A DNA stretch of 42,484 nt, from assembly GCA_900314635.1 (NCBI GenBank), contig OMVY01000009.1, positions 1 through 42,484 of the forward strand. Reading direction: 5' to 3'. The number at the start of each line of letters is the position of its first letter. Positions within the stretch are counted from its first letter, which is position 1. Below the pieces are notes generated by a model. It saw only the letters and a list, made by a program, of their open reading frames with translations. It ran no database searches and was not told the DNA's origin. This DNA is from an uncultured Methanobrevibacter sp. (GTDB taxonomy: Archaea > Methanobacteriota > Methanobacteria > Methanobacteriales > Methanobacteriaceae). Positions 1 to 42,484 of this stretch are shown piece by piece. A program made the translations under genes and the position numbers.

Positions 1-9
1 GAACTTTTG

Positions 10-99
10 AGGGAGTATTGACACGATTTGGTCTTAAATTAAGATTTTGGGATGGAAAACTGATTTGTTGAAAAATCACCCAAATTTGTGACAGTCCCT
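10..99. repeat. Imperfect inverted repeat, possible MITE or IS-end remnant
   Basis: The left end has AGGGA (10-14), TGACAC (19-24) and ATTTGG (26-31). The right end carries the inverse: CCAAAT (80-85), GTGACA (88-93) and TCCCT (95-99). This gives a roughly 90-bp segment with imperfect terminal inverted repeats and no coding capacity. It could be a miniature element, or the end of an insertion sequence or a long hairpin continuing outside the window. The following 75 bases are AT-rich, with an alternating TA run (about 136-151) that may hold the promoter of the glycosyltransferase. Confidence 0.3.
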
Positions 100-175
100 G
101 TAAGAATAAAGAAAATTATTATATAGTTAAATTAATATATATATATATATAATAAATAATATTTAGGATGTTAAC

Positions 176-2995
176 ATGGTTAAGATATCAGTAATAGTAC
201 CTATTTACAATGCTGAGCATTCAATTAAAACTTGTTTGGAAAGTATTTTTAAACAGACTTTAAAAGATATAGAAATCATATGTGTAAATGATGGATCACT
301 GGATAATTCTTTACAAATATTAAAGGAATCTGCTGAAAAAGATAGCCGGATAAAGATATTTAATAAAGAAAATAGTGGTGTTGGAGATTCAAGAAATCTT
401 GGGCTTGACAATGCTACTGGAGAGTATATTGCATTTTTAGATGCTGATGATATTTTTGTTGATGAAAATTCTTTAGATATATTGTATCATGAAGCGAAAA
501 AACATAATGTGGAAATGGTTTCTGGAGGAATCCAGTTTATCATTAAAAATAAAATAACTTATGAAAATAAATGGTTTAAACCTATTCCAAAATTACAGAA
601 AAAAAGTCCGGAGGAATATGGCATTCCATGGTTTTTTTACAAAAATATATTTAAAAGAGATTTTTTAAATAAGCATAACATCCGTTTTCCAAGTTTGTTA
701 AGAGGCCAAGACCCAGTATTTCTGGTTGATATTTTGACAAAAATTGATTATTATTATGAAGTTCCCATAATTTATTATTCTTATTCCAGTCCTAATGAAA
801 TAAAAGTAAATAATCCTAGAAAATTTTTAGATTACTTTAAACATTTTTATTCAGTATTCAATATTTTAATCAATGATAAAAGATTTGCTTCAATGATTAT
901 TCAATTCACTGATCTCCTAATAGAAATGAAAAATAGGCCAATTCATATCACTACTAAAGAAGATTTACTAGAATTGCTTGAAGTAATGGATAATTTAAAA
1001 TCAATATATGTTAATTTTGATAATGAGGATTTGCTTAAAAAGGTTATTTCTTCATTTGATAAGATTATTGAAAGAATTGATTTATATAATGTTGATATAA
1101 TTAATAAGGGTGTAAAAAATAGTGCAGAAGATTATTCTTCAGGGATTATCATAAATGATGTTATTAAAAAACCTAAAATATCCGTTATAATACCTGTTTA
1201 TAATGTTGAAAATTATCTTGAAAAATGTTTAAGCAGTGTAATTAATCAAACTCTTGCAAATATAGAAATTATCTGTATAAATGATGGATCTACTGATAAT
1301 TCATTAGATATATTAAATCATTATGCAGAAAAGGATAGTCGTATAAAAATATTTTCTTTTGAAAATGCGGGTTTAGGGCCTTCTAGAAATAGGGGAATAG
1401 ATAGGGCAAATGGTGAATATATCGCATTTCTTGATAGTGATGACTGGTTGGGCTTAACTTTTTGTGAAGAAATTTATAAATCAGCTAGTAAAAATAAAGT
1501 AGATCTTGTGCTTTTTAATGCTGTTGAGGAGTATGATGATCATAAATGTAATAGAATATATTTCCCAAAAAAACTTTTTGAAGATGCTGATATTGTTTTT
1601 GATTACAGAATGAATCATTCATTATTATTGAATAGCTTTTTTACTGCGTGGTCCAAATTATATAATGTTGAATTTTTAAAAGAAAATCACATTATTTTTC
1701 CAGATTCTTTATTTGAAGACGTGGAATTTCATGTGGAATCATATTTAAAAGCCAAAAGAATTTGTTATAATCCAAAAATATTTTATCATTATAGAAAAGA
1801 TAATCCTAAATCTATTATGAATAGTTTAAAAGGTGAAGATTCATATTGTATTTTTGATATAATTGATAGTGTTGAGAATCATTTGAAAGATAATGATGTT
1901 ATGAATGCATATAAACATTATTTTATACAATTTAAAATATCCCTATTAAAACAAGTGTTAATTAGAGTTCCAGATGATTTTAAAGAGAAATATTTTAAAT
2001 TAATAAGAAATGAATTTTTGAATCTAGATGTTTCTAGATTAGATTTGGAAAATTTACCTTCAAAAATTTCTCAATTTTATATTTTTATTTTAAATTCAAA
2101 TAATTATAAGAGTTTTTATGCATTCGATTCTAGTATAAACTCAAAAATAAAATATATAAACAAAACTAAGTTAAAAAAAGAAATTAATGAATTTAATGAA
2201 TTAGGGATTACTCATATTAAACGTGAAAATAGGATTATAGTTTCTTTAACCTCTTTCCCTGAACGTATGAATGATATAAACTTTACTTTATTTTCATTAT
2301 TAAATCAAAGTCTTAAACCAGATGAAATTTTCTTATGGTTATCTTATGAACAATTTCCTAATAAAGAACAAGATGTTCCCCAAGATGTTTTAGATTTAAA
2401 AGATAATGGTTTAACTATCAAATGGTGTGAGGATATCAGATCTTTAAAAAAATTATTGCCTGCATTACGAGAGTGCCCTAATGATTTTATTGTTACAGCT
2501 GATGATGATATCTTTTATCCTAAAAATTGGTTGAAAGAATTATGGGAAGAACATTTAAAATATCCTAATGAAATTATTTCATCCAGAACCAGAATGATAT
2601 CATATAATTCAGATAAATCATTTAATAATTATGATGATTGGAAATTAGTTACTGATGGTTGTAAACCGTCTTACTTTAATTTTTTCACAACAGGAGGGGG
2701 AACTCTTTTTATTCCAAATTCTTTATCTGAGATGATATTTGATATAAAATTATTTTCAGAGTTATGTCCATATGCTGATGATATATGGATTTGGGCTATG
2801 GCAGTTCTTAGCAAAACAAAAATTAGGGGAATTGAAAATCCAATGCCGAATTTATGTTACGTAAATCCCGCAAGAGATTTAGGTCTATTGAATGAAAAAA
2901 CATTATGGGAATTTAATAAATTTGAGAATAATGTTCAGTTTGAAAATGTTATTAAGCATTTTCCAGAATTATTAGATATACTATTTGAGGATTAA
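176..2995 (+). CDS. Three-domain family 2 glycosyltransferase
   Basis: A cytoplasmic or membrane-associated enzyme that transfers sugars from nucleotide donors, probably in synthesis of a surface glycan. Residues 1 to about 230 are a GT2 (GT-A) domain with ISVIVPIYNAEHS and the donor/metal motif DADD. Residues from about 333 to 560 repeat it (ISVIIPVYNVENYLEKC, then DSDD). From about 685 to 930 a third, different GT-A-like domain has IVSLTSFPERM, DDD near 775, TGGGTLF near 838 and DDIW near 867. Three catalytic modules in one chain suggest a polymerase-like or multi-linkage enzyme; acceptor and sugar cannot be told from sequence. The ATG follows TTTAGGATG. The next gene starts 10 bases after the stop, so the two are probably co-transcribed. 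Confidence 0.88.
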   Translation: MVKISVIVPIYNAEHSIKTCLESIFKQTLKDIEIICVNDGSLDNSLQILKESAEKDSRIKIFNKENSGVGDSRNLGLDNATGEYIAFLDADDIFVDENSLDILYHEAKKHNVEMVSGGIQFIIKNKITYENKWFKPIPKLQKKSPEEYGIPWFFYKNIFKRDFLNKHNIRFPSLLRGQDPVFLVDILTKIDYYYEVPIIYYSYSSPNEIKVNNPRKFLDYFKHFYSVFNILINDKRFASMIIQFTDLLIEMKNRPIHITTKEDLLELLEVMDNLKSIYVNFDNEDLLKKVISSFDKIIERIDLYNVDIINKGVKNSAEDYSSGIIINDVIKKPKISVIIPVYNVENYLEKCLSSVINQTLANIEIICINDGSTDNSLDILNHYAEKDSRIKIFSFENAGLGPSRNRGIDRANGEYIAFLDSDDWLGLTFCEEIYKSASKNKVDLVLFNAVEEYDDHKCNRIYFPKKLFEDADIVFDYRMNHSLLLNSFFTAWSKLYNVEFLKENHIIFPDSLFEDVEFHVESYLKAKRICYNPKIFYHYRKDNPKSIMNSLKGEDSYCIFDIIDSVENHLKDNDVMNAYKHYFIQFKISLLKQVLIRVPDDFKEKYFKLIRNEFLNLDVSRLDLENLPSKISQFYIFILNSNNYKSFYAFDSSINSKIKYINKTKLKKEINEFNELGITHIKRENRIIVSLTSFPERMNDINFTLFSLLNQSLKPDEIFLWLSYEQFPNKEQDVPQDVLDLKDNGLTIKWCEDIRSLKKLLPALRECPNDFIVTADDDIFYPKNWLKELWEEHLKYPNEIISSRTRMISYNSDKSFNNYDDWKLVTDGCKPSYFNFFTTGGGTLFIPNSLSEMIFDIKLFSELCPYADDIWIWAMAVLSKTKIRGIENPMPNLCYVNPARDLGLLNEKTLWEFNKFENNVQFENVIKHFPELLDILFED

Positions 2996-3004
2996 AGTGA
3001 TATT

Positions 3005-3307
3005 ATGGAAGAAAATGAGATTAATGAGTTTCTAGAGAAAATTTCACAACAAGAGGAAATTATTCAAAAATTAAGTAAAGAACTAGATGATGAGAAATTC
3101 ATTAATAATAAAACTAAAGAATATTTATTCGTATTAGAGAATAGGATATCAAAAAAAGATAAAAAAATTAAATCACAAGAAAAAAAAATCAAAAAGCAGA
3201 ATAAAAAACTAAAGAAATTAAAAAAGGAAAATCAGATTTTAAAAAATTCTACAAGTTGGAAATTAACTGCTCCTTTTAGAAAAATTATGAATTTTATTAG
3301 GAATTAA
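3005..3307 (+). CDS. Coiled-coil protein with glycosyltransferase-type C-terminal motif
   Basis: A 100-residue protein almost wholly made of Lys/Glu-rich heptad-like sequence, so a long coiled coil is expected from about residue 5 to 80. It ends in SWKLTAPFRKI. A short S-W-[KR]-[LI]-T-x-P-[FL]-R segment like this is often seen at the end of coiled coils in glycosyltransferases and polysaccharide-chain proteins, so I infer a partner or length-control subunit for the neighbouring transferase. There is no signal peptide or membrane segment. It starts 10 bases after the upstream stop and is followed by a 92-base gap with no recognisable gene. Confidence 0.65.
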   Translation: MEENEINEFLEKISQQEEIIQKLSKELDDEKFINNKTKEYLFVLENRISKKDKKIKSQEKKIKKQNKKLKKLKKENQILKNSTSWKLTAPFRKIMNFIRN

Positions 3308-3399
3308 TTTTTTTTTATTCTTGATTAAGATTTTAAACGGGTGTTGGTTTAAAAGCTAGAATAATTGAAGATATTAATATATGTTTTTCGGTGTTTTAA

Positions 3400-4377
3400 A
3401 TGGAATTATTAAATAAGATTTTATCTAAAAGTAATAGTTATAATTATTACAAAACAAATTTTCAAAAATTCAAAAAAGAAAATAAACAGTTAAAAAATGA
3501 AATTGAAGAATTAAATAATAATATTTCTCAAGAAAAGATATTAAAGGAAAAAGAAATAAATAAACTTAATAAACAGCACCATAATGAAATTAATAATCTC
3601 AATCAACAATATACTGATGAAATTAATAACCTTTATGGAACTTTTTATTCATTAAAAAAAGATTTAAGCAATATATATGTAGCAGATAGCAGAATTAATA
3701 ATGAAATTCATTATGCATTTATATTTAATGATACTATAAAAAATTCTATTTGGTTAGAAAAAACTGATTTTTCTTTAGTAAATTCCGCTGCTAATTACTC
3801 ATTTATGTATTCTTTATATAGGATTTTGAATGATGCAACACCAAAAAATATTTTAGAATTAGGTTTGGGCCAAACTACTAAATTAACTTCTCAATATGCA
3901 AAATATTTTGATGATGTTAAGTTGACTGTATTTGAAACTGATGAAGATTGGATTCAAACATTTTCTCAAAAGTTAGATTTAACAGGCAATGTAGAAATAA
4001 TTAATTTGAGTGAAGAAAGTTTCGATTGTTATGGTACAACAAGTATTCGTTTTAAAGATATTTCAAATGCTGTTGGGGATGAAAAATATGATTTGATAAT
4101 TATTGATGGTCCTAGAGGTTTTATAAATGGGCCTGATGGAGATATATTGTTAGAATATTCAAGAACAGATATTTGGCAATTAATTCCTTCTAATTTAGCT
4201 AATGATTTTATAATTATCATGGATGATTATCATAGAGTTGGTGAAAAAAATACTATGGATCATGTTGAAAAATTGCTAAAAGAGAATAATAAAGAACTTT
4301 TCTCATATACTTGCCATGGATTTAAAACACAGTGTGCTGTTTTCACAAAAAAATATAAATTTATTAGTTGGATTTGA
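3400..4377 (+). CDS. Coiled coil plus class I methyltransferase-like domain
   Basis: Residues from about 15 to 95 form a predicted coiled coil with HHNEINNLNQ-type repeats. From about 145 a Rossmann-type domain follows: NILELGLGQTTKL resembles the glycine motif I of SAM-dependent methyltransferases, VFETD would be the acidic end of strand 2, and DLIIIDGPRG the motif-IV strand. This is the third gene in a row with coiled coil or glycan-enzyme features, so it probably modifies the same surface polymer; the substrate is unknown. A non-methyltransferase Rossmann role (for example a sugar-modifying enzyme) is possible. The start ATG at 3400 has only GGTGTTT upstream as a weak ribosome site. Confidence 0.65.
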   Translation: MELLNKILSKSNSYNYYKTNFQKFKKENKQLKNEIEELNNNISQEKILKEKEINKLNKQHHNEINNLNQQYTDEINNLYGTFYSLKKDLSNIYVADSRINNEIHYAFIFNDTIKNSIWLEKTDFSLVNSAANYSFMYSLYRILNDATPKNILELGLGQTTKLTSQYAKYFDDVKLTVFETDEDWIQTFSQKLDLTGNVEIINLSEESFDCYGTTSIRFKDISNAVGDEKYDLIIIDGPRGFINGPDGDILLEYSRTDIWQLIPSNLANDFIIIMDDYHRVGEKNTMDHVEKLLKENNKELFSYTCHGFKTQCAVFTKKYKFISWI

Positions 4378-4696
4378 ATTTTTTTAATTTTTCCATTTCT
4401 AGAAACATTAAATTTATCTAAAAAATTATTAAAATTAGTAAATTTTTCAATTTTTTTATTTTTCTAATAAATTTTACTAAAATTTTTTTTGAAATTTTTT
4501 GAAACTATTTTTCACTGCTTTTCAGTTTTTGATTAAAGATAATTTCGAAAATAAATTACAGCAGATTATTTATATAATATTAAAATGATTTATTTATTGA
4601 AAAAGTATTTCGTAAGAATTTAAATAATAATCTTTTTATTTTATTTGTTACATAGATATAATTAATTAACTCTTAAATAATTTAAGGAGATATAAT
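4378..4696. promoter_or_regulatory. AT-rich gap with likely upp promoters
   Basis: This gap of 319 bases has no ORF of note. Two TATA-like boxes precede upp: TTTATATAAT at 4569-4578 and AATTTAAATAAT at 4617-4628. The latter would put a start point near 4650 and give a leader of about 45 bases. The ribosome site AAGGAGAT lies 7 bases before the ATG. T-runs and short GAAATTTTTT repeats around 4480-4505 may end the upstream transcript. Confidence 0.4.
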
Positions 4697-5323
4697 ATGA
4701 ATGAAATTGTTTTGAATCATCCATTAATTACACACAAATTAGCTATTTTAAGAGATGTGAATACAGGTACTAAAGAGTTTAGAGAGCTTGTTACAGAAAT
4801 ATCCACTCTTTTATGTTATGAAGCAACCAAAGATGCAAAGCTTGAGGAAACAGAAATTGAAACTCCACTTGCAAAAATGCAAACCGGTAAGCTTAATGAA
4901 GACAATTATGCTGTTGTGCCTATTTTAAGGGCAGGTATGGGTATGGTGGAAGGAATCATCAATGTAATTCCTAATGCTAAAGTAGGGCATATTGGTCTCT
5001 ATCGTAATGAGGAAACCTTTGAACCTGTTGAATACTACTACAAAATGCCTGAAGGAATCGAAGGTAGAATTGCCATAATCATTGATCCTATGCTTGCTAC
5101 TGGTGGAAGTGTATCGGCTACCATCGATAGATTAAAGGAAGATGGAGTAAAGGCAATCAAGTTTTTATGCATTGTAGCTGCACCTGAAGGAATTAAAGTC
5201 ATTGAAACAAACCATCCTGACGTTCAAATCTATTGTGCAGTGGTGGATAAGGGATTAAATGAAAATAAATATATCGTTCCAGGTCTCGGTGATGCTGGAG
5301 ACAGAATCTACGGTACAAAATAG
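4697..5323 (+). CDS. upp: Uracil phosphoribosyltransferase
   Basis: Converts uracil and PRPP to UMP in cytoplasmic pyrimidine salvage. At 208 residues it has the usual length. The PRPP-binding loop is [10 protein letters not shown] (about residues 129-138), and the C-terminal uracil-binding stretch [14 protein letters not shown] is intact. [10 protein letters not shown] near 75 is another family hallmark. The ATG at 4697 follows a strong AAGGAGAT. It appears monocistronic: T-rich DNA follows, and the next gene has its own promoter. No uracil-permease gene is adjacent. Confidence 0.95.
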
Positions 5324-5749
5324 GCCATTTAAAGTTTAAATAACTATTTTTTTAATTTTCTTTTTTATTTTTATATTTTCTTTTTTTTTACTCTATTTTT
5401 TATTTTCATTTTTTTACTCTATTTTTTATTTTCATTTTTTTATGGAATTTCTGATATTTTTTTAATCTATTTTCTTTAAATTTATAAAAAATCATTAAAA
5501 TAACTTGTTTTTCCCATTTTCATATTTTAATTCCTTATTTTTAGTTATACCAAAATATTATTATTCTTATTCTGATAATATCAAAATATGATTTATTTTT
5601 TCAAGAATTAAATAGATAAATTTAAGAATGCTCAATTACATAATACAAATTAATTATATACTTAATAAAATGCTATGATTAGTGTTTGAAAATTAAGATA
5701 TATAATTTGTTAACAAATTTTATAGAATTAATTTTTGGAGATTGATTTT
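5324..5749. repeat. T-rich gap with 26-bp tandem repeat
   Basis: Non-coding between upp and the next gene. After the upp stop come long T-runs that probably end transcription. They include a 26-bp unit containing ACTCTATTTTTTATTTTCAT, present twice with the ACTC at 5390 and 5416. The 3' part holds the promoter described at 5697-5719. Confidence 0.5.
5697..5719 (+). promoter_or_regulatory. Promoter with 16-bp palindrome before the DUF2193-like gene
   Basis: A TATA-like GATATATAAT (about 5697-5706) is overlapped and followed by the perfect palindrome AATTTGTTAACAAATT (5704-5719). With initiation about 25 bases after the TATA box the palindrome would sit between TATA and the start site, a usual place for an archaeal repressor. 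The ribosome site TTGGAG (5735-5740) precedes the ATG at 5750. Confidence 0.4.
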
Positions 5750-7246
5750 ATGAGCGAAATATATAAAAAGATGATTGATGAAGCTATGGCTGCTCAAAGA
5801 GCTGACATAGACACAATCTACGAAAAAAGATACACTGACTTCAAAGTAGTTGATGCAAAACCTTATGCAGATGCTGTAGCCGGTATGACCGCACTTCCTA
5901 CCCAGGCTGAATCAGTTATCAACCTGCACAAGGATTCTGTAAAAACCCACTTTAAAGTATTATCCTCTCTTTGTGATACCATCAGACCAGAGGACGACCC
6001 AATGGTAGAGCACTACCAGACTCCTCCAGTACTTGAAATCTTATGCGAGGAAGATGCTGATTTTGCAGAAAGCGTTTCCAAATTTGCAGACGCTATTGCT
6101 GACAATGAAGCACTGGTTGCTAAGGAATCAATCCGCAGATACGGCGGTTTCTACGGCCCTACTTGTGTAGTGGACTTTGCAATGATGCCTGGAAGTACCA
6201 GTAACGTGGTCAACAGGATTTTAAAAACCGTCGACATTCCTACAGCACACAAGCAGGCTATCTTATCTGCTAAATCATGGGGTATGCTCACTTCCTATGG
6301 TATTGGAAGTGCATTCGCAGCAGCTATTGAAGCTGGAAAAACCGCAGCTGAAGCTAGCGAAGATGAAGTCAAGGCTCTGCAGATGTTATACACAGATCCT
6401 ATAGAAGCACAAGGCTCTCTCATGGATGATGCCGGCGTTGAATCATTCGATGTGAGAAAATACATGCAGGAATACAAGAAGGACATGACTCCTACAGTCA
6501 AGGCTGCAATGGATGATGAAGTACACTATGGTAACATCGTAACCGTTCCTGCCTACTGTGTTGGAGACATTGGTCACCACATTGCACAATCCACTTACAA
6601 CATGTGCAAAGACGATGTCACCATGGAGATCATCAGAGCTACTTCCGATGTTATTGAAAACACTCTCAGAAACAATCTGGACAAATTCAATTCCCCTATG
6701 GATGTATTAAGCCTGGCTACAGGTTCCTCTGCATGTGCAACTGAATTCATCCTCGAGCTTGACGGTTTCAACGCTCCTATGATTGCAGACCTGTTAACCA
6801 AGAGATACCACAACTATGTACAGCAATATCCTTCCAGAGGAGCAGCTGATGAATTACACAACTGCGACTTCATGGACATGGCTTACAGAGGTTGGGGCTA
6901 CATAGACAAGGCACGTAAGATGAGATCCAGTGAAAAGACAGAACTTGTTCCTAAGGTCAAAGGATTTGACGTTGACTTAAGTCCTATTACCACAAGCGAA
7001 GTTCTCATGAACCCACAAAGATACACTTACCCATCCTGTGGAATCACTGTAAGATTCTCCTCACTCATGAGACTTGCTGACTTCCCATGTCTCTTAACCT
7101 CAGAACCTATTACCGCAACAATGATGACCAACGTCATTGCTCTTAACCCTAAGGTACCAGGTTCCCCTGTAAGAGGATGTAAGAACTGTGCATTCTGTTC
7201 CATTGATGTAAAACACGAATACTGTCAATGGAAGGAAGCTGTATAA
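5750..7246 (+). CDS. DUF2193-like archaeal protein of unknown function
   Basis: A 498-residue soluble protein that I associate with the methanogen family DUF2193; the function is unknown. There is no signal peptide or membrane span. The C-terminus carries a cysteine cluster, GCKNCAFCSIDVKHEYC (C-x2-C-x2-C-x8-C), that could bind a metal or Fe-S centre, and another Cys lies in YPSCGITVRF. Codon use differs from the neighbours, with many AAC, GAC, ATC, TTC and CTC codons in an AT-rich genome, which indicates strong expression. A TTG at 5735 would extend it by five codons, but it overlaps the GGAG ribosome site, so ATG 5750 is preferred. A strong terminator follows at 7265. Confidence 0.7.
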   Translation: MSEIYKKMIDEAMAAQRADIDTIYEKRYTDFKVVDAKPYADAVAGMTALPTQAESVINLHKDSVKTHFKVLSSLCDTIRPEDDPMVEHYQTPPVLEILCEEDADFAESVSKFADAIADNEALVAKESIRRYGGFYGPTCVVDFAMMPGSTSNVVNRILKTVDIPTAHKQAILSAKSWGMLTSYGIGSAFAAAIEAGKTAAEASEDEVKALQMLYTDPIEAQGSLMDDAGVESFDVRKYMQEYKKDMTPTVKAAMDDEVHYGNIVTVPAYCVGDIGHHIAQSTYNMCKDDVTMEIIRATSDVIENTLRNNLDKFNSPMDVLSLATGSSACATEFILELDGFNAPMIADLLTKRYHNYVQQYPSRGAADELHNCDFMDMAYRGWGYIDKARKMRSSEKTELVPKVKGFDVDLSPITTSEVLMNPQRYTYPSCGITVRFSSLMRLADFPCLLTSEPITATMMTNVIALNPKVPGSPVRGCKNCAFCSIDVKHEYCQWKEAV

Positions 7247-7264
7247 ATTTGAAATTAATTGATT

Positions 7265-7293
7265 ATTAGATGTCATTAGACGTCTAATTTTTT
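7265..7293 (+). terminator. Hairpin-T terminator after the DUF2193-like gene
   Basis: TTAGATGTC (7266-7274) pairs with GACGTCTAA (7279-7287) around an ATTA loop, with one G-U pair, and is followed directly by a T-run. It lies 20 bases after the stop codon. Confidence 0.7.
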
Positions 7294-7386
7294 AATTTTT
7301 TTTAAGTTTTAAGCTTTAATTATGAATTTTAATTCTAGAAGATTTTTAACTTTAAATATGTTATTTTTTTAATATTTGGTGAGAAT

Positions 7387-8157
7387 ATGGCAGAATGTGG
7401 AATTGGAAAAAAATTTTTAGCTGAATTAATCGGAACCTTTTTCCTTGTATTCTTCGGTACCGGATCTGCAGTTGTAACACTTCTTATAGCTGACGGTGTT
7501 GGAGATGCAGGAATCGGATTGTTAGGTGGTCTTGGTGACTGGATAGCTATTGCATTAGCATTTGGTTTAACTGTAATGATTTGTATTTACTTGTTTGGAA
7601 AAATTTCAGGTGCTCACTACAACCCTGCAGTAACAATCGGTTTGCTTGTAACTAAAAACATCTCCCTTATGGATAGTATCTACTACATTGTAGCTCAATG
7701 TATCGGTGCTACCCTTGGAAGCGTATTGTTATTTGCATGTCTCGGAATGCAGGCTGTAACCGTTGGAGGACTTGGTGCTACCGCTCCAGGCCTTGGAGTC
7801 AGCTACATGCAGGCAATGCTTGCTGAGTGTATCGGTACCTTCTTCCTGATGCTTGTTGTAATGGGTGTTGCTGTAGATAAAAAAGCAGAACCTGGATTTG
7901 CAGGTATTTCAATCGGTATGACTGTTGCTACTGTAATCGTTGTTTTAGGCGCATTTACCGGTGCTTCAATCAACCCTGCACGTACATTCGGCCCTTACTT
8001 GATGGACATGATCTTAGGCGGTCAAAACCTCTGGGGATTATTCCCTATCTATTTAATCGGTCCTATAGTAGGAGCCATCCTTGCAGCATTTGTATACACT
8101 TACATTGCAAAGGACAACGATGTTTGTGAACTTCCACAACCATTTAACAATGACTAG
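7387..8157 (+). CDS. aqpM: Aquaporin AqpM
   Basis: An inner-membrane channel for water and small neutral solutes. The two half-helix signatures are GAHYNPAVTIG (about residues 76-86) and GASINPARTFGP (about 196-207), and six hydrophobic segments surround them. At 256 residues it matches archaeal AqpM, and the neighbourhood is methanogen-like. The ATG at 7387 has GGTGAGAAT just upstream and a TATA-like TTTAAATATG near 7351. That would give a very short leader and a promoter independent of the upstream gene. The C-terminal tail is short and acidic. Confidence 0.93.
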   Translation: MAECGIGKKFLAELIGTFFLVFFGTGSAVVTLLIADGVGDAGIGLLGGLGDWIAIALAFGLTVMICIYLFGKISGAHYNPAVTIGLLVTKNISLMDSIYYIVAQCIGATLGSVLLFACLGMQAVTVGGLGATAPGLGVSYMQAMLAECIGTFFLMLVVMGVAVDKKAEPGFAGISIGMTVATVIVVLGAFTGASINPARTFGPYLMDMILGGQNLWGLFPIYLIGPIVGAILAAFVYTYIAKDNDVCELPQPFNND

Positions 8158-8321
8158 ATAGTTTTTAAACAATAGCTATTAATAATTTATTTTATTTTTA
8201 GCTATTTTTTATCATTTTTTTATTTTTAGAAATTTTTTGCTCATGATTAAATTCTTAGCCTTTTAGAAATGCCCTTGGATTGGGGATATAAATTATAAAA
8301 ACTCTTTTTTTCAAATGGATT
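8158..8321. other. Non-coding gap after aqpM
   Basis: AT-rich, with no ORF. ATAGCT near 8172 can pair with AGCTAT near 8202, before T-runs, and may help end aqpM transcription. The remaining sequence up to the L15e promoter shows nothing recognisable. Confidence 0.3.
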
Positions 8322-8342
8322 TATACCAAAGGTATATAAATA
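8322..8342 (+). promoter_or_regulatory. Promoter of rpl15e with dyad over the TATA box
   Basis: TATACC (8322-8327), AAA, GGTATA (8331-8336) form a perfect dyad whose right arm runs into the TATA box TATATAAATA (8333-8342). A start site about 25 bases downstream would fall near 8358-8362, exactly where the structured leader begins. Confidence 0.5.
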
Positions 8343-8357
8343 ATAAAAATCATAATT

Positions 8358-8515
8358 AAATTATCGTTAGTTTATATGCTATTTGATAGCTATTTTTATT
8401 ATCTAATCATCAAGCATGGCGATTATTATCTGATTTTATAATTCTTATAAAAATCGATAATCTGCTGTAAAATTAACGATAATTTTTAAAAAACTCTTTA
8501 TAGGACTATTGTCCT
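8358..8515 (+). promoter_or_regulatory. Structured 5' leader of rpl15e
   Basis: AAATTATCGTTA (8358-8369) is perfectly complementary to TAACGATAATTT (8474-8485), and further pairs continue inward. Enclosed are GCTAT-TTG-ATAGC (8378-8390) and a longer hairpin made of GATTTTATAA (8432-8441) with TTATAAAAATC (8445-8455), extended by GATTAT (8421-8426) with ATAATC (8457-8462). A separate hairpin AGGAC-TATT-GTCCT lies at 8502-8515. The ribosome site follows at 8538-8544. The leader is about 195 bases long. It may be an autoregulatory element for L15e or an unknown ligand; no known riboswitch class was recognised. Confidence 0.5.
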
Positions 8516-8554
8516 TGGATGTGGCGTAAAGCTGAACGAGAGGTTATTAAAATG

Positions 8555-9112
8555 ATGTACAAATATATTAGAGACGCATGGAAAAATCCAGATGAATCTT
8601 ACGTAAGAGAACTTATGTGGGAGAGAGCTCCTAAATGGAGAAGACAACCTGCAGTTGTAAGAATTGACAGGCCAACCAGACTTGATCGTGCTCGAGCATT
8701 AGGTTACAGAGCTAAGAAAGGTTTTGTTGTGGCTCGTGTTAAAGTCAGACGTGGTGGAAGAAGGAAAACTCGTTTCTTACACGGTCGTAGACCAAAGAGA
8801 ATGGGTGTAAACAAGATCACAATGGCAAAATCCATCCAGAGAATTGGAGAAGAGAGAGTAGCTAAGAAATACCCTAACATGGAAGTATTAAACTCTTACT
8901 GGGTATGGTCTGATGGTAAATACAAATACTACGAAGTAATTTTAGTAGACCCACAAAGTCCTTCAATTATCAATGATAAGAAAATCAATTGGATTTGTGA
9001 AAAACAGCACACTAACAGAGCTCTCAGAGGCCTGACTAGTGCTGGTAAAAAAGGCCGTGGCCGCAGAAACAGAGGAAAAGGAAGCGAAAAAAGACTTAAA
9101 AAAGGCTTTTAA
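8555..9112 (+). CDS. rpl15e: 50S ribosomal protein L15e
   Basis: A large-subunit protein of archaeal/eukaryotic type that binds 23S rRNA. The start [12 protein letters not shown], the segment [16 protein letters not shown] and the basic C-terminus with [12 protein letters not shown] are hallmark L15e sequence; 185 residues is typical. The frame is open upstream to 8519, but GAGAGGT at 8538-8544 favours ATG 8552 or 8555, and the family N-terminus fits 8555. It heads the exosome superoperon gene order, yet is followed by its own strong terminator at 9142, so much of its message is probably monocistronic. Confidence 0.95.
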
Positions 9113-9141
9113 GTGAATTTCCTATAAGCTTCGGCAAATAA

Positions 9142-9178
9142 AAGAAAATAATTTTTAATTATTTTCTTATTTTTTTAT
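9142..9178 (+). terminator. Terminator after rpl15e
   Basis: A perfect 12-bp stem, AAGAAAATAATT (9142-9153) with AATTATTTTCTT (9157-9168), has a three-base loop and is followed by T-runs. It separates L15e from the RNA-processing genes. Confidence 0.65.
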
Positions 9179-9357
9179 TTTTTACTTTTTTTAATTTTGA
9201 TTATTAAATCCATTGTATCAATGCATTTAATAATTAAATGGCATTTCAAACATTTTACTGATTTTATTATTTTTTCATATTTATTAATGCTTTTAGAAAA
9301 ATATATTTTTATATTTGAATTGGCAATAATTATTTATAAGCAATTATAGGTTAAATC

Positions 9358-9798
9358 ATGATTCACAATATTAGATACAGGGTTTTCATATATGATAATG
9401 AAGACAGAGATGATGTTTTGCAGGCTCTTTTGAATATCCTGCCGGAAGCAGAGCCTGAAATTGAAGAGGCAGAAGGACTGCTCGGTGAAAACATGCTTAT
9501 ATTATCCGGCTCAATTTCCAAAAAGCGCCATACCAAGGAGTTTTTAAATAATCTTCTCTCTATTGACAGAAATCAATTGAAAAAGCTTTACAATGATCTA
9601 GAGAGAAAGATGGATGAAAAAGGAAATCTTTTTTTAAGATTTTCAAAGGAAAAGGCTTTGGATGAGCAATGGGAGATTTTAGACGGTGGAGACAGCATAC
9701 ATCTCAAGGTAAAAATAGCAGCATATCCTGCTAAAAAGGAAGTGGCTTTAAAATTGCTTGAAGGACAGTTCCCTGATGATATTAAGAATAATGATTAA
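9358..9798 (+). CDS. RNA-binding protein, COG1325 'exosome subunit' family
   Basis: A 146-residue protein found between L15e and the RNase P genes in methanogens. The N-terminal YRVFIYDNEDRDDVLQALL and the LSGSISKKRH segment fit the small archaeal RNA-binding family historically annotated as an exosome subunit (COG1325); a direct exosome role is not established. It has no catalytic motif. The ATG at 9358 is preceded by TATAGGT. The gap to rnp3 is 139 bases and is filled by a 40-bp repeat that carries the ribosome site. Confidence 0.75.
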   Translation: MIHNIRYRVFIYDNEDRDDVLQALLNILPEAEPEIEEAEGLLGENMLILSGSISKKRHTKEFLNNLLSIDRNQLKKLYNDLERKMDEKGNLFLRFSKEKALDEQWEILDGGDSIHLKVKIAAYPAKKEVALKLLEGQFPDDIKNND

Positions 9799-9818
9799 AT
9801 ATGGAATAGTTTCATTTT

Positions 9819-9938
9819 GACTTGTTATTATAATTTTTTTAAGGAAATTTGATTTTTTGACTTGTGATTATTGATTTTTTAAGGAAATTTGATTTTTTGA
9901 CTTGTGATTATTGATTTTTTAAGGAAATTTGATTTAAA
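9819..9938 (+). repeat. Three tandem 40-bp repeats carrying the rnp3 ribosome site
   Basis: Units of exactly 40 bp begin at 9819, 9859 and 9899. Each contains AAGGAAATTTGATTT; the first unit differs slightly from the other two. The last AAGGA (9921-9925) is the ribosome site for the ATG at 9938, so the initiation region has been triplicated while only the last copy has a start codon. Confidence 0.75.
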
Positions 9939-10825
9939 TGAAGTTTTATGACATGAATATGCGTGGAGCGAATTACAATCATGATTTGTCCATGATTAAG
10001 GAGGCCAGTCGCTTCGGATGGGATTATATTAATTTGAATTATTCCCTTGACGGTTTCAAGGAATCCTTAAAATACAAGGACGAATTGATTGAAGAGGCAT
10101 CCAGTCTGGACAGGCCTGTTGAAATCGATATGGGCATAAATTTAAGAAATTCCAATTCCGGAGAAATGCAGAAGGCAGCTAAAAAATACAGAAATAAGAC
10201 AAACATGATTTCATGCCTAGGTGGAGATTTGAAGCTCAACCGAAGCTGTCTGGAGTCATACAAGCTCGATGTATTGTCAAGACCTTATTTCAAGCGAAGG
10301 GACAGCGGAATGAATCATGTCCTGGCCAAGGAGGCTGTTAAGCATAATGTTGCAGTGGAGCTCTGCTTCAGGGATATTCTACACAATCATTTGAAATACC
10401 GCGCCAATGTCATTGCAAGCTTTAAGGAAATTTTAATGTTTCATCGCAAGTTCAATTTCCCGCTTATCCTTACAACCGATTCCAAATCCCTTTATGATAT
10501 TAGATCAACCCGCGACATGGTTGCATTCTTCAAATCCATAGGATTCACCAATCAGGAAATAATAAATGGATTTTATCATTATCCCAAACAGATTATCGAT
10601 TTCAACAGAGAAAGGGAGAACATGGTAGTCCAGGGGGTCAAAGTTATAAAAGGAGCCACAGACTTCAGCGATGTCAGGAGGGGTGCTGATGAAAACATTG
10701 ATGAGAGTCTTTTCGAAGATGAGGAAATATTCATTGAAGATGATGATGAATTCCTTCAAGATGATGTCTCCTTTGGGGATGATGGGTCTTTTGAAAATGA
10801 TTTAAATGGAGAGGATGAATTATGA
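9938..10825 (+). CDS. rnp3: RNase P protein component 3 (Rpp30 family)
   Basis: A protein subunit of archaeal RNase P, which matures tRNA 5' ends; Rpp30 has a TIM-barrel fold and pairs with Pop5. MKFYDMNMRG, VEIDMGINLRNS, and SRPYFKRRDSGMNHVLA followed by the AVELCFRDIL strand match the family. Archaeal homologues are usually near 235-245 residues. This one has 295, because from about residue 238 there is a very acidic tail (EDEEIFIEDDDEF and more). The ATG is preceded by AAGGA 12 bases upstream. The stop overlaps the rnp2 start by four bases, consistent with translational coupling of partner subunits. Confidence 0.92.
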   Translation: MKFYDMNMRGANYNHDLSMIKEASRFGWDYINLNYSLDGFKESLKYKDELIEEASSLDRPVEIDMGINLRNSNSGEMQKAAKKYRNKTNMISCLGGDLKLNRSCLESYKLDVLSRPYFKRRDSGMNHVLAKEAVKHNVAVELCFRDILHNHLKYRANVIASFKEILMFHRKFNFPLILTTDSKSLYDIRSTRDMVAFFKSIGFTNQEIINGFYHYPKQIIDFNRERENMVVQGVKVIKGATDFSDVRRGADENIDESLFEDEEIFIEDDDEFLQDDVSFGDDGSFENDLNGEDEL

Positions 10826-11223
10826 AACTCAAGGTTCTGCCTCCGACTCTTAGAAAAAACAACCATTATCTTATTCTTGATGTGAAATCAGAAGTTGAAA
10901 TGTCTAAAGACGATATGGTTGCACCTATATGGGACGCATGTATTCGCTTCTGGGGAGAGAATGCTTCAAGCAACTTCAATCTCTGGGTGATGAGACACTA
11001 TTTCCTGGGAAGAAAGGGTGAAAAGAATGAAGCTTTCTTTAATTATAAAACAATTGTAAGATGCGGCCGTGGATATGAGGATGATGTTCGCGCTGCTTTT
11101 TCAACACTAACTCGATATAACAGGAAAAGAATATCTATTAATACGATTGGAATATCCGGCACTGTAAAATCTGGAATAAAGAAGTTTGTTGAAACAGATG
11201 GATTTGCTGTTGACAAATATTGA
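10822..11223 (+). CDS. rnp2: RNase P protein component 2 (Pop5 family)
   Basis: The Pop5/Rpp14-type partner of Rnp3 in RNase P. MKLKVLPPTLRKNNHYLILDV is the typical N-terminus and RFWGENASSNFNLWVMRH the conserved central stretch. Its 133 residues are normal for the family, and there is no tail of the kind seen on Rnp3. The start codon lies inside the rnp3 stop (ATGA). GGAGAGGATG in the end of rnp3 supplies the ribosome site. It is followed by 579 bases of non-coding DNA. Confidence 0.92.
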   Translation: MKLKVLPPTLRKNNHYLILDVKSEVEMSKDDMVAPIWDACIRFWGENASSNFNLWVMRHYFLGRKGEKNEAFFNYKTIVRCGRGYEDDVRAAFSTLTRYNRKRISINTIGISGTVKSGIKKFVETDGFAVDKY

Positions 11224-11802
11224 TTTTTTTTTTCATGCCTTTTTCAATTTTTGTTTTTTTTCTTGATTTTATTAAACTTCCAAAAAGTTACTAAAATATG
11301 GAAAATTTGGCTGATTTTTGCAAAAATTTTGTTTTTATTTAGATTAACTATTATATTTTCATTTATTTTTTTGTTCTTTTTTTCTATAATTTTAATAATT
11401 TGTTTATAATTTTTATGTTATTTTGATTATTTTTTCAATTCTAAATAAAAAAGATTAACTTTATAAATGACTTCTATAATATATAAATATGAACAGGAAT
11501 ATCAAAAAAAAAACAATGTGCCAAATAACAGAATGTTTGGTTTTATTTTTAAATTAATTCAAAAATTTATATGGATTTATAATGCATTTTTTATTTTTTA
11601 AATTATAAATTTCAAAGGCCTGATAAAAATTAGAAGGTAAATTAAATGATTGAAATTAATTTATTTGTTTGAAGTTGGTTTTTGTATGTGGACCAATATT
11701 TTGTAAGGTTTAATTTTCTTGTTTTTTAAAGGATATTCCCTGTAGAACTTTAGACTTATGAATTAGATAAAATTAAAATTATAAAATTATGAGGTATATA
11801 TA
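11224..11802. promoter_or_regulatory. Long AT-rich gap upstream of psmA
   Basis: No ORF or tRNA is evident. Several TATA-like sequences occur: CTTTATAAATG near 11459, ATAATATATAAATATG near 11477 and AATTTATATGG near 11564. More than one promoter or a long leader is therefore possible. AAGTTGGTTTTTGTA at 11672-11686 recurs upstream of rrp4 (13936-13950). The psmA ribosome site is GAGGT just before the ATG. Confidence 0.35.
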
Positions 11803-12756
11803 ATGCAACCTTTACAACAAAATGCTGGATACGATAGAGGTATCACTATATTTAGTCCGGATGGAAGACTTTTCCAAGTAGAATATGCAAGAGAAGCTGT
11901 AAAAAGAGGAACCACCTCTTTAGGTATAGTTTCAAAAGATGGTGTTGTTCTTATTGTAGACAAGAGAACTGTAAGCAGATTGGTTGTTGCAAAATCCATT
12001 GAAAAAATATTCCAAATCGATGATCATATAGGAGCAGCTACTTCCGGTCTTGTAACTGATGCTAGAGTTTTAGTTGAAAGAGCTCGTGTCGATTCTCAAA
12101 TTAACAAGATAACATACAACGAACCTATTACCGTAGAAGCACTGGCAAAAGGAATCAGTGACTTGAAACGTGCCTACACTCAAAACGGTGGAGTAAGGCC
12201 TTTCGGTACTGCTCTCATTATCGGAGGAGTTAACGGTGACGAAGCTAGACTGTTCGAAACAGATCCTAGTGGAGCTTTAATCGAATACAAGGCAACTGCC
12301 ATAGGTTCAGGTGTTCAAGCGGCTATGGATGTATTTGAAGAAAGGTATGAAGAGGATTTAAGCCTGTCTGAAGCCATTGACTTAGGTCTTGATGCACTTT
12401 ATGAAGCTACCGACGGCAAAACCAATAATACCAATGTTGAAATAGCTGTAATTGAAATTGCTACCCAGCAATACAGAAAGCTTGAAGATGAAGAAGTGGA
12501 AAAATATGTTGAAGCACTTCTTGAGAGAAATGTCGAAGAGGAAGAGGAAGCTGAAGAAGAAACTGAATCCGAGGAAGAAGCTGATTCTGAAGAGAGTGAA
12601 TCCGAGGAAGAAGCTGATTCTGAAGAGAGTGAATCCGAGGAAGAAGCTGATTCTGAAGATGTAGTAGAAGATGAAGCTGACTCTGAAGAAGATGAAGCTG
12701 ACTCTGAAGAAGATGTTGCAGACGATAAAAATGAAAATGAAGAAGACTCTAGTTAA
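11803..12756 (+). CDS. psmA: Proteasome alpha subunit with acidic tail
   Basis: Forms the outer rings of the 20S proteasome, gates substrate entry and docks the PAN ATPase. ITIFSPDGRLFQVEYA and the following REAVKRGTTSLGI are the alpha-type signature, and the fold ends near residue 238. Usual length is about 250 residues; this protein has 317. The extra C-terminal part is almost only Glu, Asp, Ser and Ala. It is built from three 33-bp DNA repeats (12565-12660) and two 21-bp repeats (12670-12711). The alpha C-terminus lies on the outside of the ring, so the tails could surround the particle (inference). GAGGT precedes the ATG. The beta subunit is not in the window. Confidence 0.95.
   Translation: MQPLQQNAGYDRGITIFSPDGRLFQVEYAREAVKRGTTSLGIVSKDGVVLIVDKRTVSRLVVAKSIEKIFQIDDHIGAATSGLVTDARVLVERARVDSQINKITYNEPITVEALAKGISDLKRAYTQNGGVRPFGTALIIGGVNGDEARLFETDPSGALIEYKATAIGSGVQAAMDVFEERYEEDLSLSEAIDLGLDALYEATDGKTNNTNVEIAVIEIATQQYRKLEDEEVEKYVEALLERNVEEEEEAEEETESEEEADSEESESEEEADSEESESEEEADSEDVVEDEADSEEDEADSEEDVADDKNENEEDSS
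12565..12711 (+). repeat. Coding tandem repeats in psmA tail
   Basis: A 33-bp unit encoding ESEEEADSEES is present at 12565-12597 and 12598-12630, and as a partial copy at 12631-12660. A 21-bp unit encoding DEADSEE is present at 12670-12690 and 12691-12711. The repeats are near-identical at DNA level, so they are recent and prone to length change. Confidence 0.85.
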
Positions 12757-12913
12757 ACTGATCAAGAAGGGTAGTCTTAAGAGAAAAGTTCTTTTAGTGG
12801 CTGTTGATGTTATAGTTACTGAAAGAGTTCTCAATCACTTTTTAAGTGAGAAGAACACCAAGAGAGTCATGAAAGCTAAAAACATCTACGATGTTCACAA
12901 GGTTTTCAGATAA
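12731..12913 (+). CDS. Small basic protein overlapping the end of psmA
   Basis: An ORF of 60 codons in another frame begins inside the psmA tail and continues 157 bases past its stop. Past the overlap the codons look protein-like rather than intergenic, for example in VLLVAVDVIVTERVLNHF and KNTKRVMKAKNIYDVHKVF. A Lys-rich start is followed by a hydrophobic stretch and a basic end. I do not recognise a family. A second ATG at 12737 is equally possible, and no good ribosome site is visible, so expression may depend on coupling to psmA. It could also be a decayed gene. Confidence 0.45.
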   Translation: MKMKKTLVKLIKKGSLKRKVLLVAVDVIVTERVLNHFLSEKNTKRVMKAKNIYDVHKVFR

Positions 12914-13051
12914 ATGGCTTGATTAAAGACTGCTATTGGAAATTTTTATACATTGATTATATAATGTTTTTAAATTTTTTATTTAATTAAAGAGATTATT
13001 TAAATCTTTTATTTTTCAAAGGATTGTCTTTATTTGATTAAGCTTCATTTA

Positions 13052-13129
13052 GAAGATTATTTAATTGGATTTCATTTGAAGATTATTTAATTGGATTTCA
13101 TTTGAAGATTATTTAATTGGATTTCATTT
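13052..13129. repeat. Three exact 26-bp tandem repeats
   Basis: The unit GAAGATTATTTAATTGGATT plus TCATTT occurs at 13052-13077, 13078-13103 and 13104-13129. It lies in the gap before sdo1 and contains no gene. Confidence 0.85.
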
Positions 13130-13210
13130 GAATTGATAAATTAAAGATTTCCTAATTTAAAAGATTTATAATCCTTTTTATTTTATCAAATTTGTTTTGA
13201 AGGCGTAAGC

Positions 13211-13915
13211 ATGGTTAATATAGATGAAACTATTATTGCAAGATTGGAATCTTACGGAGAAAAATTTGAAATTTTAGTTGATCCTGATTTAGCTGCCGAC
13301 TTTAGAAATCCTGATAATGAAAAAGAAATCAATATTGAAGATATTTTAGCTGTTGAAGAGATTTTCAAGGATTCCAAAAAGGGAGACAAGGCTTCTGATG
13401 AATCCATGAAAAAGGTGTTCGACACCACAGACGTGCTGGAAGTTGCAGAGCAGATTCTTAAAAAGGGTAATATTCAAATAACTGCCGAGCAAAGAAGACA
13501 GATGCAGGAAGATAAGAGAAAACAGGTCATAAGCACCATAGCTCGCGAGGGAATCAATCCTCAAAACGGTCTTCCACATCCTGCAACAAGAATTGAAAAT
13601 GCGATGAATGAAGCTAAAGTAAAAATAGATCCTTTTAAATCCGTTGACGAGCAGGTTCAAATAGCTTTAAAAGCGATCAAGGTATTGATTCCTATTAAAT
13701 TTGAAAAAGTCAGAGTCGCAGTTAGATTGCCAAATACCGCAACAGGCCAAGCATACTCAGCAATTCGTCCATTTGGAAAGATAATTACCGAAGAATGGCA
13801 GGATGATGGCTCCTGGATTGCCATAGTGGAAATGTCTGGCGGTCTTCAAGATGATTTTAATCATAAAATGGCTTCCATCTCCGGAGGAGAAGCTGAAACT
13901 AAAGTAATTAAATAA
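13211..13915 (+). CDS. sdo1: Ribosome assembly factor SBDS/SDO1
   Basis: The SBDS family promotes release of the anti-association factor aIF6 from the large subunit late in ribosome assembly. The protein has the usual length of 234 residues and three regions: an N-terminal FYSH-like domain up to about 90, a helical domain with the conserved [10 protein letters not shown], and a C-terminal ferredoxin-like domain from about 160. [14 protein letters not shown] is a clear family motif. The start ATG at 13211 has GAAGGCGTAAGC upstream, a moderate ribosome site. Its place between psmA and rrp4 is the conserved archaeal order. Confidence 0.95.
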
Positions 13916-14079
13916 ATTGGTATTTGCATGAATTAAAGTTGGTTTTTGTAGTATGTTTAACTTTAAATTATGCTGATTTTTTACATTAAAGCATTTATGG
14001 TGTGTTTATTTACTTTGCTTTAATGTTTTGATTATTTTAGAGTGGTAGAATTTTATATACTCGTATGGGAAGTATATGT

Positions 14080-15492
14080 ATGATATATGTAAAAGAAAAA
14101 GATTTAGTTGTTCCTGGTGAAATCTTGGCTGAGGATGACTACTATGCTGGAAGAGGAACATTCCAGGAAAATGGAAAGGTTTGTTCCAATCTTTTAGGAC
14201 TTGTTTCATTAAGAAACAAGAAGATAAGTGTCATTCCTCTTAAAAGCAAGTATCTTCCTAAAAAAGGAGATGTTGTTATAGGTAAAATCGATGATGTCAG
14301 ATTCTCCATGTGGGGTGTGGACATCAACTCACCATATCCTGGTATTTTACCTGCATCTGAAGTTTTTGGAAGAGACAAGAAAGATTTAAGCAGGGTTTTT
14401 GATATTGGTGACGTCCTTTTCTTGAGAATCGTGGACGTTGATGAAGTTAAAAAAGTTAAATTAGGACTTAAAGGTCGTGGAATGGGCAAATTCAAAGGAG
14501 GAATCATTGTAGACATCGCTCCTACCAAAGTGCCTAGACTTATCGGCAAGAAAGGCTCCATGATAAACATGATCAAGGACAAGACAGGTTGTAAGATTGT
14601 TGTCGGTCAAAACGGTCTTGTCTGGGTTAAAGGAAAACAGGAAATGGAACAAATCGTCAAGGACACCATTAAATTGATTGAAAAAGAAGCTCACACTTCC
14701 GGCCTGACTGATAGAATCAAAAACAGGCTTTGCCTGTTGATCGATGGAGAACTTCCTGAAGAAGAAAATGAAGAGATTGAAGAAAACTTCGACGACGCTT
14801 TTAAGAAACCTGAACTTCAAGACTTTAGAGAAGAAGCAGAAAGAGAACTGGCTGATGAGAAAGCTCAAAATGAAGAAGACTTTGATGATTTAGATGAAGA
14901 TATCGACGAGTCTGAAGATGATTTTGATGAAGACATCGATGAATCAGAAGATGATTTCGAAGATGTTGATGAGTCTGAAGATGATTTCGAAGATGTTGAT
15001 GAGTCTGAAGATGATTTTGATGAAGACATCGATGAATCAGAAGATGATTTCGAGGATGAGTCTGAAGAAGATGATGAAGAAGACATAGATGAGTCTGAAG
15101 AGGAAATCGTTGAAGATGAAGATGAATCTGATGATGAAATCATTGAGGAAGATGAGGCTGAGTCTGAAGAGGAAATCGTTGAAGATGAAGATGAATCTGA
15201 TGAGGAGATCATTGAAGAAGATGAAGCTGAATCTGAAGAAGAGATTGTTGAAGAGGATGAGGCTGAGTCTGAAGATGACGCTGTTGATGAGGAATCAGAA
15301 GAAGCTGTTGATGAAGAGTCAGAAGAATCCGAGTCTGCCGATTTGGAAGAAGGGGAGGAAAAACCTAAGGAATCTAAATTTCTAGATACCTTCAAACATA
15401 TCAAAGAACAGGAAAAGAAAAATAAATCCCCATTTGACTTAAGTCGAGGAAATAGAAAATCTCCTACATTGAATATTTCTTCCAACAAATAG
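14080..15492 (+). CDS. rrp4: Exosome cap subunit Rrp4 with very long acidic tail
   Basis: The RNA-binding cap of the archaeal exosome, which threads RNA into the Rrp41-Rrp42 ring. Residues 1-60 form the N-terminal domain ([20 protein letters not shown]), about 60-140 the S1 domain, and about 145-205 the KH domain with [12 protein letters not shown]. Normal length is roughly 230-300; here it is 470. From about 226 to 429 the chain is a low-complexity Asp/Glu/Ser repeat of SEDDFED and [11 protein letters not shown] types. A basic tail follows ([14 protein letters not shown], then NRKSP). ATG 14065 is in frame, but [13 protein letters not shown] at 14080 fits the family. The opposite strand of the tail is open for 207 codons only because of the repeat. 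Confidence 0.93.
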
Positions 15493-15540
15493 TCTTCTTG
15501 TAAAAATTAATTAGAATTTATGATTATGTTAATATAATAT

Positions 15541-16266
15541 GTGATTGAAGAGGTGTTTTTTATTAGCTCAGAAAACAAACAATTAAGAGCAGATGGAAGA
15601 GCATACGATGAGCTCCGTCCAATTAAGATTAAAGCTGGAGTCTTGAAGAGAGCAGATGGTTCCGCTTATGTGGAAGTTGGAGGAAACAAGATCCTTGCAT
15701 CTGTTTACGGTCCTAGAGAAACCTATATCAGACGTTTATTAAAACCTAATACTGGTGTAATCAAAGTAAGATACAATATGGCTCCATTTTCAGTAGATGA
15801 CCGCAAAAGGCCTGGTCCTGACAGAAGATCCAATGAGATTTCAAAAATCGCAGCAGATGCTCTCAGACCTGCTTTGATGCTGGAATCCTTCCCAAGGTCA
15901 ATGGTTGATATTTCAATTGAAATCATTGAAGCTGAAGGAGGTACCCGTTGTGCTGGAATTACCGCAGCTGCTGTTGCATTGGCTGATGCAGGAATTCCAA
16001 TGAGGGACATTCCTGTAGGCTGCGCTGCTGGTAAGATGAACGGCGATATTGTTCTGGACTTGTCTGAAAAAGAGGACAAGGAAGGACAAGCTGATGTTCC
16101 TATTGTAATATTGCCAAGAACCGGCGAGATCACATTGCTTCAGGCAGATGGTAAATTGACAGAAGAAGAATTTGAAGAAGCTTTAGATTTGGCTATGGAA
16201 GGCTGTATGAGAATCAGTAAAATCCAGGAAGAAGCTCTCAAAGAAAGATACAATGTAAATGGATAG
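15541..16266 (+). CDS. rrp41: Exosome catalytic subunit Rrp41
   Basis: An RNase PH-type subunit that carries the phosphorolytic 3'-5' exonuclease activity of the exosome with Rrp42. [36 protein letters not shown] and DRRSNEI are typical, and the active-site region with [16 protein letters not shown] is intact. Length is 241 from GTG 15541. That GTG has no ribosome site, however, while GAGGTG at 15550-15555 is well placed for an in-frame ATT at 15562, which would give a protein starting [12 protein letters not shown]. The upstream GTG is given as the conservative start. rrp42 follows after 11 bases. Confidence 0.93.
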
Positions 16267-16277
16267 GTCGTGTGAAA

Positions 16278-17069
16278 ATGAATGTCGTTCCTGAAATTTC
16301 AAAAAGAAGTATTGTAAAACTTATCAATAATGGTAAAAGAGCTGATGGTAGAGATTTTGACCAGAGAAGGGAAATAGTCGTCGAGCCTAATATCATCACC
16401 AAGGCTGAAGGTTCTGCAAAAGTCACATTGGGAGATACCCAGGTAATCGTTGGTGTAAAGCCATCTATCGGAGAGCCATTTGCAGACACTCCCGATGTTG
16501 GAGTTTTAATGACCAACTGTGAAATGCTTCCTATGGCCGCTCCTGAATTCGAACCAGGTCCACCTTCTCCTGAATCCATTGAACTTGCCCGTGTGGTAGA
16601 CCGTGGAATAAGGGAAAGCGAACTGGTTGATTTGGAAAAGCTCTGTATTGAAGAAGGCAAAAAGGTATGGATGCTCTTTATTGACCTTCATGTAATCGAT
16701 TATGATGGAAATCTCTTTGATTGTGCAAATATTGCTGTAATGGCAGCATTGTTAAACACCAAATTGCCAACTGCATCAATTGTTGATGATGAACTCGTAC
16801 TGGATGAAGAGAACCTCATGGACCTGCCTGTAAGGGACAAAGTCGCTTTATCCACTTTTGTGAAAATAGGCAATGGAATGGTTCTTGATCCTAGCCTTGA
16901 GGAAGAAGAGGTTCTGGATGCACGCTTAAGCGTTGGAGTCACCCAAAACAATAGTTATATCTCTTCCATGCAGAAAGGTGGGGAAGTTCCTTTAACCAGG
17001 GATGAAATCCTTGATGCGGTTCACACTGCAATAGCTACCAAAGATGAAATTTTCGAATATCTTGAGTAG
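16278..17069 (+). CDS. rrp42: Exosome subunit Rrp42
   Basis: The non-catalytic RNase PH-fold partner of Rrp41 in the hexameric exosome ring, needed for RNA binding and activity. ADGRDFDQRREI, LGDTQVIVGVKPSIGEP and APEFEPGPPSPESIELARVVDRG-type sequence are diagnostic. It is 263 residues from ATG 16278; a GTG at 16272 adds two codons but lies too close to TAGGT (16264-16268). The gap from rrp41 is 11 bases, so the two are co-translated in order. About 500 bases of non-coding DNA follow. Confidence 0.94.
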   Translation: MNVVPEISKRSIVKLINNGKRADGRDFDQRREIVVEPNIITKAEGSAKVTLGDTQVIVGVKPSIGEPFADTPDVGVLMTNCEMLPMAAPEFEPGPPSPESIELARVVDRGIRESELVDLEKLCIEEGKKVWMLFIDLHVIDYDGNLFDCANIAVMAALLNTKLPTASIVDDELVLDEENLMDLPVRDKVALSTFVKIGNGMVLDPSLEEEEVLDARLSVGVTQNNSYISSMQKGGEVPLTRDEILDAVHTAIATKDEIFEYLE

Positions 17070-17330
17070 ATAAATTTATTTTGAAGTAATCCAATTGGAT
17101 TTACTTCTAAATTTTTTTAATTTTTTAGCTTTAAATTAGAATCAAATCTTTAGTTTTAGATTAGAATCATAACTTTTTTGCTTTAGATTAGAATCATAAT
17201 GTTTAGCTTTAAATCAGAATCAAAATTAATAAAACTTGGTTTTTTATTTTTTAAAGACTTGTCTAATTTTCAAATACAAAAATAAAAAATCATATAATTT
17301 TTATTCTTAAAATTTCTCAAAAACCATTAA
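17070..17330. repeat. Non-coding gap with degenerate GATTAGAATCA repeats
   Basis: Four degenerate copies of a unit like GCTTTAGATTAGAATCATAA lie at 17128-17225, spaced about 25-30 bp. The rest is AT-rich with no ORF. It separates rrp42 from the L37Ae promoter. Confidence 0.55.
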
Positions 17331-17538
17331 GTTTAAATACTTTTAAGTAGACATATAATATTATTAGTTAAGTTGATGTTATATTACTTAATTTTAATTC
17401 TTTTTATTTAATCTTACTCTAATAAGACAACAGTATGTTTTATAGGCTTATCTATTCAATTTTAAGTGATTAAATAATTGAAATATTAAACGGGATAGAT
17501 GTTTAATATTTTCTTATAAACCATAGGAATTGGTTTAT
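17331..17538 (+). promoter_or_regulatory. Promoter and hairpin leader of rpl37Ae-rpoP
   Basis: A TATA-like GTTTAAATAC (17331-17340) would set a start near 17360 and a leader of about 210 bases. Its 3' part has a perfect 11-bp stem, AAATATTAAAC (17481-17491) with GTTTAATATTT (17501-17511). It is closely followed by an 8-bp stem, ATAAACCA (17516-17523) with TGGTTTAT (17531-17538). The ribosome site GGAGAT (17558-17563) is 20 bases further on. A role in translational control is inference. Confidence 0.45.
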
Positions 17539-17570
17539 TTATTAATTCAATATTACTGGAGATATTATAA

Positions 17571-17840
17571 ATGGCAAGAACAAAAAAAGTAGGTATTACT
17601 GGTAGATTTGGTGCTAGATACGGAAGAAAAGCAAAAAGATCTGTAAAAAACATTGAAGAAAACATGAAAAAACCTCATGTATGTCCTAAATGTGACAGAC
17701 CTTATGTAAAAAGACAAGCTGCTGGAATTTGGAAATGCAAGAAATGCGGTACAGTATTTACTGGCGGCGCATATGTTCCACAAACTCCAATGGTTAAATC
17801 TGCAACCCGTAACATTAAAAGAGTAGTTGGAGGAAACTAA
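17571..17840 (+). CDS. rpl37Ae: 50S ribosomal protein L37Ae
   Basis: A zinc-ribbon large-subunit protein. [20 protein letters not shown] is the typical N-terminus, and CPKC (about 39-42) with CKKC (about 57-60) forms the C2-C2 zinc site. Eighty-nine residues is normal. The ribosome site GGAGAT is 7 bases before the ATG. Its last codons contain GGAGGAAAC, which serves the directly following rpoP; the genes abut without any gap. Confidence 0.95.
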
Positions 17841-17999
17841 TTGGAAGACAAAGATAATTACAATTATGTCTGTCCTAATTGTGGGGAGCAAGTAGATTAT
17901 AAAAGCTACAAGGAAAATAAATGTCCTAAATGCAGATATAGGATTTTATTAAAGAAACGATCCCCGGTCAGACCTTCAAAACCTATCAAAGCAAGATAA
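17841..17999 (+). CDS. rpoP: RNA polymerase subunit P (Rpo12)
   Basis: The small zinc-binding subunit of archaeal RNA polymerase, homologous to eukaryotic Rpb12. It has 52 residues, with YVCPNCG and CPKCRYRILLKKR forming the four-Cys zinc site, and the usual Arg/Lys/Pro C-terminus. It begins with TTG immediately after the L37Ae stop, served by GGAGG at 17829-17833. Translational coupling to L37Ae is likely. Confidence 0.92.
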   Translation: MEDKDNYNYVCPNCGEQVDYKSYKENKCPKCRYRILLKKRSPVRPSKPIKAR

Positions 18000-18190
18000 T
18001 TATTTGAAATAATTATCTATTTTTTATTTATTGGCTATAGGTTTTTAGTTTATTTTAGCTTACTTAGCTATTAGTATAAACTATTTTTTCGCTGGTAAGT
18101 AATTCTATTTTTTCTATTATTTTCATTGATTTTTATTCATTTTTTGATATTCCACTTAAATTTTTTTAATTTATGGAAACTGGTGATAAA

Positions 18191-18682
18191 GTGTTAATTT
18201 CTACATCAAGGAAACCATCTCAGAAAACAAGAACATTTTGCAAGAATTTATCCCATGCTTTTGGCTTCGACTATACAAACAGGGGAAAAAGCAGTTTAAG
18301 AGACATGCTTGTAAAAGCTTCCCAGATGAACCACGACACTCTTCTTTTAGTATACCAAATCAAAGGCAATCCCAGCAAATTAACATTTTATGATTTAAAG
18401 GCTCAGGAAAAACTGGCTTTATTGATTTCTGCAAATGAAATGAACGGAAGGCTGAACATCGACCCTGAAAATCTTAAAATCAAGTCCAATGTCCGTGAAT
18501 TGGATATTTTGGCGGAAGTTTTAGGCTTTGAACTTTCCAATAAGCCATTGGAGTCAAACTACCTTAGAATTTCCTATGCGGATTATGATGACGAGAAGAA
18601 TTTTGCAATAATATATTTTGTAAATAGCAATGGGGAGCAGTTGGACCTGCAGATAAATGTTAAAAAAGTGGTAGATTCTTAA
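18191..18682 (+). CDS. Brix/IMP4-domain ribosome biogenesis protein
   Basis: Archaeal Brix proteins are single-domain relatives of eukaryotic Imp4/Rpf factors and are thought to bind rRNA during subunit assembly. LISTSRKPSQKTRTFCKNLS and the GKSSLRDMLVKA segment are diagnostic. The frame runs back to ATG 18173, but GTG 18191 is preceded by GGTGATAAA, the same spacing used by other genes here, and gives the family N-terminus. That makes 163 residues. The pcc1 coding frame follows 21 bases after the stop and in the same frame. Confidence 0.85.
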   Translation: MLISTSRKPSQKTRTFCKNLSHAFGFDYTNRGKSSLRDMLVKASQMNHDTLLLVYQIKGNPSKLTFYDLKAQEKLALLISANEMNGRLNIDPENLKIKSNVRELDILAEVLGFELSNKPLESNYLRISYADYDDEKNFAIIYFVNSNGEQLDLQINVKKVVDS

Positions 18683-18703
18683 GATTTTTTTGGAGAGATT
18701 TAT

Positions 18704-18973
18704 ATTAGTGAAAGTGATGTTTTAAAATCAATAGACAGCGAGATAGCAATTGATTTTAGGGATGAAAAACAAGCGGAAATCGTTTATGATTCCATCCTGC
18801 TGGAATTTGAAACTTCTCCGGATTACAGATCATCCATGGATTTGAAACTGGATGGAAAAAGGATTATAATCTTAATAAACGCCGAAGATGCCACTTCATT
18901 CAGAGCATCAATAAATTCAGCCATCAAATGGATAAAATTATCTGTTGAAATCAATGAATTGACAGAAAACTAG
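18704..18973 (+). CDS. pcc1: KEOPS complex subunit Pcc1, with non-canonical start
   Basis: Pcc1 is the dimerising subunit of KEOPS, which makes the t6A modification of tRNA. The reading frame gives IAIDFRDEKQAEIVYDSI, the Pcc1 segment SPDYRSSMDLKLDG, and a C-terminal SFRASINSAIKWIKL; about 89 residues is normal. No ATG, GTG or TTG lies in frame between the Brix stop and the conserved core. GGAGAG (18692-18697) is well spaced for an ATT at 18704, giving a protein starting SESDVLKSID. Alternatively, one missing base near TTTTAAAA (18119-type run at 18719-18726) would join the frame to GTG 18708. The frame was read directly from the DNA and ends at TAG 18971-18973. Confidence 0.8.
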   Translation: MSESDVLKSIDSEIAIDFRDEKQAEIVYDSILLEFETSPDYRSSMDLKLDGKRIIILINAEDATSFRASINSAIKWIKLSVEINELTEN

Positions 18974-19104
18974 GAATTTTTAGAAAATTTTATTTCCTGG
19001 AACATTTTAAAGAATGAAATCAGCTATTATTTTAAAAATAACAAGATTTAAATATTGATTATTTTAAATACTATAATATAATGTTTTATTAGTATTTTAT
19101 CCAT

Positions 19105-19138
19105 TAGAATCTGGAAAGATTCTATTAAATGATTTAAT
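19105..19138 (+). promoter_or_regulatory. Hairpins in the prefoldin beta leader
   Basis: TAGAATCT-GGAA-AGATTCTA (19105-19124) is a perfect 8-bp stem closed by a GNRA-type GGAA loop. It is followed, overlapping by one base, by the palindrome ATTAAAT-G-ATTTAAT (19124-19138). Both precede GGTGA and the ATG at 19180. It is a candidate leader structure; the role is unknown. Confidence 0.35.
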
Positions 19139-19179
19139 TAATACTTATAATAATTTATTTAAAAACTAAAGGTGAAAAT

Positions 19180-19521
19180 ATGGATATTCCAGAAAGTGTA
19201 CAACATCAAATAAATCAATTTCAACAATTACAACAACAGGCACAAGCAGTTACAGTTCAAAAACAAAGCGTAGACATTCAGTTAAAAGAAACTGAAACCG
19301 CTCTTGAAGAACTTAAGAAAACCGCAGCAGATGCTGAAGTATTCAAAACTGCTGGAAACCTGCTCATCAAAGTAGACCGTGATGAGACTTTAGAAGATCT
19401 TGAAGACAAGATGGAAACTCTCAAATTAAGACAGCAAACCATGTCCCGCCAGGAAGAAAGAGTAATGAAGAAACTTGAAGAGATGCAGGCTTCTATTCAA
19501 CGTGCTTTAGGCGGAGCATAA
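19180..19521 (+). CDS. pfdB: Prefoldin subunit beta
   Basis: Part of the jellyfish-shaped alpha2-beta4 prefoldin chaperone that hands unfolded proteins to the thermosome. It has 113 residues with two long coiled-coil helices: PESVQHQINQFQQLQQQAQ at the start and LRQQTMSRQEERVMKKLEEMQ at the end, joined by a beta hairpin with FKTAGNLLIKVD. GGTGAAAAT precedes the ATG. A hairpin terminator follows directly. Confidence 0.95.
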   Translation: MDIPESVQHQINQFQQLQQQAQAVTVQKQSVDIQLKETETALEELKKTAADAEVFKTAGNLLIKVDRDETLEDLEDKMETLKLRQQTMSRQEERVMKKLEEMQASIQRALGGA

Positions 19522-19528
19522 TCTTGAC

Positions 19529-19556
19529 AAGTTAATTTTATTTAACTTCTTTTTTT
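19529..19556 (+). terminator. Terminator after pfdB
   Basis: AAGTTAA (19529-19535) pairs with TTAACTT (19542-19548) around a six-base loop and is followed by CTTTTTTTCT. It lies 8 bases after the stop. Confidence 0.65.
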
Positions 19557-19619
19557 CTATCTATTTTCTTTTATTTTTGTATTAATTCAGTATATTTTTA
19601 ATTTTTAATAGGTGTTTTA

Positions 19620-19913
19620 ATGGTTTCAAAGCTTAAAAAATTATCCGAGGATGATTTGGCTGATATTTCCGACTATTTTTCCAATTTGATTTATAAGAAG
19701 ATCAACTACACAGTAGACTCTCCGAAGGAAATCATCAATATGGATGTTGATATAAATGTGTCCTATAATGAAGATGATGGAGAGCTTGATGTAGATGTGG
19801 ATGTCGATATTCAGCCGGATGAATTATCAAGTTTATCAGATGAAATAATCGAGGAATTAATCGATGAGTCTTATGATGAACTGGACGAATACATTAACGA
19901 GAATTACAGATAA
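19620..19913 (+). CDS. DUF3194 family protein (MTH677-like)
   Basis: An acidic protein of 97 residues, with VDINVSYNEDDGELDVDVDVD as alternating strand-like sequence and two helical ends. The family occurs after prefoldin beta in Methanobacteriales, which supports the assignment; its function is unknown. The ATG at 19620 has TAGGTG upstream (ATAGGTGTTTTA). It closes the conserved gene order of the exosome region. Confidence 0.75.
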   Translation: MVSKLKKLSEDDLADISDYFSNLIYKKINYTVDSPKEIINMDVDINVSYNEDDGELDVDVDVDIQPDELSSLSDEIIEELIDESYDELDEYINENYR

Positions 19914-20342
19914 TTAAGTGATTGTTTTTTTATTTTTTTTCATAAGGATTTTTTTAATAAAAAAATTCTTTATTATTAAATTAATTTTCATAAATATTTT
20001 TTAATTAAAGTTTTTATATTATAAATTCTCATAAAAAAGATTTTTTATAATTAAATTCTTTTTATAAAAGATTTTTTTTATATTATAAAATCTTATATGC
20101 GATTTTTTTATAATTAAATTCTTTTTATAAAAGATTTTTAAATTCTTTTTATAAAAGATTTTTTTTATATTATAAAATCTTATATGCGATTTTTTTATAA
20201 TTAAATTCTTTTTATAAAAGATTTTTTTTATATTATTAAAATCTTATAAAAAGATTTTTTATATTAAAAGTTTTTTAATATATTAAAAAGATTTTATTCA
20301 AAAAAGTTTATTCTTTCTTTGAATTTGTTTGAAGATGTTATT
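19914..20342. repeat. Gap with 87-bp tandem repeat
   Basis: Almost pure A/T. An 87-bp unit starting AAATTCTTTTTATAAAAGAT begins at 20053 and again at 20140; it contains the distinctive TTATATGCGA. A third, degenerate part runs to about 20260. Shorter TATAAAAGATTTTT sub-repeats are nested inside. The promoter of the next gene must lie within or after the array, and no clear box can be singled out. Confidence 0.7.
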
Positions 20343-21542
20343 ATGATTGAAACAGATGTTTTAGTTGTTGGTGCGGGTCCTGCAGGTTCCATGGCTGCAA
20401 AACATGCGGCTCTTGGAGGAGCGGACGTAATTTTGATAGACAAGAAATCAGAAATAGGAACTCCTAAAAGATGTGCGGAAGGAGTTTATGAAAGCGGATT
20501 GAGATGGCTGGAAATAGAACCCGATCCTGCTTGGATTGCTCAAAGAATTAATGGAGGTGTGATTGTCGCACCTAACGGCACCCGTCTTGTGCTTGATGAG
20601 ACAATTCTGCCTGAGAAGGGGTATATCCTTGAGAGGAAAATATTTGACAAGCACATGGCAATGGATGCTGGGCGCGCTGGTTCAAGAATAATGGTTAAAA
20701 CTTTATTCCAATCTTTAAGAAGAGAATCTGATGAAAATGGTGAATTTTTTATTGTTGATTGTCAAAGAATGGATAAGAGCTTCCAGATTAAAGCAAGGAT
20801 TGTCATTGCTGCAGATGGGCCTGAATCCCATGTGGCAAGAAAGGCTGGAATCAATACTGCTACAAAGCCTGCAGATATGATGTCAGGAGTTCAATATGAA
20901 ATGGTCGGAGTCCATTGCGAGCGCATGGACCTCATAGAGCTTCACATGGGTAGTTTTGCAGGAGGGGGCTATGCATGGATCTTTCCAAAGGGAGATGACA
21001 TTGCAAATGTCGGCATTGGAATAAACGACCATAAGAGCGGAAAAGCACCAATAGAATACTTGAATGAGTTCATCGAGACTTCTCCATCACTGAGTAATGC
21101 ACAGGCCGTTGAACTTAATGTGGGCGGAGATCCTATTGGCGGTTTGATTGAGAATATTTATGCTGATAACATACTTGTCTGCGGAGATGCTGCAGGACAG
21201 GTCGACCAGGTTACAGGAGGCGGAATAATCTTGGGAATGCTTGGGGGCCGAGCTTCAGGCATTGCAGCCGCTAATGCAGTTCGAGATAATGACTGTTCCA
21301 AGGAAAAGCTCAAGGAATATGAGAAATTGTATGGGGAAGCTACTTTCAAAGCTCTTCCAAAAATCAAGGTAATTAAGGATTTGATGGACTCTTTTAGTGA
21401 TGATGACTTGAATGAGATAATTGAATATTTCGCAGCCTTGGATTTGAAGGGTTTAAGTCTTTCAGATGCAATTAAATTATTTTTCAAGCTTTCTCCAAGA
21501 TTGACAATCAAATTCAGAAAATTATTCAAACTGATTTTATAA
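20343..21542 (+). CDS. Geranylgeranyl reductase family flavoprotein
   Basis: An FAD enzyme of the digeranylgeranylglycerophospholipid reductase family, which saturates the isoprenoid chains of archaeal membrane lipids. VLVVGAGPAGSMAAKHAA is the dinucleotide-binding motif at the N-terminus. GTPKRCAEGV carries the family's conserved Cys, and CGDAAGQVDQVTGGGI is the second FAD motif near residue 285. It has 399 residues from ATG 20343; the frame is open from a TTG at 20319, but that adds nothing conserved. The best ribosome site is a weak GAAGATG. Archaea often carry several paralogues, so its exact substrate is inferred. Confidence 0.88.
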   Translation: MIETDVLVVGAGPAGSMAAKHAALGGADVILIDKKSEIGTPKRCAEGVYESGLRWLEIEPDPAWIAQRINGGVIVAPNGTRLVLDETILPEKGYILERKIFDKHMAMDAGRAGSRIMVKTLFQSLRRESDENGEFFIVDCQRMDKSFQIKARIVIAADGPESHVARKAGINTATKPADMMSGVQYEMVGVHCERMDLIELHMGSFAGGGYAWIFPKGDDIANVGIGINDHKSGKAPIEYLNEFIETSPSLSNAQAVELNVGGDPIGGLIENIYADNILVCGDAAGQVDQVTGGGIILGMLGGRASGIAAANAVRDNDCSKEKLKEYEKLYGEATFKALPKIKVIKDLMDSFSDDDLNEIIEYFAALDLKGLSLSDAIKLFFKLSPRLTIKFRKLFKLIL

Positions 21543-21722
21543 TTTTTTTGTTTTCCCATTCATATTATTTTTTTTAGTTTTTTTTTTTTTTAAAAAAAAC
21601 ATTTTAATTGTTAGATTCTTTTGTTTCTTTTTACTTTTTTTATAAATTTTTATTTTTTTATTTATTTTTCAAAATATTTATTGAAAATTTTTTACTTCAA
21701 TTAGATTTTAAATTTTTTCAAG

Positions 21723-21755
21723 TAAAGTTTATATACTAGTTAGTATATACTATTT
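21723..21755 (+). promoter_or_regulatory. Promoter element with dyad, shared with 34814
   Basis: TAAAGTTTATATACTAG (21723-21739), TTAGTA, then TATACTATTT (21746-21755). It contains the 9-bp-armed dyad TATATACTA-GT-TAGTATATA (21730-21749) over a TATA box. The region 34814-34849 upstream of the secreted-protein gene matches 16 of 17 bases in the first block and 10 of 10 in the last, and keeps the core TACT-N4-AGTA. Confidence 0.5.
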
Positions 21756-21756
21756 G

Positions 21757-21842
21757 TAAGGGTTCATTCTCTTTAATTTTTAATCTAAGCTAGTTATTTA
21801 AACACGGTTGATAAGAAAAGAGATGACTCTCTTTTCTTTTCT
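21757..21842 (+). ncRNA. Candidate small RNA ending in a strong hairpin
   Basis: Downstream of the element at 21723 there is no start codon or ORF before a perfect 11-bp stem, AAGAAAAGAGA (21813-21823) with TCTCTTTTCTT (21828-21838), with a TGAC loop. A transcript starting near 21757 would be about 85 bases long. It could also be a long leader of the HisA-like gene, 260 bases away, with an attenuator-like hairpin. Confidence 0.3.
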
Positions 21843-22100
21843 CCATTTAAACGCATTTTTTAAAAAGTCTTTTTTTACAATCTTTTTAGATTTAACTAAT
21901 ATCAATTCTTTTCTTTCATTATTTGGATTTTATGTAATCAAATAATTTATATTAATATCAAGTTTTTTCTTTGATTATTATGATTTTATCCAATCAAACA
22001 ATTTATATTAATATCAATTCATTATTTGGATTTAATGTAATCAAACAATTTAAATAATTCATTGACTTATATAATATATAATTAATCATGGAGGTTTTTT

Positions 22101-22796
22101 ATGTTGGAAATTATTCCAGTTATTGATTTGATGAATTCTGTAGCGGTTTCTGGAAAATCAGGCAACCGGTCTGAATACACTCCCTTGAAAACTATTTATG
22201 CGTCAAGCGCTAATCCTGTCGAAATAGCCAGTTCATTAAAGCTGGCAGGTGCAAAGGAGATGTATATTGCTGACTTGAATTTTATTGAAAGAGATGGAAG
22301 CCACAATATCAATGAAATCAATGATGTAAACAGGATTCTGCCGGTAATTGCTGATATCGGCGTTGATAATTTGAATACCTTTGAATTTGCATTGAAATAT
22401 GCGTATAAGATCATTGTAGCCACTGAAACCCTGGAATCCATTGACGAGCTAAAGAAAATCTTTGAAAAATATCCAAAAGAGAGAATCATAGTAAGCGTGG
22501 ATGTTAAGAATAATGAATTGCTGGCTAAACATATGGATATTGATCTGGAAGGATTCAAGGAAGTCCTGCATGAAATTGACCCAAATGAAATAATCTTGCT
22601 TGATATTAGCTCTGTTGGAACAGAAGGAGGATTCAATAAGGAGCTTCTTCAAATTTTCAGTGATTTCAAGGACAAGATTATTTTAGGCGGCGGAATCACT
22701 CCTGATGAAATAGATGAGATTTCCAATATGGGGATTAAAAAAGCTTTGGTAGGCACTGCCCTGCATAAAGGAGAAATTAGAATTAATGAGTTTTAA
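22101..22796 (+). CDS. HisA-related TIM-barrel protein (COG1411 type)
   Basis: A 231-residue half-barrel-repeat protein related to ProFAR isomerase HisA. EIIPVIDLMNSVAVSGKSG at the start, YIADLNFIERDG, and the C-terminal phosphate-binding IILGGGITPDEI with ALVGTALHKG keep the fold and phosphate site. The context holds no histidine genes, and the protein resembles the archaeal HisA-like group of unknown function rather than HisA itself. The start ATG is preceded by GGAGGT. Downstream T/A runs (22842-22867) may act as a terminator. Confidence 0.75.
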   Translation: MLEIIPVIDLMNSVAVSGKSGNRSEYTPLKTIYASSANPVEIASSLKLAGAKEMYIADLNFIERDGSHNINEINDVNRILPVIADIGVDNLNTFEFALKYAYKIIVATETLESIDELKKIFEKYPKERIIVSVDVKNNELLAKHMDIDLEGFKEVLHEIDPNEIILLDISSVGTEGGFNKELLQIFSDFKDKIILGGGITPDEIDEISNMGIKKALVGTALHKGEIRINEF

Positions 22797-22970
22797 TTGT
22801 TGATTTTGATTTTTCAAAAAAATTCTTTTTTATTTCATTATTCTTTTTTTTTTTTAAAAAAGAAAAAATAGTTTAATTTTTAATATAAGTTTAAATATGA
22901 AGTAATACAAAATATTAACTAATATATCATATAACGATTATAAAACTAAATAAATTTAAATTGTGATAAA

Positions 22971-23153
22971 ATGGACTATGGAATAATTATATTTTCACAT
23001 TTTCTTCCGTTAATCCTCGGATTTTTGAGTTTCCTGTTGATTATTAACGGCATAATGGATGATCAAAAGTCAGTAACAGTTTTAGGCATAGCAATATTCC
23101 TTTTAGCTGCTTTCGGACCATTTATAATATTGCCGGTCTATCTGGGTATCTAA
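22971..23153 (+). CDS. Small membrane protein, two spans
   Basis: Sixty residues with two hydrophobic segments (about 4-25 and 34-57) joined by the polar NGIMDDQKS. This predicts a helical hairpin in the membrane. TGTGATAAA precedes the ATG at the spacing used elsewhere here, and a TATA-like AGTTTAAATATG lies near 22888. I do not recognise a family. It lies between the HisA-like gene and the metal exporter, with separate-looking promoters on both sides. Confidence 0.6.
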   Translation: MDYGIIIFSHFLPLILGFLSFLLIINGIMDDQKSVTVLGIAIFLLAAFGPFIILPVYLGI

Positions 23154-23403
23154 TTTGAATTTATTTTTTCTTAAACTTTTTTTTATTATCCTGTTTTTTG
23201 TAATCTTATATTTTTTTCTGTTTTTGCTTGTTTTACAAATTAACTTCTTTTAATTGTTAACTTATTTTTTTGAAATTAATCCTGTTTAATTAATTGTTTT
23301 TCAATTTTACTTAAAATTACTAAATTATTTATATATTAATTGATAAACAATATAATACTTATAAAAATAAGCATTTTTAACAAGTTCTTACAAATGGTGT
23401 AAT

Positions 23404-24324
23404 ATGGATAATAATGAAAAAAACGGATATCATAAGGAAACAGCTAGTCACAACCACCATGGACATGTCCATAGCCATGTGGATTATCATAAGGAAGCAA
23501 GCGGCAATTTATCATTCGCCCTCGTCTTAAACCTTCTTTTCAATATAGTTGTGATTGGCGGAGGCATATTGACTAACAGTGTAGCTATTCTAGCTGATGC
23601 GCTGCATGACTTAAGCGATACATTTTCCATTCTCGTGGCCTGGCTCCTTGAGCGGATTTCCCAGAGGGATGAATCAGATACCTTCAGCTACGGATATAAA
23701 AGATTTTCAATCTTTGGAGCATTGATTACTTCAACAGTTGTAATAATCGGTTCTGCAACCGTTGCTTATGAGGCATTAGGCAGGCTGTTTGTGGCTCAAT
23801 CACCTGATGCATCAGGAATGGTTGTAATAGCCATTCTGGGAATAATATTCAAGGGAGGCTCATTAATAAGGTTGAACAAGGGTAGAACATTCAATGAAAG
23901 AGCCATTTCAGTTCATATGTTTGGAGATGTATTCCAATGGATCGCACTTTTGGTGATAAGCCTAATTCTTGTATTTGTTGACCTTCCTATTCTTGATCCT
24001 CTTGCATCTATAGCTGTCAGCATATGGGTTATATACAACCTGGCGAAAACATTCATTGCAAGTGTTAGGATACTCCTCCAGGCAAATCCTCAAGATGTTG
24101 ATGTGGAGGACTTGAAATTCGGTATCATGGATTTGAAATATGTAAATGGAGTTGAAGAGATGCATACTTGGTCTTTGGACGGATTGGATAATGTCTTGAC
24201 TGCCAAAATCAAAGTTTCAACTGCAGATGCCGATGAAATCAATGAAATTAGGGGAAAGCTGGAAAAAATAGCTCAAGAACACAATATTACAAACACTACT
24301 TTTGAATTCATTGAAGACGAATAG
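23404..24324 (+). CDS. Cation diffusion facilitator metal exporter
   Basis: A CDF-family H+-coupled antiporter exporting Zn2+ or a related divalent metal. The N-terminus is His-rich (HNHHGHVHSHVDYH), a probable metal-sensing or delivery loop. Six membrane spans follow. LADALHDLSDTFS on TM2 and HMFGDVFQW on TM5 carry the HxxxD and HxxxD-type metal ligands of the ZnT/CzcD group. The cytoplasmic C-terminal domain has GVEEMHTWSLDG. At 306 residues it is normal for the family. GGTGTAAT precedes the ATG. No metal-repressor box is visible in its own upstream region. Confidence 0.92.
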   Translation: MDNNEKNGYHKETASHNHHGHVHSHVDYHKEASGNLSFALVLNLLFNIVVIGGGILTNSVAILADALHDLSDTFSILVAWLLERISQRDESDTFSYGYKRFSIFGALITSTVVIIGSATVAYEALGRLFVAQSPDASGMVVIAILGIIFKGGSLIRLNKGRTFNERAISVHMFGDVFQWIALLVISLILVFVDLPILDPLASIAVSIWVIYNLAKTFIASVRILLQANPQDVDVEDLKFGIMDLKYVNGVEEMHTWSLDGLDNVLTAKIKVSTADADEINEIRGKLEKIAQEHNITNTTFEFIEDE

Positions 24325-24592
24325 GCTCTATTCGTTTTTATTCTATTTTTTTTTAAAAAGAGGGTTTTAAGTTAAAATAATCCAATTTATAAATATTTTT
24401 TAAAAGATGATTTTAAGTTAAAATAATCCAATTTATAAATATTTTTTTTGAATTAGATGATTTAATGTTATAAAATAAGACTTTTTTTAATATGATGGAT
24501 TTAAGTTTTGAAAATCTAGTAAAATAAGAATTTTTTTAAAAAAGAGCGGATTAAAAGTATAAAATCCATAAAAAAAAGAAAAAACAGGAGAA
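24325..24592. repeat. Convergent gap with 46-bp direct repeat
   Basis: Between two convergent genes. TTTTAAGTTAAAATAATCCA plus AATTTATAAATATTTTT occurs at 24365 and again at 24411 (period 46), with a further degenerate copy near 24455-24500. T-runs on both strands probably end transcription from both sides. Confidence 0.6.
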
Positions 24593-26257
24593 TTATAATT
24601 CTCCTTTAGCTCGGCGCTCTTCCAATAAGTCGAGGCCTATTTGTCCAAGCTTGTATTTTTGTATCTTACCACTGGTTGTAAGAGGGAACTCATCTACAAA
24701 GAAAACGTATTTAGGGACTTTGTATCTGGCTATCTGGCCGATGCAGAAGTCTCTAATATCAGCTTCGGTAACATCATCGAAACCTTCTTCCTTTCTAATA
24801 AATGCTCCAACAATCTCTCCGTACTTCTCATCAGGAATACCTGCAACTTGAACATCCTGAACGCATTCATGAGTAAAGAGGTACTCCTCAATCTCTCTTG
24901 GATAAATGTTTTCTCCACCACGAATGATCATGTCTTTTATACGTCCGACAATAGTGTAGTAACCATCTTCATCCACTGTTGCAAGGTCTCCGCTGTGAAG
25001 CCATCCGTCAGGCTCGATTGCCTCTGCGGTTTTTTCAGGCATGTTGTAGTATCCTTTCATCACATTGAATCCTCTGCACATGATTTCTCCTGTTTGGTTT
25101 GGTCCGAGGGTCTCGCCTGTTTCAGGATCCACAATTTTTACTTCAATATTTGGGAAAGCAGTTCCAACTGTGCTGATTTTTCTCTCGAATGTGTCTTCAG
25201 CTTTTGTTTGGGTAAATCCTGGAGCCGCTTCGGTAAGACCGTATACACTTGTGATTTCAGGCATGTGCATCTTTTCAATGGCATCCTTCATTGTCTCGAC
25301 AGGACAAGTGGAACCTGCCATGATTCCTGTTCTAAGTGAGGACATGTCGAACATGTCGAACATTGGATGGTTCATCATTCCGATGAACATGGTAGGCACT
25401 CCGTAGATGGATGTGCATTTCTCCTTTTGAATTGATGAGATTGCAAGAAGAGGGTCGTACTCTTCAAGAACGACCATGGTTGAACCATGGGTTATGCAAG
25501 CCATTACTCCAAGCACTGTTCCGAAACAGTGGAAGAGAGGCACTTGCAGGAGCAGCTTGTCATCTGCAGTATAATTCATGTTCTCTCCGATGTAGTAGCC
25601 GTCGTTTACAATATTTCTGCTTGTAAGCATTACTCCTTTAGGGAATCCTTCAGTACCGCTTGTGTACTGCATGTTGATTACATCGTGTTGGGTAACTGAA
25701 TCCTTCACCTTCTGGTATTCCTCGTCATCATAGTTCATTCCCAGAAGCAGGAGCTCATTGGTATTGTACATTCCCCTGTGCTTTTCCTGACCGACATGGA
25801 TGATGTGCTTGAGATATGGGTATTTTTCACTGTTCAAGTTTCCACGAGCTGATGTGAGCATTTCAGGAACAAGTTCTCTTATCATTTCAAGGTAGCTGGT
25901 TCCTCTAAACTCGTCGGTCATTGCTATTGCATTCATTTCAGACTGGCCGAGAACATAATCCAGCTCATGTGACTGGTAAGCCGTATTGATTGTTACGATT
26001 GCAGCACCGATTTTAGCGCATGCAAACATATAGGTCAGCCATTCCGGAACGTTTTTCGCCCAAATTCCAACACGGTCTCCTTTCTTTATTCCAAGAGTAA
26101 GCAGTCCTTTGGCAAGGTTGTCTACTCTCTCATCGAATTCTTTATATGTAAATCTGAGATTTCTATCAGGATAAACAATAAATTCATGATCCGGCTGTTT
26201 TTCAGCCATTGTTTCAAAGAATCTGCCTAGTGAAAGTTCTGTAAATAATTCACTCAT
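24593..26257 (-). CDS. Acyl-CoA synthetase, AMP-binding family
   Basis: Activates a carboxylic (probably fatty) acid to the acyl-AMP and then acyl-CoA in the cytoplasm. [17 protein letters not shown] (about residue 193) is the nucleotide loop. [14 protein letters not shown] is motif II, and [17 protein letters not shown] with [18 protein letters not shown] are the hinge motifs. The C-terminal catalytic lysine region SGKIQKYKL is present. At 554 residues it is full length. GGTGA lies 4 bases before the ATG. It is the last gene of a minus-strand cassette after the thioesterase and XRE-cupin regulator. Methanobacteria do not run beta-oxidation, so the substrate is unclear; a bacterial origin is likely. 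Confidence 0.9.
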
Positions 26258-26374
26258 TTTCTCACCCTTTTTAATATTTATTGTTTTTTTTGCATTATTT
26301 ATAAATTTGATATTTTTTATCTTAGAATCTTTCTTATTTGATTCAATTCAAATCTTTTTTTATTAATTTAATAT

Positions 26375-26797
26375 CTAAATATTCTTTCCAATATCTTCTT
26401 CGGATATCAAATGCTCTTCAAGTTTCTTTCGCACATCATCTGGAATAGGAACTGATTTCTGAGTGACATAATCAAAGTGGACGATAACGGTTTTTCCTTT
26501 TGCCTTAAGCTCATTGCTCTGCCATACTTCATTTCCAACTGTAAATGAAGAGTTTCCAATCTTCAAAAGATATGTTCTTATTTCCACATCCTCGCCGAAA
26601 CGCAGCTGCCCTACAAAATCTGCTTCCTTTCTAACCATTATCAATTTCCAGTTTTCAAAGTCTAGATCCAGGTCTGGAGTAAAATATCTATAGATATCCA
26701 GTCCGCCGAGTTCAAACCATTCCAAAATACGGTTGTTGTTGACATGTTTCATTCCATCTATGTCGCCAAATGAAGGAGTAACTTTTGTTTTAAACAT
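26375..26797 (-). CDS. Acyl-CoA thioesterase, hotdog fold (4HBT type)
   Basis: Hydrolyses acyl-CoA or a similar thioester. The 140 residues form a single hotdog domain with the active-site segment DIDGMKHVNNNRILEWFE near the N-terminus, as in YbgC/FadM-like enzymes. It is encoded between the XRE-cupin regulator (39 bases upstream) and the acyl-CoA synthetase (117 bases downstream) on the same strand. The trio looks like one transcription unit in which one enzyme makes and the other removes acyl-CoA. Confidence 0.82.
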   Translation of the reverse strand: MFKTKVTPSFGDIDGMKHVNNNRILEWFELGGLDIYRYFTPDLDLDFENWKLIMVRKEADFVGQLRFGEDVEIRTYLLKIGNSSFTVGNEVWQSNELKAKGKTVIVHFDYVTQKSVPIPDDVRKKLEEHLISEEDIGKNI

Positions 26798-26836
26798 TCA
26801 AATACCCTATTTCAAGTTCAAATAAATTTTATCCCA

Positions 26837-27409
26837 TTATAAAGGAGTGTATAATACAGCAAGAATCTTGGAAGGCTGGCCGTTTGAGTGCAGGTGGTGA
26901 GGAACAACAGAATCGTAGAAAATGCTGTCTCCTTTTCCAATTATGAAACTGTCCTTTCCATAAACGACTTCGATTTCACCATCTAAAACATAGATGAACT
27001 CTTCTCCTTCGTGGGAGGATAATTCATACTCCTCGTCCTCTATGTCGACATCGATTATGAATGGATCGATGTTCCTGTCGATTTTTCCAGCGCCTAATGC
27101 ATGGTATTCAAGTCCTGTGTTGTTGGTTACATCCTCTCTTCCTGAGAAATAGTATACATTGTCAGGCTTGCCTTCTCTTACAACAACAGGACCGATTTGC
27201 GGAGTATCATCAAGGAATGTTCCAAGTCTTACGCCAAGGGCTCTGGCCATTTTTGTAAGAGGAGTCAGTGAAGGGATTATATCTCCGTTCTCCATGGCTT
27301 CAAGAACTTCTATTTTAACGCCGCTTTTCTCGGAAAGCTCTTCAATGCTCATGTTTTGTCTTTCTCTAATGTCTTTTACTTTTGAAGCAAATTTTGTATT
27401 CTTATCCAT
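26837..27409 (-). CDS. XRE-type transcription regulator with cupin domain
   Basis: Residues from about 10 to 65 form an XRE helix-turn-helix (RQNMSIEELSEKSGVKIEVLE, with the recognition helix near 30-45). From about 115 to 188 a cupin_2 barrel follows, with HEGEEFIYVLDGEIEV and GDSIFYDSVVPHHL carrying the metal/ligand positions. Such proteins are single-component sensors that usually control neighbouring metabolic genes, and this one is first in the cassette with the thioesterase and synthetase. GAGATGA is the ribosome site. A long dyad at 27463-27503, just upstream, is a good candidate for its own operator. Confidence 0.88.
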   Translation of the reverse strand: MDKNTKFASKVKDIRERQNMSIEELSEKSGVKIEVLEAMENGDIIPSLTPLTKMARALGVRLGTFLDDTPQIGPVVVREGKPDNVYYFSGREDVTNNTGLEYHALGAGKIDRNIDPFIIDVDIEDEEYELSSHEGEEFIYVLDGEIEVVYGKDSFIIGKGDSIFYDSVVPHHLHSNGQPSKILAVLYTPL

Positions 27410-27462
27410 ATTTTCATCTCTTAAGTTTTTAAGTTATATAATATCTTTAAATAAAAGTATTT

Positions 27463-27503
27463 TATAATCACAGTTGATTTATTTATTTACAACTGGGATT
27501 ATA
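27463..27503 (-). promoter_or_regulatory. Long dyad upstream of the XRE-cupin gene
   Basis: TATAATCACAGTTG (27463-27476) and CAACTGGGATTATA (27490-27503) are 14-base arms complementary at 13 positions, separated by 13 A/T bases. Both arms contain TATA-like sequence for the minus strand. The dyad ends 54 bases before the ATG at 27409. A second palindrome, CGAATT-T-AATTCG, lies at 27531-27543. Confidence 0.55.
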
Positions 27504-27614
27504 TATCGTTTTAAATAGTTAGTTTATATTCGAATTTAATTCGTATCCAATTAATTCATTAACGTAAATTAATTTTATAAAAAAAGAATAGAAGTAATAA
27601 ATAAAACTAGTGAT

Positions 27615-28010
27615 TTAGTCTTCAGTATTGCCGTCATCGCTTTCTGAATGGGATGGATTATCACTAGTATCAGTATGAGTAGTTGGAGTAGTGCTTTCTT
27701 CAGGTTTTGGAGTTTTTTCTTCAGTTTCTGAATTATCACTATCTTCATTGGTAATATTGGAATCAGAATCATCCACAGTTTCATTTGTTTCATTCTTGTC
27801 TTCCACTTCTACTTCCTCTTTATAAGTGCTGACCGCATTTGGAGAAAAACCATCGTCGTCCAAGGCAATCATCTTGTCGCTGCTGTTCATGCCTGGCAAA
27901 GAGGTTGTGAACAAATCTCCTGTAAATGCAGCGGAGATACTACTCAATCCCAAGGCAACGATTGCAATTGTTAGAAATACAAGCAGATTAGCTTTTCTAT
28001 CTGATTTCAA
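27615..28010 (-). CDS. Small secreted or anchored Ser/Thr/acidic protein
   Basis: A 131-residue protein with a basic start (MKSDRKANLL), a hydrophobic segment at about 8-28 (signal peptide or anchor), then a short ordered part. From about residue 68 it is a Glu/Asp/Ser/Thr/Pro-rich low-complexity tail, probably extracellular. It begins with TTG at 28010, three bases after GGTGAAAAT reading on the minus strand. The N-terminus resembles that of the protein at 34927 (MESKKAKFSVFL), so the two may be paralogues. No known domain was recognised. Its promoter probably includes the palindromic TATA at 28069-28086. Confidence 0.65.
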   Translation of the reverse strand: MKSDRKANLLVFLTIAIVALGLSSISAAFTGDLFTTSLPGMNSSDKMIALDDDGFSPNAVSTYKEEVEVEDKNETNETVDDSDSNITNEDSDNSETEEKTPKPEESTTPTTHTDTSDNPSHSESDDGNTED

Positions 28011-28247
28011 ATTTTCACCTTTATTAATTCTGTTATATTTATATTAAATATACATTGTATAATTTATTCTTATTTATATAAATAAGTTATGGTGATTATT
28101 TAATTTTTTCTAAGAAAACTTCTTTTTTGTTTATTATTTTTTTAATCGGCTTATAGTTCATTTTATTAATTTTATTAGGATTATAGTTCATTTTATTAAT
28201 TTTATACCATTTGAGGTCTAGTTTGCCATCTGTTGTTTTACAAAAAA
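28011..28247. repeat. Divergent gap with palindromic TATA and 30-bp repeat
   Basis: CTTATTTATATAAATAAG (28069-28086) is a perfect 18-bp palindrome containing a TATA box usable in both directions. A 30-bp direct repeat with TTATAGTTCATTTTATTAAT starts at 28151 and 28181. No ORF is present. Confidence 0.55.
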
Positions 28248-28301
28248 TTTATATATTTGAAAATCAAATAATATCTTGTCGGAAGTCGGAAGCCGTTTTC
28301 C
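28248..28301 (+). promoter_or_regulatory. amt-glnK promoter with NrpR-type operator
   Basis: A TATA-like TTTATATATT (about 28248-28257) predicts a start near 28277. Just downstream, GGAA-GCCGTT-TTCC (28288-28301) is an exact GGAA-N6-TTCC match to the operator described for the nitrogen repressor NrpR of Methanococcus maripaludis. An extra GGAA half-site lies at 28281-28284. The operator is also within a hairpin-forming TTGTC...GACAA region (28276-28310). Confidence 0.75.
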
Positions 28302-28347
28302 GATAGACAATTTTAAAATTATATTAAAAATTATGAGATATGATAAA

Positions 28348-29562
28348 ATGGTTGATTTAATTAGTGCAGGGGACACAGCATGGATTTTAGGAGCCACAAT
28401 ACTGGTTCTTTTAATGAGTGTTCCTGGAATAGCATTTTTTTATGGTGGTTTGACAAAGAAGAAGAACGTTTTGAATTCAATGTTTCTGGCTTTGATTGCA
28501 TTTGCAATAGCCAGCGTGATATGGGTGGTTTATGGATATTCATTCGCATTTGGAGACACCAGTCTGCATGGACTGATTGCTGCACCTGCAAATTTCCTCA
28601 TGATGGGAATAGGTATTGATGATGTTACAGGAACAATTCCTACAATTCTATTTGCAGCATTCCAGTTGACTTTTGCAGGGCTTACTGCAGCGCTGATATC
28701 CGGATCCATAGTCGAAAGAATGAAAACATCCTCATGGATGATCTTCATTGTTGCATGGGTAACTCTTGTCTACATACCTATTGCCCACTGGGTATGGGGA
28801 GGAGGATGGCTCATGCAGATGGGCGCACTTGACTTTGCAGGAGGGACAGTTGTACACATAAATTCAGGTGTCACAGCTCTTGTGCTTGCTCTGGTTCTTG
28901 GAAAAAGAAAAGACACTTCCCTTCTGCCTCACAACCTCGGATATTCCATACTTGGTGCAGGATTCCTCTGGTTTGGATGGATGGGATTCAATGGAGGATC
29001 AGCTCTTGCTGCAAACGGACTTGCAGCATCAGCAATCATCGTATCCAATGTTGCAGCAGCTGTTGCAATGATTACATGGATTTTAATAGATACATATAGG
29101 ATTGGAAAGCCTACAGTCTTAGGCGCCATCACAGGTGCGGTTGCAGGTCTTGTAGCCATTACTCCAGCAGCTGGATTCGTTGATGTTCCAGCAGCTATCT
29201 TCATAGGATTTGTAACAGCATTCGTTTCATACTTTGCAATTTATGTCTTGAAGTCCAAGCTTGGATATGACGATGCATTGGATGTATTCGGAGTTCACGG
29301 TCTTTCAGGTGCCTGGGGAGCAATAGCTACAGGAATATTCGCATCTCCTGCTATAAACGAAGCTGCAGGACTGGTTTTCGGAAATCCTTCCCAGGTCACA
29401 GTTCAGATAATAAGCATAATTGCCACAGCAGCATATGCGGGGCTGATTACTTTGATTCTAGCTAAAGCCATTGACAAGACAATCGGCCTTAGGGTGGATG
29501 AGAGAACAGAAGTCGACGGACTTGACTCACACTTGCATGAAGAGTCAGGATACCGATTATAA
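28348..29562 (+). CDS. amt: Ammonium transporter
   Basis: An Amt/MEP/Rh channel that imports ammonium when nitrogen is scarce. It has 404 residues with about 11 hydrophobic spans. [21 protein letters not shown] at the start, [11 protein letters not shown] and [14 protein letters not shown] near the middle, and [16 protein letters not shown] carry the conserved Asp and pore histidines. The frame is open to a TTG at 28276, but that codon is in the operator region, and the family N-terminus fits ATG 28348 (GAGATATGATAAA upstream). glnK follows 12 bases later, the usual regulatory partner. Expression is probably repressed by NrpR under nitrogen sufficiency. Confidence 0.95.
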
Positions 29563-29574
29563 TGAGGTGATGAA

Positions 29575-29913
29575 ATGAAAAGGATCATAGCGGTTATCCG
29601 TCAGGAAAAGTATGAGGATGTCAAAAGGGCTCTCCTTGCTATCGGATGCGAGGGTATGAATGTTTCCGAAGTCAAGGGAAGAGGGCATCAGCTTGGAATA
29701 AAAGAGTCATACAGAGGTTCAAATTACTGCATTGACTTGATTCCAAAAACAAGAATCGAGCTGATAGTCAATGATGAAGAGCTTGAAGATGCCATCGATG
29801 CGATTGTTGGAAGCGCAAGAACAGGAGAAATAGGAGACGGAAAGATTTTTGTCTCAGATGTTCTTGAAGTTGTAAGAATCAGAACCGGAGAGCGCGGCAG
29901 CAAGGCGGTTTGA
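29575..29913 (+). CDS. glnK: Nitrogen regulatory PII protein GlnK
   Basis: A trimeric PII signal protein that binds ATP/ADP and 2-oxoglutarate and plugs the Amt channel. It has 112 residues. MKRIIAVIRQEKYEDVKRAL is the N-terminal strand-helix, GRGHQLGIKESYRGSNY the T-loop region with a central Tyr, and GSARTGEIGDGKIFV the B-loop signature. The ribosome site GAGGTGATGAA is strong and sits in the gap after amt, so the pair is one operon. Confidence 0.96.
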   Translation: MKRIIAVIRQEKYEDVKRALLAIGCEGMNVSEVKGRGHQLGIKESYRGSNYCIDLIPKTRIELIVNDEELEDAIDAIVGSARTGEIGDGKIFVSDVLEVVRIRTGERGSKAV

Positions 29914-30236
29914 TTATAACTAATATTTTAAGAAGCTATTTCATGATTTTCAAATGGGAATCATTTAATAACTTCCTTCCTTTTTTTAAATAATTTAATT
30001 ATTTTTTTAAAATTCAAATCATGGAATGTTTTAATGTTTTTTAATCAATATCTTATTAAAATTTTCCTTTTGCTTATTTTAATAGTTTTTATTCATTAAA
30101 GATTATATATGATAAAAAACTAAAATTAATATAGCTAATAATAGTTATTTTTTAATTTAAATTATTTTTAATCATTTAAAAATAATTTTTTTTAAGATTG
30201 GAGTTTATTAGTTTATTATATTTTTGAGGAGATATT
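29914..30236. other. AT-rich gap after glnK
   Basis: In these 323 bases nothing codes for protein or a recognisable RNA. T-runs near 29980-30010 may end the amt-glnK transcript. A TATA-like GATTATATATG near 30102 and TTATTATATTTTT near 30214 could serve the next gene, whose ribosome site is GAGGAGAT. Confidence 0.35.
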
Positions 30237-30479
30237 ATGTCTGACGTAGGTAAAGAAGTAATAAAAACTGTCATAACTTTAGTAACAACCGCATTTGGTT
30301 TAGTAGCAGGTTTAGCATGGAACGATGCAATTCAAGCTTTAATCAGCCAATTCTTCGAAGCAGGAAGCGCACTTACCGGACAAGTCGTTTATGCTGTAAT
30401 CGTAACTATCATTGCAGTTGTTGTAACCATCTTACTTGCTAGAATGGCAGGTAACATGGGTGTTGAATTAGACGAATAA
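30237..30479 (+). CDS. DUF5654-like small membrane protein
   Basis: Eighty residues with two hydrophobic segments (about 10-26 and 48-67) separated by LAWNDAIQALISQFFEAGS. I associate this with the archaeal family DUF5654, of unknown function. Codons are of the highly expressed kind (AAC, ATC, GTC), and the ribosome site GAGGAGAT is strong, so the protein may be abundant. It stands alone, with its own terminator directly after the stop. Confidence 0.65.
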   Translation: MSDVGKEVIKTVITLVTTAFGLVAGLAWNDAIQALISQFFEAGSALTGQVVYAVIVTIIAVVVTILLARMAGNMGVELDE

Positions 30480-30491
30480 GTCTTTTTTTTT

Positions 30492-30522
30492 AACTTAGAA
30501 TTTATTTTCTAAGTTTTTTTAT
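30492..30522 (+). terminator. Terminator after the DUF5654-like gene
   Basis: AACTTAGAA (30492-30500) pairs perfectly with TTCTAAGTT (30507-30515) around a six-base loop, followed by a run of T. It begins 13 bases after the stop. Confidence 0.7.
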
Positions 30523-30729
30523 CATTTTTTATTTATCTATTTTTAAAGTGCAGATTTCCTTTTTTTGCTTATTTGACTGTTTTTTTAGAATTAGTATTTC
30601 ATTTAATGATTTATCAATCGATTTTTTTCATCTAGTAAAATCGTTTTTTAGTTATTTATAAAATCGTTTTTGATTATTGTAAATTCCTTTTTTCTTTTGT
30701 TTTGATAATTATTTAAAACAATTTTCAAT

Positions 30730-30806
30730 TTTAGGCAAACCTAAATATATAAATACTATAATTTACAAATTTAGGTATACCTAAAGATATTTATATTTTT
30801 AGGTAA
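30730..30806 (+). promoter_or_regulatory. Orphan promoter with two metal-repressor-like palindromes
   Basis: TTTAGGCAAACCTAAA (30730-30745) and TTTAGGTATACCTAAA (30770-30785, perfect) are exactly 40 bp apart, and a half-site TTTAGGTAA follows at 30798-30806. Between the two lies a TATA-like TAAATATATAAATAC, so the first box covers the upstream edge and the second the expected start site. TTAGG-N-CCTAA boxes are typical of DtxR/IdeR/MntR-family repressors. No recognisable gene follows on the plus strand up to the convergent helicase at 31108. The whole gap 30480-31107 holds only this, the terminator, and a 22-codon hydrophobic ORF (30940-31008). Confidence 0.6.
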
Positions 30807-30939
30807 TTTCAAAAAATATTTAAAGGCAGAAAAAATTTTTTGATTAAGAAAGGGTTTTAGATTAATTATATATTTAAAAAAAGTTTTTCAAACTAATTAA
30901 AGCGATAATATCCATTCGGATCTTATAGTTTTGATAATC

Positions 30940-31008
30940 ATGAATTCAATATATTTTTTTCTAAAACTTTTTCTTTTAGGAATCGTTGCCTTTTTGGGCT
31001 TGTTTTAA
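30940..31008 (+). other. Possible 22-residue hydrophobic peptide
   Basis: An ATG-started ORF, MNSIYFFLKLFLLGIVAFLG plus two residues, lies 155 bases downstream of the second metal-box palindrome. It would be a single membrane helix. The ribosome site is poor (TTTTGATAATC). It is the only plausible product on the plus strand of this orphan promoter, but such a short ORF can occur by chance. Confidence 0.2.
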
Positions 31009-31107
31009 TAGTTTTCTACAAGATTAAGTTGTGAAAAAACAGTTAGGTATTTTTTACAAATTCAAGTCTTTAAAGAAAGAAATGAGATATCTTCTTGTAA
31101 AATTATG

Positions 31108-34011
31108 CTATTTTCCTTTTTCTATAATCTTGATTAACTTATCCGCTTCTTTTATTATTTCCTTGTTATTGTATGCCCTGGCTACCCTTTTTATTGCGTC
31201 AAGGTTTCTGACATAGGTGTCCAGCCATGCAAAGATGTCTCCTGGATATGCTTGAATCTGATAATCCCTCATCAGGGATTTGGAAATATCAATAGGATCC
31301 TTTCTATCAAGCCTCTGATTGAGGATGTAATATGAAATTCCTCTCTGCAGGCATTCGCAGAAGGGCCTCTCGGCGCAATCACATCTTAAAAAGTCTATCT
31401 GTATCTTGAGCAGTGCTTCCTGGAACTTCTTATCTAGTTTGGCCATTGCCTCCCCTGATGAGATGATGTCCAGGGTGGATTCTGAAAAGAGCCTGGTTGA
31501 AAAATTCATTTTGAGGGCTGAGATTATCTGCTTGTGAACAGCAGGGGCAAGATAGGCATTTTCAAATAGTTCAAGGTCAAGAGCTATTGACTGGACTTTT
31601 AGAAGGGCATTGGCATTTACTTCATCATTGGTCATTTTCTCATGAATGCCTTTGAAGATGTTATTTGCATTTTTTATTTTAATGCTTTCATTCTTCTTGG
31701 ATAATTTTTGATTTTTAGTGCTGTTCTTCTTTTGTTTTTTAGAATTGTCATTAGCTTGCTTTTGTTTTTTAGAATAGTCATTAGCTTGCTTTTGTTTTTT
31801 AGAATAGTCATTAGCTTGCTTTTGTTTTTTGGAATTGTTATTAACTTGATTTTGTTTTTTAGAGCCTTTTTTAGAATCGTTGTTTCTGTTCTTTTGACTG
31901 TTTTTTCTGTTCTGCTTGTCTATCTTGTTGGAAAGCTTATGCAGATCCTTTAAGGCATTTTTAAAGAATGGTTTCTTATAATACTGGCTTAAATAATGAG
32001 GATTCTCCATTGAATCCTTGATAACCATTCCATCGTCTACTGAGATGAATGACATTGAAACAGCTCGGCCGAACTTGGTATTTCTGATTGTTCCGTCTGC
32101 AGATATATGTATAGCTTTCTTATCATCAAGCTCGTCAAGGGCTGCATTTAAATCGATAGGAACTGGAATATTCTGGTAGAACTCCTCAACTTCTTCAATA
32201 GTATTGAGGGACTTTGATGATATGTCTGCAAGAATCTGCTCAAGGCTTCCCTCTTCGGTGTAGTCGACATAAATGTTTTCAACATCGCTTTCAAGAAGAT
32301 CCAATGCAACAGCCTCCTCGCTTTCGCCGTCAAATTCGTTTGCAATCTCAGGAATGAGATAGACAAGTCCCCTGTCGTGATAGCTAGGCCTTCCCGCTCT
32401 TCCAAGCATTTGGGAAAACTCGTTTGGTGTAATCCACTTGTTTCCCATAATGAGGGATTCGAAAATTACCTGGGATGCTGGAAAATCGACTCCTGCTGCA
32501 AGGGCTGCAGTGGTTACGACAGCTGTTATTTTTCCTTTTGCAAAGTTCTTTTCAATTCTCTCCTTTTTGGAATAGGACAAACCTGCATGATAGGCAGCTG
32601 CGTTTATTCCTTTGTTTGATAGGAAGTTGGCAAGCTTGTGTGTTTTTCGACGGGAATTAGTAAAAATCAGGCTTTGTCCGTTATAGCCTTTGGATGATTT
32701 GTTATAGAATTCCTGATTGACCAGCTTTCTGATTAGGAGCCTTCTTTGGACATCTCCTCTTACAAAGATTATGTGGCGCTCTAAAGGTACTGGACGCTCC
32801 TTGTACTGGACAAGCTTCATATTGAAGTCATCAGATAGTGTTTTCGGGTTTTTGACAGTTGCAGAGAGTCCTATTATCTGGGTATTTGGAAAGAGGTGTC
32901 TTATTCTCTTGATTAATCCGTTTAATCTCAATCCCCTTTCTTCATCGGAAATGGTATGGATTTCATCTATTAAAACCAGTCCAAGATTATCAAGCAGATG
33001 GGATTTTCCAGATCTGATGAGGAAGTCTATTCCTTCATAGGTTCCAACAACTATGTCTGCATTTGCAATATTTGAATCAGGAAGGTTCAATTCTCCTTTT
33101 GCCTTGATTCTGTTTCCTCCAACTTTAATTGCTACTTTAAGACCCAGAGCTTCGTATTTTCTTTTGAACTCCCTGTATTTCTGGTTTGCAAGTGCTACGA
33201 GAGGTGTTAAAAAGAGGAATTTCTCGCCTCTCATCGCTTTTGGGACTCCTGCAAGTTCCCCGATCAAGGTTTTTCCGCTTCCTGTTGCAGATACTACAAG
33301 GGTGTTCTCGCCCCTCAGGACTCCCTCTCTTACTGCCAGATATTGAACTGGCAGAAGGTATTCGTTGTTGTTTTTGATTATGATTTTCTTGAAATTTTCA
33401 GGGATTTTCAGACGCTTTGTCGCAATCTTAGGTATTTTCCTGTCATGAACCTCCACCTTGTCGAACAATGTCAAATCGGAATTCTTTATAGGATCAAAAC
33501 GTGGTGAAAGCATTTTCAATACTTCATCAAGATTTCCTGTCTTTTCCAATACCTTCTTGAAGTTTCTGAAAACCTTTTTATTGTATCCTCTAAGTTGAAG
33601 CTCTCTTTTTATGGTGTCTTCTGCACATTCCTTGCATATGAGCTGGTCGTGGTAGGTGTAGGAGTAGCTTGAGTTGATTATGGTTACGGCTCCCTCATAA
33701 CTGCAGTGCTGGCAGATGTTTGCATATCTCACAGATATGTTGTTTGCATTGAGGAATGTTTCCAGCTCCTCATCCTTCTGCGCTAGAAATACTGCCTGGG
33801 AGCGCAGGAATGAGACAGCCTTTGAAGGGGGATAGAGCTTCTCTTCAATATCGTCTTTCACTACAAAGCTTTTTATGTCTATTCCCTTTTCGGTTTCGAT
33901 GAATTTCAAAACCCCAATGAATTCAGGGACTCTTTTTGTATTCAATGCTCCTTTCGGACTTCCAATTGGATACATTTCCCATGATTTCTTTCTTTTGTTG
34001 AGTATGATCAT
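31108..34011 (-). CDS. Archaeal superfamily II helicase (COG1202/DUF5814 type)
   Basis: A 967-residue DEAD/DEAH-box helicase of an archaea-specific group. The N-terminal part has a zinc-ribbon-like CQHC...CKEC near 110-140. The motor follows: VVSATGSGKT (Walker A, about 240), LVLIDEIH (about 349), GLSATV (about 385) and QMLGRAGRPS (motif VI, about 535). Between about 700 and 775 is a Lys/Gln/Asn/Ser insert with four near-identical SKKQKQAND-type repeats. A second Cys cluster, RCDCAERPFCEC, lies near 870. It probably acts in DNA repair or RNA metabolism; the substrate is unknown. The ribosome site is weak (TTGATAAA). Confidence 0.85.
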   Translation of the reverse strand: MIILNKRKKSWEMYPIGSPKGALNTKRVPEFIGVLKFIETEKGIDIKSFVVKDDIEEKLYPPSKAVSFLRSQAVFLAQKDEELETFLNANNISVRYANICQHCSYEGAVTIINSSYSYTYHDQLICKECAEDTIKRELQLRGYNKKVFRNFKKVLEKTGNLDEVLKMLSPRFDPIKNSDLTLFDKVEVHDRKIPKIATKRLKIPENFKKIIIKNNNEYLLPVQYLAVREGVLRGENTLVVSATGSGKTLIGELAGVPKAMRGEKFLFLTPLVALANQKYREFKRKYEALGLKVAIKVGGNRIKAKGELNLPDSNIANADIVVGTYEGIDFLIRSGKSHLLDNLGLVLIDEIHTISDEERGLRLNGLIKRIRHLFPNTQIIGLSATVKNPKTLSDDFNMKLVQYKERPVPLERHIIFVRGDVQRRLLIRKLVNQEFYNKSSKGYNGQSLIFTNSRRKTHKLANFLSNKGINAAAYHAGLSYSKKERIEKNFAKGKITAVVTTAALAAGVDFPASQVIFESLIMGNKWITPNEFSQMLGRAGRPSYHDRGLVYLIPEIANEFDGESEEAVALDLLESDVENIYVDYTEEGSLEQILADISSKSLNTIEEVEEFYQNIPVPIDLNAALDELDDKKAIHISADGTIRNTKFGRAVSMSFISVDDGMVIKDSMENPHYLSQYYKKPFFKNALKDLHKLSNKIDKQNRKNSQKNRNNDSKKGSKKQNQVNNNSKKQKQANDYSKKQKQANDYSKKQKQANDNSKKQKKNSTKNQKLSKKNESIKIKNANNIFKGIHEKMTNDEVNANALLKVQSIALDLELFENAYLAPAVHKQIISALKMNFSTRLFSESTLDIISSGEAMAKLDKKFQEALLKIQIDFLRCDCAERPFCECLQRGISYYILNQRLDRKDPIDISKSLMRDYQIQAYPGDIFAWLDTYVRNLDAIKRVARAYNNKEIIKEADKLIKIIEKGK
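31731..31860 (-). repeat. 30-bp coding repeats in the helicase
   Basis: Units of 30 bp start at 31731, 31761, 31791 and 31821, with a partial copy at 31851. They encode SKKQKQAND plus one variable residue. The units are nearly identical in DNA, suggesting recent slippage and length variation between strains. Confidence 0.85.
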
Positions 34012-34120
34012 TTTATCAAGTAGTTTATAATATTAATTTTTTTAAATAAGCAGTTTTACTAAAATAACAGGTTTTATAAAGATGTTTGAAAATTTAATTT
34101 TGGCTAAAACATGACTTTTT

Positions 34121-34723
34121 TTAATCCATTTTTTCCAAATATCTTCTTCCAAGGTATTCCACTTGGATTTTATCATTGTATTTTTCCTTGAAACCGTTTA
34201 TCTGCTCGGCATTGGCTGTTGCAATGGTGTATCTTACAAGGGAGTCATATTCCTTGTCTGTAACTGCCAGATTCTGGCTTCTAACATCATTGTCGATGGA
34301 TTTGATATCAGGATAGCTGAAGGTGACCTTGAATAATTCATATGCTTCCATCTCAACGATTTCAGCAACTGCCAGTGTTTCAAGAACTGACTTGCTGTAT
34401 GCTCTAACCAATCCTCCGGCTCCTAGTTTGATGCCTCCAAAATATCTTGTAACAACTGCAACAGAGTTTTGCAGATTGTTCTTCTTTAAAACATTGAGCA
34501 TCGGCCTTCCTGCTGTTCCTCCAGGCTCTCCATCATCATCATAGCCTTCTCCATCGCTAACCAGATATGCGGAGCAGTTATGTGTTGCATCCTTGAACTC
34601 TTCGGATATTTTAGATATGATCTCCTTTGCTTCCATTTCATTCTGTGCTGGATAAAGCCTGCAGATAAATTTGGATTTTTTAATATCTATGGTGCTTTGA
34701 TAAGGCTTTGCTATTGTTTTCAT
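34121..34723 (-). CDS. IMPACT/YigZ family protein
   Basis: Two hundred residues with the N-terminal IMPACT (UPF0029) domain, ATHNCSAYLVSDGEGYDDDG, then EPGGTAGRPML and VVTRYFGGIKLGAGGLVRAY. A DUF1949-like C-terminal domain follows from about 140. Bacterial YigZ and eukaryotic IMPACT are linked to translation control, but the molecular role of the archaeal form is not established. It follows the helicase on the minus strand in genome order (its stop is 110 bases from the helicase start), and the two may share a transcript. Confidence 0.9.
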   Translation of the reverse strand: MKTIAKPYQSTIDIKKSKFICRLYPAQNEMEAKEIISKISEEFKDATHNCSAYLVSDGEGYDDDGEPGGTAGRPMLNVLKKNNLQNSVAVVTRYFGGIKLGAGGLVRAYSKSVLETLAVAEIVEMEAYELFKVTFSYPDIKSIDNDVRSQNLAVTDKEYDSLVRYTIATANAEQINGFKEKYNDKIQVEYLGRRYLEKMD

Positions 34724-34813
34724 GTTATCAAGTTTTAATTTTAAATTTTAAAAAACCATTTTTCCAATCAATCATTTTCTGGTTTTAATTTGGATAAATT
34801 CATGATTTTTATA

Positions 34814-34849
34814 TAAAGTTTTTATACTAGAAAGTACTTTATACTATTT
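34814..34849 (+). promoter_or_regulatory. Promoter element shared with 21723
   Basis: TAAAGTTTTTATACTAG (34814-34830), AAAGTACTT, TATACTATTT (34840-34849). It keeps the TACT-N4-AGTA core and both flanking blocks of the element at 21723-21755, with a 3-base longer spacer. It lies 78 bases upstream of the secreted-protein ATG, suitable for its promoter. Confidence 0.5.
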
Positions 34850-34926
34850 ATATATAATTTTACTTTAATAATTATAATGTTTTTTGTTGAAATGAATTGA
34901 TTAATAAGTATAAATGAGGTTGTAAC

Positions 34927-35472
34927 ATGGAAAGTAAAAAAGCTAAATTCAGTGTTTTTCTTGTTGTAGCTTTATTGGCTATTATTTGCAGCTCCTCATT
35001 ATATTCAGTGACTGGCGGTTTTTCCGATTGGATTGTAGCAAGCACTGTCAATGAGGATCAAAATAATAATGGCATCATAGACAGCGCGGAGAATGATAAT
35101 TCAATTGATTATTCAAACTCTTATAATGGTGAAGAGAGCAGTAATAATGAAGGTGGAGGACTGTTTGGATTTTTTTCAAATTCCCAAGACTCTTTTGACT
35201 CCAATTCTTATGATTCTTATTCAAGTGATTCTTCCAGCTCACAGGAGCCTGACTTGCTTGCCAGATTGCTCAGGGGTTTTTTAAACTCTGGAAATAGTGT
35301 TTCCACCAGTTACCAGGAATCTAATGGCTATGATAATTATAATGTTCCTGTATCTGATTATGATTTCTCAAGCCTTTCAGGTTCTGATTATGGGGATGGT
35401 TCTGACTATTCATCCATAATAGACAGGGGAGTTAATAAGGTTTCTGGAAAAATTAATTCATTGTTTTATTGA
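34927..35472 (+). CDS. Secreted Ser/Asp/Asn-rich protein with calcium-loop motif
   Basis: A 181-residue protein with N-terminal signal or anchor (basic MESKKAKFS, hydrophobic to about 28). The mature part is polar and low-complexity: Asn, Ser, Asp, Tyr and Gly dominate. DQNNNGIIDSAE (about 46-57) resembles an EF-hand or dockerin calcium loop. The N-terminus resembles the protein at 27615, suggesting a small paralogous family of surface proteins. GAGGT lies upstream of the ATG, near TTGTAAC. No enzymatic domain is recognised. Its promoter element is shared with 21723. Confidence 0.6.
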   Translation: MESKKAKFSVFLVVALLAIICSSSLYSVTGGFSDWIVASTVNEDQNNNGIIDSAENDNSIDYSNSYNGEESSNNEGGGLFGFFSNSQDSFDSNSYDSYSSDSSSSQEPDLLARLLRGFLNSGNSVSTSYQESNGYDNYNVPVSDYDFSSLSGSDYGDGSDYSSIIDRGVNKVSGKINSLFY

Positions 35473-35501
35473 TTTTTTATTTTTAAATCAATTATTTATT
35501 A

Positions 35502-35606
35502 AAATAGATTTTTTTATTTTTTAATCAATTTTTTTGTTGAAATAGATTTTTTTATTTTTTAATCAATTTTTTTGTTGAAATAGATTTTTTTATTTTTTAA
35601 TCAATT
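35502..35606. repeat. 38-bp tandem repeats in convergent gap
   Basis: Units beginning AAATAGATTTTTTTATTTTT start at 35502, 35540 and 35578; the first is slightly divergent. They are non-coding. Confidence 0.75.
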
Positions 35607-35666
35607 ATTATTTTTTAAATATTTTAAGTTAAAATAGCTGTTTTTTATTTAAAAATAAGGTTTATA

Positions 35667-35722
35667 GGACATAACTAAAAAAGAGAGATTTTATGTCCCA
35701 TATTATATCTTTTTTTTTTTTT
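35667..35722. terminator. Hairpin terminator between convergent genes
   Basis: GGACATAA (35667-35674) pairs with TTATGTCC (35691-35698). On the plus strand a T-run follows (from about 35710). It lies between the convergent genes ending at 35472 and 35755 and could stop transcription of the former. Confidence 0.5.
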
Positions 35723-35754
35723 AATTTGATTCTTAAAATGAATTTTTTTTGATT

Positions 35755-36471
35755 CTATAATGTTTTCTTGAAACCGTAATCAGAGTCCAGATTCTTTTGA
35801 ACGTCAAGCAAAACAGAATCAATAGCTAAATTCAGCAGGGCTTCGCCGTATTCCTCATCGACATAAACTCCATTTTCTGCAATGTCTCTTGCACCTGCTT
35901 CAATGTTTGGATCATTTTCACGGGCTTTTGCAAACATGGTAAGTCCGATTTCCCCATAGGTTTCGGTATCGGTCTGATTGACAACTTCCGCTTCATTTGT
36001 TATTCCAAGATACATGCCCATTGAAAGCTCTCCGGTTCCTCCATGAGGGCCTTCACTTTCAATGACTTTGCTGTTCAAGGTTATCATGAGGTCTGTTTTC
36101 TCCTCTATTTCACCCAGGCAGGTAACCAGTGGAAGATTGCCTCCATGTCCGTTGACAATTATCACTTTGGATATTCCAAGGTACTTTTTAGCTGATTTCA
36201 ATACTTCTATGATGTTGCTGCATAAATCCTCAAGAGTATTGTGGATGCCATGGTCTATTTCAGCTATTTCGTGTGCTGGATAGATGATTCCAAGATATTT
36301 GGCTCCGCTGAGCAATGAGGCATTGAAAGCTATGTATGAGGCTATTTTGGAATCGGTATCAATAGGCAGTGCAGGTCCGTGGTTTTCCAAGTGTGATCCG
36401 AGAGCTATTATGCCTATTTGATGAACATTCGGATTGCTAACATTTCCAGCAGTCAGTCTTAGTTTTGCCAT
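35755..36471 (-). CDS. arfB: Creatininase-family deformylase, ArfB-like
   Basis: In methanogens this creatininase-type enzyme removes the formyl group from the pyrimidine intermediate after GTP cyclohydrolase III, on the way to riboflavin and coenzyme F420. It has 238 residues. Metal-binding candidates are E29 and H31 in GSHLENHGPA, the DxD just after it, EIDHGIHNTL, VNGHGGNLP and GPHGGTGELSMG. Those five motifs are the full creatininase set. The ArfB role is inferred from the methanogen context; other creatininase paralogues exist. The PUA-protein gene lies 106 bases upstream on the same strand. Confidence 0.75.
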   Translation of the reverse strand: MAKLRLTAGNVSNPNVHQIGIIALGSHLENHGPALPIDTDSKIASYIAFNASLLSGAKYLGIIYPAHEIAEIDHGIHNTLEDLCSNIIEVLKSAKKYLGISKVIIVNGHGGNLPLVTCLGEIEEKTDLMITLNSKVIESEGPHGGTGELSMGMYLGITNEAEVVNQTDTETYGEIGLTMFAKARENDPNIEAGARDIAENGVYVDEEYGEALLNLAIDSVLLDVQKNLDSDYGFKKTL

Positions 36472-36577
36472 ATTATCACATAAAAAATATTTATTGCCAT
36501 TTCATTTTATAGTTCAATCAATTATAGCAGATTTAACCATAGGTCTGAAGAACAAAATTTAATTAATATTATCATTA

Positions 36578-37054
36578 CTAGATTTCAAGGTTCCATATTT
36601 CATCGCCTACGTGATGTATGGACTTGATGGCTTTTCCTTCATCGTTTGCCACCATTTCAGGACCGGTAATCAAACTTATTCCTATAGCCAGAGGCTTGTT
36701 GTGTGTTTCATCGACAATCAATACGATGTCATCTTTTTCGATTGTCTCATCTGCTTCCACGATTCCAGGACTCATCACATCGGCTCCATTTGTCACGAAT
36801 CTGATGGCTCCCATGTCGACTACGACTATCTTTCCTCCCAGGTTTTCATTCAATGCGGCCTTCAAGGTCGGATATGGCTTGTCGTTGATCATTATGATAT
36901 ACGGCTCTCCATTTACAAGAATGAAATCATAATCTTCTGATTCAAGCAATTCCAATGTGTCCTTGTTTCCTATAAAAGACCCATAATCGCCGAGCTCTTT
37001 TTTAATTTCCTTCACTTTTTTCTTTTTCAAGTAATATCTTTTTTTAATTTTCAA
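36578..37054 (-). CDS. PUA-domain RNA-binding protein (Tma20/MCT-1 like)
   Basis: An archaeal relative of MCT-1/Tma20 with an N-terminal DUF1947-like domain (KIKKRYYLKKKKVKEIKKEL) and a C-terminal PUA domain (about 75-150; VVVDMGAIRFVTNGADVMSPG). It is probably ribosome- or tRNA-associated. The frame is open back to 37141, but the extra 29 codons are not family-like. A TTG at 37054-37052, preceded on the minus strand by GTGGTG, gives the normal N-terminus and 158 residues. I therefore choose the TTG. Confidence 0.82.
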   Translation of the reverse strand: MKIKKRYYLKKKKVKEIKKELGDYGSFIGNKDTLELLESEDYDFILVNGEPYIIMINDKPYPTLKAALNENLGGKIVVVDMGAIRFVTNGADVMSPGIVEADETIEKDDIVLIVDETHNKPLAIGISLITGPEMVANDEGKAIKSIHHVGDEIWNLEI

Positions 37055-37723
<669 letters not shown>

Positions 37724-37916
37724 ATACTTAATTTTTTAAAGATTTCAGATTTTCAATTCATGTCTACAATTTGTTGTATTTTCAATACAATAAATTCATT
37801 TTTTTGATTCTTTTTTAAAAAACTGTTTTTTAAAGAGTCTTGGAATATGTCAATTAGCTTATGCTATATTTGATTTATCATTATTACAAATTATATAAAA
37901 TAAAGGAGGAATAGCA

Positions 37917-38102
37917 GTGAAGGGAACTCCATCAATGGGTAAGAAGAATAAGAAGACCCATATCAGATGCAGAAGATGTGGTAAAAACTCATACCACATA
38001 CGTAAAAAAGTTTGTGCTTCTTGCGGATTCGGAAGATCCAGCAGAATGAGAAGATACAGCTGGCAAAACAAAAAACCTACTACTCGTCAAAGATTAGTAT
38101 AA
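37917..38102 (+). CDS. rpl37e: 50S ribosomal protein L37e
   Basis: A zinc-binding large-subunit protein of 61 residues. [20 protein letters not shown] is the family start; CRRC and CASC (C2-C2) bind zinc, and [13 protein letters not shown] is the conserved basic end. It begins with GTG 37917 behind GGAGG (37904-37908). A hairpin that may act as terminator follows at 38127. Confidence 0.95.
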
Positions 38103-38437
38103 ATTTGCTTATTTTTACTTAAAATCATGTGGATAATGCAAGTTATCCTCATACACCATTTATTTTCTATTTTTATATTTGTTTATTTAACTTTTATTTC
38201 AACCTTTTTTTAATTTAAAAATCTATCTTAAGATCTTTTCAATCAATATTTTTATTTTTTAATCAATGGAATAACTTTTTTATAAAAAAAGACGGGATAA
38301 AAAATATATTAATTTATTTAATAATTAATAATATTAACTATAAGTCTATAAGAAATTTTCATGCCTATTGAAAAACATAAGCACAACTAAAAATAGCGGA
38401 TTTTTAATAATCATTATAACTGAAAAAATTTTACTAG
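38103..38437. other. Convergent gap with L37e 3' hairpin
   Basis: ATGTGGATAA (38127-38136) pairs with TTATCCTCAT (38143-38152) except for one mismatch, and T-rich sequence follows. A CTTTTTTATAAAAAAAG near-palindrome lies near 38274. The rest is AT-rich with no gene and separates two convergent genes. Confidence 0.4.
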
Positions 38438-38896
38438 CTATAAGTTTAAAATAACATCATCCAACTGATTTTGCACTTCATTTAGAAGTTTTATGTCCTT
38501 TCCGGTTCGATTTAAAATCAAATCAATGATTTTTTCAGCCTCTGTTTGTCTGTAATTCGGATTCAATTCTTCACTTACGCTGTCCCAAAACTCAACGGCC
38601 CAGTTTTTTCTGCCGTCATAAACTTGATCAATCAAGGTCAACTTTCCGTGCTTTAGTCGCAAAAGCCTGAAATCCTGCTTGGGCTTGGACTTCTTTCCTG
38701 TCTTGTTACAGTCAAGATATAATCCATCGCTGTATTCCTCCTTGAAATCCCCGGATTTTACAAATTCTCCAACTAGGGAATATCCATTCAATACGCTTTT
38801 ATCTAAACCTGTAACTGTTTTAAGCCATCCGCCAGCATATCTGAAATTGATTGATGGATCAAGATTTGTAATTTCCTGGCACCAATTGAGAAGCAT
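38438..38896 (-). CDS. Unrecognised conserved-looking protein
   Basis: A 152-residue soluble protein with a strong GGAGG ribosome site six bases before the ATG and ordinary coding codon use, so it is very likely real. It is rich in Lys, Asp, Trp and Leu, with GGWLKTVTGLDKSVLNGYSLVG-type N-terminal sequence and a helical C-terminus (EAEKIIDLILNRTGKD). No signal peptide, membrane span or metal motif was seen. I do not recognise a family. It is divergent from the RNase III gene across 762 bases. Confidence 0.6.
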   Translation of the reverse strand: MLLNWCQEITNLDPSINFRYAGGWLKTVTGLDKSVLNGYSLVGEFVKSGDFKEEYSDGLYLDCNKTGKKSKPKQDFRLLRLKHGKLTLIDQVYDGRKNWAVEFWDSVSEELNPNYRQTEAEKIIDLILNRTGKDIKLLNEVQNQLDDVILNL

Positions 38897-39658
38897 GTTT
38901 TTCCTCCGTAGATTTTTTTAAGACATTTATTAATTTAATTAAAATATGCCTAGGATTTCAATAATTTGAAAAACTTTCATTTTTTTTGTTTTTAGATAAA
39001 CCCTTGGATTTAAGACTTGAAAACCTTGGGTTTAAAAAACTTCTAAAAAATGAATTTATCAAATTTAAAAAACCAATGCATTCCTTTAAGAAGGGATTAA
39101 TAAATCCTTTTAAAGAACATCAAATGAAAAAATCTGCTTTGATGTTGCCTGCATATAGTTTATGATTTGATATATAAAGGGTTTGACCGAGAGCATTTGA
39201 AAAGTAATATTTTATTAAAATAATTCGTTATGAACTAAAATTTTATTAAAATAATTTCTCTGTATGAACTAAAATTTTATTAAAAATAGTAGAAATCCTA
39301 TTTGAAAATCCTCATTTCACCCATTTAATCAAAGATAAATGATTAAGTATATAAACACTTTTAAATAAATATATTATTCAAGTAATTATCGTAGTTTAAT
39401 ATAGTTTTATAAAATCATTAATGAATTAATATTAATATTATTTGATTAAAAATTATGATTTCATTTTTTAAAATAAAAATAAACGAAATATTGATATTTG
39501 AGGATTTTTAATTCATTTTTACAAAAGCATTTTTTACAGATTAATATTAATTGATTATTTTAATAAAGATTTATCAGAAATAATAATTCTACAGTCTTTT
39601 AAATTATATTAAACGATTATTACTTATCAATAAGATTAATTTTATTATAAGTGAAAAT
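38897..39658. repeat. Long divergent gap with 34-bp repeats
   Basis: A 762-base region with no ORF. A unit of about 34 bp with TATGAACTAAAATTTTATTA starts at 39229 and 39263, with a partial copy near 39206. It also holds a possible minus-strand RNA (39066-39150). A TATA-like AGTATATAAACAC near 39347 would give rnc a leader of about 280 bases. ATTAATATTAAT palindromes occur within that leader. Confidence 0.5.
39066..39150 (-). ncRNA. Candidate structured small RNA, minus strand
   Basis: On the minus strand a TATA-like CTTTATATATC (about 39179-39169) is followed about 25 bases on by two hairpins. The first, AACATCAAA with TTTGATGTT, has plus-strand arms 39116-39124 and 39138-39146. The second, CTTTAAAAGGATT with a bulged complement, has plus-strand arms 39084-39098 and 39103-39115. 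A T-run follows (plus AAAAAACC, 39067-39074). This pattern fits a short terminated RNA but could be chance folding. Confidence 0.28.
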
Positions 39659-40327
39659 ATGAACATATTAGAAAAATACGACATTGTTCCAAATGATGAA
39701 AAATTATATGAAATAGCATTCACTCATTCCTCATATAGTGCCAAGCATGATTTGGATTATGATTATGAACGGTTGGAATTTTTAGGGGATTCTGTTTTAA
39801 ACATGCTTGTATCTGAATACCTGCAGAACATGCATCCTAGCTATAGCGAAGGAAAACTGACTAAATTACGAGCGAACTATGTCTGCCAGACCGCATTGAT
39901 TTTCTACTCACATGAGATAGGCCTTGACAAATGCGTTAGATTGAATCTGGAAGACAATTCCATTACAGATAACGAGGTCTTGTCAATAACTGCAGATGTG
40001 TTCGAATCATTCCTGGGAGCCCTTTATCTGGATTGCGGCATTGAAAAGGCCAAGGACTACCTTTCCAGAACCATATTTCCTTATATAAAGGCCAAGAAGA
40101 TTTTCTTCTATGACTACAAGTCAACTATCAAGGAATATGGGGATGCTGAAAATGTCGACATATCCTATGAACTTCTGGAAGAGCATGGTGCTCCTCACGA
40201 CAAGACATTCATCATGAGAATCCTGGTTGATGGGGAGGACTACGGCCATGGCATAGGAAAAAGCAAGAAGGATGCCGAACAGGTAGCGGCTCATAAAGCT
40301 ATTGAAAGGCTGGGAATCGATAAATAA
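39659..40327 (+). CDS. rnc: Ribonuclease III
   Basis: A double-strand-specific endoribonuclease of bacterial type. It has 222 residues. The nuclease domain has the signature ERLEFLGDSVLNML (about 40-53) and the second acidic cluster DVFESFLGALYLD (about 117-129). A dsRNA-binding domain spans about 155-220 (STIKEYGDAENVDISYEL, with the helix KSKKDAEQVAAHKAI). All catalytic acidic residues appear to be present. RNase III is near universal in bacteria but uncommon in archaea, so transfer is likely. AGTGAAAAT precedes the ATG. The gene stands alone. Confidence 0.93.
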   Translation: MNILEKYDIVPNDEKLYEIAFTHSSYSAKHDLDYDYERLEFLGDSVLNMLVSEYLQNMHPSYSEGKLTKLRANYVCQTALIFYSHEIGLDKCVRLNLEDNSITDNEVLSITADVFESFLGALYLDCGIEKAKDYLSRTIFPYIKAKKIFFYDYKSTIKEYGDAENVDISYELLEEHGAPHDKTFIMRILVDGEDYGHGIGKSKKDAEQVAAHKAIERLGIDK

Positions 40328-40629
40328 TGATTAAGAGTGATTATTGCAGATAACTCAATTGAGGGTTTTCTATTTGAAAAATTATTGAAAATTTTAGAAA
40401 AAGAACCCATTTTCTTTCTTGATTGAAAATGGATATTGTGGTTTATAAGGATAATTTATAAATAGTATTAATTAACAATAGTTAATTGTTCGCATATATT
40501 TTAAAATTTATATAATAGTATATTAAAAAACTAATATCACAGATTGTCAGGATTATTAGAAAAATTATTATTTTCAAGTTGTCAGATTTATTAGGAAAAT
40601 TATTATTCTTTTGGTTATGGGGTTTTAAA
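40328..40629 (+). promoter_or_regulatory. metX promoter region with dyad and repeat
   Basis: A TATA-like AATTTATAAATAG (about 40453) is followed by the dyad AATTAAC-AATA-GTTAATT (40470-40487) near the expected start site; a second TATA-like TTTATATAATAG lies near 40508. A 35-bp direct repeat with TTGTCAG and TTATTAG begins at 40544 and 40579. A TTG at 40579 opens the frame early, but it falls in the repeat. Confidence 0.4.
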
Positions 40630-42102
40630 ATGAAGCAAAAATCAATTGGCAGAGTTGAGACTCAGAAATTTACTATTGACGGCGAATTAAAGTTAAGTTC
40701 AGGAAAAACACTCAGCAATGTTGATATCGCTTATGAAACTTATGGAGAACTTAATGCTGCAAAGACAAACGCCATTCTGGTCTGCCATGCATTAACAGGT
40801 GATGCCCATGCAGCAGGCTGGCATGCCGGCGATGTGAAACCTGGCTGGTGGGAGATGGTGATAGGTCCAGGCAAGGCATTGGATACCGACAAGTTCTTTA
40901 TTATCTGTTCAAATGTTCTGGGAGGATGCAAAGGATCCACAGGTCCTTCTTCCATAAATCCTGAAACCAATAAGGAATATGCTCTTGATTTTCCCCTAAT
41001 CACCATTCAAGACATGGTTCATGCTCAAAAGAAACTCATAGACCACCTCGGCATCAGCAACCTGCTGGCCGTAATAGGAGGTTCAATGGGTGGAATGCAG
41101 GCTCTTCAATGGATTGTAAGCTATCCTAAGATGGTTAGAAAGGCAAGCATAATCGCCACTACAGGAAGGTCATCCCCTCAGCAGATCGCTTTCAATGAAG
41201 TGGGCAGGCAGTCAATCATTACAGACATCAACTGGCAGAACGGCCAGTATTATGATAAGGAAAAATCTCCGGATTCCGGTCTTGCAATTGCCAGAATGAT
41301 CGGCCACATCACATATTTGAGTGATGATTCAATGTATATGAAATTCGGCCGTGACCTTCAGGACAAAGATGAGATCTCCTATGATTTCACTACTGATTTC
41401 CAGGTTGAAAGCTACTTGCATCATCAAGGTGAGACATTTGTCAAGCGTTTTGATGCAAATACCTATCTTTACATTACAAAAGCCGTTGACTATTTCGACT
41501 TGTCCGTCGGCGGATCTCTGGCTGAAGGCTTGAAGGATGTAAGCTGCAAGGTCCAGGTGATTTCAGTGGATTCAGATTGGCTCTATCCTGCAGACCAGTC
41601 AAAAGACTTGCTTGCAGCATTGCAGAGCAATGATGTTGATGTAATCTATAATGAAGTCAAATCCAACTATGGTCATGACGCCTTCCTTTTGGAAAACGGA
41701 CAGATGAATTTCCTTCTATCCAATTTCCTTCGTGAAAATGTCGTTGACGAGCTTATGGAAACCGATGTGCCTACCATCTCAATCGATACTGAAATCAAGG
41801 AAGCCGCAGCCATGATGATTCACAATGAAGTGACTCACTTGCCTGTAGTCGATGATGACAAGGTTCTGCTTGGAATAGTTACTGCATGGGATTTATCCAA
41901 GTCAATAGCTGAAGACAAGCATGAATTAAGCGATATCATGACCAAGGATGTCAGATACTGCAAGAATGGAGATTCCATCGAATACATAGCAAGGCAGATG
42001 AAGAAATTCAATATCTCATGCCTGCCTGTTGTAGATGATGATTTCAAATTGGAAGGAACCATCACAACCGATGAAATCAGTCATTTGATTTCAAATTTAT
42101 AA
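40630..42102 (+). CDS. metX: Homoserine O-acetyltransferase with C-terminal CBS pair
   Basis: MetX transfers an acetyl group from acetyl-CoA to homoserine in methionine/homocysteine synthesis. An alpha/beta-hydrolase domain covers about residues 1-375: the nucleophile is in [12 protein letters not shown] (about 157), and the acid and base are in DSDWLYP and NYGHDAFLL. Residues from about 380 to 490 form two CBS motifs ([20 protein letters not shown] and [19 protein letters not shown]), probably an adenosyl-ligand sensor; such fusions are known in methanogens. The preferred start is ATG 40630, giving 490 residues, because the 17 codons upstream derive from a non-coding repeat. A small hairpin terminator follows. 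Confidence 0.93.
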
Positions 42103-42124
42103 TTTTACTTTTTTTATATTTTTA

Positions 42125-42148
42125 CCTAATTTATTTTAGGAATTTTTT
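42125..42148 (+). terminator. Weak terminator after metX
   Basis: CCTAA (42125-42129) pairs with TTAGG (42136-42140), and AATTTTTT follows directly. The stem is only 5 bp, so it is a modest candidate. Confidence 0.4.
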
Positions 42149-42385
42149 CAAATTGATATTATTTTGAAAATTTTTACAAATCGATAAAAAATTCTTAATT
42201 TATATCAATATTGTTTTTAATTTGTTATTTTTCAATTTATTTGTAAAATTATTTCTATTTATTAAATTATCATTGATTTAGTATTTTATTATCGATTTTG
42301 AGCTAATTTTAAATAGTATGAGCTTTAAAATAATATTAAAGTTCAATTTCACATTTTGCATTCTTTGAAATTTAATAATTGACTA

Positions 42386-42484
42386 TTAAAAATTATTTTT
42401 GAATTTCATATTGTTTGTGGGAATGAATTTTCAATCAAATATTTAAAAATTATTTTTGAATTTCATATTGTTTGTGGGAATGAA
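42386..42484. repeat. 42-bp direct repeat running to the window edge
   Basis: A 42-base sequence starting TTAAAAATTATTTTTGAATT and ending TTTGTGGGAATGAA is present exactly at 42386-42427 and 42443-42484 (period 57). The second copy ends at the last base of the window, so more copies may follow. The rest of the gap from 42149 is AT-rich with no gene. Confidence 0.75.

Follow-up and report, generated by a model that had tools for sequence, protein, structure and literature searches.

A pair of DtxR-type operator boxes in a Methanobrevibacter genome marks a promoter that may produce an untranslated, structured and iron-repressed RNA of about 220 nt. We put the probability of this reading at slightly under one half (about 0.47), and it draws in part on a predicted fold. 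An untranslated product is proposed because no ORF led by a Shine-Dalgarno-like string follows the boxes and the plus strand has an unusual fold. The window, i.e. the whole stretch of DNA analysed here, comprises 42,484 nucleotides of a 2.29-Mb genome (G000, contig C10). When iron is plentiful, the boxes on either side of the TATA element would be bound by an Fe-loaded repressor, which would stop plus-strand transcription. When iron is scarce, the block would be lifted and a strongly paired RNA would be made, ending ahead of a convergent helicase gene. Repression by iron, transcription, the RNA ends and action as an RNA are what we infer from the features described below. We conclude that the window locus belongs to the iron regulon; it was not found in the 18 relatives compared, some of which are incomplete.

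The box pair and its probable iron regulon

The boxes lie in a 628-bp gap between a DUF5654 gene on the plus strand and a DEAD-box helicase gene on the minus strand (Table 1). The sequence-only reading had described two 16-bp TTTAGG-N4-CCTAAA palindromes with a TATA box between them and an additional half-site, and all of these elements were located, with 40 bp from the start of box 1 to the start of box 2. Archaeal transcription starts approximately 25 nt after the TATA element, and given this distance box 2 would overlie the start site. Alternatively, the half-site may pair with box 2 and so form one side of a predicted hairpin. A 40-nt direct repeat with 73% identity spans the boxes. The downstream plus strand had been described as AT-rich DNA with a single 22-codon ORF; both the AT-richness and the ORF were confirmed, and the next listed plus-strand gene starts more than 4 kb away.

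Table 1. Positions of the box pair, the neighbouring genes and the predicted elements in the window
Feature	Position	Strand	Remark
DUF5654 small protein (PF18898) gene	30237-30479	+	upstream neighbour; boxes not in front of the gene
DtxR-type box 1, TTTAGGCAAACCTAAA	30730-30745	unstranded	exact TTTAGG-N4-CCTAAA palindrome
TATA-like element, TATAAATA	30748-30755	+	between the two boxes
DtxR-type box 2, TTTAGGTATACCTAAA	30770-30785	unstranded	exact TTTAGG-N4-CCTAAA palindrome
Putative noncoding transcript, ~220 nt	30776-30995	+	fold prediction
Hairpin of box 2 and third half-site (TACCTAAAGATAT / ATATTTTTAGGTA)	30778-30805	+	predicted fold
Second, alternative TATA-like element, TATTTATA	30788-30795	+	core score -1.2
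Half-site, TTTAGGTA	30798-30805		3' of both boxes
Long, imperfectly paired hairpin with AAAGGCAG/TTGCCTTT at its base, then U	30822-30993	+	predicted fold
Hydrophobic ORF, 22 codons from ATG (25 from TTG)	30931/30940-31008	+	ORF listing
DEAD-box helicase gene with DUF5814 domain	31108-34011	-	convergent

A genome-wide search, which the earlier reading had called for, retrieved 18 exact boxes versus one for the reversed-pattern control, and the boxes associate with iron genes. The zero-order expectation from base composition is 0.26 exact palindromes per 2.29 Mb and 3.4e-5 in the 628-bp gap. All but one of the exact boxes (17/18) fall outside every picked ORF of at least 60 aa; the remaining one overlaps a 73-aa ORF that was judged spurious. 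When one mismatch is allowed, the genome contains 38 sites versus 33 for the control and the excess is nearly gone, so the case rests on exact sites. With up to three mismatches, the window contains 35 sites versus 34.5 expected, which is uninformative. Across the 19 genomes of the genus, our own included, 178 exact boxes were counted versus 19 for the control, with one in the incomplete genome G010 and none in the incomplete G011.

Genes next to exact boxes include those encoding FeoA, FeoB, a heavy-metal P-type ATPase, EhaA of the Eha hydrogenase and an HTH-Fer4 protein. A radical SAM protein gene facing a methyltransferase gene, an LCM methyltransferase gene facing a PEMT protein gene, and genes for a TPR protein, a pseudouridine synthase, a PHP protein and small proteins are also adjacent to exact boxes. 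The neighbours of one-mismatch boxes were inspected for 17 of 20 sites (C7:107227, C10:139731 and C15:6587 were left out) and include ferredoxin-like proteins, flavodoxin, FlpD, MtrE, a NiFe hydrogenase subunit and an HMA P-type ATPase. HisG, a DnaJ protein, an amidohydrolase and a protein with a metallo-beta-lactamase fold were found near such sites as well, and some of these are probably due to chance.

One strong DtxR-family match (93 bits, contig C36) and one weak match below the cut-off were identified in the genome. The strong one carries a C-terminal FeoA domain, and a one-mismatch box precedes its gene. The core of the window box is the 14-bp TTAGGNNNNCCTAA, which according to PMC8464063 is a consensus proposed for DtxR/IdeR operators. 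Because the box neighbours include iron genes, the regulator has a FeoA domain and the core is that consensus, we assign the window site, as a putative promoter, to an iron regulon under the DtxR-family protein of this cell. The metal-repressed DtxR-type promoter suggested earlier is supported by the same exact box near feoAB and other iron genes, together with the near-exact copy before the sole strong DtxR-family gene.

The choice between iron and manganese had been left open by the sequence-only reading. An MntR-type promoter that responds to manganese would fit the ranking of the strong DtxR-family protein, which is nearest to the NCBIfam MntR models with every score below the cut-off, and MntP is encoded by one of the mRNAs with a leader complementary to the motif of the related RNAs described below. 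The target list (FeoAB, ferredoxin-like proteins, hydrogenase subunits and flavodoxin) and the FeoA domain of the regulator argue against manganese and favour iron, and we regard a manganese promoter as improbable.

Two further box-bearing loci in this genome were observed. At L021:3789-6721 on the minus strand (G000, contig C19), a DUF6110-like protein gene and the heavy-metal P-type ATPase gene adjoin an exact box. The DUF6110-like protein scores 24.4 bits, under the 26-bit cut-off; DUF6110 is reported to be encoded together with P1B6 ATPases (PMC9374683). At L016:3145-3260 on the plus strand (G000, contig C7), an exact box is followed by a TATA element recognised by eye. A minus-strand gene ends at 3624 of L016, and no plus-strand ORF was found before 4654. 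If it does not act for the TPR gene on the minus strand, this locus would be a second candidate for an orphan iron promoter.

Predicted product of the window promoter

No ORF behind a Shine-Dalgarno-like string (2-12 bases before the start) was found in 30786-31140 on the plus strand or in 30451-30730 on the minus strand. The 22-codon ORF was rejected as a gene: it has no such string in front and no Pfam or NCBIfam match, and it falls mostly within the U-rich 3' arm of the predicted hairpin. A short hydrophobic peptide of 22-25 residues, which the sequence-only reading had offered as a product, would fit the presence of this ORF and the fact that similar double-box promoters of relatives precede proteins of 25-33 residues. 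Those small proteins have a Shine-Dalgarno string (the scan required it) and no ORF here does; the family searches and the use of hairpin-arm bases as codons count against it as well, and we consider a peptide product very unlikely.

The plus strand of 30776-31003 folds at -52.3 kcal/mol (z -4.97), with none of 200 shuffles as stable, and the minus strand of the same segment gives z -3.15. When the box hairpin is left out (30806-31003), the plus strand gives z -3.49 (0/200 shuffles) and the minus strand z -2.31 (2/200). The plus strand of 30818-31107 gives z -3.40 (1/200). The intergenic DNA of the window was also tiled on both strands (152 tiles, 40 shuffles each), and the plus-strand tile 30780-30975 ranked second of 152 (z -6.24). 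The segment 30775-30970 gave z -3.3 on the plus strand and -3.55 on the minus strand with 40 shuffles, and -4.1 on the plus strand with 200 shuffles. The box palindrome itself accounts for some of this folding signal. Ranked first among the tiles was 20014-20209, a low-complexity AT-rich repeat, and strongly folding repeats extend across 20014-20318; foldability alone is therefore no proof of an RNA. The small regulated RNA proposed by the sequence-only reading agrees with the predicted structure, namely the strong plus-strand fold.

The long hairpin and the U that follows it are a possible termination signal, which would place the RNA end near 30995; a scan for bacterial-type terminators found none. 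No Rfam family was matched at gathering level in the window, and three sub-threshold miRNA and snoRNA matches in the gap are taken as chance. A tRNA search of the window also found none. A repeat or MITE was considered and rejected, as the hairpin has no second copy in its own genome; the matches were the locus itself, the promoter on contig C18 and one 27-base match.

A transcript running along the minus strand toward the 3' side of the DUF5654 gene could also be served by these boxes. The TATA element is nearly symmetrical, and the minus-strand tile 30680-30875 has z -5.85, with both palindromic boxes inside it. The minus strand of 30480-30722 reaches only z -2.0, and the two best promoter cores within the gap are both on the plus strand, so that a minus-strand product appears improbable too.

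Core strength was scored with a promoter matrix built from 58 double-box promoter cores. The two plus-strand cores in the gap score -1.2 each, the weakest of the 58 training cores 11.4, and the next-best core in the gap, on the minus strand at 30901, -2.06. With a slightly smaller training set, the core at 30748 scores -0.6 and ranks 30th of approximately 85,000 window positions, and it outranks the core located 108 bp before the gene at 34927. Since 10 of the 29 positions that score above it fall inside genes, the matrix is not very specific. The window core is low for the double-box class, yet within the range of other promoter-like sites in the window. Two strong promoter-like cores were observed elsewhere on the plus strand, at 37228 and 37446 (37228-37460); no listed plus-strand gene follows for more than 2 kb, and the Rfam and tRNA searches of the window gave no match.

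Mainly because of the weak core score, a relic or newly arisen operator pair is retained as a rival. Here the boxes would still bind the repressor, the promoter would be decayed and little or no useful product would be made; one possible origin of the pair is a copied small-protein or RNA promoter that has lost its gene. The promoter segment shares 78% identity over 65 bp with the small-protein promoter on contig C18, the closest promoter in its own genome. The direct repeat across the boxes, the drop of the fold to z -3.49 without the box hairpin and the failure to find the locus in relatives are also consistent with a relic. Against decay, neither box has a mismatch, and none of the 200 shuffles of the downstream strand is as stable as the native sequence. 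We regard a relic as unlikely, while weighing it more seriously than the peptide, minus-strand and manganese alternatives.

The helicase 3' side was examined in 16 of the 18 relatives, and in two of these the contigs end approximately 80 and 220 bases from the gene. In the remaining 14, the ORFs beside the helicase are unlike those of the window and no exact box occurs 3' of the helicase; the sole box-like site listed near the helicase has one mismatch and lies about 1.6 kb away in one relative. DUF5654 matches are present in 18/18 relatives, and the contig of the nearest one (97.5% protein identity) ends 186 bases past the gene, short of the box positions. No counterpart of the 40-bp-spaced locus or of its downstream sequence was found in the 18 genus relatives, several of which are incomplete. 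A nucleotide search of the 19 genomes gave only short fragments from relatives, which we take to be promoter-like or AT-rich matches. Without a counterpart in relatives, conservation cannot test the structure. The loss of a transport gene, another suggestion of the sequence-only reading, gained no positive support: the surroundings of the helicase 3' side differ in the readable relatives, and the check for a gene remnant in the gap comprised the ORF listing and a family search of the 22-residue ORF.

Double-box promoters and a conserved candidate RNA pair in relatives

Two exact boxes 22-52 bases apart were found in 58 of 119 family genomes, and the control gave 0 in every row. At least one double-box promoter is present in 16 of the 18 genus relatives, with none in G010 and G011. 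A total of 40 stretches holding 52 double-box promoters were cut from relatives and scanned for ORFs of at least 15 aa behind any of four Shine-Dalgarno strings. The first group consists of tandem promoters 429-582 bp apart in 12 of 18 relatives, each with a box spacing of 66-68 bp; a mismatch occurs in one box of a single pair. Three further relatives have a single first-group promoter, one of them at a contig end. None of the 27 first-group loci of relatives has a Shine-Dalgarno-led ORF.

The second group contains 15 loci with boxes 54-55 bp apart, and 11 of these precede a short basic protein (LGRSKSGICGKKQ...SFR(R/K)). Among the rest, two different short proteins follow the promoters in G009, and no ORF was retrieved at two loci. 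In the genome analysed here, iron-box promoters precede three short ORFs at L019:2916-3254 and 3638-3915 on the minus strand (contig C18). One encodes a 30-residue basic protein that is kin to the GKKQ protein of the 11 relatives' loci, and this version would begin with CTG; the other two proteins are lysine-rich, one with a CC pair. At L134 (G009, contig C94), a double-box promoter precedes a 25-residue cysteine-rich protein (MAGCCCANCKNPNCKCKKQ...), possibly a small metal-binding peptide. A third group comes from another genus (g5, three genomes); judged by eye, its ORF looks like the beginning of FeoB. An alignment of seven more g5 loci showed a TCTCC string in four, and there was no significant match to the covariance models R1 and R2, which describe the 3' module of the RNA pair presented next.

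The tandem promoters of the first group define a pair of candidate RNAs, A and B. The genome analysed here has its own tandem pair at 4105 and 4527 of L022 (L022:4105-4925, G000:C19:233104-233924); the two promoters are separated by 422 bp, and a box of the second has one mismatch. A third copy lies on the minus strand of L021 (3571-3140, boxes at 3556 and 3492). Box spacing in these copies is 64-67 bp, and the three were outside the Shine-Dalgarno ORF scan. They fold with z -10.1, -6.0 and -4.9 (40 shuffles), with z -7.8 for B in another run. Rfam searches gave nothing in eight relatives' loci and, in five loci of our own genome, nothing except two tRNAs and one sub-threshold match.

A C-rich CAAYCUCC motif (DNA CAAYCTCC) lies 3' of the promoter in 26 of the 27 relatives' loci, counted before any selection of rows; the exception is the type-B copy of G003. 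Alignments A1 and A2 comprise 14 rows each, chosen by CAAYCTCCAAA and excluding the third copy of this genome (on L021), and the invariance of the motif within them arises by selection. In both, a conserved 3' hairpin adjoins the motif and the end is rich in U, and A1 has a second hairpin before the motif. Three pairs in A1 and one in A2 changed on both sides, so covariation is modest. R2 matches 15 of the 19 genus genomes, with none in G003, G009, G010 and G011, and all 22 matches lie within double-box RNA loci, many of which belonged to the training set.

The motif complement TTTGGAGRTTG occurs in 10 copies in the genome versus one for the reversed control, and three of the 10 are the RNAs themselves. 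Three of the other seven are at genes, with the start codon 14-16 bases past the first base of the motif; these genes encode DUF2193, ThiI and MntP. The DUF2193 copy lies in the window, where 5734-5744 (TTTGGAGATTG) is an exact motif complement and forms the Shine-Dalgarno region of the gene (start 5750). Since no obvious iron enzyme is among these three proteins, this complementarity may serve as a lead and is not a target prediction.

Membership of the window locus in the A/B group was considered and rejected. The putative window RNA shares with A and B the operator, the double-box layout, the lack of a Shine-Dalgarno-led ORF and a predicted structure, but its boxes are 40 rather than 66-68 bp apart, it has no CAAYCUCC motif and it fails R1 and R2. 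The best scores in 30480-31500 are 11.9 and 8.2 bits, whereas the two A/B members of this genome score 43-78 bits, both being in the training sets. The evidence for the tandem pair is stronger than that for the window locus.

Relation to known iron-responsive systems

The window boxes have the same core and spacing as DtxR/IdeR operators and resemble them in the putative iron-gene regulon and in the one-mismatch box before the regulator's own gene. They differ from these operators in belonging to an archaeal TATA promoter, with 16-bp palindromes on both sides of the TATA element. The double-box genes for small basic proteins (LGRSKSGICGKKQ...) are the nearest relatives by promoter, with the 78% identity given above, and differ in having a Shine-Dalgarno-led ORF.

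RNA-based iron sparing is well established in bacteria, where RyhB, PrrF, FsrA and IsrR are Fur-controlled iron-sparing sRNAs (PMC9410917). The arrangement in the window would work like these systems, in which a promoter carrying boxes for a metal repressor drives a structured RNA without translation, here a predicted one. IsrR is repressed by iron, has two Fur boxes and contains C-rich regions that are single-stranded (PMC9410917); the window promoter likewise has two boxes of the cell's own putative iron repressor. The known RNAs are bacterial and Fur-controlled, unlike the window RNA, which in its predicted form also has no C-rich motif. The conserved pair resembles the IsrR design in both its C-rich motif and its two repressor boxes, and is a candidate for archaeal RNAs of the RyhB/IsrR type.

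It is tentatively proposed that the DtxR-controlled RNAs of Methanobrevibacter are an archaeal counterpart of RyhB and IsrR, in which a conserved pair would mask Shine-Dalgarno sequences through an exposed CAAYCUCC and species-added copies, such as the window RNA, would be additional members. Leyn and Rodionov (2015) reportedly compared DtxR regulons across archaea, and their study, cited in PMC11349517, may already describe the box and its regulon. A literature search by title, with most subscription papers outside it, found no title describing an iron-regulated small RNA in methanogens or archaea.

The boxes provide a simple means to list candidate iron-regulated RNAs. Hydrogenotrophic methanogens have many Fe-S proteins, and an RNA layer of iron control, if true, would therefore bear on methane production in the rumen and gut.
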